Source: Roseovarius sp. MMSF_3359 (GTDB taxonomy: Bacteria; Pseudomonadota; Alphaproteobacteria; Rhodobacterales; Rhodobacteraceae). From it: a stretch of 64,000 nt of DNA. The DNA is taken from positions 186,001-250,000 of the forward strand of contig NZ_JASHJC010000002.1 of assembly GCF_030733385.1 (NCBI RefSeq). The letters are read 5' to 3'. Below, piece by piece: positions 1 through 64,000 of this stretch (the first letter of the stretch is position 1; every line of letters begins with the position of its first letter). The notes beneath the pieces are model-generated. The model was not told the DNA's origin, made no database searches, and saw only the letters and a program-made list of their open reading frames with translations. A program made the translations under genes and the position numbers.

Positions 1-867
1 GAAATGGCCCAACTTGTCCGGATCGCGATCCCCGCGGCCCTGGCGGGCGGCGTCATGCAGGTCAACCTGCTGGTGGGGCAACTCGTGGCGTCGAATTACG
101 AAAAAGCCGTGAGCTGGCTTTATGCCGCCGACAGGCTCTATCAACTGCCGCTTGGCGTGGTCGGCATCGCCGTGGGCATCGTCCTCCTGCCCGACCTGTC
201 GCGCCGGTTGAAGGTTGATGACCAGACCGGTGCACGGGAGGCCCTGTCGCGCGCCGGAGAGATCTCACTGGCGCTGACAATCCCCTCGGCCGTGGCGTTG
301 ATGGTGATCCCCCTGCCCCTCGTCTCGACACTGTTCGAGCGCGGCGCCTTTGGCACCGACGACACCGCCGCCACCGCCACCGCCGTCGCGATCTACGGGC
401 TGGGCCTGCCCGCCTTCGTGCTACAGAAGATCCTGCAGCCGCTGTTTTTCGCCCGCGAAGATACCAGGAGCCCTTTCCGCTATGCCGTGGTTGCCATGGT
501 CATCAACGCGGTCGTCGCGATCGGCCTGTCATACGCCATCGGCTGGATCGCCGCGGCCATCGCAACGACAGTCGCGGGTTGGGTCATGGTCTGGCTGCTC
601 CTGCGCGGGGCGCGGGGCTTCGGCGATGTGGCCCGTTTCGATGCCCGCTTCAAGCAAAGGCTCTGGCGGATCATCCTGGCATCGGTCCTGATGGGGGTCG
701 TTTTGTGGGTGTTGTGGATGCTGATGGGGCCATTCTTCGGCATTCCCGGTATCCGCTGGATCGCCCTGATCGTCCTGATCGTCCTGGGCAGCCTGAGCTA
801 TTTCGGCTTTGGGCAGCTCATCGGTGCGTTCCGCATGTCCGAACTGCGCGGGTCTTTGCGGCGCTGA
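1..867 (+). CDS. murJ: Lipid II flippase MurJ (MviN), 3' part
   Basis: C-terminal part of a MurJ/MviN polytopic membrane protein, which flips lipid II across the inner membrane for peptidoglycan synthesis. The reading frame is open at the left edge and about 288 codons are visible, against roughly 510 for a complete MurJ, so the 5' end lies outside the window. The sequence is a succession of hydrophobic helices with MurJ-like stretches such as LYQLPLGVVGIAVGIVLLP, and ends with two strongly hydrophobic helices (residues about 220-270 of the visible part). No terminator is evident before rpiA. The family call is confident. Confidence 0.93.
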   Translation, partial: EMAQLVRIAIPAALAGGVMQVNLLVGQLVASNYEKAVSWLYAADRLYQLPLGVVGIAVGIVLLPDLSRRLKVDDQTGAREALSRAGEISLALTIPSAVALMVIPLPLVSTLFERGAFGTDDTAATATAVAIYGLGLPAFVLQKILQPLFFAREDTRSPFRYAVVAMVINAVVAIGLSYAIGWIAAAIATTVAGWVMVWLLLRGARGFGDVARFDARFKQRLWRIILASVLMGVVLWVLWMLMGPFFGIPGIRWIALIVLIVLGSLSYFGFGQLIGAFRMSELRGSLRR

Positions 868-1024
868 AGCCGTCCAGGCCGGCGCCATCTTTGGCTCACA
901 TTTACAGGTCTTCGCGATGAACCGGCACCTAATCCGGCTCTGCGGCCAACAACCGCCGAATTGCTCTCGCACCTTGTGGGCGACTCCCGTATAACCGCTG
1001 CCAAGCATCGGGGAGAAACATGCC

Positions 1025-1813
1025 ATGTCCGGAGAATTGTCACCCATCGACAAGGCCAAGTTCGTTGCCGCCAAGCGCGCGGTCGACTTTGTCGAAGACG
1101 GGATGCGCGTCGGCCTCGGCACCGGCAGCACCGCCGCCTGGATGGTGCGCTGCCTCGGTGAAATGGTCCGCGAGGACGGCCTGAAAATCCGCGGTGTTCC
1201 CACATCGACCCGAACCGCCGACCTGGCGCGCGAAGTCGGGATCGACGTCATCTCTCTCGACGAGGCCAAATGGCTGGACGTGACAATCGACGGCGCGGAT
1301 GAGTTCGACGCCAATCTCAACCTCATCAAGGGCGGCGGCGGCGCGCTTTTGCAGGAAAAGATCGTGGCCACCGCCAGCGATCAGATGATCGTGATCGCCG
1401 ATATCGGCAAGGAGGTCGAAACCCTTGGCGCCTTCCCCCTGCCCGTCGAGGTGATCCCGTTCGGCTGGCAGACCACGAAATCGCTGATCGAAGAGCTGCT
1501 CATCAGCATGGATGTCCTGGGCCGCGACGCCACGCTCAGGATGAATGGCGAAACACCGTTTTTCACCGACGAGGGCAATTACATCCTTGATCTGCACCTC
1601 GGCCGGATCGGCAATGCACAGCAATTGTCGCTGGCGATGAACCAGATGCCCGGGGTGGTTGAAAACGGGCTTTTCATTGATATCTGCGATGTGGTCGTTC
1701 TGGGCTATGGCGATGGCCGGGTCGAGACGCGCGATATCAATCAGGGCACGGTGGAAGAGGACCGTCTGGATTTTTTGGAATCCGACAACCTCTTCTCCGA
1801 CATGCTCGACTAA
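1025..1813 (+). CDS. rpiA: Ribose-5-phosphate isomerase A
   Basis: Interconverts ribose 5-phosphate and ribulose 5-phosphate in the non-oxidative pentose phosphate pathway. The 262-residue length is standard. Diagnostic motifs are present: GLGTGSTAAWMV (phosphate binding, residues about 35-46), DGADEFD (about 88-94) and KGGGGALLQEK (about 101-111), which carries the active-site lysine region. The ATG at 1025 follows a purine-rich GGGGAGAAA. The gene ends 12 bases before gor, so the two are probably cotranscribed. Confidence 0.96.
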   Translation: MSGELSPIDKAKFVAAKRAVDFVEDGMRVGLGTGSTAAWMVRCLGEMVREDGLKIRGVPTSTRTADLAREVGIDVISLDEAKWLDVTIDGADEFDANLNLIKGGGGALLQEKIVATASDQMIVIADIGKEVETLGAFPLPVEVIPFGWQTTKSLIEELLISMDVLGRDATLRMNGETPFFTDEGNYILDLHLGRIGNAQQLSLAMNQMPGVVENGLFIDICDVVVLGYGDGRVETRDINQGTVEEDRLDFLESDNLFSDMLD

Positions 1814-1825
1814 AGGCAAGGCAGG

Positions 1826-3292
1826 ATGACGGACATGGCGTTTGACTATGATCTTTTTGTAATCGGTGGCGGCTCAGGCGGGGTTCGGGCCGCGCGGGTT
1901 GCGGCGGCGGGCGGTGCCAAGGTGGCCCTGGCCGAAGAGGACCGGTATGGCGGCACCTGCGTCATTCGCGGCTGTGTTCCCAAAAAGCTCATGGTCTTTG
2001 CCTCGGAATTCGCCGGCGCACCCGAAGAGGCCAATGCCTATGGCTGGGACATGACGCTTGGCGATTTTGACTGGACCAAGTTTGCCGGTCGTCTGAACGA
2101 GGAGCTCGACCGTTTGGAAGAGGTCTATCGCGGGCTTCTGAAAAACAGCGGTGTGGACAGTTTCGATGCCCGCGCCAGCCTGACCGACGCGCATACTGTC
2201 AAGCTCGGCACGGGCGAGAGTTTCACCGCCAAGCACATCCTGGTTGCCACCGGCGGTCACCCGGTGCGGCCCGACATGCCGAATGCGCATCTCGGCATGG
2301 TCTCGGACGATATTTTCCACCTCAAGAAACTGCCCAAATCGGTCCTGATTGTCGGCGGCGGTTACATCGCCTGCGAATTCGCCGGCATTCTCAACGGGCT
2401 GGGTGTTGAGGTCACGCAATTCTATCGCGGCGCGCAAATCCTGCGTGGGTTTGACGATGAGGCGCGCGGACTGATCGCCGAATCGATGCGCGAGAAGGGC
2501 ATCAACCTGCACCTGGGCACCAATATCCTCGAAATGGCACCTGCTTCGGCGGATCGGTCGGCAAGCCACGCCGGGACTGCCTCGGATGCGGCCATGGGCG
2601 CGCCGGCAAGTGACGCGAGCGATCTGTTGCCAACCGACGCCAAAACCGGCGAACCCGTTTGGGTCAAGGCCACCAACGGGTCGGAAGCGGTTTTCGATGC
2701 GGTGTTCTTCGCCACCGGCCGCGACCCCAACAGCGCCGATATGGGCCTCGAAGAGGTGGGCGTCGAAATTGGTCGCCGCGGCGAAATCGTCGTGGATGAG
2801 TACAGCCAGACCTCGGTGCCGTCGATCTATGCGATTGGTGACGTGACGAACCGCGTGGCCCTGACCCCCGTGGCGATCCGCGAGGGCATGGCCTTTGTGG
2901 AAACGGTGTTCAATGGCAATCCGACACCTGTCGATCACGACCTCATCCCGACGGCGATTTTCACGCAGCCCGAGATGGGCACGGTTGGCATGAGCGAGGA
3001 AGAGGCCCGTGAACAGGAACCGGTTGAGGTCTATTGTACCTCCTTCCGGCCGATGAAAACCGCGTTTGCCGGACAGCCGGATCGGGTGCTCTTCAAGCTG
3101 ATCGTGTCACAGGCGACGCGCAAGGTTCTGGGGTGCCACATGGTGGCGCCCGGTGCCGGTGAAATGATCCAGCTTGCGGGTATCGCCGTAAAGATGGGCG
3201 CAACCAAGGAAGATTTCGATCGAACGGTGGCGGTACACCCCACCATGTCCGAAGAGATCGTGACCATGAAGGAACCTATCAGAACGGCTTGA
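1826..3292 (+). CDS. gor: Glutathione-disulfide reductase with an Ala/Ser/Asp-rich insertion
   Basis: FAD-dependent NADPH:glutathione disulfide oxidoreductase. Visible are the N-terminal FAD motif VIGGGSGGVRAAR, the redox-active disulfide GGTCVIRGC (Cys45 and Cys50), the NADPH-domain motif VGGGYIACEFAG (about 176-187), the second FAD motif IYAIGDVTNRVALTPVA and the C-terminal catalytic HPTMSEE. At 488 residues it is longer than the usual ~450. The excess is a low-complexity segment at about residues 239-272 (bases 2540-2641) between NADPH-domain strands, rich in Ala, Ser and Asp. The catalytic residues are intact, so an active enzyme is expected. It is in the same orientation as rpiA and 12 bases downstream of it. 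Confidence 0.95.
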   Translation: MTDMAFDYDLFVIGGGSGGVRAARVAAAGGAKVALAEEDRYGGTCVIRGCVPKKLMVFASEFAGAPEEANAYGWDMTLGDFDWTKFAGRLNEELDRLEEVYRGLLKNSGVDSFDARASLTDAHTVKLGTGESFTAKHILVATGGHPVRPDMPNAHLGMVSDDIFHLKKLPKSVLIVGGGYIACEFAGILNGLGVEVTQFYRGAQILRGFDDEARGLIAESMREKGINLHLGTNILEMAPASADRSASHAGTASDAAMGAPASDASDLLPTDAKTGEPVWVKATNGSEAVFDAVFFATGRDPNSADMGLEEVGVEIGRRGEIVVDEYSQTSVPSIYAIGDVTNRVALTPVAIREGMAFVETVFNGNPTPVDHDLIPTAIFTQPEMGTVGMSEEEAREQEPVEVYCTSFRPMKTAFAGQPDRVLFKLIVSQATRKVLGCHMVAPGAGEMIQLAGIAVKMGATKEDFDRTVAVHPTMSEEIVTMKEPIRTA

Positions 3293-3362
3293 TTTTTTGC
3301 CATTCCTGCACAGGTTAGGTACATCGCCCCGTAAGGTGGCAAGAGATAAGGGAAGATTATAC

Positions 3363-4553
3363 ATGGCTGGACATTCTGGCGGCCCCTGGGGCGGCGGCGG
3401 AAACTCGGGTGGAGATGGCGGCGACGACGACCGCGGCGGCAATCGTGGCGGCAGACGCCCCCCTGAGGGCGGACAGATCCCCGAGATCGAACAGCTTGTG
3501 AAAAAGGGCCAGGATCAGCTTCGTGTGCTGATGGGCGGCCGTGGCGGTGGCGCGAATGGCACTGGCGGTGGTTCCGGTGGCAATGGCGGCGGGATCGGCA
3601 AAGGGTCGATCTTTATCGGCGCGCTGGTCGCCGTGGGTCTTTGGGGGGCCGCGAGCTTCTACACGGTCAAACCCGAAGAACAGTCGATCGAGCTTTTTCT
3701 TGGTGAGTTTTCCGGCATCGGCACGGAGGGTCTGAACTTCGCGCCATGGCCGGTCATGACCTACGAAGTGTTCAATGTCACAACCAACCGCACCGAAGAC
3801 ATCGGTGTGCGCCGGTCGGGCCGCGACAATGACGGTCTGATGCTGACAACGGACGAAAACATCGTCGATATTGATTTCCAGGTGGTCTGGAACATCAAGA
3901 ACGCCGAGGATTTCAAGTTCTCGCTGAAGTATCCGAATGATTCCGTACGCGCCATTTCCGAAGCGGCGATGCGCGAGGTGATTGCGCAATCCGAGCTGGC
4001 ACCAATCCTCAACCGGGATCGCGCCGCGATTGAAGCCCGCGTCAAGGAGTTGATCCAGGAGACGCTGGACAATCGCGAGACCGGCATCAACATCATCCGT
4101 GTCAACTTCAACAAGGTGGACCCGCCGAGCCAGACGGTCACGGTTACCGATGCCGATGGCCGTACCTCGACCGAGTCGGTGATCGACGCCTTCCGCGACG
4201 TTCAGGCCGCCGAGCAGGAGCGTGACCGGGTGGAACGCCAGGCGGACGCCTATGCCAACCGGAAACTGGCCGAGGCGCGCGGTGAATCCGCGCAGCTTCT
4301 TGAGGCCGCAGAAGGGTACCGTGCGCGCGTGGTGAACGACGCCGTTGGTGAGGCCAGCCGTTTCCTCGCCGTTCTGGCGGAGTATCGCGAAGCACCCGAG
4401 GTGACCCGCAAGCGTCTCTACCTCGAGACGATGGAAAAGGTTCTGGGGGATGTCGACAAGATCATCCTTGAGAACAACACCGATGGCGGCGGTCAGGGCG
4501 TGGTGCCCTACCTGCCGCTCAATGAACTGCGCCGTAACTCGGGAGCAAACTGA
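3363..4553 (+). CDS. hflK: HflK, SPFH-domain subunit of the FtsH modulator complex
   Basis: Inner-membrane SPFH/band-7 protein that, with HflC, forms the assembly surrounding the FtsH protease. The start at 3363 is preferred over an in-frame ATG 66 bases upstream: it follows a GGGAAG motif and gives the typical Gly-rich N-terminus (MAGHSGGPWGGGG). Domains: Gly/Asp-rich cytoplasmic tail (1-80), one membrane helix (about 81-100), the SPFH domain (about 105-280), then a charged coiled coil. It is 396 residues long. The stop overlaps the hflC start (TGATG), giving translational coupling. Confidence 0.95.
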   Translation: MAGHSGGPWGGGGNSGGDGGDDDRGGNRGGRRPPEGGQIPEIEQLVKKGQDQLRVLMGGRGGGANGTGGGSGGNGGGIGKGSIFIGALVAVGLWGAASFYTVKPEEQSIELFLGEFSGIGTEGLNFAPWPVMTYEVFNVTTNRTEDIGVRRSGRDNDGLMLTTDENIVDIDFQVVWNIKNAEDFKFSLKYPNDSVRAISEAAMREVIAQSELAPILNRDRAAIEARVKELIQETLDNRETGINIIRVNFNKVDPPSQTVTVTDADGRTSTESVIDAFRDVQAAEQERDRVERQADAYANRKLAEARGESAQLLEAAEGYRARVVNDAVGEASRFLAVLAEYREAPEVTRKRLYLETMEKVLGDVDKIILENNTDGGGQGVVPYLPLNELRRNSGAN

Positions 4554-5455
4554 TGGGAAAAACCAAATATCTCTTTCCGATCCTCGTCGTTGCCGTTGTT
4601 GCGGTACTGTCGTCGATCTTCATCGTGGACGAGCGTGAAAAGGTCCTTGTCCTGCGCTTTGGTCAGATCAAGCAAGAGGTGAATGAACCCGGCCTTGGGT
4701 TCAAACTGCCGCTGCTCGACGAAGTGGTGCGTTACGAAGACCGCATCCTGTCGCTGGAAACCCCGGTGATCGAAGTCACCCCCGCCGATGACCGGCGGCT
4801 TGAGGTGGACGCTTTCGTTCTCTACCGGATTGCCGATATCCGGCAGTTCCGGCAGGCCCTTGCCGCCGGTGGCGAGCGCGAAGCAGCCATTCAGCTCAAT
4901 GACATCCTCGACGGTCAGATCCGGGCGGTGCTAGGTTCGGACGGTGTAACCTCCAACACCATCCTGTCGCCGGAACGGGCGGGCCTGATGGAGCAGATCA
5001 GGAACCGCGCCGATAGCCGGGCCGGGGCGCTTGGCCTCGAAGTGGTCGATGTGCGCCTGCGGCAGACCAACCTGCCCGAGCAGAACTTCGACGCCACGCT
5101 GCAACGGATGATCGCCGAACGGGAACGCGAAGCAACCGACGAACGCGCCCGGGGCCGCGAGGCGGCGCAGCGGGTGACCGCGACCGCCGACCGGACCTAT
5201 GAGGAAATCCTGTCGGAAGCGCGCCGTGACGCCCGCATCATCGAGGGTGAGGCCGATGCCGAACGCAACCGGATCTTTGCCGAAGCCTATGCGCAGGACG
5301 CGGAGTTCTTCGAGTTCTACCGGTCGCTGGCGGCTTATGAACAATCGCTGACCGGGCAGAATTCGAGCATGGTCCTGTCACCCGATAGCGAGTTCTTCAA
5401 CTACCTGCGCTCGGATCAGGGGGCGGCGGCCAACCGGGCCAGCACCGCGCAATGA
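4553..5455 (+). CDS. hflC: HflC, SPFH-domain partner of HflK
   Basis: Second SPFH subunit of the HflKC-FtsH complex, 300 residues. It has an N-terminal membrane helix (residues about 5-24) followed by the HflC-type start of the SPFH domain (VDEREKVLVLRFGQI), then a long charged coiled-coil region rich in Glu and Arg (about 190-250). It overlaps hflK by one base and its stop overlaps the next start as ATGA, so hflK-hflC-DUF2065 reads as one tightly coupled operon. Confidence 0.96.
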   Translation: MGKTKYLFPILVVAVVAVLSSIFIVDEREKVLVLRFGQIKQEVNEPGLGFKLPLLDEVVRYEDRILSLETPVIEVTPADDRRLEVDAFVLYRIADIRQFRQALAAGGEREAAIQLNDILDGQIRAVLGSDGVTSNTILSPERAGLMEQIRNRADSRAGALGLEVVDVRLRQTNLPEQNFDATLQRMIAEREREATDERARGREAAQRVTATADRTYEEILSEARRDARIIEGEADAERNRIFAEAYAQDAEFFEFYRSLAAYEQSLTGQNSSMVLSPDSEFFNYLRSDQGAAANRASTAQ

Positions 5456-5649
5456 TCGAAACCACGTTTCTGGCCCTCGGGCTGGTACTGATTGTCGAGG
5501 GGCTGGTCTATGCACTGGCCCCTTCGCTTATCGACCAACTGCTTGTCGCCCTGCGTGCAATGCCGGTCGAAAGCCGCCGTCTGCTGGGCTGCCTGGCCAT
5601 CGTGATCGGCCTGATGCTCGTCTGGGTCGCCAAAACGCTCGGCGCCTGA
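5452..5649 (+). CDS. DUF2065 (YjeT-like) small membrane protein
   Basis: A 65-residue protein with two hydrophobic helices (about 5-27 and 42-62) joined by a short polar loop. It resembles the DUF2065/YjeT family, whose genes commonly sit next to hflKC. The ATG overlaps the hflC stop by four bases. Its function is not established; the gene order suggests an accessory role with HflKC-FtsH, which is inference. Confidence 0.85.
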   Translation: MIETTFLALGLVLIVEGLVYALAPSLIDQLLVALRAMPVESRRLLGCLAIVIGLMLVWVAKTLGA

Positions 5650-5787
5650 TAGAATCCTTACAATTCGTTCACATGCGCGTGACACACTGTCGTGGACTTT
5701 GCGATCCATCAAACCGCACCTACATGTGATCCAGACATCACCGGCTGTGTCGCCGGACGTATATCGAACACCAGAGGAGAACCCCGC

Positions 5788-7287
5788 GTGAAAGTTCAAA
5801 CCGTTTCAATGACACGGCAGAATATCAATGGCCTGCGCGCCCTGTGGCTGACTGCGCTGGCTTTTGCCATTCTGCTGGCCCAGACGATCGCCGCACAAGC
5901 CCGGCCCGACAGCTTTGCCGATCTGGCCGAAAAGTTCAGCCCGGCGGTTGTGAATATCACCACGTCAACGGTCATGGCGCAGGGCGCCGGACCATCTCCC
6001 ATCGTCCCCGAAGGCTCGCCTTTCGAGGATTTCTTCCGCCAGTTCCGTGAGCGCAACGAAGATGGCGACCGGCCACGGCGCACTTCTGCGCTTGGTTCGG
6101 GTTTCGTGATTTCCGAAGATGGATACGTGGTGACTAACAACCACGTGATCGAAAGTGCCGACGAGATCATCATCGAATTCTATTCGGGCAAGGAGCTTGA
6201 GGCCAAGGTCATCGGCACCGACCCCAAAACGGATATCGCGCTTCTGAAGGTCGATACCAAGGAACCCCTGCCTTTCGTCAGCTTCGGCGACAGCGACCTT
6301 GCCCGCGTGGGTGATTGGGTCGTCGCCATGGGCAACCCGCTGGGTCAGGGTTTTTCGGTGTCCGCCGGGATCGTCTCGGCACGCAACCGCGCCCTTTCCG
6401 GCACCTATGACGACTACATCCAGACCGACGCCGCCATCAACCGCGGCAACTCCGGCGGCCCGCTCTTTAACCTCGACGGCGACGTGATCGGCGTAAATAC
6501 CGCGATCCTGAGCCCAAATGGCGGCTCGATCGGCATCGGATTCTCGATGGCGTCGAACGTGGTCACCAAGGTTGTGAAGCAGTTGCAGGAATTCGGCGAA
6601 ACGCGCCGCGGCTGGCTGGGCGTCCGGATCCAGGATGTGACCGATGACGTGGCCGAAGCGATTGGCCTTGAGAAGGTTGCTGGTGCTCTGGTGACCGATG
6701 TCCCCGAAGGACCCGCAGCCGAAGCCGGTATGGAATCCGGCGATGTCATCATGTCCTTCGACGGCAAGGAAGTGGCCGATACACGCGGCCTCGTCCGTCA
6801 GGTTGGCAACACCGAAGTCGGCAAGACCGTGCGGGTGATCGTCTTCCGCGACGGCAAAACTCAAACCCTGAAAGTGACCCTTGGTCGCCGTGAGGCCGCC
6901 GAAGGGGCAATCCCTGCGGCCCAGCCCGGCAATGACGAAAAGAGCGAGGAACCGCAGCAGAAGGAAATGCTCGGCCTGTCGCTCAGCGCGATCACCAACG
7001 AGGCGCGCACCGCCCTCAACCTTGACGCGGATACCACCGGCCTTCTGGTTACCGATGTGGACGAGCTGTCCGAAGCCTACGAAAAAGGCGTGCGCCCCGG
7101 CGATCTGATCACCGAGGCCGGCGCCGGCATGCTGCAGATTTCGGGCATTGCCGATTTCGAAGAGCTGGTCACAAAGGCCAAGGAGGCGGGCCGCAAATCC
7201 ATCCTGCTGCGCGTTGTGCGCGATCAGGACGCCCGGTTTGTCGCGCTGCCGCTGGAAGAAAAAGAGATGAACAAAGACGGCGAGTAA
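5788..7287 (+). CDS. Periplasmic Do/DegP-family serine protease
   Basis: HtrA/Do-type protease acting on misfolded envelope proteins. I place the start at the GTG at 5788, which follows AGAGGAGA; the frame is open further upstream but without a ribosome site. From there: signal peptide (hydrophobic core at about 18-38), trypsin-like domain with His119 (NNHVIES), Asp149 (KTDIALL) and Ser222 (GNSGGPLF), then two PDZ domains (about 270-360 and 390-490). It is 499 residues long. It follows the hflKC operon after 138 bases, so envelope quality-control genes are clustered. A strong terminator follows. It could be named degP, degQ or mucD; I cannot choose. Confidence 0.93.
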   Translation: MKVQTVSMTRQNINGLRALWLTALAFAILLAQTIAAQARPDSFADLAEKFSPAVVNITTSTVMAQGAGPSPIVPEGSPFEDFFRQFRERNEDGDRPRRTSALGSGFVISEDGYVVTNNHVIESADEIIIEFYSGKELEAKVIGTDPKTDIALLKVDTKEPLPFVSFGDSDLARVGDWVVAMGNPLGQGFSVSAGIVSARNRALSGTYDDYIQTDAAINRGNSGGPLFNLDGDVIGVNTAILSPNGGSIGIGFSMASNVVTKVVKQLQEFGETRRGWLGVRIQDVTDDVAEAIGLEKVAGALVTDVPEGPAAEAGMESGDVIMSFDGKEVADTRGLVRQVGNTEVGKTVRVIVFRDGKTQTLKVTLGRREAAEGAIPAAQPGNDEKSEEPQQKEMLGLSLSAITNEARTALNLDADTTGLLVTDVDELSEAYEKGVRPGDLITEAGAGMLQISGIADFEELVTKAKEAGRKSILLRVVRDQDARFVALPLEEKEMNKDGE

Positions 7288-7314
7288 ACGCCCGTCCTCT
7301 TCTCATCGACGAAG

Positions 7315-7339
7315 GCGCCCCGGTCTCGGGGCGCTTTTT
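7315..7339 (+). terminator. Rho-independent terminator after the Do protease
   Basis: Eight-base-pair perfect stem GCGCCCCG / CGGGGCGC with loop GTCT, followed directly by five T residues. It begins 27 bases after the protease stop. Confidence 0.9.
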
Positions 7340-7378
7340 CTATGAAAGATCGCATCGCGGAGCGCCTGCAACGCGCCC

Positions 7379-7903
7379 TTACGCGGCCAGAAATGCCGAC
7401 AGGGCGGTCTTCAGCCCCTCCCAGTCCGTGAACTCGTGATCCCCTTCGGCCAGATCGTATTTCCCGCCCCTGAGGACCACATGGCGCAACACCTGCGTCG
7501 AGAAATAGTCATAGCTGCTCATGCGCACCGCACCGGCAACCAGCATCTCGGTCGCGGGCTCGAACCCGGTGCGCATCTTCATCTCTTCGACGAATTCCTG
7601 CGCCTCGGACCTCGTATCGGGGAAGGCCGCCATCAGGCTGACGGACAATAGCATCGTATCGCGCGCCGCCAGCTTGTCCCCTTCCGCCGCGAGGCACATT
7701 TCGAACCATTTGGGGTGTTTGCGCTCATGTACAGACGCCGCAAGGATCACCTTGTCAGCGTCGGCAGCCGAAATCGACGCGGACTTGTCGGCCGTGTCGA
7801 TCAAATCGACATCATGGCCTGCCCCGCGCGCCTCATCGGCCAGGAAACGGGCGATCTTGGCGGTCTGCCCCTCGACAGTGCCAAAAATTATCAGAATTCT
7901 CAT
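7379..7903 (-). CDS. Flavodoxin-domain protein, HemG-like
   Basis: A 174-residue flavodoxin-fold protein with an N-terminal FMN phosphate-binding loop IFGTVEGQTAKIA (residues about 6-18), similar in size and layout to the menaquinone-dependent protoporphyrinogen oxidase HemG of gamma-proteobacteria. The second flavin loop region contains AASVHERKHPKWFEM. Protoporphyrinogen oxidation is the nearest known role, but many alphaproteobacteria use other oxidases, so the substrate is uncertain. The ATG at 7903 follows GGAGAAACCCGC. It is monocistronic and converges on the Do protease. Confidence 0.75.
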   Translation of the reverse strand: MRILIIFGTVEGQTAKIARFLADEARGAGHDVDLIDTADKSASISAADADKVILAASVHERKHPKWFEMCLAAEGDKLAARDTMLLSVSLMAAFPDTRSEAQEFVEEMKMRTGFEPATEMLVAGAVRMSSYDYFSTQVLRHVVLRGGKYDLAEGDHEFTDWEGLKTALSAFLAA

Positions 7904-7980
7904 GCGGGTTTCTCCTCAGCTTACCTTCGGATTCGACGCCGAATACTGCTTGGATCCGGATCACATTCCCATTGCACAAT

Positions 7981-8000
7981 AAAACCGCCCGCGCGGGCGG
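7981..8000 (-). terminator. Terminator of the rbfA-truB-DUF1643 cluster
   Basis: Read on the minus strand, a GC-palindrome (CCGCCC / GGGCGG around a central GCGC) is followed by TTTTAT. It lies about 45 bases beyond the DUF1643 stop, at the end of the minus-strand gene cluster. Confidence 0.8.
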
Positions 8001-8044
8001 GCCTTGTCTTAAATCAAGTGTTGTGATGTGACGCTGGCCGCCTT

Positions 8045-8620
8045 CTAACTCAGGTCGGGGATCTCAAAACCACGCAACTGGGTATCCTTGCGCAGGTAAA
8101 GCGGGTGTTTCGCCGATCCATCCTGATTGGTGCCGAGACACATGAGCGGCTTGCCCGTCCGGGCCATGGCGCCCAGCACCTCGGCAACCACCGGGTTGAA
8201 CCGCTTGTGCAGCTTGCCATAGGCCATGACCAGCGTTTCCGCCTCCTCGGCCATGGCGACCAGGGCCGGGATGTTGTCGGCGCTGCACGCCTGCGCCGCA
8301 TCGGCCGGGATATCCTTCGGCGACGTCGCCCGCCAGTCGAGCATGTTGCCCTTGAGATATCTCGTAAAGCCCCAGTCGCGCGCAAACATCAACTCCCGGT
8401 GGCAGGTCGGATCGGAAATGTCGGCGGCGGCCACGGAAGGGTTCATCCCGACAAAGAGGATCGCACGCGGGGCGGCGCCCTCGGGCGTCCAATCCCGCGT
8501 GAGCGCCTGCCGATACCGGCCACAGGGCGAGAAAGTCGCACCGCCGATCACCCCATCCGGCAGCTTCAGGCGCACCTTGCCGCCGGGATCATGCGTCCAG
8601 GTATCGCCTGACCCGCTCAT
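8045..8620 (-). CDS. DUF1643 family protein
   Basis: A 191-residue protein that resembles the DUF1643 family. Typical stretches are visible: [29 protein letters not shown] and the C-terminal [17 protein letters not shown]. The start at 8620 is chosen because it overlaps the truB stop (ATGA), although the frame stays open further upstream. The biochemical function of the family is unknown. Coupling to truB and the terminator right after it suggest it is the last gene of the rbfA cluster. Confidence 0.8.
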
Positions 8621-9522
8621 GTGTTGAAAACCCGGCTCGGGTGCAATTCGCCCGCCTTGTAGCGGCCAACCGCCACCGCCTTGCCGTCCAGCGCGGCCCA
8701 GCATTCATCCCCATATTCAACGTCCTGCGCAATCACCATCCCCGGGTTGCCGTTGCGCAGCCGCGCCGCCCCCTCGGGCGTACAGGACAGCATCGGCAGA
8801 TCGGCCAGACCTTCTTCGAGCGGTCTCAGGTGGTTGTCCAATTCGGGCGTCTGCGCCAGGCGGTCGATCTCTTCCATGCTGATCCCGTCACCGGCATCAA
8901 ACGGCCCGGACCAGAGCCGCCGAAGCCAGACCACATGCCCGTAACACCCTAGCGCCGCGCCGAGATCCCGCGCAATGGCGCGGACATAGCCACCTTTGCC
9001 ACAGGTCATCTCCAGCGTCACGTGATCCGCATCCGGACGGTCGGTCAGGAGCAACTCCTCCACCCACAGAGGCCGCGCCGCGATCTCGACATCGGCGCCA
9101 TCGCGAGCGAGCTTGTAGGCGCGCTCACCGTCGATCTTGACCGCCGAAAACTTGGGCGGCACCTGCTGAATTTCACCAACGAACCGGCCAAGCGCATCCT
9201 TGATCGCCGCGTCATCCGGACGGGCATCGCTTTCGGCGATCACTTCGCCCTCGGCATCGTCGGTGTTCGTTCCCTGCCCCAGACGCACGGAAAACGCATA
9301 GGCCTTGAGCGCGTCGGTGATGTAGGGAACTGTCTTGGTGGCCTCACCCAAGGCAACAGCCAGAACGCCGGTCGCTTCGGGGTCAAGGGTGCCCGCATGG
9401 CCCGCCTTCTTGGCCTGAAACGCCCAACGGACCTTGTTGACCACCGCGGTCGAGGTCATGCCCGCGGGCTTGTCCACCACCAGCCAGCCCGAGATATCGC
9501 GGCCTTTGCGTTTGCGTCCCAT
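8617..9522 (-). CDS. truB: tRNA pseudouridine(55) synthase
   Basis: Modifies U55 in the T-loop of tRNAs. The motif [14 protein letters not shown] contains the catalytic aspartate; the N-terminus [21 protein letters not shown] and the [14 protein letters not shown] region are typical. I place the start at the ATG at 9522 (301 residues); the longer frame begins only with a TTG. It follows rbfA in the same direction, as often found in ribosome-biogenesis clusters, with one gene in between. Confidence 0.95.
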
Positions 9523-9582
9523 CGAGATCCCTCGTCTCAGCCTCAGGCCCCGGGCGTTACCCTGCCTGCGCGGATAGGTCAA

Positions 9583-10323
9583 TCATTCCGGCGGGGGCGC
9601 CACCACGCCCACCATCGGCCCCATCGGGAAACCGATATCGAACCGGTTGAGGTCGGGCGCATAGAGCCGCGAAATGCTACCATCAAAATAGAGGGCTTGC
9701 GGCAGTTTGAGGCCGTCGCGGAACATGGTGCCGAACTGATGAAAGGTCACCGGCGATTTCGAGATCGCGAAAAAGGCCGTTTCGCCACCCGCCGTCGTGC
9801 CAACACCGTTGCGGATATAGGTGCTGTCGCTATCGGGCAGGAACCGCGGGTGCAGCGCCCCGTCGATCACCAGCATCGGCCCGGATTGGCTCGCATAGGT
9901 GCAATCGGGCGCCTCATCCACGTAGCGCAGGGTTTCAAAAACATCGGCGCGGCCCTCGCGGATGCAAAAGACGCCATTGGGCAGAAGACCAAAATTACCG
10001 GGACCCGCATTGGTGATGACCGGGGCCAGCACCTCGCCCTTTTCCGCGTAATGGCCAACCGGGCGGCGATCCGTGTGATACATCCCGGCATTCATCGAAA
10101 AGGCCAGCACCTGCCCTTCCTCTTCGACGAGGTTTTCGATGCTGGTGAAATTGCCGAGCGGTTTGCCGGTCTCGGGGTCATTGAGGAAAAGGCGCAGGTC
10201 TTCGGCCTGGGCATCGACCTCGCAGACGGTATAAACCTCGCCCTTGAAACTCAGGTCCCGGCAATCAACCGCCCAGGCAGGCGTTGCCGCCAGAAACGCC
10301 GCGATGCCCCAGAAGGCCCGCAT
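9583..10323 (-). CDS. Secreted phosphodiester-glycosidase-like (NAGPA/DUF2233) protein
   Basis: 246 residues with a signal peptide ([18 protein letters not shown]). The mature part has the pattern of the phosphodiester glycosidase/NAGPA domain: AFSMNAGMY (about 72-80), NGVFC, SQSGPMLV (about 143-150) and FFAIS. In this fold such enzymes cleave sugar-phosphodiester linkages, and a periplasmic role on envelope or exopolysaccharide material is plausible. The ATG at 10323 overlaps the rbfA stop (TGATG); an in-frame GTG lies three bases upstream. Substrate unknown. Confidence 0.75.
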   Translation of the reverse strand: MRAFWGIAAFLAATPAWAVDCRDLSFKGEVYTVCEVDAQAEDLRLFLNDPETGKPLGNFTSIENLVEEEGQVLAFSMNAGMYHTDRRPVGHYAEKGEVLAPVITNAGPGNFGLLPNGVFCIREGRADVFETLRYVDEAPDCTYASQSGPMLVIDGALHPRFLPDSDSTYIRNGVGTTAGGETAFFAISKSPVTFHQFGTMFRDGLKLPQALYFDGSISRLYAPDLNRFDIGFPMGPMVGVVAPPPE

Positions 10324-10718
10324 CACTCCTCCAGGTCCCGACGCACCTCGTCTTGCGAGAATAGGCGGCGGGTCTCGTCCATCTGGTCAAAGGTCTCGTC
10401 GAGGCGAAACCGCAGGTCGGGCGCGTATTTCAGTTCCAGCTTCTTGCCGATGATGCGGCGCAGTTCGGATTTGTTGCGGGCCAGCAATCCGATGATCTCG
10501 TCCTGACCCTTGCCGCCCAAAGGCAGCACATAAGCCGTCGCGACCTTGAGGTCGGGGGAGGTACGCACCTCGCCCACGGTGACCGACAGGCGGTTCAGGT
10601 CGGGATCGTGGATATCGCCGCGCATCAGCACCTCGGACAATGTCCGGCGGATCAACTCTCCGACGCGCAACTGCCGTTGCGATGGTCCGGGGCCGTCATG
10701 AAACTTGTTCTTTGCCAT
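10323..10718 (-). CDS. rbfA: 30S ribosome-binding factor A
   Basis: Small KH-type factor for late 30S subunit maturation and cold adaptation. Starting at the ATG at 10718 (MAKNKFHDG) it has 131 residues. RbfA features include [14 protein letters not shown] (about 20-33), the segment VSVTVGEV-like [14 protein letters not shown] (about 45-58) and [17 protein letters not shown] (about 85-101). It is coupled downstream to the phosphodiester-glycosidase-like gene, then truB. Confidence 0.93.
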
Positions 10719-10825
10719 AAACCTGCATCTATGCCCTCGCATGGGCTTTGCCAAGCACAGATCACCGTCGCCCGACTGCATCCCGCGTATGGTGCCGCAA
10801 CGGCACGTCCGGTTTCACATGGCGG

Positions 10826-11137
10826 TTATTCCGGCAGATCCACCCGTTTCAGGAACGTCCGATCCTCCCGCAAGAGAAACTTCTCCGACTGCGCAAAGGC
10901 GTAATTTTCGCGCCCCAGCGGATCGGCGACCAACCGCACTCGGTAACGCTCGTAGTCGGCCAGCGACCGGATGTTGTAGATGCCATAGGCCAAGGTCGCA
11001 CTGCCCTCATGCGGTGCGAAATACCCGATCAGGTCCGCAACGTTGCGCGGTATCGCCTTCCCCCAGTTGCGGGCATATTGCGCGAACTGCGCCTTTTTCG
11101 TCGGGTCAATGTGATAACGGATGATACAGGTCAGCAT
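10826..11137 (-). CDS. NIPSNAP family protein
   Basis: A 103-residue ferredoxin-like alpha/beta barrel protein resembling NIPSNAP-family proteins, with the start MLTCIIRYHIDPTKKAQF and the internal AYGIYNIRSLADYERYR. Its molecular function is unknown. It is divergent from an ArsR-type regulator across a 141-base gap that carries an inverted repeat, so it is a likely target of that regulator. Confidence 0.8.
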   Translation of the reverse strand: MLTCIIRYHIDPTKKAQFAQYARNWGKAIPRNVADLIGYFAPHEGSATLAYGIYNIRSLADYERYRVRLVADPLGRENYAFAQSEKFLLREDRTFLKRVDLPE

Positions 11138-11182
11138 TTTGGCGGCTCCCTATAACCTTCTGATTTTATGTACATGTTGCGC

Positions 11183-11201
11183 AATTTCGAGGATCGAAAT
11201 T
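11183..11201. promoter_or_regulatory. Inverted repeat in the ArsR/NIPSNAP divergent gap
   Basis: Perfect 7-base arms AATTTCG / CGAAATT separated by five bases, in the middle of the gap between the divergent NIPSNAP and ArsR genes. Position and symmetry fit an operator for a dimeric winged-helix regulator. Binding is inferred. Confidence 0.55.
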
Positions 11202-11278
11202 ACGTCCGCGCGCTATATGTTGCGGCATCTCAAGGGTATCCTATTGCCGCACTCTAATGCTTCGGCTATGGTCGAACT

Positions 11279-11962
11279 ATGAAAGACATGCCCGACATCT
11301 CTCGTATCGCCGCCCTGATCGGTGATCCTGCGCGCGCCAACATCCTCAACGCCCTGATGAGCGGCAAGGCGCTGACCGCGACCGAACTGTCCGGCGAGGC
11401 CGGTGTAACCTTGCAGACCACGTCCAGCCATTTGGCCAAACTTGAGGCAGGCGGCCTCGTGCGGCCCCGCAAAGAAGGGCGTCACAAGTATTTCACCCTG
11501 GGCTCCGAAGAGGTGGCGCAGGTGCTCGAAGCCCTCACCGGCCTCGCCGCCGGATCGGGGCATTTGCGCCACCGACCTGGCCCACGCGACCCCGAATTGC
11601 GGCACGCGCGGGTCTGCTACAACCACCTGGCCGGGGACATGGGCACCCGTGCCTATGACAGCATGACCGCCCGTGGCCATTTTCGCCATTCCGGCGATGG
11701 CCTCACCCTGACCGACACGGGCCGGGTGTTTGTGGCCGGCCTCGGCATCGACCTTGACGCGCTGCCGCCATCGCGCGCACCGCTCTGCCGCGACTGCCTG
11801 GACTGGTCGGAACGCCGCTCGCACCTGGCCGGGCGCCTGGGCCGGGCGCTCCTCAGTCATATGCAGGACGCGGGCTGGGCCAGTCGGGTGGACGACACAC
11901 GGATCATCCGGTTTACGCCACGGGGCATGGCGGCTTTCGACAAGGCATTTCCCCTGCCTTAA
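11279..11962 (+). CDS. ArsR-family transcriptional regulator with C-terminal extension
   Basis: Residues 8-85 form an ArsR winged helix: AALIGDPARANILNAL, recognition region TLQTTSSHLAKLEAGGLV, wing KEGRHKYFTL. The remaining ~140 residues are a C-terminal domain with a possible metal- or redox-sensing CRDC pair (in PLCRDCLDWSERR). At 227 residues it is about twice a minimal ArsR. It is divergent from NIPSNAP with an inverted repeat between them. The ligand is unknown. Confidence 0.85.
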   Translation: MKDMPDISRIAALIGDPARANILNALMSGKALTATELSGEAGVTLQTTSSHLAKLEAGGLVRPRKEGRHKYFTLGSEEVAQVLEALTGLAAGSGHLRHRPGPRDPELRHARVCYNHLAGDMGTRAYDSMTARGHFRHSGDGLTLTDTGRVFVAGLGIDLDALPPSRAPLCRDCLDWSERRSHLAGRLGRALLSHMQDAGWASRVDDTRIIRFTPRGMAAFDKAFPLP

Positions 11963-12055
11963 CCGCGCAGACCCGCAGCACGCAAAAAGGGCCCACAACG
12001 GCGGCCGGGATCAGGCCAGATTGCACGCCGGATAAGTCCAGTCTAGAGTGCCACC

Positions 12056-13516
12056 ATGGCCATTTCCGTCGAAACCTTCTTTCTCGATCCCGATGCGCAA
12101 GGGACATTGCAGGCGCAGATCCAACAGATGATCGCCCAGGGCATCCTGTCGGGTCGGTTCCGCAAGGGCGAGAAACTGCCCTCTTCCCGACGTCTGGCCG
12201 ATCACCTCGGTGTCAGCCGGATCACCGTAACGCTCGCCTACACGGAGTTACAGGCCAATGACTATCTCTCCGCGCGCGACCGGTCGGGATATTACGTGTC
12301 CGACAATGCGCCCGAGCCGCCGGAGTTTTCCGCCCGCCATCCCCGGCAGGATCGGATCGATTGGTCCCGTGCGCTTGGGCGACGCTTCACCGGGGGCGTG
12401 ACACCCGACAAGCCGCAGGATTGGTCGCGATATCGTTATCCGTTCATCTACGGGCAGGCCGATCCGACGCTATTCGACCATGGCAATTGGCGTCAATGCG
12501 CGTTGCAGGCATTGGGGCAAAAAGACTTCCAGGCGATGACGACGGATTACTACGATCAGGACGATCCGCAACTGATCGAATTCGTTGCGCGCCACACATT
12601 GCCGCGGCGGGGCATCCTCGCCGATCCCTCCGAGATCCTGATTACAATGGGCGCGCAAAATGCCCTGTGGCTTACCGCGCAGGTTCTCCTGACCCAAAGA
12701 CGCACGGCGGCGATCGAAGATCCCTGTTACCACGCCTTGCGCGATATCCTGACCCAATCGCGATGCCACCTGACCCCGATCACCGTGGACCGCGACGGCC
12801 TGCCGCCCGATGACCTGCCTGCGCAAGCAGATGTGATTTTTACGACGCCCAGCCACCAATCACCCACCAACGCAACAATGCCGTTGAACCGGCGCAAGGC
12901 GCTATTGAAAAAGGCGCGGGACATGGATGCGCTGATCGTGGAGGATGATTACGAGTTCGAGATGTCATTCCTCAAATCGCCCCTGCCGGCGCTGAAATCG
13001 CTCGATACGGATGGACGGGTGATCTATGTGGGCAGCTTTTCCAAGTCGATCTTTCCCGGGCTGCGCCTTGGGTATCTGGTCGGGTCCCGGGCCTTCATCC
13101 GCGAAGTGCGCGCCCTGCGTACCAGCGTCCTACGGCATCCCCCGGGTCATATCCAGCGCACGGCCGCCTATTTCCTGTCGCTCGGTCATTACGACAGCCT
13201 GATCCGCAAGATGGGGCAGATCTATGCCAAGCGGCGACGGGTCATGGAATACGCGCTCGAAGACCTCGGGCTTGACGTGACCGGACGCGGCCTTTTCGGG
13301 GGCTCGTCGATCTGGATGCGGGCGCCGGATGGGGTGGACATGGCGGCGGTGGACGGGCGCCTGCGCGACAAGGGCGTGCTGATTGAACCCGGCGTTCACT
13401 TCTTTCACGGGGATGATCCGCCCCGCAATTTCTACCGCCTGGCCTACTCGTCAATCCCGGCGGCGCGCATCCCCGACGGGCTGGCGATTCTGGCGCGGGA
13501 ATTGGCCAATAGCTGA
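12056..13516 (+). CDS. tauR: TauR-like MocR/GntR regulator of sulfonate catabolism
   Basis: A 486-residue MocR-type regulator: an N-terminal GntR winged helix (about 12-80, LPSSRRLADHLGVSRITVTLAYTEL split across it) fused to a fold-type I aminotransferase domain. The PLP-binding lysine region is GSFSKSIFPGLRLGY, with Lys330. The assignment to TauR, the taurine-pathway activator known in Rhodobacter capsulatus, rests on its position directly upstream of xsc in the same direction and on TauR-box-like repeats in the 252-base gap that follows. Other MocR types (PdxR, GabR) are less likely in this context. Confidence 0.85.
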   Translation: MAISVETFFLDPDAQGTLQAQIQQMIAQGILSGRFRKGEKLPSSRRLADHLGVSRITVTLAYTELQANDYLSARDRSGYYVSDNAPEPPEFSARHPRQDRIDWSRALGRRFTGGVTPDKPQDWSRYRYPFIYGQADPTLFDHGNWRQCALQALGQKDFQAMTTDYYDQDDPQLIEFVARHTLPRRGILADPSEILITMGAQNALWLTAQVLLTQRRTAAIEDPCYHALRDILTQSRCHLTPITVDRDGLPPDDLPAQADVIFTTPSHQSPTNATMPLNRRKALLKKARDMDALIVEDDYEFEMSFLKSPLPALKSLDTDGRVIYVGSFSKSIFPGLRLGYLVGSRAFIREVRALRTSVLRHPPGHIQRTAAYFLSLGHYDSLIRKMGQIYAKRRRVMEYALEDLGLDVTGRGLFGGSSIWMRAPDGVDMAAVDGRLRDKGVLIEPGVHFFHGDDPPRNFYRLAYSSIPAARIPDGLAILARELANS

Positions 13517-13655
13517 AATTCCCCCATTTCGCCGCCTCAAAAACAGGGAAATCCGGGAAATATAAGAAAACAAGGCTTTTCTTTCAGTGCCTTGAAAATT
13601 GTGCCTTGCAAAAAATAATCATTTTTGAGACTTTTGATCTCAATACTTAATTTGC

Positions 13656-13688
13656 CTGGACATACCAGAGTCAGAAAACTGGCCCTAA
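13656..13688 (+). promoter_or_regulatory. Candidate TauR box upstream of xsc
   Basis: Two direct repeats 23 bases apart, CTGGACATAC (13656-13665) and CTGGCCCTAA (13679-13688), 80-113 bases before the xsc ATG. They resemble the TauR half-site CTGGACYTAA that I recall for R. capsulatus. The tandem arrangement fits MocR-type activators. The rest of the gap (13517-13768) is unusually AT-rich, with a TGAGA/TCTCA inverted repeat near 13626. Confidence 0.6.
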
Positions 13689-13768
13689 CACCACGCCGGA
13701 GGCACCGCTAGTTTCCGGCCAGATTTTACTGCAATTCACCAATTGCGCTGCAAATAGAGGACCGCCCC

Positions 13769-15544
13769 ATGAAAATGACAACCGAGGAAGCCTTCGTCAA
13801 AACCCTGCAAATGCACGGGATCGAACATGCTTTCGGCATTATCGGATCCGCCATGATGCCGATCTCCGACATCTTTGGCGAAGCCGGAATCACCTTCTGG
13901 GACTGTGCCCATGAAGGCTCTGGCGGCATGATGGCCGACGGCTACACCCGTGCGACCGGCAAAATGTCGATGATGATCGCGCAAAACGGCCCCGGCATCA
14001 CCAACTTCGTGACCGCCGTGAAGACCGCCTATTGGAACCACACACCGCTGCTGCTGGTCACGCCGCAGGCGGCCAACAAGACCCTGGGCCAGGGCGGTTT
14101 CCAGGAAATGGAACAGATGCGCATGTTCGCCGACTGCGTCGCCTATCAGGAAGAGGTGCGTGACCCCTCCCGCGTGGCCGAAGTTCTGAACCGTGTCATC
14201 ATGAACGCCAAGCGCGCCTCGGCGCCCGCGCAGCTCAACATGCCGCGCGACTTCTGGACCCAGGTGATCGACATCGAACTGCCCGCGATCGTCGAATTCG
14301 AACGCCCCGCCGGCGGTGCCGAAGCGGTTGCCGAAGCGGCCGATCTGCTGTCGAATGCGAAAAACCCCGTCATCCTGAACGGTGCCGGTGTGGTGCTGTC
14401 CAAAGGCGGTATCGACGCGTCGATGGCCCTGGCCGAACGTCTCGATGCACCGGTTTGCGTCGGCTACCAGCACAACGATGCCTTCCCCGGCTCGCACCCG
14501 CTTTTTGCCGGTCCCCTGGGCTATAACGGCTCCAAGGCGGGTATGCAGCTTATCAAGGATGCGGATGTTGTCTTGTGCCTCGGCACGCGCCTGAACCCGT
14601 TCTCGACCCTGCCGGGCTATGGCATGGAATACTGGCCCGCGGATGCCAAGATCATCCAGGTCGACATCAACCCCGACCGCATCGGCCTGACCAAGAAGGT
14701 CAGCGTCGGCATCATCGGGGACGCGGCAAAAGTGGCAAACGGCATCCTGGGTCAGTTGAGCGACACCGCCGGTGATGCGGGCCGCGAAGAGCGCAAGGCC
14801 CATATCGCAAAGACCAAATCGGCCTGGGCGCAGGAACTGACCTCGCTCGACCACGAGCAGGACGATCCCGGCACAACCTGGAACGAGCGTGCCCGCGCGG
14901 CCAAGCCCGACTGGCTGAGCCCTCGGAAAGCATGGCGCGCCATCCAAGCCGCGCTGCCGAAAGAGGCGATCATCAGCTCGGATATCGGCAACAACTGCGC
15001 CATCGGCAACGCCTACCCATCCTTCGAGGAAGGCCGCAAATACCTGGCTCCGGGCCTCTTTGGTCCCTGTGGTTATGGTCTGCCGTCGGTTGTCGGCGCC
15101 AAGATCGGTTGCCCGGACGTGCCGGTTGTCGGGTTCTCGGGTGACGGTGCCTTCGGCATCGCGGTGACCGAACTGACCGCGATCGGTCGTGGCGAATGGC
15201 CCGCGATCACGCAGATCGTCTTCCGCAACTACCAATGGGGTGCGGAAAAGCGGAACTCGACCCTCTGGTATGACGACAACTTCGTCGGCACCGAGCTGGA
15301 CGAGCAGGTCTCCTATGCCGGTATCGCGCAAGCCTGCGGTCTCAAGGGCGTTGTCGCGCGCACCTCGGAAGAGCTGACCGCTGCCCTGGATCAGGCGATC
15401 AAGGATCAGAAAGCGGGCAAGACCACGCTGATCGAGGCCATGATCAACCAGGAACTGGGCGAGCCGTTCCGCCGCGACGCGATGAAGAAACCCGTCGCCG
15501 TGGCGGGCATCGACAAGGCGGACATGCGTCCCCAACAAGTCTGA
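13769..15544 (+). CDS. xsc: Sulfoacetaldehyde acetyltransferase
   Basis: ThDP-dependent enzyme that cleaves sulfoacetaldehyde with phosphate to sulfite and acetyl phosphate, the desulfonation step for taurine, isethionate and other C2 sulfonates. It is 591 residues long, typical for Xsc. N-terminal PYR domain with the HEGSGGMMADGYTRATGK region; the C-terminal ThDP site begins GDGAFGIAVTELTAIGRG and continues with the Xsc-type NYQWGAEKRN. It sits between tauR and pta. No taurine aminotransferase, dehydrogenase or transporter is in the window, so sulfoacetaldehyde must come from genes elsewhere. Confidence 0.96.
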   Translation: MKMTTEEAFVKTLQMHGIEHAFGIIGSAMMPISDIFGEAGITFWDCAHEGSGGMMADGYTRATGKMSMMIAQNGPGITNFVTAVKTAYWNHTPLLLVTPQAANKTLGQGGFQEMEQMRMFADCVAYQEEVRDPSRVAEVLNRVIMNAKRASAPAQLNMPRDFWTQVIDIELPAIVEFERPAGGAEAVAEAADLLSNAKNPVILNGAGVVLSKGGIDASMALAERLDAPVCVGYQHNDAFPGSHPLFAGPLGYNGSKAGMQLIKDADVVLCLGTRLNPFSTLPGYGMEYWPADAKIIQVDINPDRIGLTKKVSVGIIGDAAKVANGILGQLSDTAGDAGREERKAHIAKTKSAWAQELTSLDHEQDDPGTTWNERARAAKPDWLSPRKAWRAIQAALPKEAIISSDIGNNCAIGNAYPSFEEGRKYLAPGLFGPCGYGLPSVVGAKIGCPDVPVVGFSGDGAFGIAVTELTAIGRGEWPAITQIVFRNYQWGAEKRNSTLWYDDNFVGTELDEQVSYAGIAQACGLKGVVARTSEELTAALDQAIKDQKAGKTTLIEAMINQELGEPFRRDAMKKPVAVAGIDKADMRPQQV

Positions 15545-15564
15545 TCGGGAATAGGCCGGAGCCC

Positions 15565-16572
15565 ATGACACAGTTACCCATTGACCTGCTGCTGTCAGAG
15601 CGTCCGGCCACCCGTCCGACGATTTCCCTAAGCGAAGGCAGTGATCCCCGCGTTGTCGCGGGGGCGCTGGCCGCCCGGAAGGCCGGGATTGCCGATGTGA
15701 TTCTGGTGGGCCAACAAACGGCCATCGAAACCAAGCTTGCCAATCAGGGGGCAAGTGCCGGTGACGGGGTGTCGATCCACGACCCCGCGACCTCCACCCT
15801 GACCCAGGATTTCGCCGCCGCCTTCTTTGACCTCCGCAAGCATAAGGGAGTTGACGAAGAGGCCGCGCGCAAAGCCGCCGAAACACCGCTGGTCTATGCC
15901 GCGATGCTGGTCCGGCTGGGCCATGCCGCAGGCACCGTCGGCGGTGCCGTTGCCACCACATCCGATGTCGTCCGCACGGCGATCCAGGTAATCGGCAAGG
16001 CCCCCGATGCCGCGATGGTGTCGAGCTTCTTCCTGATGTACCCGCCCGCGAATGCCACGGAACATGGGCGCGCGATGCTTTATTCCGACAGCGGCCTGGT
16101 GATCGAGCCGAGCGCCGAAGAGCTCGCCGCCATTGCTGCGGCCTCGGCCAATTCCTGCCGCGCGTTGATGCGCGAGGAGCCACGGATCGCGATGTTGTCC
16201 TTCTCGACCAAAGGCAGCGCCCGGCACGAGAAAGTGACCAAGGTCACCGACGCGTTGGACCTTCTGCGCACGGCGCAGCCGGACCTGCAGGCCGATGGCG
16301 AATTGCAGTTCGACGCTGCTTTCGTCCCGTCGGTCGGCGAGAGCAAGGCCCCGGGATCGGACGTGGCGGGCAAGGCCAATGTAATGATCTTCCCCAATCT
16401 CGACGCCGGCAATATCGGCTACAAGATCACCCAACGTGTCGGTGGATACAGCGCCATCGGCCCGATCCTCCAGGGCCTCGCGCACCCGGCCAACGACCTG
16501 TCGCGCGGCTGCGTCGCCGAGGACGTCACCCAAATGATCGCCGTCACCGTCCTGCAATCGGTGGCTAAGTAA
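15565..16572 (+). CDS. pta: Phosphate acetyltransferase
   Basis: Converts the acetyl phosphate released by Xsc into acetyl-CoA. A 335-residue short-form Pta: ARPTISLSEGSDPR-like N-terminus (RPTISLSEGSDPRVVAGALA), GHAAGTVGGAVATTSDVVR (about 114-132), SFSTKGSARHEK and the C-terminal ANDLSRGCVAEDV. It starts 20 bases after xsc, a classic pairing in sulfonate catabolism. Confidence 0.95.
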   Translation: MTQLPIDLLLSERPATRPTISLSEGSDPRVVAGALAARKAGIADVILVGQQTAIETKLANQGASAGDGVSIHDPATSTLTQDFAAAFFDLRKHKGVDEEAARKAAETPLVYAAMLVRLGHAAGTVGGAVATTSDVVRTAIQVIGKAPDAAMVSSFFLMYPPANATEHGRAMLYSDSGLVIEPSAEELAAIAAASANSCRALMREEPRIAMLSFSTKGSARHEKVTKVTDALDLLRTAQPDLQADGELQFDAAFVPSVGESKAPGSDVAGKANVMIFPNLDAGNIGYKITQRVGGYSAIGPILQGLAHPANDLSRGCVAEDVTQMIAVTVLQSVAK

Positions 16573-16653
16573 ACCCAAGGCAGCCCTGCGGTCGCCCCCG
16601 GGGCGGTCACTCGTGCAACCGGCAATACCACGAAAAAGGATACGTCCTGCACC

Positions 16654-17685
16654 ATGGCGCCTACCGACACATCCCAACCACCGCTGCGCACCTTGATCGG
16701 GACGCGCGCCCGCGCGCTGTTCCCCGGCATCGTCATGTCGATACTGGTCGCCGTCACCGCGCAATTCCTGTCGGATCATTATGCGACACCCGCCATGTTG
16801 CTGGCGCTGCTTCTCGGGATCGCAGTCAGTTTTCTGGGCGAAGAGGGCAAGACCGTCGACGGCATCGCTTTTGCCGCCCGCACCTTGCTGAGGGTCGGTG
16901 TGGCGCTCCTTGGGGTGCGTATTTCCATGTCCCTGATGGCCGGGCTGGGGCTCGACCTGATCCTCCTGGTCATCGCCGGGGTCGTCGCGACCATCGGTTT
17001 CGGCCTGATCTTCGCCCGGTTCCTGGGGCACAAATGGCGCTTTGCTTTCCTGACCGCGGGATCGGTCGCCATCTGCGGTGCCTCCGCCGCCATGGCGATC
17101 AGCGCGATCCTGCCACGCGACGAACGCTCCGAGGAACGGCTGATCTTCACGGTTGTCGGCGTGACCGTTTTGTCGACGATCGCCATGATCGCCTATCCCA
17201 TTCTGGTCAAGGCCCTGGAGATGGACGATATCGCGGCGGGCGTATTCCTGGGCGGGACAATCCATGACGTGGCGCAGGTCGTCGGCGCAGGCTTCTCGAT
17301 CTCGGAGCAGGCGGGCGACACGGCAACCCTGGTCAAGCTCTTCCGCGTGGCGATGCTGGCACCGGTGGTGCTGGTGGCCTCCGTCCTGATCCGCAGCTTT
17401 GCACAACATGACGGGTCGGGCACCCGCCCGCCAATCCTGCCGACCTTCGTTCTGGGATTCCTAGCGCTGGCGACGCTCAGCTCCTTCAACCTGATCCCGG
17501 CATTTTTGACCGAATTCCTGAGCCAGACGTCACGCTGGCTCCTGCTGACCGCGATCGCGGCGGTCGGTATGAAAACCAACCTGAGACAAGTGCTTTCCGT
17601 CGGTGGCGCCGCCATCGCCCTGATCGTCCTCGAGACGATTTTCATTGCCGGACTGATACTTGCAGGAATAAAGTTCTTGAACTGA
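16654..17685 (+). CDS. tauZ: YeiH/UPF0324 membrane protein, TauZ-like sulfite/sulfate exporter
   Basis: A 343-residue polytopic protein with about ten hydrophobic helices, of the UPF0324 (YeiH, COG2855) family; conserved-looking stretches are FLGGTIHDVAQVVGAGFSIS and the TAGSVAICGASAAMAI region. In taurine clusters of related bacteria such a gene, TauZ, is proposed to export the sulfite or sulfate released by Xsc. Its position between pta and soeABC supports that. The start at 16654 has only a weak ribosome site. The transported ion is inferred. Confidence 0.8.
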   Translation: MAPTDTSQPPLRTLIGTRARALFPGIVMSILVAVTAQFLSDHYATPAMLLALLLGIAVSFLGEEGKTVDGIAFAARTLLRVGVALLGVRISMSLMAGLGLDLILLVIAGVVATIGFGLIFARFLGHKWRFAFLTAGSVAICGASAAMAISAILPRDERSEERLIFTVVGVTVLSTIAMIAYPILVKALEMDDIAAGVFLGGTIHDVAQVVGAGFSISEQAGDTATLVKLFRVAMLAPVVLVASVLIRSFAQHDGSGTRPPILPTFVLGFLALATLSSFNLIPAFLTEFLSQTSRWLLLTAIAAVGMKTNLRQVLSVGGAAIALIVLETIFIAGLILAGIKFLN

Positions 17686-17710
17686 CGGGACGAGAGGAAC
17701 AAACAGCCAG

Positions 17711-20557
17711 ATGACAATCCAGCAACCCAAAATCGACACCTCCCCGAAAGTCTCGGACGAAATACGCAAAACGACCTGCTACATGTGCGCCTGCCGTTGC
17801 GGCATCAACGTGCATCTCAAGGACGGCCCCGATGGCAAGAAACAGGTCGCCTATATCGAAGGCAACCGCGACCACCCGGTGAACAAGGGCGTCCTCTGCG
17901 CCAAAGGGTCCGCCGGGATCATGCAGGTCAATGCGCCGTCGCGCCTGCGCGCGCCGCTGAAACGGGTGGGGCCGCGCGGGTCGGGCGAGTTCGAGGAGAT
18001 TTCCTGGGACGAAGCCTATCAGATCGCCGCGGATTGGCTGGAACCGATCCGGCAGGAAGACCCGTCCAAACTCGCCTTCTTCACCGGCCGCGATCAGTCA
18101 CAGTCCTTCACCAGTTTCTGGGCGCAGAATTTCGGCACCCCGAATTACGCGGCTCATGGCGGGTTCTGCTCGGTCAACATGGCGGCGGCGGGCATCTACA
18201 CGATGGGTGGCGCGTTTTGGGAGTTTGGCCAGCCCGATTGGGACCACACCAAGCTCTTCATGCTCTTTGGCGTGGCGGAAGACCACGATTCAAACCCGAT
18301 CAAGATGGGTATCGGCAAGATCAAGGCGCGGGGTGCGCGGGTCATTGGCGTCAACCCGATCCGCTCGGGCTATAACGCGGTGGCTGATGATTGGGTCGGG
18401 ATCACGCCCGGCACCGACGGGCTGTTCATCTTGGCGCTCATCCACGAACTGATGAAGGCGGGCAAGATCGACCTCGACTACCTCGCGCGTTACACCAATG
18501 CGCCGGTGCTGGTGAACGGGGATGAGAAATCGCCGGAATACGGGCTTTTCCTGCGTGATGAGGATGGCAAACCGCTGGTGATCGACCGCAACACCGGCAA
18601 GCTCACAGCCTTTGACAAACCGGGGGTTCGCCCCGACCTTCATGCCACCCACCGCGCGGCGGGCGTCACGCATCGCCCCGTCATGCACCTGATGGCCGAA
18701 CGGTATCTCGACAAGCAATATGCCCCCGAGGCCGTTGCCGAGAAATGCGGCATCAGACCTGAGAAGATCAAGACCATCGCCGCCGAACTGGCCCGTGTCG
18801 CGTTCGAAGAAGCCTTTGAACTTGACCACGCATGGACCGATTTCCGCGGTGAAAAACACACCAAGATGACGGGGCGCCCCGTCAGTTTCCACTCGATGCG
18901 CGGCGTCAGCGCCCACTCCAACGGGTTCCAGACCTGCCGCGCGCTGCATGTGCTGCAAATCCTGCTCGGGACCGTCGAAGTCCCCGGCGGGTTCCGTTTC
19001 AAACCGCCCTACCCGAAGCCGGTCAGCGCCCATCCCAAACCCCATGCCAAGGTCACGCCCGGATCGCCGCTGAACGGCCCGCATCTGGGGTTTGTTCAAG
19101 GCCCCGACGACCTGATGCTGACCGAGGATGGCACACCCGCGCGGATCGACAAGGCGTTCACCTGGGAAAACCCGATGTCGAGCCACGGGTTGATGCATAT
19201 GGTGATCTCGAACGCCCATGCGGGCGATCCCTACAAGATCGACACGCTCTTCATGTACATGGCGAACATGTCGTGGAATTCCTCGATGAATTCCACCGGT
19301 GTGATGGAGATGCTGACCGACACAGATGAAAACGGCGATTACGTGATACCGCATATCATCTATTCCGATGCCTATTCCTCGGAGATGGTGGCTTATTCCG
19401 ACCTCATCCTGCCCGACACGACCTATCTTGAGCGGCACGACTGCATCTCGTTGCTGGACCGTCCGATCTGCGAGGCGGACGGGGCGGCAGATGCGATCCG
19501 GTGGCCGGTGATCGAACCCGACCGCGATGTGCGCGGGTTCCAGACGGCGCTTGTACAACTGGCCAACAAGATGAAACTGCCGGGTTTCACCAACGAAGAC
19601 GGCAGCGCCAAGTATCAGGATTATGCCGATTACATGGTCAACCACGAACGCCGTCCGGGCGTCGGGCCGCTGGCCGGGTGGCGCATGGGCAAAAGTGGGC
19701 TGCAGCACGGGCGCGGTGCGCCGAATGAATCGCAGCTTGAGAGCTATATCGCCAATGGCGGTTTCTTCGTGAAGCACATCCCCGATGGCTCGAACTATTA
19801 CAAGCCGTGGAACAAGGAATATCAGGACTGGGCGGTTGAAATCGGCCTCTATGACAGCCCTCAGCCTTACGTATTCGACCTCTATGTCGAGACGATGCGC
19901 AAGTTCCAACTGGCCGCCGAAGGCCATGGGGACCGGCAACCGCCCGATCACCTGCGCGAACGGATCAAACAGACGATGGACCCGCTGCCGATCTGGTATG
20001 CGCCTTTTGAGGACGACAACGTGGATACGTCCGAATTCCCGGTCCACGCGCTGACGCAGCGCCCGATGGCGATGTATCACTCCTGGGGCACGCAGAACGC
20101 CTGGCTGCGCCAGATCCATGGCCGCAATCCGCTCTACGTTCCCACCAAGATCTGGGAAGAGAACGGCTTTGCCGAAGGCGATTGGGCCAAGGTCACCTCC
20201 GCCCATGGCGAGATCACCGTCCCCGTGGCCCACATGGCCGCCTTGAACGAAAACACGATCTGGACCTGGAATGCGATTGGCAAACGCAAGGGGGCCTGGG
20301 CGCTCGGCAATGACGCGTCGGAGACGACCAGGGGCTTCCTTCTGAACCACCTGATCCACGAGTTGCAACCGCCCAAGGGCGACGGGTTGCGATGGTCCAA
20401 TTCCGACCCGATCACCGGCCAGGCCGCGTGGTTCGACCTGCGCGTGAAAATCGAGAAGGCCAGCGCCCCCCCGGATGTCAGCCAACCTGCGTTCGACCCG
20501 ATCAAATCCCCCGTGGGCCAAGGCCCCAAGGAACTGACATGGAAGGTGGGCAAATGA
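17711..20557 (+). CDS. soeA: Sulfite dehydrogenase molybdopterin subunit SoeA
   Basis: Large catalytic subunit (948 residues) of a DMSO-reductase-family molybdoenzyme. The N-terminal [4Fe-4S] motif uses Cys23, Cys26, Cys30 and Cys63 (TCYMCACRCG ... GVLCAKGS). There is no twin-arginine signal, matching the cytoplasmic SoeABC type rather than periplasmic DMSO reductases. Directly downstream are an iron-sulfur subunit and a membrane subunit, and upstream are xsc and pta. This is the arrangement associated with sulfite oxidation in roseobacters, where it detoxifies Xsc-derived sulfite and feeds electrons to quinone. Polysulfide or thiosulfate reductase relatives are alternatives by sequence alone. 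Confidence 0.9.
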   Translation: MTIQQPKIDTSPKVSDEIRKTTCYMCACRCGINVHLKDGPDGKKQVAYIEGNRDHPVNKGVLCAKGSAGIMQVNAPSRLRAPLKRVGPRGSGEFEEISWDEAYQIAADWLEPIRQEDPSKLAFFTGRDQSQSFTSFWAQNFGTPNYAAHGGFCSVNMAAAGIYTMGGAFWEFGQPDWDHTKLFMLFGVAEDHDSNPIKMGIGKIKARGARVIGVNPIRSGYNAVADDWVGITPGTDGLFILALIHELMKAGKIDLDYLARYTNAPVLVNGDEKSPEYGLFLRDEDGKPLVIDRNTGKLTAFDKPGVRPDLHATHRAAGVTHRPVMHLMAERYLDKQYAPEAVAEKCGIRPEKIKTIAAELARVAFEEAFELDHAWTDFRGEKHTKMTGRPVSFHSMRGVSAHSNGFQTCRALHVLQILLGTVEVPGGFRFKPPYPKPVSAHPKPHAKVTPGSPLNGPHLGFVQGPDDLMLTEDGTPARIDKAFTWENPMSSHGLMHMVISNAHAGDPYKIDTLFMYMANMSWNSSMNSTGVMEMLTDTDENGDYVIPHIIYSDAYSSEMVAYSDLILPDTTYLERHDCISLLDRPICEADGAADAIRWPVIEPDRDVRGFQTALVQLANKMKLPGFTNEDGSAKYQDYADYMVNHERRPGVGPLAGWRMGKSGLQHGRGAPNESQLESYIANGGFFVKHIPDGSNYYKPWNKEYQDWAVEIGLYDSPQPYVFDLYVETMRKFQLAAEGHGDRQPPDHLRERIKQTMDPLPIWYAPFEDDNVDTSEFPVHALTQRPMAMYHSWGTQNAWLRQIHGRNPLYVPTKIWEENGFAEGDWAKVTSAHGEITVPVAHMAALNENTIWTWNAIGKRKGAWALGNDASETTRGFLLNHLIHELQPPKGDGLRWSNSDPITGQAAWFDLRVKIEKASAPPDVSQPAFDPIKSPVGQGPKELTWKVGK

Positions 20558-21327
20558 CAACCCTTCCCGAAAACACCACCCGCAAGCTGGGCCTTGTGAT
20601 CGACCTTGATACCTGCGTTGGCTGCCATGCCTGCGTGATCTCCTGCAAGGGCTGGAACACCGAGAACTACGGCGCGCCGCTATCCGACCAGAATGCGTAT
20701 GACGGCGCAGCCTCAGGGACGTTCCTCAATCGCGTCCACAGTTACGAGGTGCAGCCGCTGGCCACCTCCGCCATGCCGCACCCGGCGGCGCAACTGGTGC
20801 ATTTTCCGAAATCCTGCCTGCATTGCGAAGACGCACCTTGCGTCACCGTTTGCCCGACCGGGGCCAGCTACAAGCGGGTTGAGGACGGCATCGTTCTTGT
20901 GAACGAAAGCGACTGCATCGGCTGCGGCCTCTGCGCCTGGGCCTGCCCTTACGGCGCGCGTGAGCTTGACGCCGCCGAGGGTGTGATGAAGAAGTGCACA
21001 CTCTGCGTTGACCGGATCTATAACGACAATCTGCCAGAAGAAGACCGCGTCCCCGCCTGTGTGCGGACCTGCCCCGCCGGTGCCCGCCACTTCGGTGATT
21101 TCGCCGACCCCGAAAGCAATGTCAGCAAACTATCGGCGGAACGCGGCGGCATGGACCTGATGCCCGAGCAGGGCACCAAACCCGTCAACAAATACCTGCC
21201 CCCCCGGCCAAAGGATCAGATGGATCAGTCCGAGCAAATCGACATCCTCGCCCCCTTCCTTGAGCCGGTGATGGAAGAGCCCAAAGGCTTCCTCGGCTGG
21301 CTCGACAAGGCATTGGAGAAAATCTGA
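20554..21327 (+). CDS. soeB: Sulfite dehydrogenase iron-sulfur subunit SoeB
   Basis: DmsB-like electron-transfer subunit, 257 residues from the ATG at 20554, which overlaps the soeA stop (ATGA). Four cysteine clusters are visible: DTCVGCHACVISC, CLHCEDAPCVTVCP, CIGCGLCAWACP, and KCTLCVDRI pairing with ACVRTCPAGA; they suit four [4Fe-4S] centres. It would carry electrons from SoeA to SoeC at the cytoplasmic membrane face. Confidence 0.92.
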   Translation: MTTLPENTTRKLGLVIDLDTCVGCHACVISCKGWNTENYGAPLSDQNAYDGAASGTFLNRVHSYEVQPLATSAMPHPAAQLVHFPKSCLHCEDAPCVTVCPTGASYKRVEDGIVLVNESDCIGCGLCAWACPYGARELDAAEGVMKKCTLCVDRIYNDNLPEEDRVPACVRTCPAGARHFGDFADPESNVSKLSAERGGMDLMPEQGTKPVNKYLPPRPKDQMDQSEQIDILAPFLEPVMEEPKGFLGWLDKALEKI

Positions 21328-21328
21328 G

Positions 21329-22201
21329 ATGCATCCCGCACCTTCTGTCATCGTATTCACCACCCTGTCGGGTCTGGGCTTTGGCCTGCTGTTCTTTCTT
21401 GGCCTTGGCTTGCCGGACGTCTCGGGTTGGGTTGCCTTTGTTTTCTTCGCGCTCGGCTTCGGCCTGGCAGTGGGCGGGCTCTTGGCCTCGACCTTCCACC
21501 TGGGTCATCCGGAACGGGCGATCAAGGCGTTCAGCCAGTGGCGCTCAAGCTGGCTTAGCCGCGAGGGCGTGGCTGCTGTGGCCGCGCTCGTGATCATGGG
21601 CATCTATGCCGCTGCGCTCATCTTTCTGGACAAGAAACTGGCGCCTCTGGGTTGGATCGGCGCGGCGCTCAGCCTCGCGACAGTCTATGCCACGTCGATG
21701 ATCTATGCGCAGCTCACCACCGTGCCACGCTGGAAAACCGCGCTGACCCCGGCGTTGCTGCTGTCGATCTCGCTCGCGGGCGGCGCGCTTCTGGCCGGGC
21801 AGCTTGCCGCCGCCAAGATCCTTCTGCCCATCGCCGCCGTCATTCAGGTCATCTGGTGGGTGCGGGGTGATAACGCCCTCAAACAAAGCGGCACCGATAT
21901 GGCAAGCGCCACAGGGTTGGGCAATATCGGCACCGTCCGCGCGTTCGAGCCGCCCCATACCGGCACCAACTACCTGCTTCGCGAGCTGGTGTTCCAGGTC
22001 GGCCGCAAACATGCGCTCAAGGTCCGGGCAATGGCGCTGATCCTCGGGTTTATCATGCCGGTCCTGCTGATCCTGATCCCGTTTGCCCATGTGTTGATCC
22101 TGGTCGCGATCGTGATGCACCTGATGGGCATCGCAGCCTCCCGCTGGCTGTTCTTCGCAGAAGCCGAACATGTGGTTGGCCTCTATTACGGGAAACGCTG
22201 A
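21329..22201 (+). CDS. soeC: Sulfite dehydrogenase membrane anchor SoeC (DmsC-like)
   Basis: A 290-residue protein with about eight membrane helices, of the DmsC-type anchor family that exchanges electrons with the quinone pool. Visible features: first helix at about 8-30, FHLGHPERAIKAFSQWRSSWLSREG (split by helix 2-3), and the last helix followed by ASRWLFFAEAEHVVGLYYG. The start lies one base after the soeB stop. It is the last gene of the sulfonate module; a structured repeat element follows. Confidence 0.9.
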   Translation: MHPAPSVIVFTTLSGLGFGLLFFLGLGLPDVSGWVAFVFFALGFGLAVGGLLASTFHLGHPERAIKAFSQWRSSWLSREGVAAVAALVIMGIYAAALIFLDKKLAPLGWIGAALSLATVYATSMIYAQLTTVPRWKTALTPALLLSISLAGGALLAGQLAAAKILLPIAAVIQVIWWVRGDNALKQSGTDMASATGLGNIGTVRAFEPPHTGTNYLLRELVFQVGRKHALKVRAMALILGFIMPVLLILIPFAHVLILVAIVMHLMGIAASRWLFFAEAEHVVGLYYGKR

Positions 22202-22528
22202 GGGCTCGCAGGCAAGCGACGACAGGAGCATCGGACAGTTGTTGGTTCTTCGGACAAAGCGGGCCTTCGATCACCATTGAAACAGAGGGCATCGCCCGAC
22301 CGCGGGTGGGCGCCGCTGAGGTTGTTCATCGCACTTTATGGTGACGCGTACATTCAACAATCGTTCGGATTGACACGACGAGGAAGCGCCCGCCCATGGG
22401 GCGGTCGGGCGCTGCCCGGCGGTGCTGCGCACCTTGATTCCGGGCTGGAGCAATGCCTGCAACGGGCTCAAAGCTGACCTTGCCTGGGGTCTTACCTGTC
22501 CGGAGGAAATTTGTCCGAAACGCCTGGC
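22202..22528. other. Convergent gap holding a structured element
   Basis: Gap of 327 bases between soeC (+) and a GNAT gene (-). No gene is supported; short frames through it are GC artefacts. The centre (22289-22445) is copy A of the repeat described separately. No separate terminator with a T-run is seen, so the element itself may end transcription. Confidence 0.7.
22289..22445 (+). repeat. Structured intergenic element, copy A
   Basis: Flanking arms 22289-22303 and 22401-22415 are inverted repeats (15 bases, one mismatch). Local hairpins: CGCCC/GGGCG (22293-22312); AGCGCCCG/CGGGCGCT (22385-22413); and a two-part hairpin with outer stem GCCCGG/CCGGGC (22414-22419 with 22440-22445) and inner stem GGTGC/GCACC around loop TGC, with TTGATT unpaired on one side. 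Copy B at 60367-60526 keeps the same pairs with different bases. It lies between convergent genes. The arm pairing and the local hairpins are mutually exclusive, so it may switch between folds or act as a terminator or small RNA. Confidence 0.75.
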
Positions 22529-23068
22529 TTAGAACTCCAGCCATTTGTACATGACAAGCGCATCGACAAGCCCTGACTGCGGGTGATCGAAGGCCAGCGG
22601 TAGCCGACCCACCGTATCGAACCCCAGCTTGTGCCAAAGATGAATGGCGCCGGTATTCGTCGCCAGGACAAGGTTGAATTGCATCGCCCGATAACCGAGC
22701 TTCAATGCCTCAGCCTGGGAATGCTCGCACATACGCGCGGCCAGGCCCCGGCCCCGGGCCGCCTCCGACACCATGTAGCCGCAATTGCAGACATGGGCGC
22801 CGCCTCCGGCCTGGTTCGTCTTGATGTAATAGGTGCCGAGAATTTCACCGTCCGCTTCGGCAACATAGGTCGCCCGCGGCGCATTCATCCAGAGCTCGTA
22901 CGCGCCTTCACGGCTGATCTTCGGGTCGATCGCATAGGTCTCGCCGGCCCGGATCACCCCCCGCAGAATAGGCCAGATGGCGTCGAATTCTCCATCGCGC
23001 GCCAGCCGGATATTTACCTTACCAAAATCCGTCATCTTGCGGAGATCTATTGCAGTGATTTCGCCCAT
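22529..23068 (-). CDS. GNAT family N-acetyltransferase
   Basis: About 179 residues with a GNAT acetyl-CoA fold: strand-4 region THVCNCGYMV-like AHVCNCGYMVSEAARGRGLA, where SEAARGRGLAARMCEHS is the pyrophosphate-binding motif A, then QFNLVLATNTGAIHLWHKLGF typical of motif B. The start is set at the ATG at 23068; an in-frame GTG lies at 23074 and another ATG at 23035. The substrate is unknown. It converges on soeC. Confidence 0.8.
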   Translation of the reverse strand: MGEITAIDLRKMTDFGKVNIRLARDGEFDAIWPILRGVIRAGETYAIDPKISREGAYELWMNAPRATYVAEADGEILGTYYIKTNQAGGGAHVCNCGYMVSEAARGRGLAARMCEHSQAEALKLGYRAMQFNLVLATNTGAIHLWHKLGFDTVGRLPLAFDHPQSGLVDALVMYKWLEF

Positions 23069-23146
23069 TGTCACGCGACCTCTGGCAGGTGAATTTCATT
23101 GTCACGGAGTTGCGCTATTTGCACAACGCCACCCGGCAAAAAGTGG

Positions 23147-23671
23147 TCAGCTGCCGATCGTACCCAGCAGAATGCCGACGGTGGAGACCATGACCATCGC
23201 TCCGCCTGCAAAAAGACCCAAGCGCAAAAAGGATCGCTTCTTGACGGGGGGTGGCGGTGCGGTGGCGGCCTGCATTTCGGTCGCGTCGATCGGTTTGGCC
23301 GTCGACAGGTAGGTCAGGAATTCACCGATATCGAAACCATTCCAGTTGGCATCGCCCAGATCTTCGGCAGCGGCAATGTTCTCGGCCAGCTTGTGCACGC
23401 AGATGTTGCGCGCGTCCTCGTCATGGCCGGGATACCGCCCATCGGGGGCACCGCTGTCATAGACGTTGAGGCCAAAACCCGCATCCAGAAAGACCTTCTT
23501 GACGGCCTCATCCGCGCCTTGCAGCGCCTCGACCAGGGCGGAGTCGCGAAACAGGGCCTTTTGTTCGGAACCGATGGCGCCCATGCCGATCTCGTTCAAC
23601 ATGCCCTGGAATTCCTGACGCACTTCGTCCGGGAACACCGAAAACATATCGAAATCGTATTTGAAATCCAT
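23147..23671 (-). CDS. Unknown protein with a C-terminal membrane anchor
   Basis: 174 residues, not recognised. Residues 1-130 are acidic and soluble. A proline linker (about APPPPVKK, residues 138-145) then leads to a positively charged turn and a single hydrophobic helix (about 149-171) at the very C-terminus, as in tail-anchored proteins; no signal peptide. A very strong ribosome site (AGGAGGG) precedes the ATG at 23671, so it is very likely a real gene. It lies between a GNAT gene and the dmdA-acuI operon in the same direction but beyond the operon terminator. Confidence 0.7.
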   Translation of the reverse strand: MDFKYDFDMFSVFPDEVRQEFQGMLNEIGMGAIGSEQKALFRDSALVEALQGADEAVKKVFLDAGFGLNVYDSGAPDGRYPGHDEDARNICVHKLAENIAAAEDLGDANWNGFDIGEFLTYLSTAKPIDATEMQAATAPPPPVKKRSFLRLGLFAGGAMVMVSTVGILLGTIGS

Positions 23672-23764
23672 CTTGACCCTCCTGAAATCAATTCAGAAGA
23701 CAATGCTCAGGTCATTTGTTCGAAATTAGGCACAAAACAGGCGAAAGTTTATCATTATTTCCTG

Positions 23765-23790
23765 AAAACGCCCAGTCCAGGGACCGGGCG
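23765..23790 (-). terminator. Terminator after acuI
   Basis: On the minus strand a 9-10 bp stem (CGCCCGGTC / GACTGGGCG, one G-T pair, tetraloop CCTG) is followed by TTTTC. It lies 32 bases after the acuI stop and closes the DUF2182-DUF1326-dmdA-acuI operon. Confidence 0.8.
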
Positions 23791-23821
23791 CATCAGCATT
23801 TCAGCCTTGTTTTGCGGGGGT

Positions 23822-24814
23822 TTAGCCGTTCACATCGACCACGACACGGCCTTGTACTTGTCCTTGCAGGATATCCGCTCCGAGCCCCGGCAGATCGGAC
23901 AGGGTGGCCGGTCGGACCATTGCCTCAAGCTTGTCCATGGGCAGGTCCTGCGCAATCCGTTGCCAGGCGCGGACGCGGTTGTCGTAGGGCTGCATCACGC
24001 TGTCGATGCCCAGCAGGTTCACGCCGCGCAAGAGGAACGGAATGACCGTCGCCGGAAGCCCCGCCCCGCCCGCAAGGCCCACGGCCGAGACCGACGCGCC
24101 ATATTTCATCTGCCCCAGAACGCGGGCCAGCATCGCGCCACCCACCGCATCGACGCAGCCGGCCCATGTCTCGGTCTCAAGCGGGCGCTTCGTGGTCTCG
24201 TTGATCTCTTCGCGGGCGACGATCTGAGTTGCGCCCAGGGATTTCAGGTAGTCCGCCGACTCGGGCCGTCCGGTCACGCCAGCAACCTCATAGCCGAGGT
24301 TGGAGAGGATCGCCGTCGCCACGGACCCGACACCCCCCGCGGCACCGGTCACCAGAACCGGACCATGGCCAGACTCCAACCCGTGATCTTCAAGCGCCAT
24401 CACGGCCAGCATCGCGGTGAACCCGGCGGTACCAACGGCCATCGCCTGACGGGTATCAAGCCCCTCGGGCAGTGGCACAAGCCAATCGGCGCGCACATTG
24501 GCCTTCTGGCTATAGCCACCCCAATGCGCCTCGCCCACGCGCCAGCCGGTCAACACCACCTTGTCGCCGGGCTTGTAGCGGTCATCGGATGACGCCTCGA
24601 CGGTGCCCGCAAAATCAATCCCCGGCACATGCGGGTACTTGCGCACCAAGCCACCGCCCGGCCCGATGCAGAGACCATCCTTGTAATTGACCGTCGAATA
24701 CTCGACCGCGACGGTCACCTCGCCCTCGGGCAGGTCCTCCATGCCCAGTTCCTGGACCGCGGCGCTTGTCTTGCCGCTCTCTTCATCCTTCTCAACGACC
24801 AATGCCTTGAACAT
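23822..24814 (-). CDS. acuI: Acrylyl-CoA reductase AcuI
   Basis: NADPH-dependent medium-chain reductase of the YhdH/AcuI family (330 residues) that reduces acrylyl-CoA to propionyl-CoA, detoxifying the product of DMSP breakdown. The nucleotide-binding loop is VTGAAGGVGSVATAIL (about 153-168); NYKDGLCIGPGG and the PHVPGIDFAGTVE stretch are typical. The ATG follows GAGAGGAATGAGAG. It lies 71 bases downstream of dmdA, the dmdA-acuI pairing known in roseobacters, and is followed by a terminator. Confidence 0.93.
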   Translation of the reverse strand: MFKALVVEKDEESGKTSAAVQELGMEDLPEGEVTVAVEYSTVNYKDGLCIGPGGGLVRKYPHVPGIDFAGTVEASSDDRYKPGDKVVLTGWRVGEAHWGGYSQKANVRADWLVPLPEGLDTRQAMAVGTAGFTAMLAVMALEDHGLESGHGPVLVTGAAGGVGSVATAILSNLGYEVAGVTGRPESADYLKSLGATQIVAREEINETTKRPLETETWAGCVDAVGGAMLARVLGQMKYGASVSAVGLAGGAGLPATVIPFLLRGVNLLGIDSVMQPYDNRVRAWQRIAQDLPMDKLEAMVRPATLSDLPGLGADILQGQVQGRVVVDVNG

Positions 24815-24885
24815 CTCTCATTCCTCTCATCTCTCTGGGTCCAACCGGACCGTGTCCGGGGCGGGCAAATGCCCTAAAACTTTCG

Positions 24886-25989
24886 TCAGCTCCAAAATCC
24901 GCTGCGCACCCGGGCGCGGCGCGTCCCGTCGGGCGTGTCGACATCGAACTCCGTCCCGGCATCCCAATGGGTCATGCGGATCATGCCGATGGCGACGTTG
25001 GTGTCAAAATCGGGCGACCAGGCGGCGGAACTGATCCGCCCGATCCTTGTGCCATCCACCGTCACAGGCCACCACCGGTCACAGACCGGAACCCTTGGTC
25101 CGTCGATCTCGACCGGGCAGATCTTCTGCACCGGACCTTCCTTGGCCACCCGCAACAGCGCATCGCGCCCGACGCAGCCAATCGCCGTATGGGTGTTGCA
25201 GAACTTGCCCAAGCCGCATTCATGGGGCGTGTTGTTGGAGTTCATGTCATTGCCGTAACTCAGCAACCCGCCTTCGATCCGCTCGATCAGGTTCGGGCAT
25301 CCGGCATGCACATCAAGGTCCTTTCCGGCCTCGAACAGCGCGTTCCAGAGCGGCATGCCGATGTCGCCACCCTCAACATAGATCTCGAACCCGCCCTGCT
25401 TGGAATAGCCCGAGCGCGCGATGACCATATCCCGCCCCTGAAAATCAAAGATACCATAGCGGAAGAAGCGGACATCGCGGACGCCATCACCGAATACACG
25501 CGCCATCAGGTCGTCGGCTTTTGGTCCCTGCACACCAAGGGGCGACACATCCGGTTCATCCACCAGCACATCAAGCCGCCAGCCATGGGCAATCGCCTTG
25601 ACCCAGTAGAGCAGGTCGCTGTCGGCAATCGAGATCCACCACCGGTCCTCCGCCAGCTTGACCGCCACGGGATCGTTCAACATCCCGCCGGTTTCATCCA
25701 CGATTGGCACGTAGTAGCACTGCCCCACCGTCATGCCGCGCAAATCACGCGGGGTGAGCATCTGCATCAGCCGTCCGCTATCGGGGCCGCGCAGCTCGAC
25801 CTGCCGTTCACAGGACACGTCCCAGACCTGCACCGCCTCTTTCAGGTGGCGGTAATCCTCTTCGGGGCTGCGAAACACCGTGGGCAGCAACATGTGGTTA
25901 TAGACCGTATAGGCTTTGACCCCGGCGGCCTCGACACCTTCGGAAAACGGCGTCCGGCGCAGCCGGTGTGACGGTGACAGTAGTGCCAT
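24886..25989 (-). CDS. dmdA: Dimethylsulfoniopropionate demethylase
   Basis: Tetrahydrofolate-dependent enzyme of the GcvT fold that converts DMSP to methylmercaptopropionate and 5-methyl-THF. It has 367 residues from the ATG at 25989; the longer frame adds eight codons inside the upstream gene. The start region RRTPFSEGVEAAGVKAYTVY, the CYYVPIVDETGGMLNDPVAVK stretch (in two parts), YSKQGGFEIYVEG and LLSYGNDMNSNNTPHECGLG closely resemble roseobacter DmdA rather than glycine cleavage GcvT. It starts one base after the DUF1326 stop, so the two are translationally coupled. Confidence 0.95.
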   Translation of the reverse strand: MALLSPSHRLRRTPFSEGVEAAGVKAYTVYNHMLLPTVFRSPEEDYRHLKEAVQVWDVSCERQVELRGPDSGRLMQMLTPRDLRGMTVGQCYYVPIVDETGGMLNDPVAVKLAEDRWWISIADSDLLYWVKAIAHGWRLDVLVDEPDVSPLGVQGPKADDLMARVFGDGVRDVRFFRYGIFDFQGRDMVIARSGYSKQGGFEIYVEGGDIGMPLWNALFEAGKDLDVHAGCPNLIERIEGGLLSYGNDMNSNNTPHECGLGKFCNTHTAIGCVGRDALLRVAKEGPVQKICPVEIDGPRVPVCDRWWPVTVDGTRIGRISSAAWSPDFDTNVAIGMIRMTHWDAGTEFDVDTPDGTRRARVRSGFWS

Positions 25990-25990
25990 T

Positions 25991-26695
25991 TTACTTGGGG
26001 CCTTTCCAATCAATCGGGCAGATCTCTGCCGATTTGCCGCCGAAATCCCAAACGCGCCCGTAATCGCGCACCTTGGACTTGATCCCCTTGGCCGCGATGA
26101 TGTCCGGCCCCATCCAGTATTTCGAATTGCTGACCATCACCGGGTGATCGGGGCTCAGCCCGTCGATCATTTCGATCTCACCGGCGATCTTGCGGCCGAT
26201 ATAGATGCCGCGTTTCTTGCCCTCGCGCACGATCTCGACCTTCTGGCGCTCGGCACCGATGATCTCGCTGACCAGCATCGTGAAAAGGCCGGTCGTGCCG
26301 CCCGCCTGGCCCGAGAATATCTGCAGGATACCGTTATAGGCCTTACCGCTTGCGCGTTCGTCCACATAGGCCGCAACCTTCCAGTTGCCCTCGCCCATCC
26401 GACCCGGAATATCCACGAGCAGGCCCACATTCAGGCCGCCGAGGTCTTCGCCCTCGAAATGGCCCTCGTCGATGGCAATCGCCATCCAGGCGTGGCAATG
26501 GCCCTCGGTCGGCGGGTGCGCGCCAAGGCTGACCACACAGGGGCAGAAGACCGTGCAGGAGCAGTTGAGGAAAAGCTCCCCCTTGATGGCCCATTCCGTG
26601 GGCGACATCTTGCGCCGCTTGGGATTGGGCATCCGGTTGTCGATCCGTTGTGAGACCGGCAGCTTGTCAGCGTCCGGTTTGCGTTTGATCGCCAT
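25991..26695 (-). CDS. DUF1326 cysteine-rich protein
   Basis: 234 residues of the DUF1326 family, function unknown. A dense Cys/His cluster (Cys45, Cys47, Cys51, Cys53, then His60, His66, Cys67, His68; core NCSCTVFCPC) suggests a metal site. The N-terminal 30 residues are basic. The ribosome site (GGAGG) lies within the last codons of the DUF2182 gene, and the stop is one base before the dmdA ATG. DUF1326 genes are often found next to DUF2182 genes; here the pair heads the DMSP demethylation operon. Role in DMSP metabolism is inferred only from linkage. Confidence 0.85.
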   Translation of the reverse strand: MAIKRKPDADKLPVSQRIDNRMPNPKRRKMSPTEWAIKGELFLNCSCTVFCPCVVSLGAHPPTEGHCHAWMAIAIDEGHFEGEDLGGLNVGLLVDIPGRMGEGNWKVAAYVDERASGKAYNGILQIFSGQAGGTTGLFTMLVSEIIGAERQKVEIVREGKKRGIYIGRKIAGEIEMIDGLSPDHPVMVSNSKYWMGPDIIAAKGIKSKVRDYGRVWDFGGKSAEICPIDWKGPK

Positions 26696-26698
26696 TGT

Positions 26699-27499
26699 CT
26701 ATCCTCCGTTAGCAAGCGGCAGGGCCAGCACAGCCAACCCGCCGAATATCAGCGCCACACCCATCGGTTTCGTCACCCGGTGACCGATCTGCGGCAGTTT
26801 TTCGAGCACCATGAAAAGCGTGGCCAGGCCCATCCACAATAGGCTCATCACGCCGCCCACGAAACCAAGCGCCATGAAGCCCCAACAACAGCCAACGCAA
26901 AACGCGCCCAGTCCCAGCCCCATGCGCAGCCCCCCGGCAAAGCCCACGCGCCAGTGGCCCAGGAAATAGGTCATCGGGCTGTGGCAGACCCCGTGGCAGA
27001 TTTCCTTGGCGCGGGTGAACTGGAATCCCCCCACCACCAGCAACAGGAGACCCGCAAAAACCGTTGATTTCGCGATCCCCAGCATATCGACAACGCCCCC
27101 GAACAGGAGCGCCAGTTGCACCCCGGTAATGAGCGCCGCGAAGGCGACCCAGACCAGGAAATACCCGAGCAACACGCCGAGCCAGCCCGCGCGGGTGCCC
27201 GTGGCACTGGTCATCAGGTCCTCGTAGGCGCGCAAGGTGGGCACCAGCGTGGGCAGCATCATCGCCGCCATCATGATCGCCCACATCGCGAAAAGCGGGC
27301 CGAAATGCGCCATTGGCATATACATGTCCATGCGCGGATCCATCCGGCGCATGGCCTGGCCCGCATCCCCCGGCCGCCCGATCAGGTCGAGGTCCATGTC
27401 CATTGCCATCACATACATCACCCACCACGCCGCCAGAATGGCCGCGAAGAACACGAGCCAGAGCAGGGTTCGCATGGGGGTCTCAAAGATGGCCTTCAC
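26699..27499 (-). CDS. DUF2182 predicted metal-binding membrane protein
   Basis: A 266-residue polytopic protein of the DUF2182 (COG5486) family, from the GTG at 27499 after GGAGAGG; the frame reaches further upstream only with a TTG. There are about six membrane helices. Between helices 1 and 2 is a Met-rich loop with more than ten Met (MAMDMDLDL ... MDPRMDMYMPMAHF), followed by CHGVCHSPM and CVGCCWG motifs in later helices, all plausible metal ligands (copper or similar). It is the first gene of the dmdA operon and divergent from a FadR-type regulator. Confidence 0.85.
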   Translation of the reverse strand: MKAIFETPMRTLLWLVFFAAILAAWWVMYVMAMDMDLDLIGRPGDAGQAMRRMDPRMDMYMPMAHFGPLFAMWAIMMAAMMLPTLVPTLRAYEDLMTSATGTRAGWLGVLLGYFLVWVAFAALITGVQLALLFGGVVDMLGIAKSTVFAGLLLLVVGGFQFTRAKEICHGVCHSPMTYFLGHWRVGFAGGLRMGLGLGAFCVGCCWGFMALGFVGGVMSLLWMGLATLFMVLEKLPQIGHRVTKPMGVALIFGGLAVLALPLANGG

Positions 27500-27545
27500 C
27501 GGGTCGCCTCTCCGACTCAAAGAGTGTTCTTGGGGTTGCTTTTAA

Positions 27546-27571
27546 AATGTCAGACATTTAAATGTAAGACA
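27546..27571. promoter_or_regulatory. Palindrome and repeated half-site before the FadR-type regulator
   Basis: A perfect palindrome AATGTC-A-GACATT (27546-27558) and a second related copy TGTAAGACA (27563-27571) occupy the 73-base gap between the DUF2182-dmdA operon and the regulator, the second copy touching the regulator's ATG. GntR/FadR regulators bind short palindromes like this, so autoregulation and control of the operon are likely. Confidence 0.65.
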
Positions 27572-27572
27572 A

Positions 27573-28310
27573 ATGAAAATTGACCCCGACAAAAAGGCGG
27601 ATCTGTCAGCGCAGATCGCGCAGGCTATCCGCGATGCGATTGTCAGCGGCGACATGATCGTGGATGAGCGTCTGCCATCCGAGGCAGAGCTTGCCGATCA
27701 GTTCGACGTCTCCCGCCCGACGGTGCGTGAGGCGCTCAAACGGCTGGCGGCGCAATCCCTGATCCGGACGCAGCGCGGGGCCTTTGGCGGGGCCTTTGTG
27801 AATCGGCTCAGCTACGAAGAGGCTTACGGGCAGCAGATCACCACCTCGACCCTGCTTTTGAGCATGAACGCGGTCAGCTTCGACGTCGCCTGCGAGGCGC
27901 GTTATGCGCTGGAACGGGCCTGCACACCGCTCTCGGCCGAGCGTCGCTCGCCCGATCATCTGGCAACGATGCGCGCGGAAATTCACCGGCAAGGGCAGCC
28001 GGGTCTGAGCGACGAAAGTTTCTGCGCCTCCGACGTGACCTTCCACCGCGCCCTTGTGGATGCGGCGGGCAATCCGGTGCTCTCGTACCAGCTTGCTGGC
28101 GCGGTCGAGGCAATGCAGCCGTTGATGAACATGATCACCTTCACCGCCCGCTCGCGCGAAGAAATCGTGCGCCTGCACACGCGGATCGCGGATGCCATCG
28201 AAGGCATGGACCCCGCAGCCGCCCAAGCCGCGCTGCACGAGCTGGAAGCCTACACGCTCACCCTGGGCCGCGACGTGATGGCCGCAAGAAAGAGCAAGAA
28301 AGCGGTTTAG
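27573..28310 (+). CDS. FadR-subfamily GntR regulator, probable controller of the dmdA operon
   Basis: 245 residues: GntR winged helix (about 10-78; LPSEAELADQFDVSRPTVRE) followed by an all-helical FCD ligand domain with the usual metal-binding pattern (SDVTFHRAL, then RLHTRIADAI). The gene is divergent from the DUF2182-DUF1326-dmdA-acuI operon with a palindrome in the 73-base gap. In Ruegeria a GntR-type regulator beside dmdA has been linked to DMSP or acrylate control; equivalence here is inferred. Confidence 0.88.
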   Translation: MKIDPDKKADLSAQIAQAIRDAIVSGDMIVDERLPSEAELADQFDVSRPTVREALKRLAAQSLIRTQRGAFGGAFVNRLSYEEAYGQQITTSTLLLSMNAVSFDVACEARYALERACTPLSAERRSPDHLATMRAEIHRQGQPGLSDESFCASDVTFHRALVDAAGNPVLSYQLAGAVEAMQPLMNMITFTARSREEIVRLHTRIADAIEGMDPAAAQAALHELEAYTLTLGRDVMAARKSKKAV

Positions 28311-28399
28311 CTGAATGTCGGGATTGCGGGTGATTTGAAGCCCCCGCACGACGTCAAGCCCGTGCAACGCCGTGCTATCGTCACGTCATCGCCCGTCCG

Positions 28400-29020
28400 T
28401 CAGACCAGAGATGTGACCCACAGGATCGTCGCGTCCTCGTCGCTGACCGACACGACATTGTGGCCCATCGTGGCGTCGTAATAGGCGCTATCGCCGCGGC
28501 GCATTTCGATGGGTTCATAAAACTCGGTGTAGAGCCGGATCACACCGGTCAGGACATAGAGGAACTCTTCGCCGTCATGGCGGACCCAGCCATCGAATTC
28601 CTCGATGTTGCGGGCGCGGATGCGGGCGCGATAAGGCAGCATCTGCTTCTTGGTGAGCGTCTCGCCCAACAGTTCATGCTCATAGGTCGTCGTCGCCTGA
28701 TGTGCGCCGCTCCCGACCTTCGTCACCGACATCCGCCCGTTGATCTTGTCCCGCTGCGGCGGTGTGAAAAGCTGTGGCACCGAAATCTCCAACCCCACGG
28801 CCAGTTTCTTCAGCGCGTCATAGGTAGGCGACATCTGCCCGTTTTCGATCTTGCTCAGGGTCGATCGCGCCAGCCCGGCCTGCGTCGCGGCCTGTTCCAG
28901 CGTCCATTTGCGCGCCTTGCGCAGCTCGCGCACACGGGCGCCGAGATTAAGGGGCTCGGTCTCGGTGTTCTTGCCGTTTTCACGTGCGATACGGATCAAT
29001 GTGCCGTGGGTCTGAGTCAT
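28400..29020 (-). CDS. XRE-family regulator with cupin sensor domain
   Basis: 206 residues: helix-turn-helix (about 27-85; RELRKARKWTLEQAATQAG, STLSKIENGQMSPTYDALKKL) followed by a cupin-2 domain (about 120-200) with EEFLYVLTGVIRLY and the second cupin strand set. Such regulators sense small ligands. It is divergent from an acyl-CoA-synthetase-like gene (64-base gap), its probable target. Confidence 0.85.
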   Translation of the reverse strand: MTQTHGTLIRIARENGKNTETEPLNLGARVRELRKARKWTLEQAATQAGLARSTLSKIENGQMSPTYDALKKLAVGLEISVPQLFTPPQRDKINGRMSVTKVGSGAHQATTTYEHELLGETLTKKQMLPYRARIRARNIEEFDGWVRHDGEEFLYVLTGVIRLYTEFYEPIEMRRGDSAYYDATMGHNVVSVSDEDATILWVTSLV

Positions 29021-29084
29021 ACCCTGTTTTATCGCAGCGCAGCGGCCACTTGCAACCGGCGCAACTCGGCCCTAAGCCAACAGG

Positions 29085-30602
29085 ATGAGATCGGAATTCT
29101 ACCAAGGCCCGCCCCCGTCCTGCCCCGCATCCTTTAACATGGCGGCCCATGTGCTGGGCCGTGCCGATGCGTCGCCCGACAAGGTGGCTCTTGCGGTCCT
29201 TGGCCTCTCCGGTGCCGAACGCTGGAGCTTCGGGCGGATCAAGGAAGCGGTGCTTGGCACCGCAACGGGCCTCCTGAACGCTGGCCTTGCACCGGGCGAT
29301 ATCGTCCTGATGCGGCTCGGCAACACGGTGGAGTTTCCGATTGCCTACCTGGCCTGCCTGAGTGTCGGACTGGTCCCGGTGCCGACCTCCTCGCAACTGA
29401 CCGAGACCGAAGTGGCAGGCATCATCGCAACGCTCACCCCCAAGGCGATCCTTCTGGGTGATGGCATCGCCTGCCCGGAAAACACCATCCTGACGCTCGA
29501 TCAGGCCACGCTCGAAGAGATGCGCAGCCTGCCGCCCGCCGACTATGACATGGGCGATCCCGACCGGCTCGCCTACATCATCTATACCTCCGGCACCTCC
29601 GGGGTGCCGCGTGCAGTGGCCCATGCGCATCGCGCCATCTGGGCGCGGCAGATGATGTTCGACGGCTGGTACGGCCTGACCCCGGAGGATCGGCTGCTGC
29701 ATGCGGGGGCCTTCAACTGGACCTACACGCTTGGGACCGGATTGATGGACCCATGGACGGTCGGCGCGACGGCCCTGATCGCCGCGCCCGGCATCACACC
29801 GGAACAGCTTCCCCTACTGATGAAACGTCACGATGCCACGATTTTCGCCGCCGCCCCGGGTGTCTTTCGCAAGTTCCTGCGGGACGACACGCCCCTCGTC
29901 CTGCCGAAACTGCGCCATGCGCTTTCGGCGGGGGAGAAGATGCCCGACCGGGTGCGCGCCGCCTGGAACGAGGCCACCGGGACGAAGGTTTACGAAGCCT
30001 ATGGCATGTCCGAATGCTCGACCTTCATTTCCGGCAGCCCGGCCCATCCGGCCAAACCGGGCGCCTTGGGCCGCCCCCAGACCGGGCGCCGGGTGGCGAT
30101 CATGGGCGACGATGGCCCGGTCCCCCTCGGCGAAGAGGGCACCATCGCCATCCACAGCTCGGACCCCGGCCTGATGCTGGGATACCTGCATGCCGAGGAC
30201 GACACCGCCGCGCGATATCGCGGGGACTGGTTCATCACCGGCGATCAGGGAAGCATGGATGAAGACGGTCAGATCACCTACCACGGCCGCGCCGATGACA
30301 TGATGAACGCGGGCGGCTACCGCGTCTCACCATTGGAGGTGGAGGCCGTGCTCAACGCGCATCCCGGGATCACGCAGGCCGCCGTGACGGACATCGAGGT
30401 CAAGCAGGATGCGCGCCTCATCATGGCCTTCTATACCGGCCCTGCCCCGCTGCCCGATGACGAATTGCAGGCCCTTGCCGCCGATCACCTCGCCCCCTAC
30501 AAACGGCCACGCGGCTACTACCACCTCGACAGCCTGCCCACCGGGGCCAATGGCAAACTCCTGCGGCGTGAACTGCGCCCGATCTATGAAGGCCTGCAAT
30601 GA
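29085..30602 (+). CDS. Class I adenylate-forming acyl-CoA synthetase-like protein
   Basis: A 505-residue AMP-binding enzyme. Motif A3 is YIIYTSGTSGVPRAVAHAH (about 163-181), A5 is YEAYGMSE (about 303-310), A7 is WFITGD, and the C-terminal A10 lysine is in TGANGKLLRREL. It should activate a carboxylic acid as acyl-AMP and make the CoA thioester. The acid is not evident: an aryl or short-chain acid is plausible. The stop overlaps the next start (ATGA), and a cupin regulator is divergent. Confidence 0.82.
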   Translation: MRSEFYQGPPPSCPASFNMAAHVLGRADASPDKVALAVLGLSGAERWSFGRIKEAVLGTATGLLNAGLAPGDIVLMRLGNTVEFPIAYLACLSVGLVPVPTSSQLTETEVAGIIATLTPKAILLGDGIACPENTILTLDQATLEEMRSLPPADYDMGDPDRLAYIIYTSGTSGVPRAVAHAHRAIWARQMMFDGWYGLTPEDRLLHAGAFNWTYTLGTGLMDPWTVGATALIAAPGITPEQLPLLMKRHDATIFAAAPGVFRKFLRDDTPLVLPKLRHALSAGEKMPDRVRAAWNEATGTKVYEAYGMSECSTFISGSPAHPAKPGALGRPQTGRRVAIMGDDGPVPLGEEGTIAIHSSDPGLMLGYLHAEDDTAARYRGDWFITGDQGSMDEDGQITYHGRADDMMNAGGYRVSPLEVEAVLNAHPGITQAAVTDIEVKQDARLIMAFYTGPAPLPDDELQALAADHLAPYKRPRGYYHLDSLPTGANGKLLRRELRPIYEGLQ

Positions 30603-31249
30603 TCAAGCTCGACATCATTTCCGATCCGATCTGCCCCTGGTGCTATATCGGCAAGACCCTCCTGGATCAGGCGTTGGCGGAACGGCCCGACCACCCCTTC
30701 GTGATCGAATGGCATCCGTTTCAACTCAACCCCGACATGCCTGCAGAAGGCATGGATAGGCGCGCATATCTCGAGGCCAAGTTTGGCGGCAAGGAGGGAG
30801 CGGTCAGGGCCTATGCGCCGGTACTGGAACGGGCCGAGGCGGCGGGCCTCAACATCGACTTTGCCGCGATCAAACGCACGCCCAACACGATCGACGCCCA
30901 CCGCCTGCTGCATTGGGCGGGTATCGAGGAGAAGCAGGACGAGATGGCGATGGCCCTTTTTGCCGCCTATTTCGACGAAGGCCGTGACATTGGCGACGCC
31001 GAGGTGCTGGCCGATGTTGCCGATAGCCTTGGCATGGACGGCGCGGTGGTTCAGCGCCTGCTCAAGAGCACATCGGACCTGTCGGATATCCGCGCCCGCG
31101 ATGCGCAGTTCCGCGAAATGGGCGTGACCGGTGTGCCGACCTTTATCGTTGGCGGTCAGCAGGCCGTCCCCGGATGCCAACCGGCGGAACTCTGGCTCAA
31201 GGTCATCGACGAACTCACCGCCAAGGCCGACCAAGCCAGCGAGGCGTGA
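30599..31249 (+). CDS. DsbA-family (FrnE-like) thioredoxin-fold oxidoreductase
   Basis: 216 residues, no signal peptide, so cytoplasmic. The thioredoxin-type active site CPWC lies at residues about 12-15 (SDPICPWCYIGK), and the cis-proline loop is GVTGVPTFIVGG (about 177-188). This is the FrnE/2-hydroxychromene-isomerase-like branch of the DsbA family. It is translationally coupled to the acyl-CoA-synthetase-like gene, suggesting a joint pathway, and overlaps the next gene by four bases. Confidence 0.85.
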   Translation: MIKLDIISDPICPWCYIGKTLLDQALAERPDHPFVIEWHPFQLNPDMPAEGMDRRAYLEAKFGGKEGAVRAYAPVLERAEAAGLNIDFAAIKRTPNTIDAHRLLHWAGIEEKQDEMAMALFAAYFDEGRDIGDAEVLADVADSLGMDGAVVQRLLKSTSDLSDIRARDAQFREMGVTGVPTFIVGGQQAVPGCQPAELWLKVIDELTAKADQASEA

Positions 31250-31725
31250 TAACCGCCCATCTCCCCGCCGGATACCTGACAGGGCGCGCGATCGCGCATT
31301 CAGGTACCTGTCTGTGGATGGCGGTGATTGGTGGCGTCCTGCCGGATCTCGACCTCATCTGGTTCTACCTCGTCGACAACCGGGCGTTTCATCACCATCA
31401 CTATTGGGTGCACATCCCCGGATTCTGGCTCATGCTGGCGGCGCTTGTCCTTCCCGTCCTTCAGGTAACGAAGCCCCATTGGCTGCACCCGGCGCTGGCC
31501 TTTCTCGCAGGTATTTTCATGCATCTCTGCCTTGATACGGTGGCGGGCGGTATCAAATGGCTCTGGCCTCTTTCGGATCAACTCTACAGGCTTTTCGACA
31601 TCCCGGCGCAGTATGGCCACTGGGTCTTGAACTTTATCCTGCACCCGGTATTCCTGCTGGAACTCCTGATCTGGGGACTGGCCCTCTGGGCTGTGATGCG
31701 CCCTGCCCACCCATCAAACAGGTGA
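31246..31725 (+). CDS. Small polytopic protein resembling membrane metal-dependent hydrolases
   Basis: 159 residues from the GTG at 31246, which overlaps the preceding stop (GTGA). About four membrane helices. A His/Asp-rich pattern (GGVLPDLDLIW, then NRAFHHHHYWVH, later FMHLCLDTVAGG) resembles YdjM-type membrane-bound metal-dependent hydrolases, whose ligands are His and Asp residues at membrane borders. A longer frame begins at 31174 inside the DsbA-like gene but lacks a ribosome site. Function unknown. Confidence 0.72.
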   Translation: MITAHLPAGYLTGRAIAHSGTCLWMAVIGGVLPDLDLIWFYLVDNRAFHHHHYWVHIPGFWLMLAALVLPVLQVTKPHWLHPALAFLAGIFMHLCLDTVAGGIKWLWPLSDQLYRLFDIPAQYGHWVLNFILHPVFLLELLIWGLALWAVMRPAHPSNR

Positions 31726-31734
31726 GGAACCGCC

Positions 31735-32079
31735 ATGTTCAGACTACTCACATTGATCACGACCCTGCCCCTCATCATCACGACGGGCACGATCTTTTTC
31801 AGATATGTCGAGGGATGGAGTTGGCTCGACGCCTATTTCTTTACCGTCGTAACACTTTCGACCGTTGGATATGGCGAACTCGTTCCCGCCACGGCCTTGG
31901 GCAAGATCGGCACGACGATCTTCATTTTCACCGGCCTCGGTGTCTTTGCCCTGACCATACAGCAATTTGCCTCCTTCGCTGTGCGCAAACGCGAAGAACA
32001 CGCAGAGCGGCTTGCGCAACGGATGGCACGCCACGCGGTCGAAGGCGCCACATCTCCGGAAGATCCGGCCAAAGGTTGA
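31735..32079 (+). CDS. Two-helix potassium channel protein
   Basis: 114 residues: helix (about 5-25), pore loop with the canonical K+ selectivity filter TVGYG (in TLSTVGYGELVP), second helix (about 58-80), and a short basic cytoplasmic tail. This is the minimal KcsA-like ion-channel-2 layout, with no RCK domain. It starts nine bases after the previous gene. Confidence 0.88.
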   Translation: MFRLLTLITTLPLIITTGTIFFRYVEGWSWLDAYFFTVVTLSTVGYGELVPATALGKIGTTIFIFTGLGVFALTIQQFASFAVRKREEHAERLAQRMARHAVEGATSPEDPAKG

Positions 32080-32164
32080 CCCCGCAGGCCCTGTGCGGAT
32101 TTGGGTCTTGGGCTGTGCGCTGCGCACTCTGGTCCGATGCCGCAAGGAGTGATAGGCGACAGCC

Positions 32165-33394
32165 ATGACCGAGACGACTGGATCAGCGGCCCGCACCCGT
32201 ATGGGCAAGGTGGAATTCATCCTGTTGATGGCGATGATGGGCGGCGTGGTCGCCTTTGCCATCGACGCGATGCTGCCTGCCCTGCCGCGGATCGGTGCCG
32301 AACTGTCTCCGGATGCGCTGAACCGGGCGCAGTTGATCGTGACCTCGTTCGTCTTCGGGATGGGCCTCGGGACGTTCCTGGTCGGGCCGCTGTCGGATGC
32401 CTTCGGGCGCAAACCGGTGATCCTGGCGGGCTCGGTTATCTTTGCGCTGGCCGCGCTGGTGGCCATCATCACAACCTCCCTCGAACTTCTGATTGTTTCG
32501 CGGATCTTTCAGGGGTTTGGCGTCTCCGCCGCGCGGATCGTGTCGATGGCGATCATCCGCGACCTCTATTCGGGCCGTGAAATGGCCCGGCTCATGTCAT
32601 TTGTCACGATGGTCTTCACCCTGGTCCCGGCGATCGGTCCCCTGATCGGCAGCGGAATCATCGCACTGGCGGGCTGGCGCGGCGTCTTTGGCAGCTTTGT
32701 GATCTTCACGGCGATCTACAGTCTCTGGATGACCACCCGCCTGACCGAGCCACTGCCAAGTGCCAAACGCCAACCCTTCCGCGCGACGACCCTCTGGCAT
32801 GCAGTCAAAGAGGTCATGTCGGATCGCACCGTCGTGCTGGCCACCGCAGTGATGACACTCTGTTTTGCGGCACTTTGGGCATCGCTCAGTTCCATTCAAC
32901 AAATCATGGGCGATACCTTCGGGCGTCCGAGTGAATTCCCTTACTGGTTTGGGATGATCGCCCTGATCGCCGGCGCGGCCAGCCTGATGAACGCCGCATT
33001 GGTCATGCGCTTCGGCATGCGCAGCCTGGTCAATGTGGCCCTTGGCGGACAAGTCGTGGCCTGCCTTCTGGCGCTTGTGGTGCTGCGGTTGGACCTGCCC
33101 CCCGGCACCCAGTTCGCGATCTACGTCGCGTGGCAGGCCAGCGTCTTTGCCATGGTCTCGCTAACGCTTGGCAACCTGACCTCGCTGGCGATGGAGCCGC
33201 TCGGCCATATCGCGGGGATGGCGGCCAGCGTCATCTCGGGCATTGCCACCGTCGGCTCGGTACTGCTGGCCATTCCCATTGGCCTCGCCTTCGACGGAAC
33301 CCCCGTGCCGCTCATCCTCGGCGTACTGGTTTGTACCCTCCTCGGGCGGGTGATAATGGTACGGCTGAAGCGGGTTGAAGAATTTGCCGGCTAG
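32165..33394 (+). CDS. MFS transporter, Bcr/CflA drug-efflux type
   Basis: 409 residues with about twelve membrane helices. The motif between helices 2 and 3 is GTFLVGPLSDAFGRKPVIL, the drug:H+ antiporter signature; AIDAMLPALPRIGAEL in helix 1 is typical of the Bcr/CflA branch. The substrate is unknown. It lies 85 bases after the channel gene and 102 bases before icd. Confidence 0.85.
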   Translation: MTETTGSAARTRMGKVEFILLMAMMGGVVAFAIDAMLPALPRIGAELSPDALNRAQLIVTSFVFGMGLGTFLVGPLSDAFGRKPVILAGSVIFALAALVAIITTSLELLIVSRIFQGFGVSAARIVSMAIIRDLYSGREMARLMSFVTMVFTLVPAIGPLIGSGIIALAGWRGVFGSFVIFTAIYSLWMTTRLTEPLPSAKRQPFRATTLWHAVKEVMSDRTVVLATAVMTLCFAALWASLSSIQQIMGDTFGRPSEFPYWFGMIALIAGAASLMNAALVMRFGMRSLVNVALGGQVVACLLALVVLRLDLPPGTQFAIYVAWQASVFAMVSLTLGNLTSLAMEPLGHIAGMAASVISGIATVGSVLLAIPIGLAFDGTPVPLILGVLVCTLLGRVIMVRLKRVEEFAG

Positions 33395-33496
33395 GGCTGG
33401 ACTTTATTTGTATACTATTGCATACCGCATATGAATCACCGCCGCGCATCCCCTTGGATACGGCGAAAACGTCAACCGGATCGAAAGGGGTCACCG

Positions 33497-35701
33497 ATGG
33501 CCAACACACCCACGCCCGACATCATTTACACCAAAGTTGACGAAGCCCCCGAGCTGGCCAGCGCGTCGCTCCTGCCGATCATTCAACGGTTTGCCGCCGC
33601 CGCAGGCGTGTCGGTCGGCACCAAGGATATCTCGCTTGCGGGCCGCATTCTGGCGACCTTCCCCGATCACCTGACCGACGATCAGCGTATCGCCGATGAC
33701 CTTGCCGAACTGGGTGAGCTGGTGAAGACACCCGAGGCCAACGTCATCAAACTGCCGAATATCTCGGCCTCCGTGCCGCAGCTTGTGGCCGCGATCAAAG
33801 AATTGCAATCCAAGGGCTTTACCGTCCCGGATTACCCCGAATCCCCCGCAACCGATGCGGAAAAAGAGGTGCGCGCCCGCTATGACACGATCAAGGGCTC
33901 AGCGGTGAACCCGGTCCTGCGCGAAGGCAATTCCGACCGCCGTGCCGCCAAGGCCGTCAAGGCATTTGCCCAGGCCAACCCGCACCGCATGGGCGACTGG
34001 TCCGCCGATAGCAAGACCCGCGTTGCGTCAATGTCCGGCAATGACTTCTTCTCCAACGAAGTGTCGGCCACGCTCGACGGTGCGTCAACCGCCAGGATCG
34101 TGCTTGAAACGGCCCAGGGCGAGACCGTGTTGAAAGACGATATCTCCTATCCCGCGGGGACTGTTGTCGATGCGACCTTCATGTCCGCCAAGGCGCTCGA
34201 CAGTTTCCTCGCCACCGAAATCGACCGGGCCAAATCCGACGGCGTCCTCTTTTCGCTGCACATGAAGGCAACGATGATGAAGGTTTCGGACCCGATCATT
34301 TTCGGCCACGCGGTCAAGACCTTCCTCGCGCCTGTGTTCGACGCGCATGGCGACGCGATGGCGGCGCTTGGCGTCAACCCCAACCAGGGTCTTGGGGCGC
34401 TGTTGGAGAAAGTCGCGGACAATGCCGAGATCATGGCTGCGGTCGAGGCCTGCATGGCCGACCGCCCCCCGATGTACATGGTCAATTCCGACAAGGGCAT
34501 CACCAACCTGCATGTGCCGTCGGACGTCATCATCGACGCCTCGATGCCCGCCCTGATCCGCGCGGGCGGCAAGGGTTGGGGCCCGGATGGCAAAGAGCAT
34601 GACACAGTCTGCGTCATCCCCGATGACAGCTATGCGCCGGTCTATGACGAGGCGATCAACTTCTTCAAGGCCAACGGCAAGCTCGACCCTGCGACCGCGG
34701 GTACGGTGCAAAACCTTGGCCTGATGGCACAAAAGGCCGAGGAATACGGCTCGCACCCGACCACGTTCGAAATCCCGCAGGACGGCGTGGTCAAGATGAT
34801 CCTCGACGATGGCACCGTGCTGCATTCGCACAATGTCGAAAAGGGTGATATCTGGCGCTCGGCCTCGGCCCGCAAGGCCCCGATCGAAGATTGGGTGAAC
34901 CTCGCCATCGAACGCCAGAAGGCAACCGGGTACCGCGCGATCTTCTGGCTGGACGCCGACCGCGCCCATGACGCGGAGTTGATCGCCTATGTGAAACCCA
35001 TCCTCGAAGCCAAGGGTGTTGCCGATAAGTTCGAAATCATGGCCCCGCGCGAGGCCACCCGTGCCTCGCTCGAGACCATTACCAAAGGCAAAAACACAAT
35101 CGCCATCACCGGCAACGTGCTGCGCGACTACCTGACCGACCTCTTCCCGATCCTCGAACTGGCCACCTCGGCCAAGATGCTGTCGATTGTCAAACTGATG
35201 CAGGGCGGCGGGCTGTTTGAAACCGGCGCCGGTGGCTCGGCCCCCAAGCATGTTCAGCAATTGCAGGAGGAAAATCACCTCCGCTGGGATTCCCTTGGTG
35301 AATTCTGCGCTCTTGGGGAAAGCTTCAAGTTCCTCGCCGATGCCAAGGGCAATGCGGGGGCAAGGGTTCTGGGCGAAGCGGTCGAAGCTGCAACGCAAGG
35401 CATCCTTGACCATGGCCGCTCGCCCAGCCGCAAGGTCGGTGAGCCGGACAACCGTGACAGCCACTATTGGTTCGCGCGCTACTGGGCCGAGGCTCTTGCA
35501 GCACAAGATGAGGACGCAGAACTCGCCGCGGAATTCGCGCCGATTGCCGCCGCCCTGACCGAAAACGAGGCTCAGATCACAAGCGAACTGGCCGCAGCTC
35601 AGGGATCGCCCGCCGATACCGGTGGCTACTACACCGCCGATCCCGACAAGCTGGCCGCCGTCATGCGGCCCAGCGCCACGCTCAACGGCATCATCGGGTA
35701 A
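33497..35701 (+). CDS. icd: Monomeric NADP-dependent isocitrate dehydrogenase
   Basis: Oxidatively decarboxylates isocitrate to 2-oxoglutarate in the TCA cycle. At 734 residues it is the large monomeric type II enzyme. N-terminus [19 protein letters not shown]; the substrate-phosphate region is [15 protein letters not shown]-like, and [16 protein letters not shown] near the end is typical. The ATG at 33497 follows GAAAGGGG; a longer frame (from 33431) lacks one. A TATACT hexamer at 33411 may be the -10 of its promoter. A terminator follows. Confidence 0.96.
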
Positions 35702-35721
35702 CGCGCCTGATAAACGCAGAA

Positions 35722-35748
35722 AGGCGGGCCACTCTGGTCCGCCTTTTT
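35722..35748 (+). terminator. Rho-independent terminator of icd
   Basis: Nine-base-pair stem AGGCGGGCC / GGTCCGCCT with one G-T pair and a five-base loop, followed by a T-run, 20 bases after the icd stop. Confidence 0.88.
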
Positions 35749-35788
35749 CGTTTGACCCTTGAAATGGATGCGGGCGCGTGCCGGACCC

Positions 35789-36586
35789 CTACGCGGCGCA
35801 ATCCGAAGGGATATCGCTCAGGAAGTCCCGGCGCTCCACTCCCGTGTCCGTGAACGTGCAGATGCTGCCCTGTGGCACCTCTTCCCAACCGGAACCGCCC
35901 GTCATCAACGGCTCGGAAACCACCATGTATCCCCGCAACTGCCGGCAATACCGGTAGTAGAGCGACGGCGCCCGGGTGTCGGACGCATAGCGCACCGCGT
36001 AAAGCGACGCGCCATCGGAATAGGCCGCCGAGAGGCGCATATGCGGCGCGGTGCCCCGGTCTTCGGACAAAAGCTGGATCTGCGCGACGGCCTCTTCCAT
36101 CGCGGCGACGGGGCGGGTGTCCAAACCAAGACCCAGCGCGGTGAGAAAGATCGCCTCGCTGTCACTGGCGCCCTTACGGTCAGGGTAGAGCGCATCGGGG
36201 ATCGCCATATCGACCTGCTTGCGGACGGCCTCGAACCCGCCGACCTGGCCGTTATGCATGAAACTCCACCGGCCAACAGCAAAGGGATGGCAATTGTTCC
36301 GGCTGATCGCGGAACCCGTGGACGCCCGCACATGCGCCAGAAAGAGCCGCGATTTCACCTGCCGCGCCACGGCCGCAAGGTTCGGATCGGACCAGGCCGG
36401 ATAGACATCGCGGTAAAGACCCGGCTCAGTGCGGTGATCGTACCACGCGATACCAAAACCATCCGCGTTGGTGGCGGTCTTGCATTCATCCGCCTGCCGG
36501 CTCTGCACGATCAGGGAATGGTCAGGGCGGCTGATGATTTCCTCAAGAAAAATCGGCTGACCGATCCACGCGGCCCAGCGGCACAT
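35789..36586 (-). CDS. Class II glutamine amidotransferase (YafJ-like)
   Basis: 265 residues with an Ntn-type nucleophile: Cys2 (MCRWAAWIG). NADGFGIAWY (about 40-49), HVRASTGSAISRNNCHPF (about 83-100) and FMHNGQVGGF (about 108-117) are the glutaminase signatures of the YafJ/EgtC-like group. The acceptor substrate is unknown and no ergothioneine genes are nearby. The ATG abuts the stop of the upstream DUF6356 gene (TAAATG). Confidence 0.88.
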   Translation of the reverse strand: MCRWAAWIGQPIFLEEIISRPDHSLIVQSRQADECKTATNADGFGIAWYDHRTEPGLYRDVYPAWSDPNLAAVARQVKSRLFLAHVRASTGSAISRNNCHPFAVGRWSFMHNGQVGGFEAVRKQVDMAIPDALYPDRKGASDSEAIFLTALGLGLDTRPVAAMEEAVAQIQLLSEDRGTAPHMRLSAAYSDGASLYAVRYASDTRAPSLYYRYCRQLRGYMVVSEPLMTGGSGWEEVPQGSICTFTDTGVERRDFLSDIPSDCAA

Positions 36587-36793
36587 TTACTGACCCCGGT
36601 TGTGGGTCTTGGCGTACATCTGCGCGATCATCCGGCTCGCGGTTTTCTCGAAGGCGCAGGGGATGATGGCATGGATCAGCGCACAGAACCCGGCGGCAAA
36701 AAGCCGGAAGCTGAACTTGCCCGCAAAGGCCATATGCTCGAAATAGCTCTCATCAACGCTGCGGGGGTGGTCAAGAAAAATGCGGTTCATCAT
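36587..36793 (-). CDS. Small DUF6356-like protein
   Basis: 68 residues (67 if the second of two adjacent ATGs is used) with the N-terminal motif FLDHPRSVDESYFEHMAFA and one hydrophobic helix (about 29-46). The motif is that of the DUF6356 family common in Rhodobacterales; function unknown. A much longer open frame upstream runs antisense through the Lrp gene and is not real. AGGA precedes the start. It is directly followed by the amidotransferase gene. Confidence 0.72.
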   Translation of the reverse strand: MMNRIFLDHPRSVDESYFEHMAFAGKFSFRLFAAGFCALIHAIIPCAFEKTASRMIAQMYAKTHNRGQ

Positions 36794-36916
36794 GGGTCTG
36801 TTCCTGTTCAGTGAGTGGCGTTTCATCAAAACTAGCCCATCAACAGGTTGAAATTTTCTCAAAGAGTCCCCGAATTTCATTGATGCCGAGATATTTTCCC
36901 ACAATAATATTAATTC

Positions 36917-37393
36917 ATGAGCATTATTGACGATATTGATCGTAAATTGTTGACAGAGCTGCAGAGGGATGCGGGCCTGCCTCTCGAAGAATTGGGCAAT
37001 CGCGTGGGTCTCTCCCGCAATGCCTGCTGGCGGCGGATCAAGGCGCTGGAGGCCGCTGGTGTCATCCGCGCCAAGGTGGCCCTGCTGGACCCGGCGGCGG
37101 TTGGCCTGGGTCTTGAAGTGTTCATCCAGGTCAAGGCGGCCGCACATGACGCCGCCTGGCTCGAAAAATTTGCCCGCGCTACACGGGGAACGCCGGAGGT
37201 GACTGGTGTCTATCGCATGACCGGCGACCTCGATTACCTGATCCGCGCGCGCGTGGCCGACATGGCCGACTACGACCGGCTCTATCAAACCCTAATCGCG
37301 CGGGTGCCAATGGGTGATGTCTCCGCCAGCTTCGTGATGGAGGAGATCAAACACACCACGGAACTACCTCTGGCAAGGGCCGGACAGCGATGA
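36917..37393 (+). CDS. Lrp/AsnC-family transcriptional regulator
   Basis: 158 residues: N-terminal helix-turn-helix (about 4-55; IDRKLLTELQRDAG, LSRNACWRRIKALEAAGVI) and a C-terminal RAM/ligand domain (about 65-145). It senses an amino acid or related metabolite. It is divergent from DUF6356 across a 123-base AT-rich gap and coupled to the hydrolase downstream (ATGA). Confidence 0.92.
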   Translation: MSIIDDIDRKLLTELQRDAGLPLEELGNRVGLSRNACWRRIKALEAAGVIRAKVALLDPAAVGLGLEVFIQVKAAAHDAAWLEKFARATRGTPEVTGVYRMTGDLDYLIRARVADMADYDRLYQTLIARVPMGDVSASFVMEEIKHTTELPLARAGQR

Positions 37394-38364
37394 TCCGCCT
37401 CAAACGTCTCGTGATCGCGCTGCTGATCGTGGTACTGCTGCCGTCGCTTGGTTTCCGCGGTGCGGCCATGCTGCGCGAAACCCAAACCGCCGCGGAGGCA
37501 CAACCCGAAACCGGGCGAATGGTCGATACGGGCCTTGGCGCGATCTATGTGCAGGAGGTCGGGCCAGTGGGGGGAACCCCGTTGTTGTTGGCCCATGGGA
37601 CGGCCGCATGGTCGGGCCTCTGGGCCGAGACGATGACGGCGCTGGCCGAGCAGGGATACCGGGTGATCGCCTTTGACATGCCGCCCTTCGGCTTTTCTGA
37701 CCGCGACCCGGCGGGTGATTACAGCCGCCAAACCCAGGCCAGGCGCATCCTGTCGCTGGTGGAGGCCCTCGGAACCCGTCCGGTTCTGATCGCGCATTCC
37801 TTCGGCGCCGCCCCGGCGACCGAGGCCGTGATGATGCGGCAAGAGGCATTTGCCGGGCTTGTGATCGTTGACGGCGCCCTGGGCCTCAACAGCCATGAGG
37901 CAGAAGCATCCCTGCCCCTTCCCCTGCGCCCCGCATGGCTGCGCCGGACAATCGTATCGCTCACGGGAACAAATCCGCTCCTGACAAAAACGCTCCTCTC
38001 CCAGCTTCTCTACGTCAAGGAGGCCGCCACGGATGAGGTCGTCGAGATCCTGCAGCGCCCGATGGTGATCGAAAGCTCAACCGCCGCCTTCGCAAACTGG
38101 CTGCCGTCGCTTCTGGTGCCGCCCAAGACGGCCCTTAGCACCCGCCCCGACAATTTCCGCGCGCTGGACCTGCCCACCCGGCTGATCTGGGGGGACAAGG
38201 ACACGGTCACGCCGCCCGAACAGGCCGATGAGCTTGCCGCGCTGATCGGCCAGGGGCCGCCGCACCTGCTGACAGATGTTGGCCATATCCCCCAGATAGA
38301 GGCGCCCGAGGCATTTCAGGCCCTTCTCATCTCCGTGCTTTCCGATATGAAGGCAGGGAACTGA
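37390..38364 (+). CDS. Alpha/beta hydrolase with N-terminal signal anchor
   Basis: 324 residues. A hydrophobic N-terminal segment (about 5-27) suggests a membrane anchor or signal peptide. The alpha/beta-hydrolase fold is shown by the oxyanion region LLLAHGTAAWSG, nucleophile elbow AHSFGAAPA (Ser at about 137), acid loop WGDKDTVTPPEQ and catalytic His in DVGHIPQIE. Substrate unknown; coupled to the Lrp regulator. Confidence 0.85.
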   Translation: MIRLKRLVIALLIVVLLPSLGFRGAAMLRETQTAAEAQPETGRMVDTGLGAIYVQEVGPVGGTPLLLAHGTAAWSGLWAETMTALAEQGYRVIAFDMPPFGFSDRDPAGDYSRQTQARRILSLVEALGTRPVLIAHSFGAAPATEAVMMRQEAFAGLVIVDGALGLNSHEAEASLPLPLRPAWLRRTIVSLTGTNPLLTKTLLSQLLYVKEAATDEVVEILQRPMVIESSTAAFANWLPSLLVPPKTALSTRPDNFRALDLPTRLIWGDKDTVTPPEQADELAALIGQGPPHLLTDVGHIPQIEAPEAFQALLISVLSDMKAGN

Positions 38365-38380
38365 GCCGACAGGAAAAGCC

Positions 38381-39169
38381 ATGCCCTTCACACTCGCCAC
38401 CTGGAACATCAATTCGGTCCGCCTGCGCGCCCCGATCGTTTGCAAGCTCTTGAGCGAAGAGGCCCCCGATGTGCTCTGCCTGCAGGAATGCAAATCACCG
38501 GTCGACAAGATCCCGGTCGAGGATTTTGCCGCCCTCGGCTACACCCACATGATCGCGCGCGGCCAGAAGGGCTATAACGGCGTCGCCATCCTGTCGCGCC
38601 TGCCGATCGAAGAGGTCGGATCGCAGGATTTCGCAGATCTGGGCCATGCGCGCCACATCGCCGGGCGGCTGGAGAACGGGGTGACCGTCCACAATTTCTA
38701 CGTCCCAGCGGGGGGCGATGTGCCGGATCGCGAGAAAAACGAGAAGTTTGGCCAGAAGCTCGACTACCTGACCGATATGCGCGACTGGTTCCACAGCGAC
38801 ACACCGCAGAAGTCCATCCTCGTCGGCGACCTGAACATCGCGCCGCGCGAAGATGACGTCTGGTCCCACAAGCAACTCCTCAAAGTGGTCAGCCACACGC
38901 CGATCGAAGTCGATCACCTCGCCGAAACCCAAGATGCGGGCAAATGGGTGGATGTGACCCGCGCCGATATCCCAGAGGGGCAGCTTTATAGCTGGTGGAG
39001 CTATCGCGCGCGGGATTGGGACGCGGCCGACAAAGGGCGCAGGCTCGATCATGTCTGGGCCACGCCGGATATCTCCAACGCCGCCCATTCCAGTCGCATC
39101 CTGCGGGACGCGCGGGGGTGGGATAAACCCTCGGACCACGCACCGGTTTTCGCGACCTTCGACCTCTAG
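38381..39169 (+). CDS. xthA: Exodeoxyribonuclease III (AP endonuclease)
   Basis: 262 residues. Metal and catalytic motifs of the family: WNINSVRLR, LQECKSP, YNGVAILSR, GDLNIAPREDDVW, RRLDHVWAT and the final KPSDHAPVFATF. It repairs abasic sites and processes 3' ends. It starts 16 bases after the hydrolase. Confidence 0.95.
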   Translation: MPFTLATWNINSVRLRAPIVCKLLSEEAPDVLCLQECKSPVDKIPVEDFAALGYTHMIARGQKGYNGVAILSRLPIEEVGSQDFADLGHARHIAGRLENGVTVHNFYVPAGGDVPDREKNEKFGQKLDYLTDMRDWFHSDTPQKSILVGDLNIAPREDDVWSHKQLLKVVSHTPIEVDHLAETQDAGKWVDVTRADIPEGQLYSWWSYRARDWDAADKGRRLDHVWATPDISNAAHSSRILRDARGWDKPSDHAPVFATFDL

Positions 39170-39235
39170 GGCCACGGCCGGTCGATTAATTGCCTTTCGC
39201 GGCCCATCACCAGCAGCCCGCACCAAAAAAGTGCG

Positions 39236-40630
39236 TCAAACGGTGGTGAGATCCGTTCCGCAATTGGTGCAAAAACGATGCCCCCTGGTTCGCACCGCAC
39301 CGCAATTGGTGCAATAGGCCAGGTGGACAGTCCCGTCAGACCGGCCCGAGGCGCGCTCATCGTGTTTGTCGTTATCGGCCGGGATATCTGCGCCGAAACG
39401 CTCCAGCGCCGCCAGCATCGCACCGGCGTTCTCATACCGCTCCATGCGCGGCGCGGTACAGGTTTCGATCATCCGGATCAGGTCATGATCCACATCGGCG
39501 TGACGCAGATAGGACTGCCAGTTGCCGTGCATCTTGTAGGTGACCGATCCCATGAGAAGCTGAAAGAAGATGACCCCAAGCGCATAGACATCATCGCGCG
39601 GGTGCGGCCCCTCGGCAGGGTCCTTCATCGGATCGGCATACATCGGCGTGAAGGCGCCCGGAAAATAGGCGCTTTTGGAAATGTCGGCATCGGTGTCATC
39701 GCCTGACGGTTCTGACTGCGCCAGGGCATAACCGATCCCGAAATCGGTGATCTTCACGCGGCCATCAGACGACATCATCAGGTTCGCGGGTTTCAGGTCA
39801 CGGTGCACGATGCCGTTTTCATGCGCCAGCTGCATCGCGCGGGTGGCCATCTTCATCACGCTCACCACATCGGTGACCTGCGGCCTGGCTTTGCCGAACC
39901 CTTCGACCCAATTCACCAGGCTGCCGCCATCCATGTATTCAAACACCAGGAACGGCGGATCAGCGGTAAAGTTGGTTTGCATGAGCTGCACGAAATCCTT
40001 GGTCGGGTCATGCGCCCCGATCGTGTCCAGCGCGCGGATTTCATTCTTGAGCCCCGCCAGCAGCACCTTGTCGAAACAGAACTTCAAGGCCACGGGCCGC
40101 GTGCGGTTGAACTCCGTCGGATAGGCTTTCCAGACCTCGGCAAATCCGCCCATGCCCAACAGGGTGTCGAGTTTGAAATCATGCCCCTCGAGCTTGTAAT
40201 TCGGCTGGAAACGCGGGGCGCGGATCGGGACGAACTTGGCCATCTCTTCGGCGCTTTGCGGGACTTGCGAGACCATCGTGGTCACATGGCCATCATCGCC
40301 ACTGCGCCGCAACGCCTGCCGTGAGGTCATTGGAAGCGCGGCCAGGTAATTGACCAGTTCATCCTTCTGGGCCTGATCCATGCTGGTCCGGTCCAACTCG
40401 CGCCGGGCAATGTCATGGGCCTCGGCATAGCTCAGGTTCGACACCGCGACCATCGCCTCGGGCTGGGCCTCGGCAAACTGCCTGTTGATGACACGATAGG
40501 CGGCCACGGTTGCATGTTTCGCAAGCGCATAGACCGTGCGCTGCATCGGAATCGCCGTCCCGACCAGATCCTCAAGGACAGCGACCACGATGTCCTGAAA
40601 GATCTTTTCGCCGTTTATCGCCGTTGCCAT
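39236..40630 (-). CDS. Eukaryotic-like Ser/Thr protein kinase with C-terminal zinc ribbon
   Basis: 464 residues. Residues 1-150 match no domain I recognise. The kinase domain (about 151-410) has the Gly loop LLGMGGFAEVW, Lys183 in VALKF, Glu197, the catalytic loop IVHRDLKPANL (Asp278), DFG (296-298) and an αF RDDVYALG; the APE motif is replaced by YADP. All catalytic residues are present. A linker leads to a CxxC-CxxC zinc ribbon (Cys440, 443, 454, 457). No membrane helix. The gene upstream encodes a zinc-ribbon membrane protein. Its targets are unknown. Confidence 0.88.
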   Translation of the reverse strand: MATAINGEKIFQDIVVAVLEDLVGTAIPMQRTVYALAKHATVAAYRVINRQFAEAQPEAMVAVSNLSYAEAHDIARRELDRTSMDQAQKDELVNYLAALPMTSRQALRRSGDDGHVTTMVSQVPQSAEEMAKFVPIRAPRFQPNYKLEGHDFKLDTLLGMGGFAEVWKAYPTEFNRTRPVALKFCFDKVLLAGLKNEIRALDTIGAHDPTKDFVQLMQTNFTADPPFLVFEYMDGGSLVNWVEGFGKARPQVTDVVSVMKMATRAMQLAHENGIVHRDLKPANLMMSSDGRVKITDFGIGYALAQSEPSGDDTDADISKSAYFPGAFTPMYADPMKDPAEGPHPRDDVYALGVIFFQLLMGSVTYKMHGNWQSYLRHADVDHDLIRMIETCTAPRMERYENAGAMLAALERFGADIPADNDKHDERASGRSDGTVHLAYCTNCGAVRTRGHRFCTNCGTDLTTV

Positions 40631-40694
40631 TCAATGTTCCTTCATCAAACCGCAGCGCCCGTTCATGTCCAGCCCGTTCACCGGTCAGCCGGGT

Positions 40695-40913
40695 TCAGAA
40701 GCCGTAAAGCAGGACGCCGAGCAGCATCATCGAGACGTAAAATGCCCCGATCAACTTGAGTGCAATGATCGCCTTGCCCGCCAGTCCCGGCTGCGCACTG
40801 GTGGTGAGCCAGGTGAAAAGGCCCTTGTCCTCGGCTTCCAGCTCACGGCCGCATTGGCCGCAAAATCGGGCGGATGGGGGATTTTCAAACTGACAAGAAC
40901 TACATTTCATCAA
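40695..40913 (-). CDS. Zinc-ribbon protein with C-terminal membrane helix
   Basis: 72 residues: an N-terminal double-cysteine zinc ribbon (Cys4, 7, 18, 21; CSSCQFENPPSARFCGQCG) and one membrane helix (about 46-70). The ribbon resembles that at the end of the downstream kinase (64 bases away, same strand), suggesting the two work together, perhaps recruiting the kinase to the membrane. That is inference. It is too short for a firm family call beyond zinc ribbon. Confidence 0.72.
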   Translation of the reverse strand: MMKCSSCQFENPPSARFCGQCGRELEAEDKGLFTWLTTSAQPGLAGKAIIALKLIGAFYVSMMLLGVLLYGF

Positions 40914-41198
40914 TCGCCTCCCTTGCCGCGACGGGCAAAGACATGTTCGCTAAAATGGACCGGCCCCGATAGGCCGGGCGGCTGCAAATTCACTTTTCTC
41001 CGCCTGCATTGACCGGGAACCGCCCCTGTCTTGCCGCCCTCAATCAGAGCGATTGCGAAGGTCTAATGGCGCAACTTTAGCATTTCAGATGTGACTTGTT
41101 AAGCGGCAGGTTTGCCGGGGCCGCGGGTCATTCAGCCCCTCGCCCGTTGCCCCAACGTGGACCCAGCACATCACCTCCCAAGGGTCGTCGATCCGACC

Positions 41199-43346
41199 TT
41201 ACCGTTCCCGTCCAAAGATTTCGCGCAGGATATTCTCGATCGGGTTGCCGCTCCGGCGGCGCTGCTGCCGGCGATTGTTGTCCTGGACAACCGCTTCGGG
41301 GGCAGGCCGCGTCATCGGCAGCGGATGGACGGGCGTGCCCTCGTGCACCCGGGTCATCGTCTCGTGCCAGATCTCCGCCGGAAGCCCCCCGCCGGTCACC
41401 CCGGACAGCGGCGTGTTGTCGTCATAGCCCATCCAGACACCGGTCACATAATCCGCCGTGAACCCGAGGAACCAGGCATCGCGGGCGGCCTGTGTCGTAC
41501 CTGTCTTACCCGCGGCATCCCGGTCGGCGAGTTTCGCCCGCGCACCTGTACCGCCATTGACCACCTGGTACATCATCCACGTCAGCTCCCGCGCGGCGGC
41601 TTCCTGGATGACCCTTTCGCCGATGCCGCCAGTCTGATCCATGGTGGCCTCTTCATCCCCCAGCAGGCGCAGTTCGGTCAGACCATAGGGCGTTACCGAC
41701 GATCCACCGTTGAGGATGCCTGCATAGGCCCCGGTCATCTCCAGAAGTGTGCTTTCCGATACGCCCAGCGCCAGCGCAGGACCGTCGGCAAGCGCATTGT
41801 CGATGCCGAATCCAGTTGCCACGTCTCGCACAAGATTGCGACCGACGCTTTCGCTGACCTTCACAGCCGGGATATTGAGCGATTGCCGCAGGGCCTGGAC
41901 CAGATTGACCTTGCCGCGATACTTCCGATCATAGTTCTCCGGACACCAACGGCCCGAGCCAGGAATGTTCTGGCAATAAGGCTCATCAATTACCGTCGAA
42001 TTCCAGTGATGCCCAAGCTCAAGCGCGGTGGCATATACAAAGGGTTTGAAAGCCGATCCGGTCTGACGCTTGGCCTGCGTCGCGCGGTTGAAGGCGCCCA
42101 CGACCTTGGAATCGCGTCCACCAACCATGGCCCGCACGGCCCCGTCCGCGGACATAACGACGATCGCCGCCTGCGCCTTGGATCCTTCGCGCACCTTATT
42201 CTCGAAGATATAGTCCAGCGCCTCTTCCGCCGCCTTCTGTATCCGCTGGTCCAGCGTGGTGCGGATGATGACGTCTTCAGTCGTGTCGCGGGTGAAGAAC
42301 TCGGGGCCGCTATCCATGACCCAATCGGCGAAATAGCCACCGGTCTGCGCCTTGGCGGCCTTGCTCAAGGTGGCGGGGTTGTTCTGCGCGTCGCGCATCT
42401 GCGCCGAGGTCAGGTAACCCTGTTCATACATGAGCCGCAGCACGGTTGCCGCGCGGTCCTGCGACCGTTGCAGGTTACTGGTGGGCGCCAATGACGAGGG
42501 TGCCGTCAGCAAACCGGCCAGCATCGCCGCTTCGGCGGCGTTCACCTGCGCGGCGGATTTGCCGAAATAACGTTGGGACGCGGCCTCGGCCCCATAGGCG
42601 CCGCCGCCCATGTAGGCCCGGTTGAGATAGATCGAGAGGATTTCGTTCTTGCTGTACTTGGCCTCCATGGCCAGCGCATAGACCGCCTCCTTGATCTTGC
42701 GTGACATCGACCCGCGGCGGCAGTCATTCACATAAGCCGCCTCGTCCTTCCATTGGCTTTTGTCATACTCGACGCCCAGGCAGAGCAGCTTCGCGGTCTG
42801 CTGCGTGATGGTCGATCCACCATGCCCGCTAAGCGGCCCGCGCCCTTCGCTGAGATTGATGCGCACAGCACTGGCGACGCCCCGCGGGCTGATCCCGAAA
42901 TGGCGATAAAACCGCTTGTCCTCGGTCGCAACCACGGCGTTCTTGAGATGCTTGCTGACCGTCTCGGCCGACACCTCGCCACCGAACTGATCCCCGCGCC
43001 AGGCAAACACGTCGCCCTCCCGGTCGAGAAGCGTCACAGAGCCCCGTGCCCGCCCGTCGAGTAGTTCGGTCAGATCCGGCAGCGTTGTGTAGACATATCC
43101 GACGGCCAGGCCGACCACCACGGCAACGACCGCCGTGACCCGCCAGGTGACCCACCAGACAATCCGCAGAAACCACCGAATGATGCGCAGGAAAAAGGCG
43201 ACAATCGGATTGCGCTTGCGCGCGGGCGCCCGCCGCTTGCGTTTGGCCGCAGGCTTGCGCCGGGTCGTCGTCTTGGACTTGGACCTGCTCTTGCTATAGC
43301 GTTTTTCAGCCACCAAAGGCGGCTTTTTCCCACCGGATTTACTCAT
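41199..43346 (-). CDS. Class A penicillin-binding protein (PBP1A-like)
   Basis: 715 residues. A very basic cytoplasmic tail (1-45), membrane helix (about 60-90), GT51 transglycosylase domain with ATEDKRFYRHFG and STITQQTAKLL, then transpeptidase domain with the active-site SxxK (GSAFKPFVY) and KTGT (GKTGTTQAARDAW). It polymerises and cross-links peptidoglycan. A 285-base gap lies between it and the zinc-ribbon gene; nothing else is recognised there. The PBP subclass is not firm. Confidence 0.93.
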   Translation of the reverse strand: MSKSGGKKPPLVAEKRYSKSRSKSKTTTRRKPAAKRKRRAPARKRNPIVAFFLRIIRWFLRIVWWVTWRVTAVVAVVVGLAVGYVYTTLPDLTELLDGRARGSVTLLDREGDVFAWRGDQFGGEVSAETVSKHLKNAVVATEDKRFYRHFGISPRGVASAVRINLSEGRGPLSGHGGSTITQQTAKLLCLGVEYDKSQWKDEAAYVNDCRRGSMSRKIKEAVYALAMEAKYSKNEILSIYLNRAYMGGGAYGAEAASQRYFGKSAAQVNAAEAAMLAGLLTAPSSLAPTSNLQRSQDRAATVLRLMYEQGYLTSAQMRDAQNNPATLSKAAKAQTGGYFADWVMDSGPEFFTRDTTEDVIIRTTLDQRIQKAAEEALDYIFENKVREGSKAQAAIVVMSADGAVRAMVGGRDSKVVGAFNRATQAKRQTGSAFKPFVYATALELGHHWNSTVIDEPYCQNIPGSGRWCPENYDRKYRGKVNLVQALRQSLNIPAVKVSESVGRNLVRDVATGFGIDNALADGPALALGVSESTLLEMTGAYAGILNGGSSVTPYGLTELRLLGDEEATMDQTGGIGERVIQEAAARELTWMMYQVVNGGTGARAKLADRDAAGKTGTTQAARDAWFLGFTADYVTGVWMGYDDNTPLSGVTGGGLPAEIWHETMTRVHEGTPVHPLPMTRPAPEAVVQDNNRRQQRRRSGNPIENILREIFGRER

Positions 43347-43607
43347 GCTTGCCCTGCCCGGACCCTTTTGTTTTGGCGCACTCTACCCTGCCACGGGGGA
43401 AATGTAGACCCCCGGTCGCGCGGCATCGGGGCTTTTTTGAGCTGCTGAATTTTCAATCATCTCTGAAATTTTGCACAAATTTTCCGCAACAGCCCCGCAT
43501 TCTTCCCGCCATTCCCCGCTCCAATCTTTCGCTGCACCGCAGAATCAACTCACCTCTGGCTCATCGAAATATGTGTCCGACAGGCCACCAATAAAAGGGG
43601 AACCAAG

Positions 43608-43946
43608 GTGAAACTGATCATAGCAACGGTCAAACCCTTCAAACTGGACGAAGTACGCGAGGCGCTGACCGATATCGGCATCCGCGGCATGATGGTAACG
43701 GAAATCAAGGGCTTCGGCACCCAGTCCGGCCATACCGAGATTTATCGCGGCGCCGAATATGCCGTGAACTTCGTCCCCAAAATCAAGCTGGAAATCGCGG
43801 TGAGTGCCGCCATGGCCGATCAGGTGGTTGAAACCATCACCGGCGCGGCGCGGACCGGCAAAATCGGCGATGGCAAGATTTTTGTCCTCGACCTCCAGCA
43901 AGCCATCCGGGTGCGCACCGGCGAGACCGATGACGACGCCCTCTGA
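43608..43946 (+). CDS. glnK: Nitrogen regulatory protein P-II (GlnK)
   Basis: 112 residues starting with GTG after AAAAGGGGAACC. The T-loop (about 37-55) carries Tyr51 (EIYRGAEY), the uridylylation site; it binds ATP and 2-oxoglutarate to signal nitrogen status. With amtB 26 bases downstream, it is the GlnK type that plugs the channel. A sigma-54/NtrC promoter would be expected, but I see no convincing match in the 261-base upstream gap. Confidence 0.94.
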   Translation: MKLIIATVKPFKLDEVREALTDIGIRGMMVTEIKGFGTQSGHTEIYRGAEYAVNFVPKIKLEIAVSAAMADQVVETITGAARTGKIGDGKIFVLDLQQAIRVRTGETDDDAL

Positions 43947-43971
43947 ACCATCCCACTACAGGAGAAACCAT

Positions 43972-45294
43972 ATGCAATCCCTACCCAAGACGGGCCTTGC
44001 CGCAGCCCTTGTCATGCTGCCCGGCATGGGCCTCGCGCAGGAGGCCGACACGACGCCTCTCAACGCCGATATCGGCTTCATCTTCACCACGTTCATGTTC
44101 CTCGTTTCGGGCTTCCTGGTCTTCTTCATGGCCGCCGGGTTCGCCATGCTCGAGGCCGGGCTGGTCCGCGGCAAGAACGTCGCGATGCAGCTTACCAAGA
44201 ACGTGGCGCTGTTTTCGCTGGCGTCGCTCTTCTACTACATCCTCGGCTACAACCTGATGTACCCGGGCGATGGCTGGTCGATCGACGGCATGTTGGGCGC
44301 GTTTTCGGTAACCTCCCTTGAACCCGTGGGCCTCGAAGGGGCGGACCCTGACCTGACCTATGCCTCGGTTGGCTCGGACTTCTTCTTCCAGCTGATGTTC
44401 TGCGCCGCCACGGCATCCATCGTCTCGGGCGCCCTGGCCGAGCGGATCAAGCTCTGGCCCTTCCTCGTCTTCGTCGTCCTGCTGACCGCGGTGATCTACC
44501 CGATCCAGGCGAGCTGGAAATGGGGCGGTGGCTTCCTTGACGGCATGGGCTTCCAGGATTTCGCTGGCTCGACCGTTGTACATTCCGTCGGTGGCTGGGC
44601 GGCGCTCACTGGCGCGATCATCCTCGGGCCGCGCCTTGGCAAGTACAAGGATGGCCGCGTCACGCCCTTCCCCGGGTCCAATCTGGCACTGGCGACACTC
44701 GGCACGTTCATCCTCTGGCTGGGCTGGTTCGGCTTCAACGGCGGCTCGCAGCTCTACATGGACACTGCCGGAAACGTGGCTGATATCAGCCGCATCTTCT
44801 CCAACACCAACACCGCTGCCGCAGCAGGGGCGGTCGTGGCGCTCATCATGACGCAGATCATGTACAAGAAACCTGACCTCACGATGATCCTGAACGGTGC
44901 GCTGGCGGGCCTCGTGTCGATCACCGCCGAACCGCTGACGCCGTCGCTGATCCAATCCACCCTGATCGGTGGGGTCGGAGGCGCCATCGTGGTCTTTGCG
45001 GTGCCGATGCTCGACAAGCTCAAGATCGACGATGTGGTGGGCGCCATCCCGGTGCACCTCTTCGCCGGCATCTGGGGCACGATTGCGGTCGTCTTCACCA
45101 ATGACGCCGCCAATATCGGTACGCAGCTCTATGCCATCCTCGTGGTCGGTGCCTTCGTGACGATCACCTCGGCCATTGTATGGGTCGTGCTAAAGTCCAC
45201 CATGGGCCTGCGTGTCGACGAAGAGGTCGAGATCAACGGTCTCGACATGGCGGAACTGGGCATGGAGGCGTATCCCGAGTTCTCCGCCACCTGA
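43972..45294 (+). CDS. amtB: Ammonium transporter AmtB
   Basis: 440 residues with a signal-like N-terminus (LAAALVMLPGMGLAQ) and eleven-helix Amt pattern; FAGSTVVHSVGGWAALTGA holds the first pore His, and HLFAGIWGTIAVVF the second His region. The start at 43972 follows AGGAGA; the frame is open upstream within glnK but lacks a ribosome site. It transports ammonium and is gated by GlnK. A terminator follows. Confidence 0.95.
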   Translation: MQSLPKTGLAAALVMLPGMGLAQEADTTPLNADIGFIFTTFMFLVSGFLVFFMAAGFAMLEAGLVRGKNVAMQLTKNVALFSLASLFYYILGYNLMYPGDGWSIDGMLGAFSVTSLEPVGLEGADPDLTYASVGSDFFFQLMFCAATASIVSGALAERIKLWPFLVFVVLLTAVIYPIQASWKWGGGFLDGMGFQDFAGSTVVHSVGGWAALTGAIILGPRLGKYKDGRVTPFPGSNLALATLGTFILWLGWFGFNGGSQLYMDTAGNVADISRIFSNTNTAAAAGAVVALIMTQIMYKKPDLTMILNGALAGLVSITAEPLTPSLIQSTLIGGVGGAIVVFAVPMLDKLKIDDVVGAIPVHLFAGIWGTIAVVFTNDAANIGTQLYAILVVGAFVTITSAIVWVVLKSTMGLRVDEEVEINGLDMAELGMEAYPEFSAT

Positions 45295-45322
45295 CCGGAA
45301 TCCTGTTATCCAAGCCAAGTGG

Positions 45323-45350
45323 CCCCGGGCGTTCGCGCCCGGGGTATTTT
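45323..45350 (+). terminator. Rho-independent terminator of glnK-amtB
   Basis: Perfect nine-base-pair stem CCCCGGGCG / CGCCCGGGG with a TTCG tetraloop, followed by TATTTT. Confidence 0.9.
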
Positions 45351-45452
45351 CGTGAGCGGCCTCCATGGGACGCACATCCCTTGTGCAAAACCTGCGACTT
45401 GGAAAAACCCGCACCCGGGCTAGATTTCCGAAAAAGACACAGGAAAAGCGCG

Positions 45453-45734
45453 ATGGATATTCAACACACGTCAAGCGACAGCAAAGGTCGCTATGCGGTA
45501 TCTGCCCCCGAGGGTGGGCAAGCCTATATGACCTATTCCCGCGCGGGCGATACCTTGATGATCATCGACCATACCGAGGTGCCCGAGGCCCTGCGCGGCA
45601 AGGGATATGGGGCCGCCCTGGTCGAACGTGCGGTCACGGATGCCCGCGAGGCCGGGGTCAAGATCGTCCCGCTTTGCCCCTTTGCCGCAGCGCAATTCCG
45701 ACGTCATACTGAATGGCATGATGTGCTTTCCTGA
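45453..45734 (+). CDS. Small GNAT-like acetyltransferase (YjdJ type)
   Basis: 93 residues from the ATG at 45453 (preceded by AGGAAA). The CoA-binding motif VPEALRGKGYGAALVERAV and the following VPLCPFAAAQFRRH identify the short Acetyltransf_CG/YjdJ branch. Substrate unknown. The longer frame upstream runs through the amtB terminator and is rejected. Confidence 0.8.
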   Translation: MDIQHTSSDSKGRYAVSAPEGGQAYMTYSRAGDTLMIIDHTEVPEALRGKGYGAALVERAVTDAREAGVKIVPLCPFAAAQFRRHTEWHDVLS

Positions 45735-45758
45735 CACGCCAACGCGAAAGAACACGAG

Positions 45759-46691
45759 ATGAGCTGGAACCCGACACTTGATCCGACTTGCCCTGATGCC
45801 GGCCAACTTGACGACATCGAAACCCTGATCATCCCGCGCGCCCGCGACCTGGGCGGTTTCGAAGTCCGCCGCGCCCTGCCCGCCCCGCAGCGGCAGATGG
45901 TCGGACCCTTCATCTTCTTCGATCAGGCGGGCCCGGCGGAATTTCTGACCGGCCAGGGGATCGACGTCCGCCCGCATCCCCATATCGGCCTCGGGACTGT
46001 GACCTATCTCTACGAGGGGGAGTTCGAGCACCGCGACAGTCTCGGCACCCATCAGATGATCTATCCCGGCGAGGTCAACTGGATGGTTGCGGGCCACGGT
46101 GTTACCCATTCCGAACGCACCAGCGAAGCCACGCGCAAAGGCGAAAGCAAACTCTTCGGCATCCAGACCTGGGTCGCACTGCCGGAAAGCGCCGAGGAAA
46201 ACACCGCCAGTTTTGAACATCATGGCGAAGGCGCCTTGCCCCTCCTCGAAGGAGAGGGCAAATCACTGCGCCTGATCATGGGCCGTGGTTGGGGCGAAAA
46301 AGCACCGGTCAGCACCTTTACCGACATGTTCTATGCCGACGTGGTGCTTGAGCCGGGCGCGATGCTGCCTTTGCCCGAAGATCACGAGGATCGCGGCGTC
46401 TACATCACGACCGGTTCAGTCGAGATCGCGGGAGAGACATTCGAGGCGGGCCGCATGATGGTCTTCCGGCCCGGTGATGCGATCACCATCCGGGCGGGCG
46501 AACAAGGTGCACGCCTGATGGCGCTTGGCGGCGAAACCCTGAACGGCCCACGCCATATCTGGTGGAATTTCGTCGCGTCCTCGCGCGAAAAGATCGACGC
46601 CGCAAAAGAAGCCTGGGCCGCCGGTGACTGGACCCATGGCCGCTTCCAGCTCCCGCCGGGCGACGACCAGGAGTTTATCCCGCTACCTTGA
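45759..46691 (+). CDS. Pirin family bicupin protein
   Basis: 310 residues. N-terminal cupin with metal-ligand pattern DVRPHPHIGLGTVTYLYEG (about 68-86) and HGVTHSER, C-terminal pirin domain. Pirins are iron-binding; some are quercetinases, others regulators. It is convergent with the rhodanese gene, 24 bases after the GNAT gene. Confidence 0.92.
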   Translation: MSWNPTLDPTCPDAGQLDDIETLIIPRARDLGGFEVRRALPAPQRQMVGPFIFFDQAGPAEFLTGQGIDVRPHPHIGLGTVTYLYEGEFEHRDSLGTHQMIYPGEVNWMVAGHGVTHSERTSEATRKGESKLFGIQTWVALPESAEENTASFEHHGEGALPLLEGEGKSLRLIMGRGWGEKAPVSTFTDMFYADVVLEPGAMLPLPEDHEDRGVYITTGSVEIAGETFEAGRMMVFRPGDAITIRAGEQGARLMALGGETLNGPRHIWWNFVASSREKIDAAKEAWAAGDWTHGRFQLPPGDDQEFIPLP

Positions 46692-46720
46692 CGCCCCAAA
46701 CCGGCTCGGGCCTCCTGACC

Positions 46721-47101
46721 TTAACCCGCGTTGATCCTTTGCGGTGCGCCGGTCCCCATATTGATCCCGAGATAGGGCTGTTTGGCCTTCTTCCACGCCG
46801 CAAACCCGCCGCCCAAATGCGCAACCCGGTCCATGCCCGCCTCGAGACACGCCTTGGCCACCTTCTCCGACCGCACGCCACCGGCGCAGTGAAAGACGAT
46901 CCGTTTATCCGATTGACCCGGCAGCTTTTCGGCACGGAAGAACGACATTGGCGATAACAACGCGCCTTCGATATGCTCAAGCCCGTATTCCTGCACGGTG
47001 CGCACGTCGATCAAAACGATCTCATCCGCTTCCCAGGCCGCGGCGACCTCCTCAACCGTCCACGTCTCCAATACCGCGTTCCCGATATCTTCGCTCTGCA
47101 T
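46721..47101 (-). CDS. Rhodanese-domain sulfurtransferase
   Basis: 126-residue single rhodanese domain: [17 protein letters not shown] (CH2A-like) and the active-site loop FHCAGGVRS with a catalytic Cys (about 72). Likely a small cytoplasmic sulfurtransferase; acceptor unknown. It is divergent from mutL with a 112-base gap. Confidence 0.88.
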
Positions 47102-47213
47102 TTCAACCTCTTTTCTGACCGGCGATTACGCGGCAAAGTCTACTCGGGCAAAGGGTGATCTGCCACCGATATCCGTTTCCCGAATCGCGACATATTGTGC
47201 TAAGTCTTGTGGT

Positions 47214-49049
47214 ATGGCCCAATCCGCCCCCCACATAAGCGAAAACCGTCCCGTTATTCGCCAACTTGACGATGCCGCGATCAACCGGATCGCCGCGGGC
47301 GAGGTGGTGGAACGGCCCGCCTCCGCGGTCAAGGAACTGGTGGAAAACGCGCTCGATGCCGGGGCCACGCGGATCGACATTGCCTATGCGGATGGCGGCA
47401 AGACCCTGATCCGGGTGACGGATGATGGCTGCGGCATTGCGCCCGAGGATCTATCGCTGGCGCTCTCGCGCCATGCCACGTCCAAAATCGACGGCTCGGA
47501 CCTCCTGAACATCCACACGTTCGGCTTTCGCGGAGAGGCGCTGCCCTCCCTTGGGGCGGTGGGCCGCCTGACGCTGACCTCGCGCGCCGCGGGGCACGAG
47601 GCGGCGGAAATCAACGTCCATGGCGGGGAGATGAGCGCGGTCAAACCCGCGGCCCTCAACGCCGGCACGATTGTCACCCTGCGCGATCTCTTCTATGCCA
47701 CCCCCGCGCGCCTCAAATTCATGCGCACGGACCGGGCCGAGGCGCAGGCGATCACCGACACGATCAAACGCCTTGCCATGGCCGAACCTTTCGTGGGTTT
47801 CACCCTGCGCGATGTCTCGGGCGGCGGCGAAGGCCGGGTGACCTTCCGTGCCGATCCGGAAACCGGTGATCTCTTCGGCGCATTGCATGGGCGGCTTGCC
47901 CGAATCCTCGGCACGGATTTTGCCGAAAACGCGCTCAGGATCGACGCCACGCGCGAAGGTCTGCGGATGACCGGATTTGCGGCGCTGCCAACCTATTCGC
48001 GCGGCTCCGCAGTGGCGCAGTACCTCTTCGTCAATGGCCGCCCGGTGCGCGACAAGATGCTCTATGGCGCGCTCAGGGCCGCCTATCACGACTTTCTGAG
48101 CCGTGATCGCCACCCGGCGGCGGCGCTTTTCATCGACTGCGACCCCACGCTGGTGGATGTAAACGTGCACCCCGCCAAATCCGAAGTGCGGTTCCGCGAT
48201 CCGGGGCTGGCGCGCGGGCTGATCGTCTCCGGGCTGCGCCACGCGCTGGCCGAGGCCGGGCATCGCGCGTCGACCACCGTGGCCGGGGCGACCCTGGGCG
48301 CTTTCATTCCGGAACCGTCCGGCCCACGCGTCTATCAGATGGACCGCCCGTCATCAGAGGCCCGTACAGCGAGCTACCAGGCCCAGGCCCCCGGGTTTGA
48401 CGAAATGCGCAGCGATTACAGCGCCCGCGTCGAACCGGTCACCGAAGAGCCGGAAACCGCGCCGCAGGACCTTCCCCTTGGCGCGGCCCGGGCGCAGGTG
48501 CATGAAAACTACATCATCGCCCAGACCGCCGACGGCATGGTCATCGTCGATCAGCACGCCGCCCATGAGCGGCTCGTCTATGAAAATCTGAAGCGCCAGA
48601 TGGCTGAAAACGGCGTACCCTCGCAGGCGCTTCTCATCCCCGAGATTGTTGAACTGTCCGAAGGGGATGCCGCGCGCCTGCTGGAACTCGCGGAAGATCT
48701 GGCAATGCTTGGCCTCGTGATCGAAGCCTTCGGCCCTGGCACCATCGCGGTGCGGGAAACGCCCGCCATCCTGGGTCAGATCGACTCGCGGGCGATGATC
48801 CTGGATATCCTCGATGAACTGGCGGATCAGGGCGACAGCATCTCGGTCCGCGCGCGGATCGAGGCCATCCTGAGCCGTGTTGCCTGCCATGGGTCGATCC
48901 GGTCAGGACGCCGGATGCAGGCCGACGAAATGAATGCGCTTCTGCGCGAGATGGAGTCGACGCCCCATTCCGGCCAATGCAATCACGGGCGCCCCACCTA
49001 TGTGGAGCTCAAGCTCTCTGATATCGAACGGCTTTTCGGGCGCACATGA
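47214..49049 (+). CDS. mutL: DNA mismatch repair protein MutL with endonuclease motif
   Basis: 611 residues from the ATG at 47214. N-terminal GHKL ATPase: [28 protein letters not shown] and [10 protein letters not shown]. The C-terminal domain contains [12 protein letters not shown] starting at Asp446, matching the DQHAx2Ex4E metal-binding endonuclease motif of organisms lacking MutH, and ends with [12 protein letters not shown]. It is coupled to rmuC (ATGA). Confidence 0.95.
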
Positions 49050-50281
49050 TCCAGATCGGCAGCCATAGTTTTGATCTGAGCGATCCGCTGACCCTTGCCG
49101 CCCTGATCGGTGGCGGCGCGGTGCTGGTCATGTTGATCCTGCTCGTGATGAGCGTGCGCGCCGCTGGCCGCTCGGCCCGGACGGTCGAGGACGTGGTGCA
49201 GCAGGTCGGGCAACTCAATCGCGACATGCAGACCATCGGCCAGAACCAGCATCAGCTTTCCGGCAACCTGCAAACGGTCAGCGAGACCCAGGCCAATGGG
49301 CAGTTGCAGGTGATCCAGACCGTGGAAAACCGCCTTGCAGATGTGCAGCTTCAGATGAACGAGAAGCTCGCCGAAAATGCCCGCCGCGCGGCCCTGGCCC
49401 TGACCGAGATGCAGGACCGGATGAAAGAGACGCTGCATGGCTCGTCCGAGAAGACCACCGAGTCACTGACGCAGTTGCAGGAACGCCTCGCCACCATCGA
49501 CAAGGCGCAGACCAATATCGAAAAGCTCAGCGGCGATGTGTTGAGCTTGCAGGATATCCTGTCGAACAAGCAGACCCGCGGCGCGTTCGGGGAAATCCAG
49601 CTCAACGATATCGTCTCCAAGGCCCTGCCCGCCGATGCCTATAGTTTCCAGGCGACGCTCAGCAACGGACGCCGCGCCGATTGCCTGATCCACCTGCCGA
49701 ACCCGCCGGGGCCCATCGTGATCGACGCCAAATTCCCGCTTGAGGCCTACGAGGCGCTTGTCGCAGCCGACACCAAAGAGGCCTCCGCCCGGGCGCTGGC
49801 CGACCTCAAGACCGCCGTCCGGACCCATATCAACGCGATATCCGAGCGCTACCTAATCGAAGACGAAACCGCCGATGGCGCGCTGATGTTCCTGCCCTCC
49901 GAGGCGGTTTATGCGGAGCTTCATGCCCGCCTGCCTGATGTCGTCCGCTATGGTTTCAACGCGCGGGTCTGGATCGTTTCGCCAACCACTTGCATGGCCA
50001 CGCTCAACACGATGCGAGCGATCCTCAAAGACGCCCGGATGCGCGAACAGGCAGGTGCGATCCGCAAGGCGCTCAAACAACTGCATCGCGACGTGGAGAT
50101 CATCGGCGAGAAGGCCACCAAGCTCGAAACCCATCTGCGGCAGGCGGGCGATGATGTGTCGGGTGTCATCACGGCGGCCACGCGCGCGGGCAAACGCGCC
50201 GACCGGCTCGACAATTTCGATTTCGAGGAACTCACCCCCGAGGCCGACCCGGCAAACATCGTAAAGCTGGCCAAGGATTAG
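49046..50281 (+). CDS. rmuC: DNA recombination protein RmuC
   Basis: 411 residues. N-terminal membrane helix (about 18-40), long coiled coil (about 45-150), then the RmuC nuclease-like domain: [32 protein letters not shown] and [18 protein letters not shown]. The family limits recombination at short inverted repeats. It overlaps mutL by four bases, an operon of DNA-repair genes. Confidence 0.92.
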
Positions 50282-50385
50282 CCGCGTCAACATCGCCGGC
50301 CTGGTGCGATAGAGTTTGTCGTGGTTTTTTCCGGGCACCGACCGTAATCTCCGCATTGAGCGATCCAAAGATACGAAGGCGCATC

Positions 50386-50835
50386 ATGTCCGATCATGTC
50401 ACCATCCGCCCCATTGAACCCGGCGATCAGAGCCAATGGCATGCGCTCTGGACCGCCTATCTGGAATTCTACGAAAGCAGCGTGTCCGACGCGGTCTATG
50501 AGGCAACGTTCAAACGGCTCTGTTCCCATGAACACCCCAAGCAGAAGGCGTTCGTGGCGGTCAAGGGTGGCGACCTGGTGGGGTTGGTGCATTACATCTA
50601 TCACCCGCATAACTGGCGGCTGGAGGATGTGTGTTACCTGCAGGATCTCTATGCCGATCCGTCCGTGCGCGGCTCAGGCGTCGGGCGAAAGCTGATCGAA
50701 GCGGTCTATGCCGCTGCTGACACCGACGGCTGCCCCTCGGTCTACTGGCTGACGCAGGATTTCAACGAAGAGGCGCGCAAGCTCTATGACCGTATCGGGA
50801 CGCTGACGCCGTTCATCAAATACGCCCGCCCCTGA
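50386..50835 (+). CDS. GNAT family N-acetyltransferase
   Basis: 149 residues from the ATG at 50386 (the upstream alternative is a TTG). Acetyl-CoA motif PSVRGSGVGRKLIEAVY (about 95-111) and C-terminal NEEARKLYDRIG. Substrate unknown. It converges on DUF1989 with 13 bases between the stops and a shared hairpin. Confidence 0.85.
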   Translation: MSDHVTIRPIEPGDQSQWHALWTAYLEFYESSVSDAVYEATFKRLCSHEHPKQKAFVAVKGGDLVGLVHYIYHPHNWRLEDVCYLQDLYADPSVRGSGVGRKLIEAVYAAADTDGCPSVYWLTQDFNEEARKLYDRIGTLTPFIKYARP

Positions 50836-50849
50836 CGCGGGCGGGGCGT
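50822..50849. terminator. Bidirectional hairpin between GNAT and DUF1989 genes
   Basis: Stem ACGCCCGCCC / GGGCGGGGCGT with one bulged base, spanning both stop codons, with TTAA on the right side. It can serve both converging genes. Confidence 0.65.
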
Positions 50850-51691
50850 TAATCCCGGTGGTGCCGGTTGTACCCGTTGACCGCCGGGCTTCCCCACCCG
50901 TCCAATGCGCCCTCTTTCGGCGCAAAAACCTCGATCAGCAGTGGATGACACGCGGCTTCATCGCTGGAATGCTCGGATGAGCAATCGCCGCCGGGACAGG
51001 CCGATAAGGCACCCAGAATGTCGATCTCAGCAAAGAATTCGAGGTGGTCGCCGGGGCGCACGGGGCTGGCCTTCATGAAATACTGCCCGGTGTCGCGGGT
51101 GAATCCGGTACACATAAAGACGTTGAGCACATCATGCACATGCGGCTCCGCCTCCGCATAGCTCATGCCGGTCTCATCGGCCAAAGCGCGGATCAGGTTG
51201 GAATGGCAGCAGTGGTGATACTGCGACCCGCTCAAAAGGTTGCCGGTGTAAGGATCGCAGCGCGTACCGATCACGTCATGAACCGAGCCGCCAAAATCGT
51301 CGATCCCGTACCAGTCCAGCGTATCGGTCGTGATCGTCGCCATGGGCCGCAAATGCGGGAAGGACGACCACATCCGCTCGCCCGTGGTCAGGTGGGTGCC
51401 ATGCAGGGCGCGGGATTTCCCGGAATAGAAGCGCTCCGACAGGTCATTGGCGTTCCACAGGTTCAGGTCACCCACCTGCGGCCCCTCGACCGACGAGACG
51501 CGAAAGAAATGCCCGGCGGGCGCGCGGAAACAGGCGGCCTCTCGCGGCGGGGCCAGCACTTCGCTTACCTTTTCGGCACCCTCCCGCGCGGCGGCGTAAA
51601 GCGCCAGATCGGGTTTCGGCAGCGTGTCATTGGGATAACAGATGACCGGCTTGATCGCGCGGCGCGCATCGGCATCGGAGGGAAGTGTCAT
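50849..51691 (-). CDS. DUF1989 (urea carboxylase-associated) family protein
   Basis: 280 residues. AGHFFRVSSVEGPQVGDLNL, SFPHLRPMATITTDT and the Cys/His-rich GSQYHHCCHSNLIRAL resemble the DUF1989 family, members of which sit beside urea carboxylase genes in other bacteria. Here no urea genes are nearby. His and Cys residues suggest a metal site. Function unknown. Confidence 0.82.
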   Translation of the reverse strand: MTLPSDADARRAIKPVICYPNDTLPKPDLALYAAAREGAEKVSEVLAPPREAACFRAPAGHFFRVSSVEGPQVGDLNLWNANDLSERFYSGKSRALHGTHLTTGERMWSSFPHLRPMATITTDTLDWYGIDDFGGSVHDVIGTRCDPYTGNLLSGSQYHHCCHSNLIRALADETGMSYAEAEPHVHDVLNVFMCTGFTRDTGQYFMKASPVRPGDHLEFFAEIDILGALSACPGGDCSSEHSSDEAACHPLLIEVFAPKEGALDGWGSPAVNGYNRHHRD

Positions 51692-51754
51692 GGGCGTTTC
51701 CTCGGGCTTTTCGCGCGGAGTCTAGCGCGCATCGTGCCCGAGTAAAGCCGCCGT

Positions 51755-53734
51755 TTACTCCGCCGCCACGGCCTTGGGATCGGCCAGCGTCACGATGTCC
51801 ATCATGATCGTGTTGAGCTCGAAATCCTTCGGCGTATAGACCCGCGCAACGCCCATCTCGAGCAGGCGTTTGGCATCCTCGTCGGGGATGATCCCACCGA
51901 CGATCACCGGCACATCGCCAAGACCGGCCTCGCGCATCCGGGCCATCAGATCCTCGACCAGCGGCAGGTGCGACCCGGACAAGATCGACAGGCCCACCAC
52001 ATGGGCCTTGTCCTCAAGCGCGGCGGCAACGATCTCTTCGGGGGTCAGGCGAATACCCTCATACCCGATATCCATACCGCAATCGCGGGCGCGGAAGGCG
52101 ATCTGCTCCGCACCATTGGAATGCCCGTCGAGCCCCGGCTTGCCGACAAGGAATTTCAGGCGACGGCCCAGCTTGTCACTGACCGCATCGACCGCTTCGC
52201 GGATATCATCCAGGCCCTCGGTCTTGTTCGACGGGCTGGCCGACACACCGGTAGGGCCACGATATTCGCCGTGAATTTGGCGCATCTGGGCGGCCCATTC
52301 GCCCGTCGTGACCCCGGCCTTGGCGGCCTTGATCGAGGCGGGCATGACGTTTTTGCCTTTGCTTGCCGCCTCGCGCAGCTCCGCCAGCGCGGCTTTCACC
52401 GCCTCGGCATCACGCGCGTTGCGCCAGTCGTTCAGGCGTGCGATCTGTTCGGCCTCAACGGCGGGATCGACCACCATGATACCGCCATCGCCGGTCATCA
52501 GCGGGCTGACCTCGCCTTCGGTCCATTTGTTGACGCCGACCACAACGGTTTCGTTTTTCTCGATCCGGTTCAGGCGCTCGGCGTTGGAATCCACCAGCCG
52601 TGATTTCATATACTCGATGGATCCGATGGCGCCGCCCATACTGTCGAGGTTCTTCAACTCGTGCCGGGCACCCTCTTTAAGCGCATCCACCTTGGCATCG
52701 ACCGCCGGGTTACCGTCAAAGAGGTCGTCAAATTCCAAGAGGTCGGTCTCATAGGCCAGGATTTGTTGCATCCGCATCGACCATTGCTGATCCCACGGGC
52801 GCGGCAGGCCAAGCGCCTCGTTCCAGGCGGGCAGTTGCACGGCGCGTGCGCGGGCTTTCTTCGACAGCGTCACAGCAAGCATTTCGATCAGGATACGATA
52901 GACGTTGTTTTCCGGTTGCTGCTCGGTCAGGCCAAGCGAGTTGACCTGCACACCATAACGGAAGCGGCGGAATTTCGGGTTGTCGACGCCGTAACGGCTT
53001 TCAAGGATTTCATCCCAGAGATCGACAAAGGCGCGCATCTTGCACATCTCGGTCACAAAACGGATGCCCGCGTTGACGAAGAACGAGATCCGCCCCGCCA
53101 ATGCCGGGAAATCCTCCGCCGGAACGCGTGGTTTCAACTCATCCAGCACGGCAATCGCGGTGGCCAGGGCAAAGGCCAATTCCTGTTCGGGCGTCGCACC
53201 GGCTTCTTGCAGGTGATAGGAACAGACGTTCATCGGGTTCCATTTCGGCACGTTCGTGTAGCAGTATTCCGCCACATCCCCGATCATCTTCAGGCTGGGT
53301 TTCGGCGGACAGATATAGGTGCCGCGGCTCAGGTATTCCTTGATGAGGTCGTTCTGCACCGTGCCCTGCAGCGAAGCGATATCCGCGCCCTGCTCCTCGG
53401 CCACCGCGATGTAAAGCGCCAAGAGCCAGGGGGCGGTCGCGTTGATCGTCATCGACGTGTTCATCTGATCGAGCGGGATCTCGTCGAAGAGCGCGCGCAT
53501 GTCGCCAAGATGACAGACCGGCACGCCGACCTTGCCCACCTCCCCGCGTGAGAGCACGTGATCGCTGTCATATCCGGTCTGGGTCGGCAGATCGAAAGCC
53601 ACCGAAAGCCCTGTCTGACCCTTGGCCAGATTCGACCGGTAAAGCGCGTTCGAGGCTTTGGCCGTGGAATGCCCGGCATAGGTTCGGATCAACCAGGGAC
53701 GGTCCTTTTGCGGGTCTTTCTGCATCTGCGACAT
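51755..53734 (-). CDS. ecm: Ethylmalonyl-CoA mutase
   Basis: Coenzyme B12-dependent mutase of the ethylmalonyl-CoA pathway, converting ethylmalonyl-CoA to methylsuccinyl-CoA. 659 residues, single chain. Substrate domain with TYAGHSTAKASNALYRSNL and FDLPTQTGYDSDH; C-terminal B12 domain with DGHSNG (lower-axial His), GLSILSGSHLPL and PVIVGG. The call over methylmalonyl-CoA mutase rests on this length and the nearby ccr. GAGG precedes the ATG; TTGCGCAA lies just upstream. Confidence 0.92.
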   Translation of the reverse strand: MSQMQKDPQKDRPWLIRTYAGHSTAKASNALYRSNLAKGQTGLSVAFDLPTQTGYDSDHVLSRGEVGKVGVPVCHLGDMRALFDEIPLDQMNTSMTINATAPWLLALYIAVAEEQGADIASLQGTVQNDLIKEYLSRGTYICPPKPSLKMIGDVAEYCYTNVPKWNPMNVCSYHLQEAGATPEQELAFALATAIAVLDELKPRVPAEDFPALAGRISFFVNAGIRFVTEMCKMRAFVDLWDEILESRYGVDNPKFRRFRYGVQVNSLGLTEQQPENNVYRILIEMLAVTLSKKARARAVQLPAWNEALGLPRPWDQQWSMRMQQILAYETDLLEFDDLFDGNPAVDAKVDALKEGARHELKNLDSMGGAIGSIEYMKSRLVDSNAERLNRIEKNETVVVGVNKWTEGEVSPLMTGDGGIMVVDPAVEAEQIARLNDWRNARDAEAVKAALAELREAASKGKNVMPASIKAAKAGVTTGEWAAQMRQIHGEYRGPTGVSASPSNKTEGLDDIREAVDAVSDKLGRRLKFLVGKPGLDGHSNGAEQIAFRARDCGMDIGYEGIRLTPEEIVAAALEDKAHVVGLSILSGSHLPLVEDLMARMREAGLGDVPVIVGGIIPDEDAKRLLEMGVARVYTPKDFELNTIMMDIVTLADPKAVAAE

Positions 53735-53754
53735 AGATGGGCCTCGTGAATCAG

Positions 53755-53764
53755 CTTGCGCAAC
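53755..53764 (-). promoter_or_regulatory. TTGCGCAA palindrome upstream of ecm
   Basis: Palindrome TTGCGCAA about 22 bases before the ecm start. Read in gene direction it shares GTTGCGCA with the ccr upstream region at 55970-55977. It is short, so function is speculative. Confidence 0.35.
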
Positions 53765-53877
53765 TTTCTTACGTTAAGCGATAGATACTTGGAATATTAT
53801 ACCGATGTCAATTCGCTGCGTTGCAGCAACAGCCATTCAACAGCGTTCCCAGGCACCGGCACGTCAAGCAAGGGGCG

Positions 53878-54468
53878 TTACGTCAGCCCGCATTGCATCG
53901 TCGTGGCCGACCGAAACCCGAAGAGATGGCGCAGAACACCGGTATGTGTGGTGCCCATCGGCTCGAATCCCCGCCGTTCATACAAGGCGCGGGCGCGGGG
54001 GTTGGTGTCGATCACATCCAGCCGGACCGAATTCAAGTCCGCCTGCCGCGCATGCTCCTTGATCGCGTCCAGCAGGGCCGTCCCCACACCCAGGCCGCGC
54101 GCGTCCGCATCGACGCAAATCCCGTCCATCAACAAGACCCCGGGTGCGAGGTCCCTTTCCAGCGTCGACAGGATCAGACCACGCCATGTGCCACCAAACC
54201 AGCCATAAATGCGCGTCATGTCCCGAAGTGTCCCGCCGCTCAGGCTGCCTTCGCTGGTCTTGAACCCCGCGATACCCAGCAGGCGCCCGTCGGCATCCAC
54301 CGCGGACAAGGCATAATCCGCATCCATCGTGGCCTCGAAAAAGGCCAGGGCGCGGGCGTCCGGCCCCATCACCTTGCCCAGCTTGCCCTTGAACGCCTGC
54401 CAGTAGAGCGCCGCGGCCGCCTGCCGATGCGCGGGGTCAAACCCATGCCGAATTGTCACTGCGGTCAT
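53878..54468 (-). CDS. GNAT family N-acetyltransferase
   Basis: 196 residues from the ATG at 54468 (AGAGG six bases upstream); the longer frame is antisense to the next gene. CoA-binding motif VDADARGLGVGTALLDAI and C-terminal NPRARALYERRGFEPMG. It starts directly opposite the acyltransferase gene (68-base gap). Substrate unknown. Confidence 0.85.
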   Translation of the reverse strand: MTAVTIRHGFDPAHRQAAAALYWQAFKGKLGKVMGPDARALAFFEATMDADYALSAVDADGRLLGIAGFKTSEGSLSGGTLRDMTRIYGWFGGTWRGLILSTLERDLAPGVLLMDGICVDADARGLGVGTALLDAIKEHARQADLNSVRLDVIDTNPRARALYERRGFEPMGTTHTGVLRHLFGFRSATTMQCGLT

Positions 54469-54535
54469 GAAAACCTCTTGCCAATTGATGCAACTGATAT
54501 TGTCCATCCGGGTCTTTGCTGCAAGAGTCCCCGCC

Positions 54536-55906
54536 ATGATGCGTTCGGTCGAAATGCCTCTTTGGGCACTGGTATTGTTATTGCTCTTTGCGGCGGTGAC
54601 CTTTGCCTCGCACTTCCTCTTTCCCTCCGTACGGTGGTTTTTCCGTCGCCGGATGGAACGGGCCGTGGCACGGCTGAACCAGAAGCTGGAACGCCCGATC
54701 GAGCCGTTCAAGCTCGCGCGCCGCTACGACATGATACAGCGGCTGATCTATGACCCCGAGGTGACGCAGGCCGTGGCCGACCACGCCAAGGCCGAAGGTG
54801 TCCCTGAAAACGTGGCATTTGAGCAGGCCAAACGCTATGCCCGCGAAATCGTCCCGGGGTTTTCTGCAACCGCCTATTTCGGCGTTGCGATCAAACTGGC
54901 CAAATGGCTCAGCCGGTCGCTTTACCGCGTCCGTCTGGGGCATTTCGACGACGCCTCGCTCAGTAAGGTGGACAGGGATGCCACCGTCGTTTTCGTCATG
55001 AACCACCGGTCCAACATGGATTACGTGCTGGTGACCTGGCTGGCCGCCGAACGCTCGGCGCTGAGCTATGCGGTGGGCGAGTGGGCGCGGGTCTGGCCGC
55101 TCAGTAAGCTCATCAAGGCGATGGGAGCCTATTTCATTCGGCGCAAATCGCGTAACGACCTCTATCGTCGCGTTCTGGCGCGCTATGTCGGGCTCGCGAC
55201 CGATGGCGGTGTGACGCAAGCCATGTTCCCCGAAGGCGGGCTGAGCCTTGATGGCAAGCTGGCGTCGCCCAAACTCGGCCTGCTGAAATACATCGTCGAG
55301 GGCCGCACCAATACCGAACGTGATGTCGTCTTCGTACCGGTTGCGGTCAACTATGACCGCGTGTTCGAGGATCGCATCCTCGTCGCCGCCGGGCAGAAGG
55401 GCGAACGCCGGTTCCGGGCGCGGATCAGTGTCGTGACCCGTTTCGTCTTCAGGCAAATCACATTGCGGCTGACGGGCAAGTATCACCGGCACGGTTATGC
55501 CGCGGCCAGCTTCGGCGCGCCGGTCTCGCTCAACACCTTCCAGAAGGAACACCCGCGCGGTGACGTCAAGGATCTCGCCCGGCTGCTGATGATCCGGATT
55601 GGCGAGGAGGTTCCCGTCTTGCCGGTGCCAATGGTTGCGCGGGCACTGATCAGGGCCGACGGGCCATTGACCCGAGCCGAATTGGAAGCCGCCGTGCAGG
55701 ACATCATGCGGGAATTGCCGCAGGCGCATGTCCACCTGCCCCGCGACGACGAGGAGTATGCGGTCGATGTCGGGCTGCGTAATCTCGTCAAACGGGGCCT
55801 CGTGACAGAGGATCAGGATACGCTGACACTGGTGGACGAGGAACGCGCGATCGTTGCCTATTATGCTGCATCAATTCAGCATCTATTTCGCAACCGCAGC
55901 GATTAA
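54536..55906 (+). CDS. Glycerol-3-phosphate acyltransferase-like protein (PlsB family)
   Basis: 456 residues from the first of two adjacent ATGs at 54536. One N-terminal membrane helix (about 8-30). Acyltransferase motif I NHRSNMDYVL (HX4D) and motif III FPEGGLSLDG are clear, so it should acylate glycerol 3-phosphate or a related acceptor at the membrane. It is shorter than E. coli PlsB (~800 residues). It sits between ecm and ccr, a linkage I recall from roseobacters. Confidence 0.85.
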   Translation: MMRSVEMPLWALVLLLLFAAVTFASHFLFPSVRWFFRRRMERAVARLNQKLERPIEPFKLARRYDMIQRLIYDPEVTQAVADHAKAEGVPENVAFEQAKRYAREIVPGFSATAYFGVAIKLAKWLSRSLYRVRLGHFDDASLSKVDRDATVVFVMNHRSNMDYVLVTWLAAERSALSYAVGEWARVWPLSKLIKAMGAYFIRRKSRNDLYRRVLARYVGLATDGGVTQAMFPEGGLSLDGKLASPKLGLLKYIVEGRTNTERDVVFVPVAVNYDRVFEDRILVAAGQKGERRFRARISVVTRFVFRQITLRLTGKYHRHGYAAASFGAPVSLNTFQKEHPRGDVKDLARLLMIRIGEEVPVLPVPMVARALIRADGPLTRAELEAAVQDIMRELPQAHVHLPRDDEEYAVDVGLRNLVKRGLVTEDQDTLTLVDEERAIVAYYAASIQHLFRNRSD

Positions 55907-55947
55907 CGCCGATTTTTCTGCATCCGCTCGGTTATAAAATTACAAAA

Positions 55948-55977
55948 AATGCACCTATAGCATTGCATTGTTGCGCA
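55948..55977 (+). promoter_or_regulatory. Candidate operator upstream of ccr
   Basis: Inverted repeat AATGC-N7-GCATT (55948-55964), extended by a further GCATT, then GTTGCGCA (55970-55977), 71-100 bases before the ccr ATG in an AT-rich stretch. Symmetric TGCA/TTGC sites are the kind bound by acyl-CoA regulators of the ScfR type; binding is inferred. Confidence 0.45.
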
Positions 55978-56047
55978 TCCGACGCTACCTATTGGCCGGA
56001 AATCGCGATTCTGCATCGCGGCGAAACGCTCTGATATGGAGGCTCTG

Positions 56048-57337
56048 ATGGCTTTGGACACAGAAACCGGCATCGCACCTTACGATGCACCTGAAAAAGA
56101 CCTGTACGAAGTGGGCGAGATGCCCCCGCTCGGCCATGTCCCGAAACAGATGTATGCCTGGGCGATCCGGCGCGAACGTCAGGGTGAGCCGGATCAGGCG
56201 ATGCAGCTTGAAGTCGTCGATGTGCCCGAGCTGGACAGTCACGAGGTGCTCGTCCTGGTGATGGCCGCCGGTGTCAACTACAACGGCATCTGGGCTGGCC
56301 TCGGCGTTCCGATCAGCATGTTCGACGTGCACGGCGCCGATTATCACATTGCTGGCTCTGACGCGTCTGGCATCGTCTGGGCCGTAGGGGACCGGGTCAA
56401 GAACTGGAAAGTGGGCGACGAGGTCGTGATCCACTGCAACCAGGACGATGGCGATGATGAACATTGCAACGGCGGCGATCCGATGTATTCGCCGAGCCAG
56501 CGGATCTGGGGATATGAAACCCCCGATGGCTCCTTCGCGCAGTTCACCAATGTCCAGGCGCAACAGCTTCTGCCGCGGCCGCGCCACCTGACCTGGGAAG
56601 AAAGCGCGTGTTACACGCTGACCCTGGCAACCGCATATCGCATGCTCTTCGGCCACCAGCCGCATGACCTTAAGCCCGGCCAGAACGTTCTGGTCTGGGG
56701 TGCATCGGGTGGCCTTGGCTCCTACGCGATCCAGCTCATCAACGCGGCGGGTGGCAACGCCATCGGCGTCATCAGCGACGAGGACAAGCGCCAGTTCGTG
56801 ATGGATCTGGGTGCCAAGGGCGTCATCAACCGCAAGGATTTCAATTGCTGGGGTCAACTGCCCACGGTGAACACCCCGGAATATGCCGAATGGTTCAAGG
56901 AAGCCCGCAAATTCGGCAAGGCGATCTGGGACATCACCGGCAAGGGCAACAATGTCGACATGGTGTTTGAACACCCCGGCGAGTCCACCTTCCCGGTGTC
57001 CAGCTTCGTCTGCAAAAAAGGCGGCATGGTGGTGATCTGCGCGGGGACCACCGGTTACAACTGTACCTTCGACGTGCGCTATATCTGGATGCATCAGAAG
57101 CGCCTGCAGGGATCGCACTTCGCCCACCTGAAGCAGGCGGCAGCAGCCAACCAGCTCATGGTCGAACGGCGGCTGGACCCCTGCATGTCCGAGGTTTTCC
57201 CCTGGGATGAAATCCCTGCGGCACACGTAAAAATGCGCCGCAACGAACACAAGCCCGGCAACATGGCCGTGCTGGTTCAATCGCCCAAGACCGGCCTGCG
57301 CACTGTCGAGGACGTGGTCGAAGCGGGCAAGAAGTAA
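56048..57337 (+). CDS. ccr: Crotonyl-CoA carboxylase/reductase
   Basis: Key enzyme of the ethylmalonyl-CoA pathway: NADPH-dependent reductive carboxylation of crotonyl-CoA to ethylmalonyl-CoA. 429 residues from the ATG at 56048, preceded by GGAGG; an upstream ATG four codons earlier overlaps that site. Medium-chain reductase features: GVNYNGIWAGLGVP, WGASGGLGSYAIQLINAAGG and the CCR-type HCNQDDGDDEHCNGGDPMYS region. With ecm nearby it supports C2 assimilation without isocitrate lyase. Confidence 0.96.
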   Translation: MALDTETGIAPYDAPEKDLYEVGEMPPLGHVPKQMYAWAIRRERQGEPDQAMQLEVVDVPELDSHEVLVLVMAAGVNYNGIWAGLGVPISMFDVHGADYHIAGSDASGIVWAVGDRVKNWKVGDEVVIHCNQDDGDDEHCNGGDPMYSPSQRIWGYETPDGSFAQFTNVQAQQLLPRPRHLTWEESACYTLTLATAYRMLFGHQPHDLKPGQNVLVWGASGGLGSYAIQLINAAGGNAIGVISDEDKRQFVMDLGAKGVINRKDFNCWGQLPTVNTPEYAEWFKEARKFGKAIWDITGKGNNVDMVFEHPGESTFPVSSFVCKKGGMVVICAGTTGYNCTFDVRYIWMHQKRLQGSHFAHLKQAAAANQLMVERRLDPCMSEVFPWDEIPAAHVKMRRNEHKPGNMAVLVQSPKTGLRTVEDVVEAGKK

Positions 57338-57347
57338 GAAAACCAAT

Positions 57348-57377
57348 GCGCCCTGCCTTTTCGTGAAGGCGGGGCGC
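57348..57377 (+). terminator. Strong hairpin after ccr, without a T-run
   Basis: Twelve-base-pair stem GCGCCCTGCCTT / AAGGCGGGGCGC with one T-G pair and loop TTCGTG, 10 bases after the ccr stop. No T-run follows on the plus strand, so it may stabilise the 3' end rather than terminate. The remaining gap to 57568 shows nothing recognisable. Confidence 0.55.
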
Positions 57378-57568
57378 CACCTGATGCGTCAGCTTGCAGA
57401 ACCCAGAATCTGGCGCGAACATCCCCGAAAATCTGACCTCGCAATGCCGCCCCCTGCTGGCGGTTGGTGCATACCTTGGTCGTGCATTGACCCCCTTAGG
57501 GCGTATTTGGGATTGCCAATCCACCCCACCCCTTGGCTTAACTGTCCGGATGAAGACGGTGGAGCCTC

Positions 57569-59203
57569 ATGACCGACAACACCCACGATGCCCAAACCTT
57601 TGATTTCGTCATCGTCGGTGCCGGATCGGCGGGAGCTGTTCTGGCCAATCGGCTCAGCGCCGATGCGCGTCATTCTGTCCTGCTGATCGAAGCCGGGGGC
57701 AACGACCTCAACCCCTGGATCCGGATGCCCATCGGCTATGGCAAGGCCTATTACGACAAGCGCATCAACTGGAAATTCACGACGCAGCCGGTGCCGGGCC
57801 TTGGCGGGCGGCAGAGTTACTGGCCGCGCGGTAAGGTGATCGGCGGTTCCTCGTCGATCAACGCGATGGTCTATGTGCGGGGCCACCCGGAGGATTTTGA
57901 CGACTGGGCGGCGGATGCCCCGGGCTGGGCCTGGCAGGACGTGGCCCCCATCTTTCGCCGGATGGAAGCGTGGTCCGGCGGTGAGGATGCGTTTCGTGGC
58001 ACCGACGGGCCGCTTGCGGTGCAGGACATCACCGGCGCCGTGCATCCGCTTTGTCAGAACTACCTGCGCGCCGCAGCACAGGTCGGCATCCCCACCAACC
58101 CCGACTATAACGGCCAGTCGATGATGGGCGCGATGATCTATCAGATCACAACCCGCAACGGCCTGCGCGCCTCGACCGCCACCTGCTACCTGCGTCCGGC
58201 AATGAAGCGGCCAAACCTGACGGTGGCATTGCACGCACATGTCCTCGGGCTGACTTTCGAGGGCAAGCGCGTGACAGGGCTCACCTATCGTCAGAAGGGC
58301 CGCGATGTGACCATCCGTGCCGGGCGCGAGGTGATCCTTGCCGCCGGGGCCGTCAGCAGCCCAATGATCCTTGAACGCTCCGGCATCGGCAACGGTGATC
58401 TGCTCCGCGCGATGGGCATCGAAGTCCGGCACGACGCGCCGCATGTGGGCGAAAACCTGCAGGACCACGCGGGCCTGGACGGCCTTTACCGCGCAAAAGT
58501 GCCCACCTTAAACCAGGTTCTGCGCCCCTGGACCGGACGGGCGCGCGTGGCCTTTGAATACCTGCTAAAACGCAGCGGACCGCTCAGCCTCAGCGTCAAT
58601 CAGGGCGGCGGCTTTGTCCGGACCCGTCCCGGCACCGGACGGCCCGATCAGCAGCTTTACTTCTCGCCGCTGAGCTATACCCGCGCGCCGGTGGGCAAGC
58701 GCCCCCTGATGACCCCTGACCCGTTTCCCGGGTTCCTGCTGGGCTTCAACCAATGCCGGCCCTCCAGCCGCGGACAACTGCATATCTCCTCCGCCGATCC
58801 GTTCGCGGAACCGGAGATCCACCCGAATTACCTCTCGACGGACGAAGATCGGCAGGCGGCCATCGACGGCATGCACCTGATCCGCCGGATCGCCAGCGCC
58901 CCCGCACTTGCCGACGTGATCGACGCCGAGATTGCCCCGGGTCCCGCCATGACCACGGACGCGGATTTCACCGCCTATGCGCGCGACAATGCCTGGACGG
59001 TGTTCCACCCCTGCGGCACCTGCCGGATGGGGGATGACGCCGGGAAATCCGTGGTCGATGCGCGCCTGCGGGTGCATGGGATCGCGGGGCTGCGGGTGGC
59101 CGATGCGTCGATCTTTCCGATCATTCCGTCGGGCAACACGAACGCCCCGGCAATCATGGTAGGCGAGAAGGCTGCCGATATGATACTCGAAGACAACGCA
59201 TAA
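57569..59203 (+). CDS. GMC-family FAD-dependent oxidoreductase
   Basis: 544 residues of the glucose-methanol-choline oxidoreductase family. ADP-binding DFVIVGAGSAGAVLANRLS, GMC signature 1 PRGKVIGGSSSINAMVYVRG, signature 2 GAVSSPMILERSGIG, and the C-terminal VFHPCGTCRMGDD with catalytic His, ending SGNTNAPAIMVGEKAA. It oxidises an alcohol; choline, sorbose or polyether alcohols are possible. It precedes an enolase-superfamily gene by 15 bases. Confidence 0.9.
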   Translation: MTDNTHDAQTFDFVIVGAGSAGAVLANRLSADARHSVLLIEAGGNDLNPWIRMPIGYGKAYYDKRINWKFTTQPVPGLGGRQSYWPRGKVIGGSSSINAMVYVRGHPEDFDDWAADAPGWAWQDVAPIFRRMEAWSGGEDAFRGTDGPLAVQDITGAVHPLCQNYLRAAAQVGIPTNPDYNGQSMMGAMIYQITTRNGLRASTATCYLRPAMKRPNLTVALHAHVLGLTFEGKRVTGLTYRQKGRDVTIRAGREVILAAGAVSSPMILERSGIGNGDLLRAMGIEVRHDAPHVGENLQDHAGLDGLYRAKVPTLNQVLRPWTGRARVAFEYLLKRSGPLSLSVNQGGGFVRTRPGTGRPDQQLYFSPLSYTRAPVGKRPLMTPDPFPGFLLGFNQCRPSSRGQLHISSADPFAEPEIHPNYLSTDEDRQAAIDGMHLIRRIASAPALADVIDAEIAPGPAMTTDADFTAYARDNAWTVFHPCGTCRMGDDAGKSVVDARLRVHGIAGLRVADASIFPIIPSGNTNAPAIMVGEKAADMILEDNA

Positions 59204-59218
59204 GGGAGAGCCACCAGC

Positions 59219-60319
59219 ATGACACCGATCCGTATCGAGACATTTACCAATGAATTCGTGGGGTTCGTTCGGGTCACCGATCAGGATGGCAACCAGGGAT
59301 GGGGGCAAGTTTCCACCTATCATTCCGACATCACCTGCCAGGTGTTGCACCGGCAGGTGGCGCCCTGGGTTCTCGGCAAGGATGCGTCCGAACTGGACGA
59401 TCTGCTGGATCTGGTCGCGGAGCGTGAACACAAGTTCCCCGGCTCCTACCTGCGCCGCGCAATGGGCGGGCTGGACACGGCGATCTGGGATCTGCGAGGC
59501 AAGCTGGCCGGCAAGCCGGTGGCCGAATTGCTGAGCGGCTCAGCGGGGACAATACGCGCCTATGCCAGTTCGATGAAGCGCGACATCACCCCCGCGGACG
59601 AGGCCGCGCGGATGCAGCGTCTGGCCGGCGAAAAAGGGTTCACCGCCTTCAAGGTCCGCGCGGGTGCCGAGGTGGGCCGCGGGCAGGACGAATGGCCCGG
59701 CCGCACCGAAGAGATCATTCCGGCGATGCGAAAGGCGCTGCCTGATGCTGATCTGCTCATCGACGCGAATTCCTGCTATGCGCCCGCACGTGCCATCGAG
59801 GTGGGGCATATGCTGCAGGATCAAGGGTTTGGCCATTACGAGGAACCCTGCCCCTATTGGGAGCTGGAGCAGACTAAGGAAGTCACCGACGCGCTTGAGA
59901 TCGACGTGACCGGCGGTGAGCAGGATTGCGACCTGCCAACCTGGAAACGGATGATCGACATGCGCGCTGTGAATATCGCCCAGCCCGACATTCTCTACCT
60001 GGGCGGCATCGCCCGGACCTTGCGGGTCTGCAGGATGGCCGAGGCGGCGGGCCTACCGATCACGCCGCATTGCGCGAACCTGTCGCTGGTCACGCTCTTT
60101 ACGATGCACCTGCTCAGGGCGATCCCGAATGCGGGCAAGTACCTGGAGTTTTCCATCGAGGGTGCGGATTACTACCCGTGGCAGGAGGGCCTTTTCGTCG
60201 AAGATCCCTATGGCATCGAAAACGGCCACGCCCGCGTCACGGATCGCCCCGGCTGGGGGGTGGAGGTCAGCCCTGAATGGCTGGCGCGCTCACACTATCA
60301 GTGCTCTGAGCTGGATTGA
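59219..60319 (+). CDS. Enolase-superfamily enzyme (mandelate racemase/muconate lactonizing type)
   Basis: 366 residues. General acid/base AFKVRAG (Lys), metal ligands Asp in LLIDANSCY, Glu in YEEPCPYWE and Glu in GGEQDCD, and His in PHCANLSLVT. These fit acid-sugar dehydratases or epimerases. It is 15 bases after the GMC gene, so a two-step alcohol/acid pathway is plausible; no sugar transporter is nearby. Followed by a structured repeat. Confidence 0.88.
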   Translation: MTPIRIETFTNEFVGFVRVTDQDGNQGWGQVSTYHSDITCQVLHRQVAPWVLGKDASELDDLLDLVAEREHKFPGSYLRRAMGGLDTAIWDLRGKLAGKPVAELLSGSAGTIRAYASSMKRDITPADEAARMQRLAGEKGFTAFKVRAGAEVGRGQDEWPGRTEEIIPAMRKALPDADLLIDANSCYAPARAIEVGHMLQDQGFGHYEEPCPYWELEQTKEVTDALEIDVTGGEQDCDLPTWKRMIDMRAVNIAQPDILYLGGIARTLRVCRMAEAAGLPITPHCANLSLVTLFTMHLLRAIPNAGKYLEFSIEGADYYPWQEGLFVEDPYGIENGHARVTDRPGWGVEVSPEWLARSHYQCSELD

Positions 60320-60366
60320 CCGACTTTTGCTTTTCGAGACCTAGCGAAGGCTTACGAATAGGCCGC

Positions 60367-60526
60367 GCGATTGCCAGACCGCGGGGTGGCGATCAACCGT
60401 TGTCAAACGCGCTTTATCTCTGCCGAGTCCGGAAAACCTCTGATCAGTTCGCAACCTCTCCCAATCGCCAGCCCTTGCGGGCGGTCTGGCGATCGCGCGG
60501 CGGCGCTGCGCGCCTTGATTCCGCGC
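60367..60526 (+). repeat. Structured intergenic element, copy B
   Basis: Second copy of the element at 22289-22445. Flanking arms 60367-60382 and 60481-60496 pair over 16 bases with one G-T pair. Hairpins: ATTGCCA/TGGCGAT (60370-60393), ATCGCCAG/CTGGCGAT (60464-60493) and GCGCGG/CCGCGC (60495-60500 with 60521-60526) enclosing GGCGC/GCGCC, loop TGC and unpaired TTGATT. Base differences from copy A within stems are compensated on the other side. Between convergent genes again. Confidence 0.75.
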
Positions 60527-60582
60527 GCGGGATGTGTCGACTAAGGGCTCTCTTAACTTTTTGACCGATCTAACATTCGCGA

Positions 60583-61929
60583 CTACCGCGTCTTGAGAAG
60601 TTGCAGCACTTCTTTCGAGGCATACCCATCTGGTTTTGCACCAACCGATTGCTGGAAATGCCGGATCGCCTTGGAACTGTTGGGACCGATGATCCCGTCG
60701 ATCTTTTCGAGCTTGTAGCCACGCCGTTTCAGCAGGCGTTGGATCTCCTTGCGCTGCTCAAACGTCACAGGGGTGTACCCCCTCGGCCAACTCGCCTGAA
60801 TTTCCGGTCCACCCGCGATCCGGTCTGACAGGTGACCGACGCCAATCGCATAGGCATCGGCATTGTTGTAGCGTTTGATCACATCGAAATTGGCAAAGAC
60901 CATGAAGGACGCGCCATTCGGTCCCGCCGGTTGCAGAATTCGTGCCGAGCCGTAATCGCGCACCGGCTTGCCGTCCATGCCGACGACGCCTCGCGTGGCC
61001 CAGTTCGACGGCATCCGCTTGGTCCCGCCAGGCTTCACCCCGCGCGGCACCCGCACCTCGACACCCCATGGCATGCCCTTGCGCCAGCCAAACCGCTTCA
61101 GATAGGCGGCCGTCGACGCCAGCGCATCGGTTGGATCATCCGACCAGATGTCACGTTTGCCATCCCCGGTGAAGTCGACCGCATAGGCCAGGTAGGAGGT
61201 CGGGATAAACTGCGTATGACCCATCGCGCCCGCCCAGGAGCCGGTCATGTTGAGTGGCGCCACATCGCCGGACTGGATGATCTTGAGCGCGGCGATCAGT
61301 TGCTTTTCAAAAAACGCCCCGCGCCGCCCGTCAAAGGCCAGCGTGGCGAGGGCGCCGATCAACGGCGTATCGCCCTTGCGGGTGCCATAGAAACTCTCCA
61401 GCCCCCAGACCGCGACAACAACCTCTTTTTCGACACCATACCGCTCTTCGATCCGGGTCAGGGCACGGCGATGCTTGCGCAGCCCCTTCTTGCCGCCATC
61501 CACCCTTGGCGGCGAGGTGGCGCTGTCGAGGTAATCCCAGATCTGGCGTTTGAACTCCGCCTGGTTGCGGTCCTTTTTGATGACGTCCGGATTGTATTGC
61601 ACGCCCGCAAACGCCCGATCAAAGGTCCGGCCCGTGATCCCCGCATTCACCGCGCGCCCGCGAAAGCTGCTGATCCAGCGGTCAAAGGCCGGGTTCGAGG
61701 TGGCAACCTTGATAACCTTGACGTCGCCATCGCTTGCCGCGCCGACCGCCGGGCGCGCCACCGGACGCAAGCTCCGCACCGGCAGATCCACACTGATGAC
61801 AACCGCGTCCGAACTCATCGTGCCGGGGCGCAATTGCGGCCTCAGCGACGTTTCCACCGGCGCCGCTGCCAGCGCCGAAATTCCAATTGATGTGCCTGCG
61901 ATTGCGGCCACTAGAACACGTTTGTGCAT
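60583..61929 (-). CDS. Lytic murein transglycosylase with peptidoglycan-binding domain
   Basis: 448 residues from the ATG at 61929. Signal peptide (about 1-22). MltB-type lytic transglycosylase domain (about 80-370) with catalytic Glu in WGLESFYGTRKG and HTQFIPTSYLAYAVDFTGDG; C-terminal PG_binding_1 domain (about 385-445; QRLLKRRGYKLEKIDGIIG). Cleaves peptidoglycan with 1,6-anhydro product formation in the periplasm. Convergent with the enolase-superfamily gene. Confidence 0.93.
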   Translation of the reverse strand: MHKRVLVAAIAGTSIGISALAAAPVETSLRPQLRPGTMSSDAVVISVDLPVRSLRPVARPAVGAASDGDVKVIKVATSNPAFDRWISSFRGRAVNAGITGRTFDRAFAGVQYNPDVIKKDRNQAEFKRQIWDYLDSATSPPRVDGGKKGLRKHRRALTRIEERYGVEKEVVVAVWGLESFYGTRKGDTPLIGALATLAFDGRRGAFFEKQLIAALKIIQSGDVAPLNMTGSWAGAMGHTQFIPTSYLAYAVDFTGDGKRDIWSDDPTDALASTAAYLKRFGWRKGMPWGVEVRVPRGVKPGGTKRMPSNWATRGVVGMDGKPVRDYGSARILQPAGPNGASFMVFANFDVIKRYNNADAYAIGVGHLSDRIAGGPEIQASWPRGYTPVTFEQRKEIQRLLKRRGYKLEKIDGIIGPNSSKAIRHFQQSVGAKPDGYASKEVLQLLKTR

Positions 61930-62028
61930 TGCCCGGCCCCTTATTGTTTTTCCCAAACATACTCTGAACCGGGACAAATCAAAAGGTTTCATCACGCAAA
62001 GGTGCAAGGTTCTGCCGAGATGCCGGAC

Positions 62029-62709
62029 TTACGCGCACATCTGCGCCAGGCACTCCCGCAGAAGCGGTACCCGGCGCGGGCGGAAGGAGGCCTCGGTCAC
62101 GTCCAGGTTACGCATCCGATCCAGCCTGAAGGCGCGAAAATCCTGCCGCAAGTGGCACCAGGCCAAAAGGCAATGCGACGCCTGCATATAGACGATCGAA
62201 AGCGGATCGACGCTGCGCGTGGTCTGGCGCGCCTCCACATCGGAATAGTCGAACCGGATGGTGCGTTCGTCCCATGCGGCCTGGCGCAGTTGCGTGACGT
62301 CAATGCCCGGCTCCGGCAGCGGAGCGAAACGCCGAGCGGTCAACACCGCATGTTCCAGCCGATGCGCCTGGCTCGCGGGCAAGCGCGCGCGCAGCTTGGA
62401 CATGGCAGAGCTGGCTGCCTTCGCCAGCGCCGGATCACCGACCTCGCCGACTTCACGCAGGCCCAGAACCAGCGCCTCAAGTTCCTCATCCGCAAAACTA
62501 AGCGGCGGCAGCGCCGCGTCTTCGATCAGCGTGTAGCCAAATCCCGCGGCCCCGTCGATTACCGCGCCCAGGCTGCGCAACCCCTCGATATCGCGGTAGA
62601 TCGTTCGGGGCGTCACTCCGAGCGTTTGCGCAAGTCCCGCCGCCGTTGCGGGCGGGGCCGTGTTGCGCAGGGCCTGCATCAGTTGGAAAAGGCGATGTGT
62701 GCGTGTCAT
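62029..62709 (-). CDS. YafY-type WYL-domain transcriptional regulator
   Basis: 226 residues from the ATG at 62709. HTH_11 winged helix (about 5-58; LAQTLGVTPRTIYRDIEGL), then a WYL ligand domain (about 130-200; RSVDPLSIVYMQASHCLLAWCH). Such regulators respond to small ligands or nucleotides. It is divergent from DUF1801, with a palindrome in the gap. Confidence 0.88.
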   Translation of the reverse strand: MTRTHRLFQLMQALRNTAPPATAAGLAQTLGVTPRTIYRDIEGLRSLGAVIDGAAGFGYTLIEDAALPPLSFADEELEALVLGLREVGEVGDPALAKAASSAMSKLRARLPASQAHRLEHAVLTARRFAPLPEPGIDVTQLRQAAWDERTIRFDYSDVEARQTTRSVDPLSIVYMQASHCLLAWCHLRQDFRAFRLDRMRNLDVTEASFRPRRVPLLRECLAQMCA

Positions 62710-62733
62710 GATGTGGAGTATCTTCGGGTATCC

Positions 62734-62748
62734 TGACAATTACTGTCA
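62734..62748. promoter_or_regulatory. Palindrome between WYL regulator and DUF1801
   Basis: Perfect inverted repeat TGACA-ATTAC-TGTCA in the middle of the 83-base gap, 24 bases from the regulator start. Likely operator for the WYL regulator. Confidence 0.6.
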
Positions 62749-62792
62749 TTATCAGATGCTAGATGAGTTTTGACTTCAGCGCGAGAGAGATC

Positions 62793-63203
62793 ATGACCAC
62801 GCCCGCCCTGCCACCTGATGTCGGCCAGATCATTTCAGGCTATCAGCCGCCCGTGCGGGAAGGCGTGTTACGCCTGAGGGAGCTGATTTTCCAGGTCGCC
62901 GAGGGCGTTCCGCAGGCCCAACCGTTGGCGGAAACCCTGCGGTGGGGTCAGCCGGCATACCTGACGCCCGCACGTGTGGGCTCAACCCTCCGGCTGGGGC
63001 CGCACAAGGATGCCACTTTCGCCCTTTTCGCCCATTGCCAAAGCACGATTATCGCCAGCTATGCGCAGGCTTTCGCCGGATGGGACAGGATCGACGGGAA
63101 CCGCGCGATTCTGTTCGATGAAGTGGCGCAAATCGAGCCAGAACGCCTCTCCCACCTGATCCGCCATGCGCTGACCTATCACCTGAAACCGGCGCGGGCC
63201 TAG
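62793..63203 (+). CDS. DUF1801 domain protein
   Basis: 136 residues from the ATG at 62793, preceded by GAGAGAG; an in-frame ATG at 62763 lacks a ribosome site. LRWGQPAYLTPARVGSTLRLG and FAHCQSTIIASYAQ match the DUF1801 family (YdhG-like), function unknown. It is divergent from the WYL regulator, which probably controls it. Confidence 0.8.
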   Translation: MTTPALPPDVGQIISGYQPPVREGVLRLRELIFQVAEGVPQAQPLAETLRWGQPAYLTPARVGSTLRLGPHKDATFALFAHCQSTIIASYAQAFAGWDRIDGNRAILFDEVAQIEPERLSHLIRHALTYHLKPARA

Positions 63204-63381
63204 TCACTGGAGCGACAAATCACACCTATGGCGACGTCTTTACCTGGCGCGGCACATCAATGGGTCGATGGCGGTGCCGCAGGTAGCCAATACGCCCTTC
63301 GACCAGGCGGCGTCTGGCAGGTGTTCACCTTTAGCGGTGTTTGAACAGGTAGACCGGCAAGCCGCACCCAAAAACCACGGC

Positions 63382-64000
63382 TCAACGCCGCCGCTTGACC
63401 TTGCGCTTCGCCTTGTCCGATTTGCGTTTCGCCTTGGTCAACTGCCGCTTGACCGGACGCCCCCGCCGGCCCGATCCGGATTTTGGCATGGCCTTGCCAT
63501 CAATACTGATGAGGTCCAGCGCCAGCCCCCCGGTCACCGGCGCCGCCTCGGCCAGGCGCACGGTCACGCGCTGACCCAATCCGATTTCGACACCCGTATC
63601 CGATCCGGTCAGCGTCGCCGCATCCCGATCAAAATTGAAAAACTCTCGCCCCAGCGAGCGCACCGGGATAAGCCCGTCCGCCCCGGTTTCATCCAACCGC
63701 ACGAAAGCGCCGAACTTGGCCACGCCGCTGATCCGCCCGGTGAATTCATCCCCCACCCGTTCGGACAGGAACGCTGCGAGATAACGGTCATTCGTGTCCC
63801 GCTCAGCCATCATGGATCGCCGTTCGGTATCGCTGATATGGGCCGCCGTGCCGTCAAGCCGTTCCTGATCGTCGTGGCTCAGACCATCCTCACCCCAGCC
63901 ATGGGCCGAGATCAGCGCGCGATGCACGATCAGGTCCGCATAGCGGCGAATGGGCGAGGTGAAATGCGCGTAAGCCTGCAGTGCCAGCCCGAAATGCCCG
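63382..64000 (-). CDS. rnr: Ribonuclease R, 3' part
   Basis: C-terminal end of the exoribonuclease; its 5' part lies beyond the right edge. The visible frame begins with the RNB-domain end ([19 protein letters not shown]), then an S1 RNA-binding domain ([25 protein letters not shown] in part), and a Lys/Arg-rich tail. It degrades structured RNA 3' to 5'. The 178-base gap to DUF1801 shows nothing clear. Confidence 0.93.

Follow-up and report, generated by a model that had tools for sequence, protein, structure and literature searches.

A structured intergenic repeat with two mutually exclusive folds across Rhodobacteraceae, probably a REPIN-like miniature mobile element

What kind of element keeps its shape while its stem sequences are exchanged, and what maintains it in a genome? 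The question is raised by the window, the whole 64,000-nt stretch of the Roseovarius sp. MMSF_3359 genome that was analysed. Two diverged copies of one structure had been described in it by the initial annotation at 22289-22445 and 60367-60526, and reading both stretches placed them at the same positions. The edges given by covariance model R1, which was built from 37 copies, are 22284-22445 (copy 1; L018 685-846, 143.8 bits) and 60362-60526 (copy 2; L044 563-727, 151 bits), both on the plus strand. Flanking arms, a left hairpin, the spacer CGC(A/G)CTTTAT, a middle hairpin, a two-part right hairpin and TTGATT were all recovered in both copies, and the compensated base-pair changes reported between them exist in the aligned copies. 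A codon-based gene caller likewise put both between convergent genes, which by their Pfam names encode a DmsC-type anchor (+) and a GNAT protein (-) beside copy 1, and an MR/enolase-type protein (+) and an SLT_2 transglycosylase (-) beside copy 2. In an R1 search of 252 kb, copy 2 (E = 5.2e-29) and copy 1 (E = 1.6e-27) stood far above chance; these E values are flattered because both copies are seeds of R1, while the matches in other genera are non-seeds. Folded alone, 150-nt parts of the two copies gave plus-strand z-scores of -2.2 and -2.3 and minus-strand z-scores of -2.7 and -0.5, which are modest because GC-rich shuffles also fold well. The case for the element rests on covariation and recurrence, folding energy aside.

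The element is about 165 nt long, with its segments in the order a, s1, p, q, s2, loop, s3, q*, p*, s4, a', hairpin T, a. Two inverted imperfect palindromes (a-s1-p-q-s2, about 31 nt) enclose a loop of about 75 nt with a conserved CTTTAT, and after the right palindrome comes an asymmetric 3' hairpin in which TTGATT stays unpaired. The reverse complement of the left arm (a s1 p q s2) gives the right arm (s3 q* p* s4 a'). Each arm also forms an imperfect palindrome, s1 with s2 on the left and s3 with s4 on the right, so that two folds are available that exclude each other. Fold X is one long hairpin, in which a pairs with a', s1 with s4, p with p*, q with q* and s2 with s3. Fold Y consists of three local hairpins, s1-s2, s3-s4 and a' with the 3' a. 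In copy 1, arm s1 (22291-22297, from folding and covariation analysis) can pair locally with s2 (22308-22313, from covariation analysis) or at long range with s4. Segment p (GACCGC, 22298-22303) pairs with p* (GCGGTC, 22401-22406) in the long hairpin only, and its columns 15-124 hold AT 71, CG 14, GC 11 and TA 1. Arm s3 (22385-22391), p* and s4 (22407-22413) were placed by covariation and the alignment of 105 matches. The 3' hairpin (22414-22445) is made of GCCCGG, the inner stem GGTGC-TGC-GCACC, the unpaired TTGATT (22434-22439) and CCGGGC. The loop motif reads CGCACTTTAT in copy 1 (22330-22339) and CGCGCTTTAT in copy 2 (60408-60417), where TTGATT is read at 60515-60520; all of these parts lie on the plus strand. 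All 37 seeds carry the same TTTAT in the loop, and their TTGATT hardly varies; among 105 wider matches both are mostly kept, with invariance lost.

The element had been thought to be present twice; instead, at least 63 places were found in its own genome after merging by position, 52 of them of 150 nt or more. This merged count uses DNA queries with copy 1 (at least 43 matches, from the best 40 of 90 candidates scored) and copy 2 (at least 33 matches, 32 of them full length, from the best 32 of 136 candidates scored), and 63 is a lower bound because only part of the candidates was scored. Copy 1 belongs to subfamily A, in which 16 full-length copies reach at least 85% identity to this copy and three more 71-77%, and copy 2 to subfamily B, with 32 full-length copies at 84% or more. 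The low identity between the two window copies is thus explained by their belonging to different subfamilies of one genome, whose stems differ and whose fold and loop motifs are the same. With the copy 1 query (E <= 0.001), matches were found in 21 of 24 genus genomes, the own genome included, and in none of 16 genomes of other families. The copy 2 query matched all 16 genus genomes searched (again with the own genome) and one of nine genomes of other families (G030), by a single weak match (E = 9e-4). Other species carry subfamilies of their own, an example being genome G015, with 21 matches of which the long ones lie at 68-78%. Among the matches listed, no syntenic counterpart of either window site was seen in the genus, and no genome had both flanks of either copy adjacent as an empty site. 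At the dmsC 3' end of 20 relatives, R1 found the element only in G245 and not in the other 19.

In the own genome the similarity among subfamily A copies runs about 40 nt past the edges first described. On the left it covers 22250-22283 (TCGGACAAAGCGG..., outer and TIR-like), a motif kept in 18 own-genome copies lined up and absent from the G006 copies inspected; on the right it covers 22446-22482, with the consensus GGGNGCAATGTCCGCAATGGGCTC... in the copies lined up. Neither flank is assigned a strand. A second motif was often seen to frame the element (left TGCGGAC(A/G)AAGCGGACAT, right AATGTCCGCNNTGGGCTCAAAGCGGACAT), in the window at 22250-22283 and 22446-22482 and elsewhere at L032, L071, L102 and L121. 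Part of the right framing motif occurs at 18 genome places with at most one mismatch, some of them away from the copies listed, and the framing motif may be a separate dispersed repeat. Loci L083-L088 of G015 carry an outer inverted repeat of their own (GGCCTGAAGGGGACGTT and its complement in L083), which varies by copy with its complementarity largely kept. As a general feature, an outer stem beyond the core was rejected: although it is clear by eye in G015, pairing of own and of swapped flanks was nearly alike overall, at -29.2 versus -29.1 kcal/mol in G000, -33.1 versus -30.2 in other Roseovarius and -31.9 versus -29.9 in other genera, with standard deviations of 6 to 9 throughout the comparison.

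Several unusual copies were also observed. Extra hairpin-forming inserts lie within the element in L034, L036, L116, L117 and L181, often in or beside the right hairpin; they look like other palindromic repeats nested in the element. In L040 (650-719) and L043 (629-694) the interior is gone and the left arm is fused to the right arm, as expected of deletion across inverted repeats. Two tandem copies each, with the same 234-nt period, were found in Pararhodobacter oceanensis (L247 4668-5062) and Salipiger bermudensis (L253 4691-5089). By eye, the copy at L031 1-76, at the edge of contig C26 (G000), adjoins part of a superoxide dismutase-like gene, which is either an insertion into the gene or an assembly edge.

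Covariation was analysed statistically for both folds. In the 37-copy alignment, both-sided changes occur in 17 of 36 pairs of X and 9 of 29 pairs of Y, and the covariation scores of both lie above all 500 shuffles and all slid controls; for Y, the numbers of double-change pairs and of further pair types are not clearly above the shuffles (200 and 78 of 500). A second alignment took 31 loci, almost one per genus, with truncated, insert-bearing and weakest matches omitted, and some others for brevity. Here both-sided changes were counted in 21 of 33 pairs of X (score 0.403, shuffled 0.121) and 18 of 29 pairs of Y (score 0.354, shuffled 0.112), and none of 500 shuffles reached any of five measures for either fold. 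Having been fitted to Y, this alignment leans to Y and not to X. Pairs peculiar to X covary, and so do those peculiar to Y. A pair formed in X only (columns 17-140) is AU 14, CG 12, GC 4 and UA 1, and one formed in Y only, in the 3' hairpin (columns 155-190), is CG 16, GC 11, AU 3 and GU 1; each is paired in 31 of 31 loci. The shuffles leave relatedness in, and the slid controls, which keep it too, drop to 0.03-0.06. The proposals that shape is conserved over sequence and that two alternative folds exist are thereby borne out. With further copies across the genome and the family, and with scores beyond 500 of 500 shuffles, the claim of a conserved structure stands.

The type of pairing does not distinguish RNA from DNA. 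In the right local hairpin of the 105 aligned matches, 1061 of 1145 cells are Watson-Crick, with GU 5 and AC 23. The left local hairpin has GU 60 and AC 26, and the long fold GU 101 and AC 78 over 29 pairs, 42 of these AC in two end pairs. G-U is therefore not favoured over A-C in the best-kept hairpin, and is slightly favoured in the long fold.

Further searches showed how far the element extends. At E <= 1e-4, R1 was positive in 96 of 198 family genomes, one per genus, with at least 14 copies in 23 of them, at least 8 in 37 and a single copy in 28. A second model of the short form without the central loop, R2, was positive at the same threshold in 65 of 198 genera. Thirty low-copy genomes, with 96 candidates scored in each, hold one or two copies apiece; a single ancestral locus for these was considered and rejected, as the copies mostly lie at different sites with a few common ones. 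A pattern scan of named genomes returned at least 111 stretches, and the 80 listed all bear names of Rhodobacteraceae, Paracoccaceae or other Rhodobacterales save four: Agromyces, Streptomyces, a Bilophila MAG and an alphaproteobacterial MAG. When R1 was applied to 24 of these 80 loci, the alphaproteobacterial MAG was found to hold the element and the other three were not. Rfam gave no match over the whole window at the gathering threshold, and none to copy 2 at E up to 1. Among the open-licence literature matches listed, no description of a repeat of this kind in Rhodobacteraceae was found. The element is a structured repeat found family-wide in Rhodobacteraceae, and covariation clearly supports two exclusive folds for it. 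For annotation it matters that 63 or more places in a genome are easily taken for small RNAs or terminators.

The placement of copies was examined in this genome and its genus, with short and deleted forms included. Of the 97 copies sampled, which count one place twice, two overlap weak short calls; in the other 95, overlap with a called gene never exceeds 60 nt. With the double sampling removed, 82 copies have both neighbours called: 45 lie between convergent, 33 between tandem and 4 between divergent genes, against a window baseline for gaps of 60 nt or more of 7, 22 and 7. Location between convergent genes, which had been put forward for the two window copies, holds for both of these; as a rule it gives way to a strong bias. 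In the 33 tandem cases the genes run against the element in 20 and with it in 13. Certain gene neighbourhoods are occupied in different genera, namely cysS-cimA, rplW-rplB (L125, L134), the 3' side of gyrB/parE (L130, L132, L150) and that of lepA (L137, L140), the names of the last three being taken from NCBIfam on one locus of each (L125, L130 and L137). No target-site duplication was recognised in the flanks inspected by eye.

Of these neighbourhoods, cysS-cimA amounts to a natural experiment, being filled in both orientations or empty according to genus. Spacers of 70 genera were collected (30 best cimA matches and 40 picked by hand from the list), and both genes were found in 68. As 54 of the 70 are R1 carriers, compared with 96 of 198 family-wide, the sample is rich in carriers and its occupancy is no estimate for the family. 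The spacer holds the element in 25 of 68 genera (R1 or R2, E <= 0.01), the weakest matches being L390, L173 and L384 (R2 E 0.006 to 0.0015), and 43 of 68 have no match; a further match, L375, could not be placed and was left out of the count. Relative to cimA, 13 elements are in plus and 12 in minus orientation. The element edge lies a median of 20 nt past the cysS stop codon (range -11 to 58), and 22 to 449 nt separate the element from cimA. In 14 of 68 genera cysS and cimA overlap or abut, which leaves an empty site. A cimA tree built from the first 30 rows requires 12 changes among the three states, compared with a mean of 12.3 for shuffled labels. Its resolution is weak, with 5 of 27 inner branches starred, and 2 to 4 changes in each state follow from the starred branches alone. 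One starred sister pair has opposite orientations, L171 minus and L173 plus, the latter a weak match. Six Roseovarius genomes also carry an element in cysS-cimA, five in plus orientation and the window's own genome in minus.

Among the roles first suggested, a REP-like mobile element fits best, and the comparisons made here suggest that the element is probably a REPIN-like, non-coding, non-autonomous miniature mobile element of Rhodobacteraceae. This reading fits best because the subfamilies are lineage-specific, copy number is patchy, copies are placed at 3' ends and one site is occupied in both orientations. On the other side, no transposition was observed, and no pair of close strains with one filled and one empty site was found. 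The placement data can also be read as a service to the host. The element could be a host-selected mRNA 3'-end structure, a stable hairpin in read-through transcripts from either side that shields upstream mRNA from exonucleases or acts as an RNase III/E processing site, as has been proposed for REP elements. The strong 3' bias, with 45 convergent and 4 divergent of 82, speaks for such a role, as do the sites common to different genera (rplW-rplB, gyrB/parE, lepA) and the tight spacing behind cysS, a median of 20 nt in either orientation, set against the 22-449 nt to cimA. One short form adds to this: it folds at -64 kcal/mol with z -6.5, the strongest among four folded, whose z ran from -2.2 to -6.5. 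Against such a role, the cysS-cimA site is filled in a scattered way (no match in 43 of 68 genera, 14 of which have no spacer) and without clustering on the tree, copy number varies widely among genera, and the best-kept hairpin shows no preference for G-U pairs. Taken together, a purely host-serving element of this type is unlikely, though it deserves to be kept in mind. Some copies at common gene ends of different genera could also have been inherited vertically over a long time because they serve the host, and a host role at mRNA 3' ends and mobility may both hold, for different copies.

The two other roles had been suggested from the window copies themselves. Bidirectional termination between convergent genes would suit their convergent setting and stable stems, but a scan of both window copies on both strands found no terminator-like site of stem and T-run, so that an intrinsic bidirectional terminator finds no support there. 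Moreover, 33 of the 82 copies lie between same-strand genes, some of them in cysS-cimA or between ribosomal protein genes, and termination does not require conserved loop motifs; a bidirectional terminator is highly improbable. The conserved loop motifs CTTTAT and TTGATT, together with the covariation of two exclusive plus-strand folds, would in turn be expected if the copies were independent small RNAs of one family that switch between two folded states. No promoter-like site was found at either window copy by the sigma-70 consensus, from which alphaproteobacterial promoters may differ, and there is no Rfam match, so at the sequence level this role finds no support. The dozens of dispersed copies in the own genome count against it as well, and the G-U and A-C counts do not point to RNA. 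That the element is a small RNA family is hardly credible.

The REPIN-like mobile reading was further examined through the enzyme that might carry the element. Y1_Tnp, the RAYT/IS200 class and the sole family sought, occurs in 19 of 198 genomes. It is mildly enriched in genomes with at least 8 copies (8 of 37, versus 11 of 161 others; p = 0.011), absent from 29 of these 37 and present in 4 of the 23 with at least 14 copies. Element-positive and element-negative genomes have it in 12 of 96 and 7 of 102 cases, respectively (p = 0.23). The own genome has one 113-aa Y1 frame, with no R1 match within 3300 bases around it. RAYT/Y1 as the carrier was therefore rejected, the enrichment being weak and most high-copy genomes lacking Y1. 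It follows from the latter that a RAYT is not needed for the present abundance; past help is possible. No carrier enzyme or parent transposon was found in the 198 genomes with the Y1_Tnp search. The element in this way bears on the question of whether REPIN-like elements need a RAYT at all.

A mechanism can be proposed from these features. The element would spread as single-stranded DNA in its folded state, with an enzyme acting on it in trans; such treatment of a folded strand fits the finding that shape is kept while stem sequence is exchanged freely. The fold would be maintained because the enzyme reads the shape together with the CTTTAT and TTGATT motifs. Of the two folds, the long hairpin may be inert, and the enzyme may recognise the local hairpins. 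Placement at 3' ends would reflect tolerance by the host, perhaps with some benefit to mRNA 3' ends. In its most specific form, this amounts to a miniature mobile element governed by a fold switch, with a non-RAYT enzyme that reads shape and the two loop motifs and places the element either way round, a fixed distance past stop codons. So complete a picture is speculative and, as a whole, rather doubtful.

How does the element compare with known systems? MITEs are likewise non-coding, with inverted-repeat ends and lineage-specific amplification. The element differs in that no target-site duplication was seen by eye and no parent transposon was found in the search for Y1_Tnp; moreover, its inverted repeats keep complementarity and not sequence. 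ERIC, RIME and similar palindromes resemble it in size class, intergenic location and strong folding, a likeness by description only, and their host range differs from that of the element.

The REPs tagged with GTAG or CGTC are palindromic and intergenic, and lie downstream of genes, between convergent or unidirectional ones, according to PMC3733652. The element shares the preference for 3' ends and for convergent and unidirectional gaps (45 convergent, 33 tandem and 4 divergent of 82). The tags are another matter: in a zone reaching from 3 nt inside each end to 8 nt outside it, GTAG, CGTC and their complements were each found in no more than 2 of the 105 copies, and within 15 nt before s3, CGTC occurs in 16 and GACG in 13 of 105. 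The unit is also longer, about 165 nt compared with 20-40 nt for these REPs. Frequent GT pairing, which that paper takes as a sign of RNA, is absent from the element's best hairpin. PMC3733652 contains none of the words Rhodobacter, Roseo and Paracoccus.

The closest comparison is with REPINs, described in PMC3116915 as two inverted REPs that form a hairpin and are associated with a RAYT. A supplementary legend there contrasts a stable hairpin with a "clover" form and proposes the second as the one likely to be recognised. Beyond a weak enrichment, association with RAYT/Y1 was not found for the element, most high-copy carriers being without it. It further differs in its longer spacer with a conserved motif, its extra asymmetric 3' hairpin, the lack of a REP tag and stems that vary between subfamilies of one genome. 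Membership of the class breaks down on the tag, and the transposase does not support it. What it shares with the REPINs of that source is an intergenic location, many copies, some of them in tandem pairs, and two alternative folds, built from inverted imperfect palindromes around a spacer that are able to form one hairpin. The parallel with REPINs is one of working principle.
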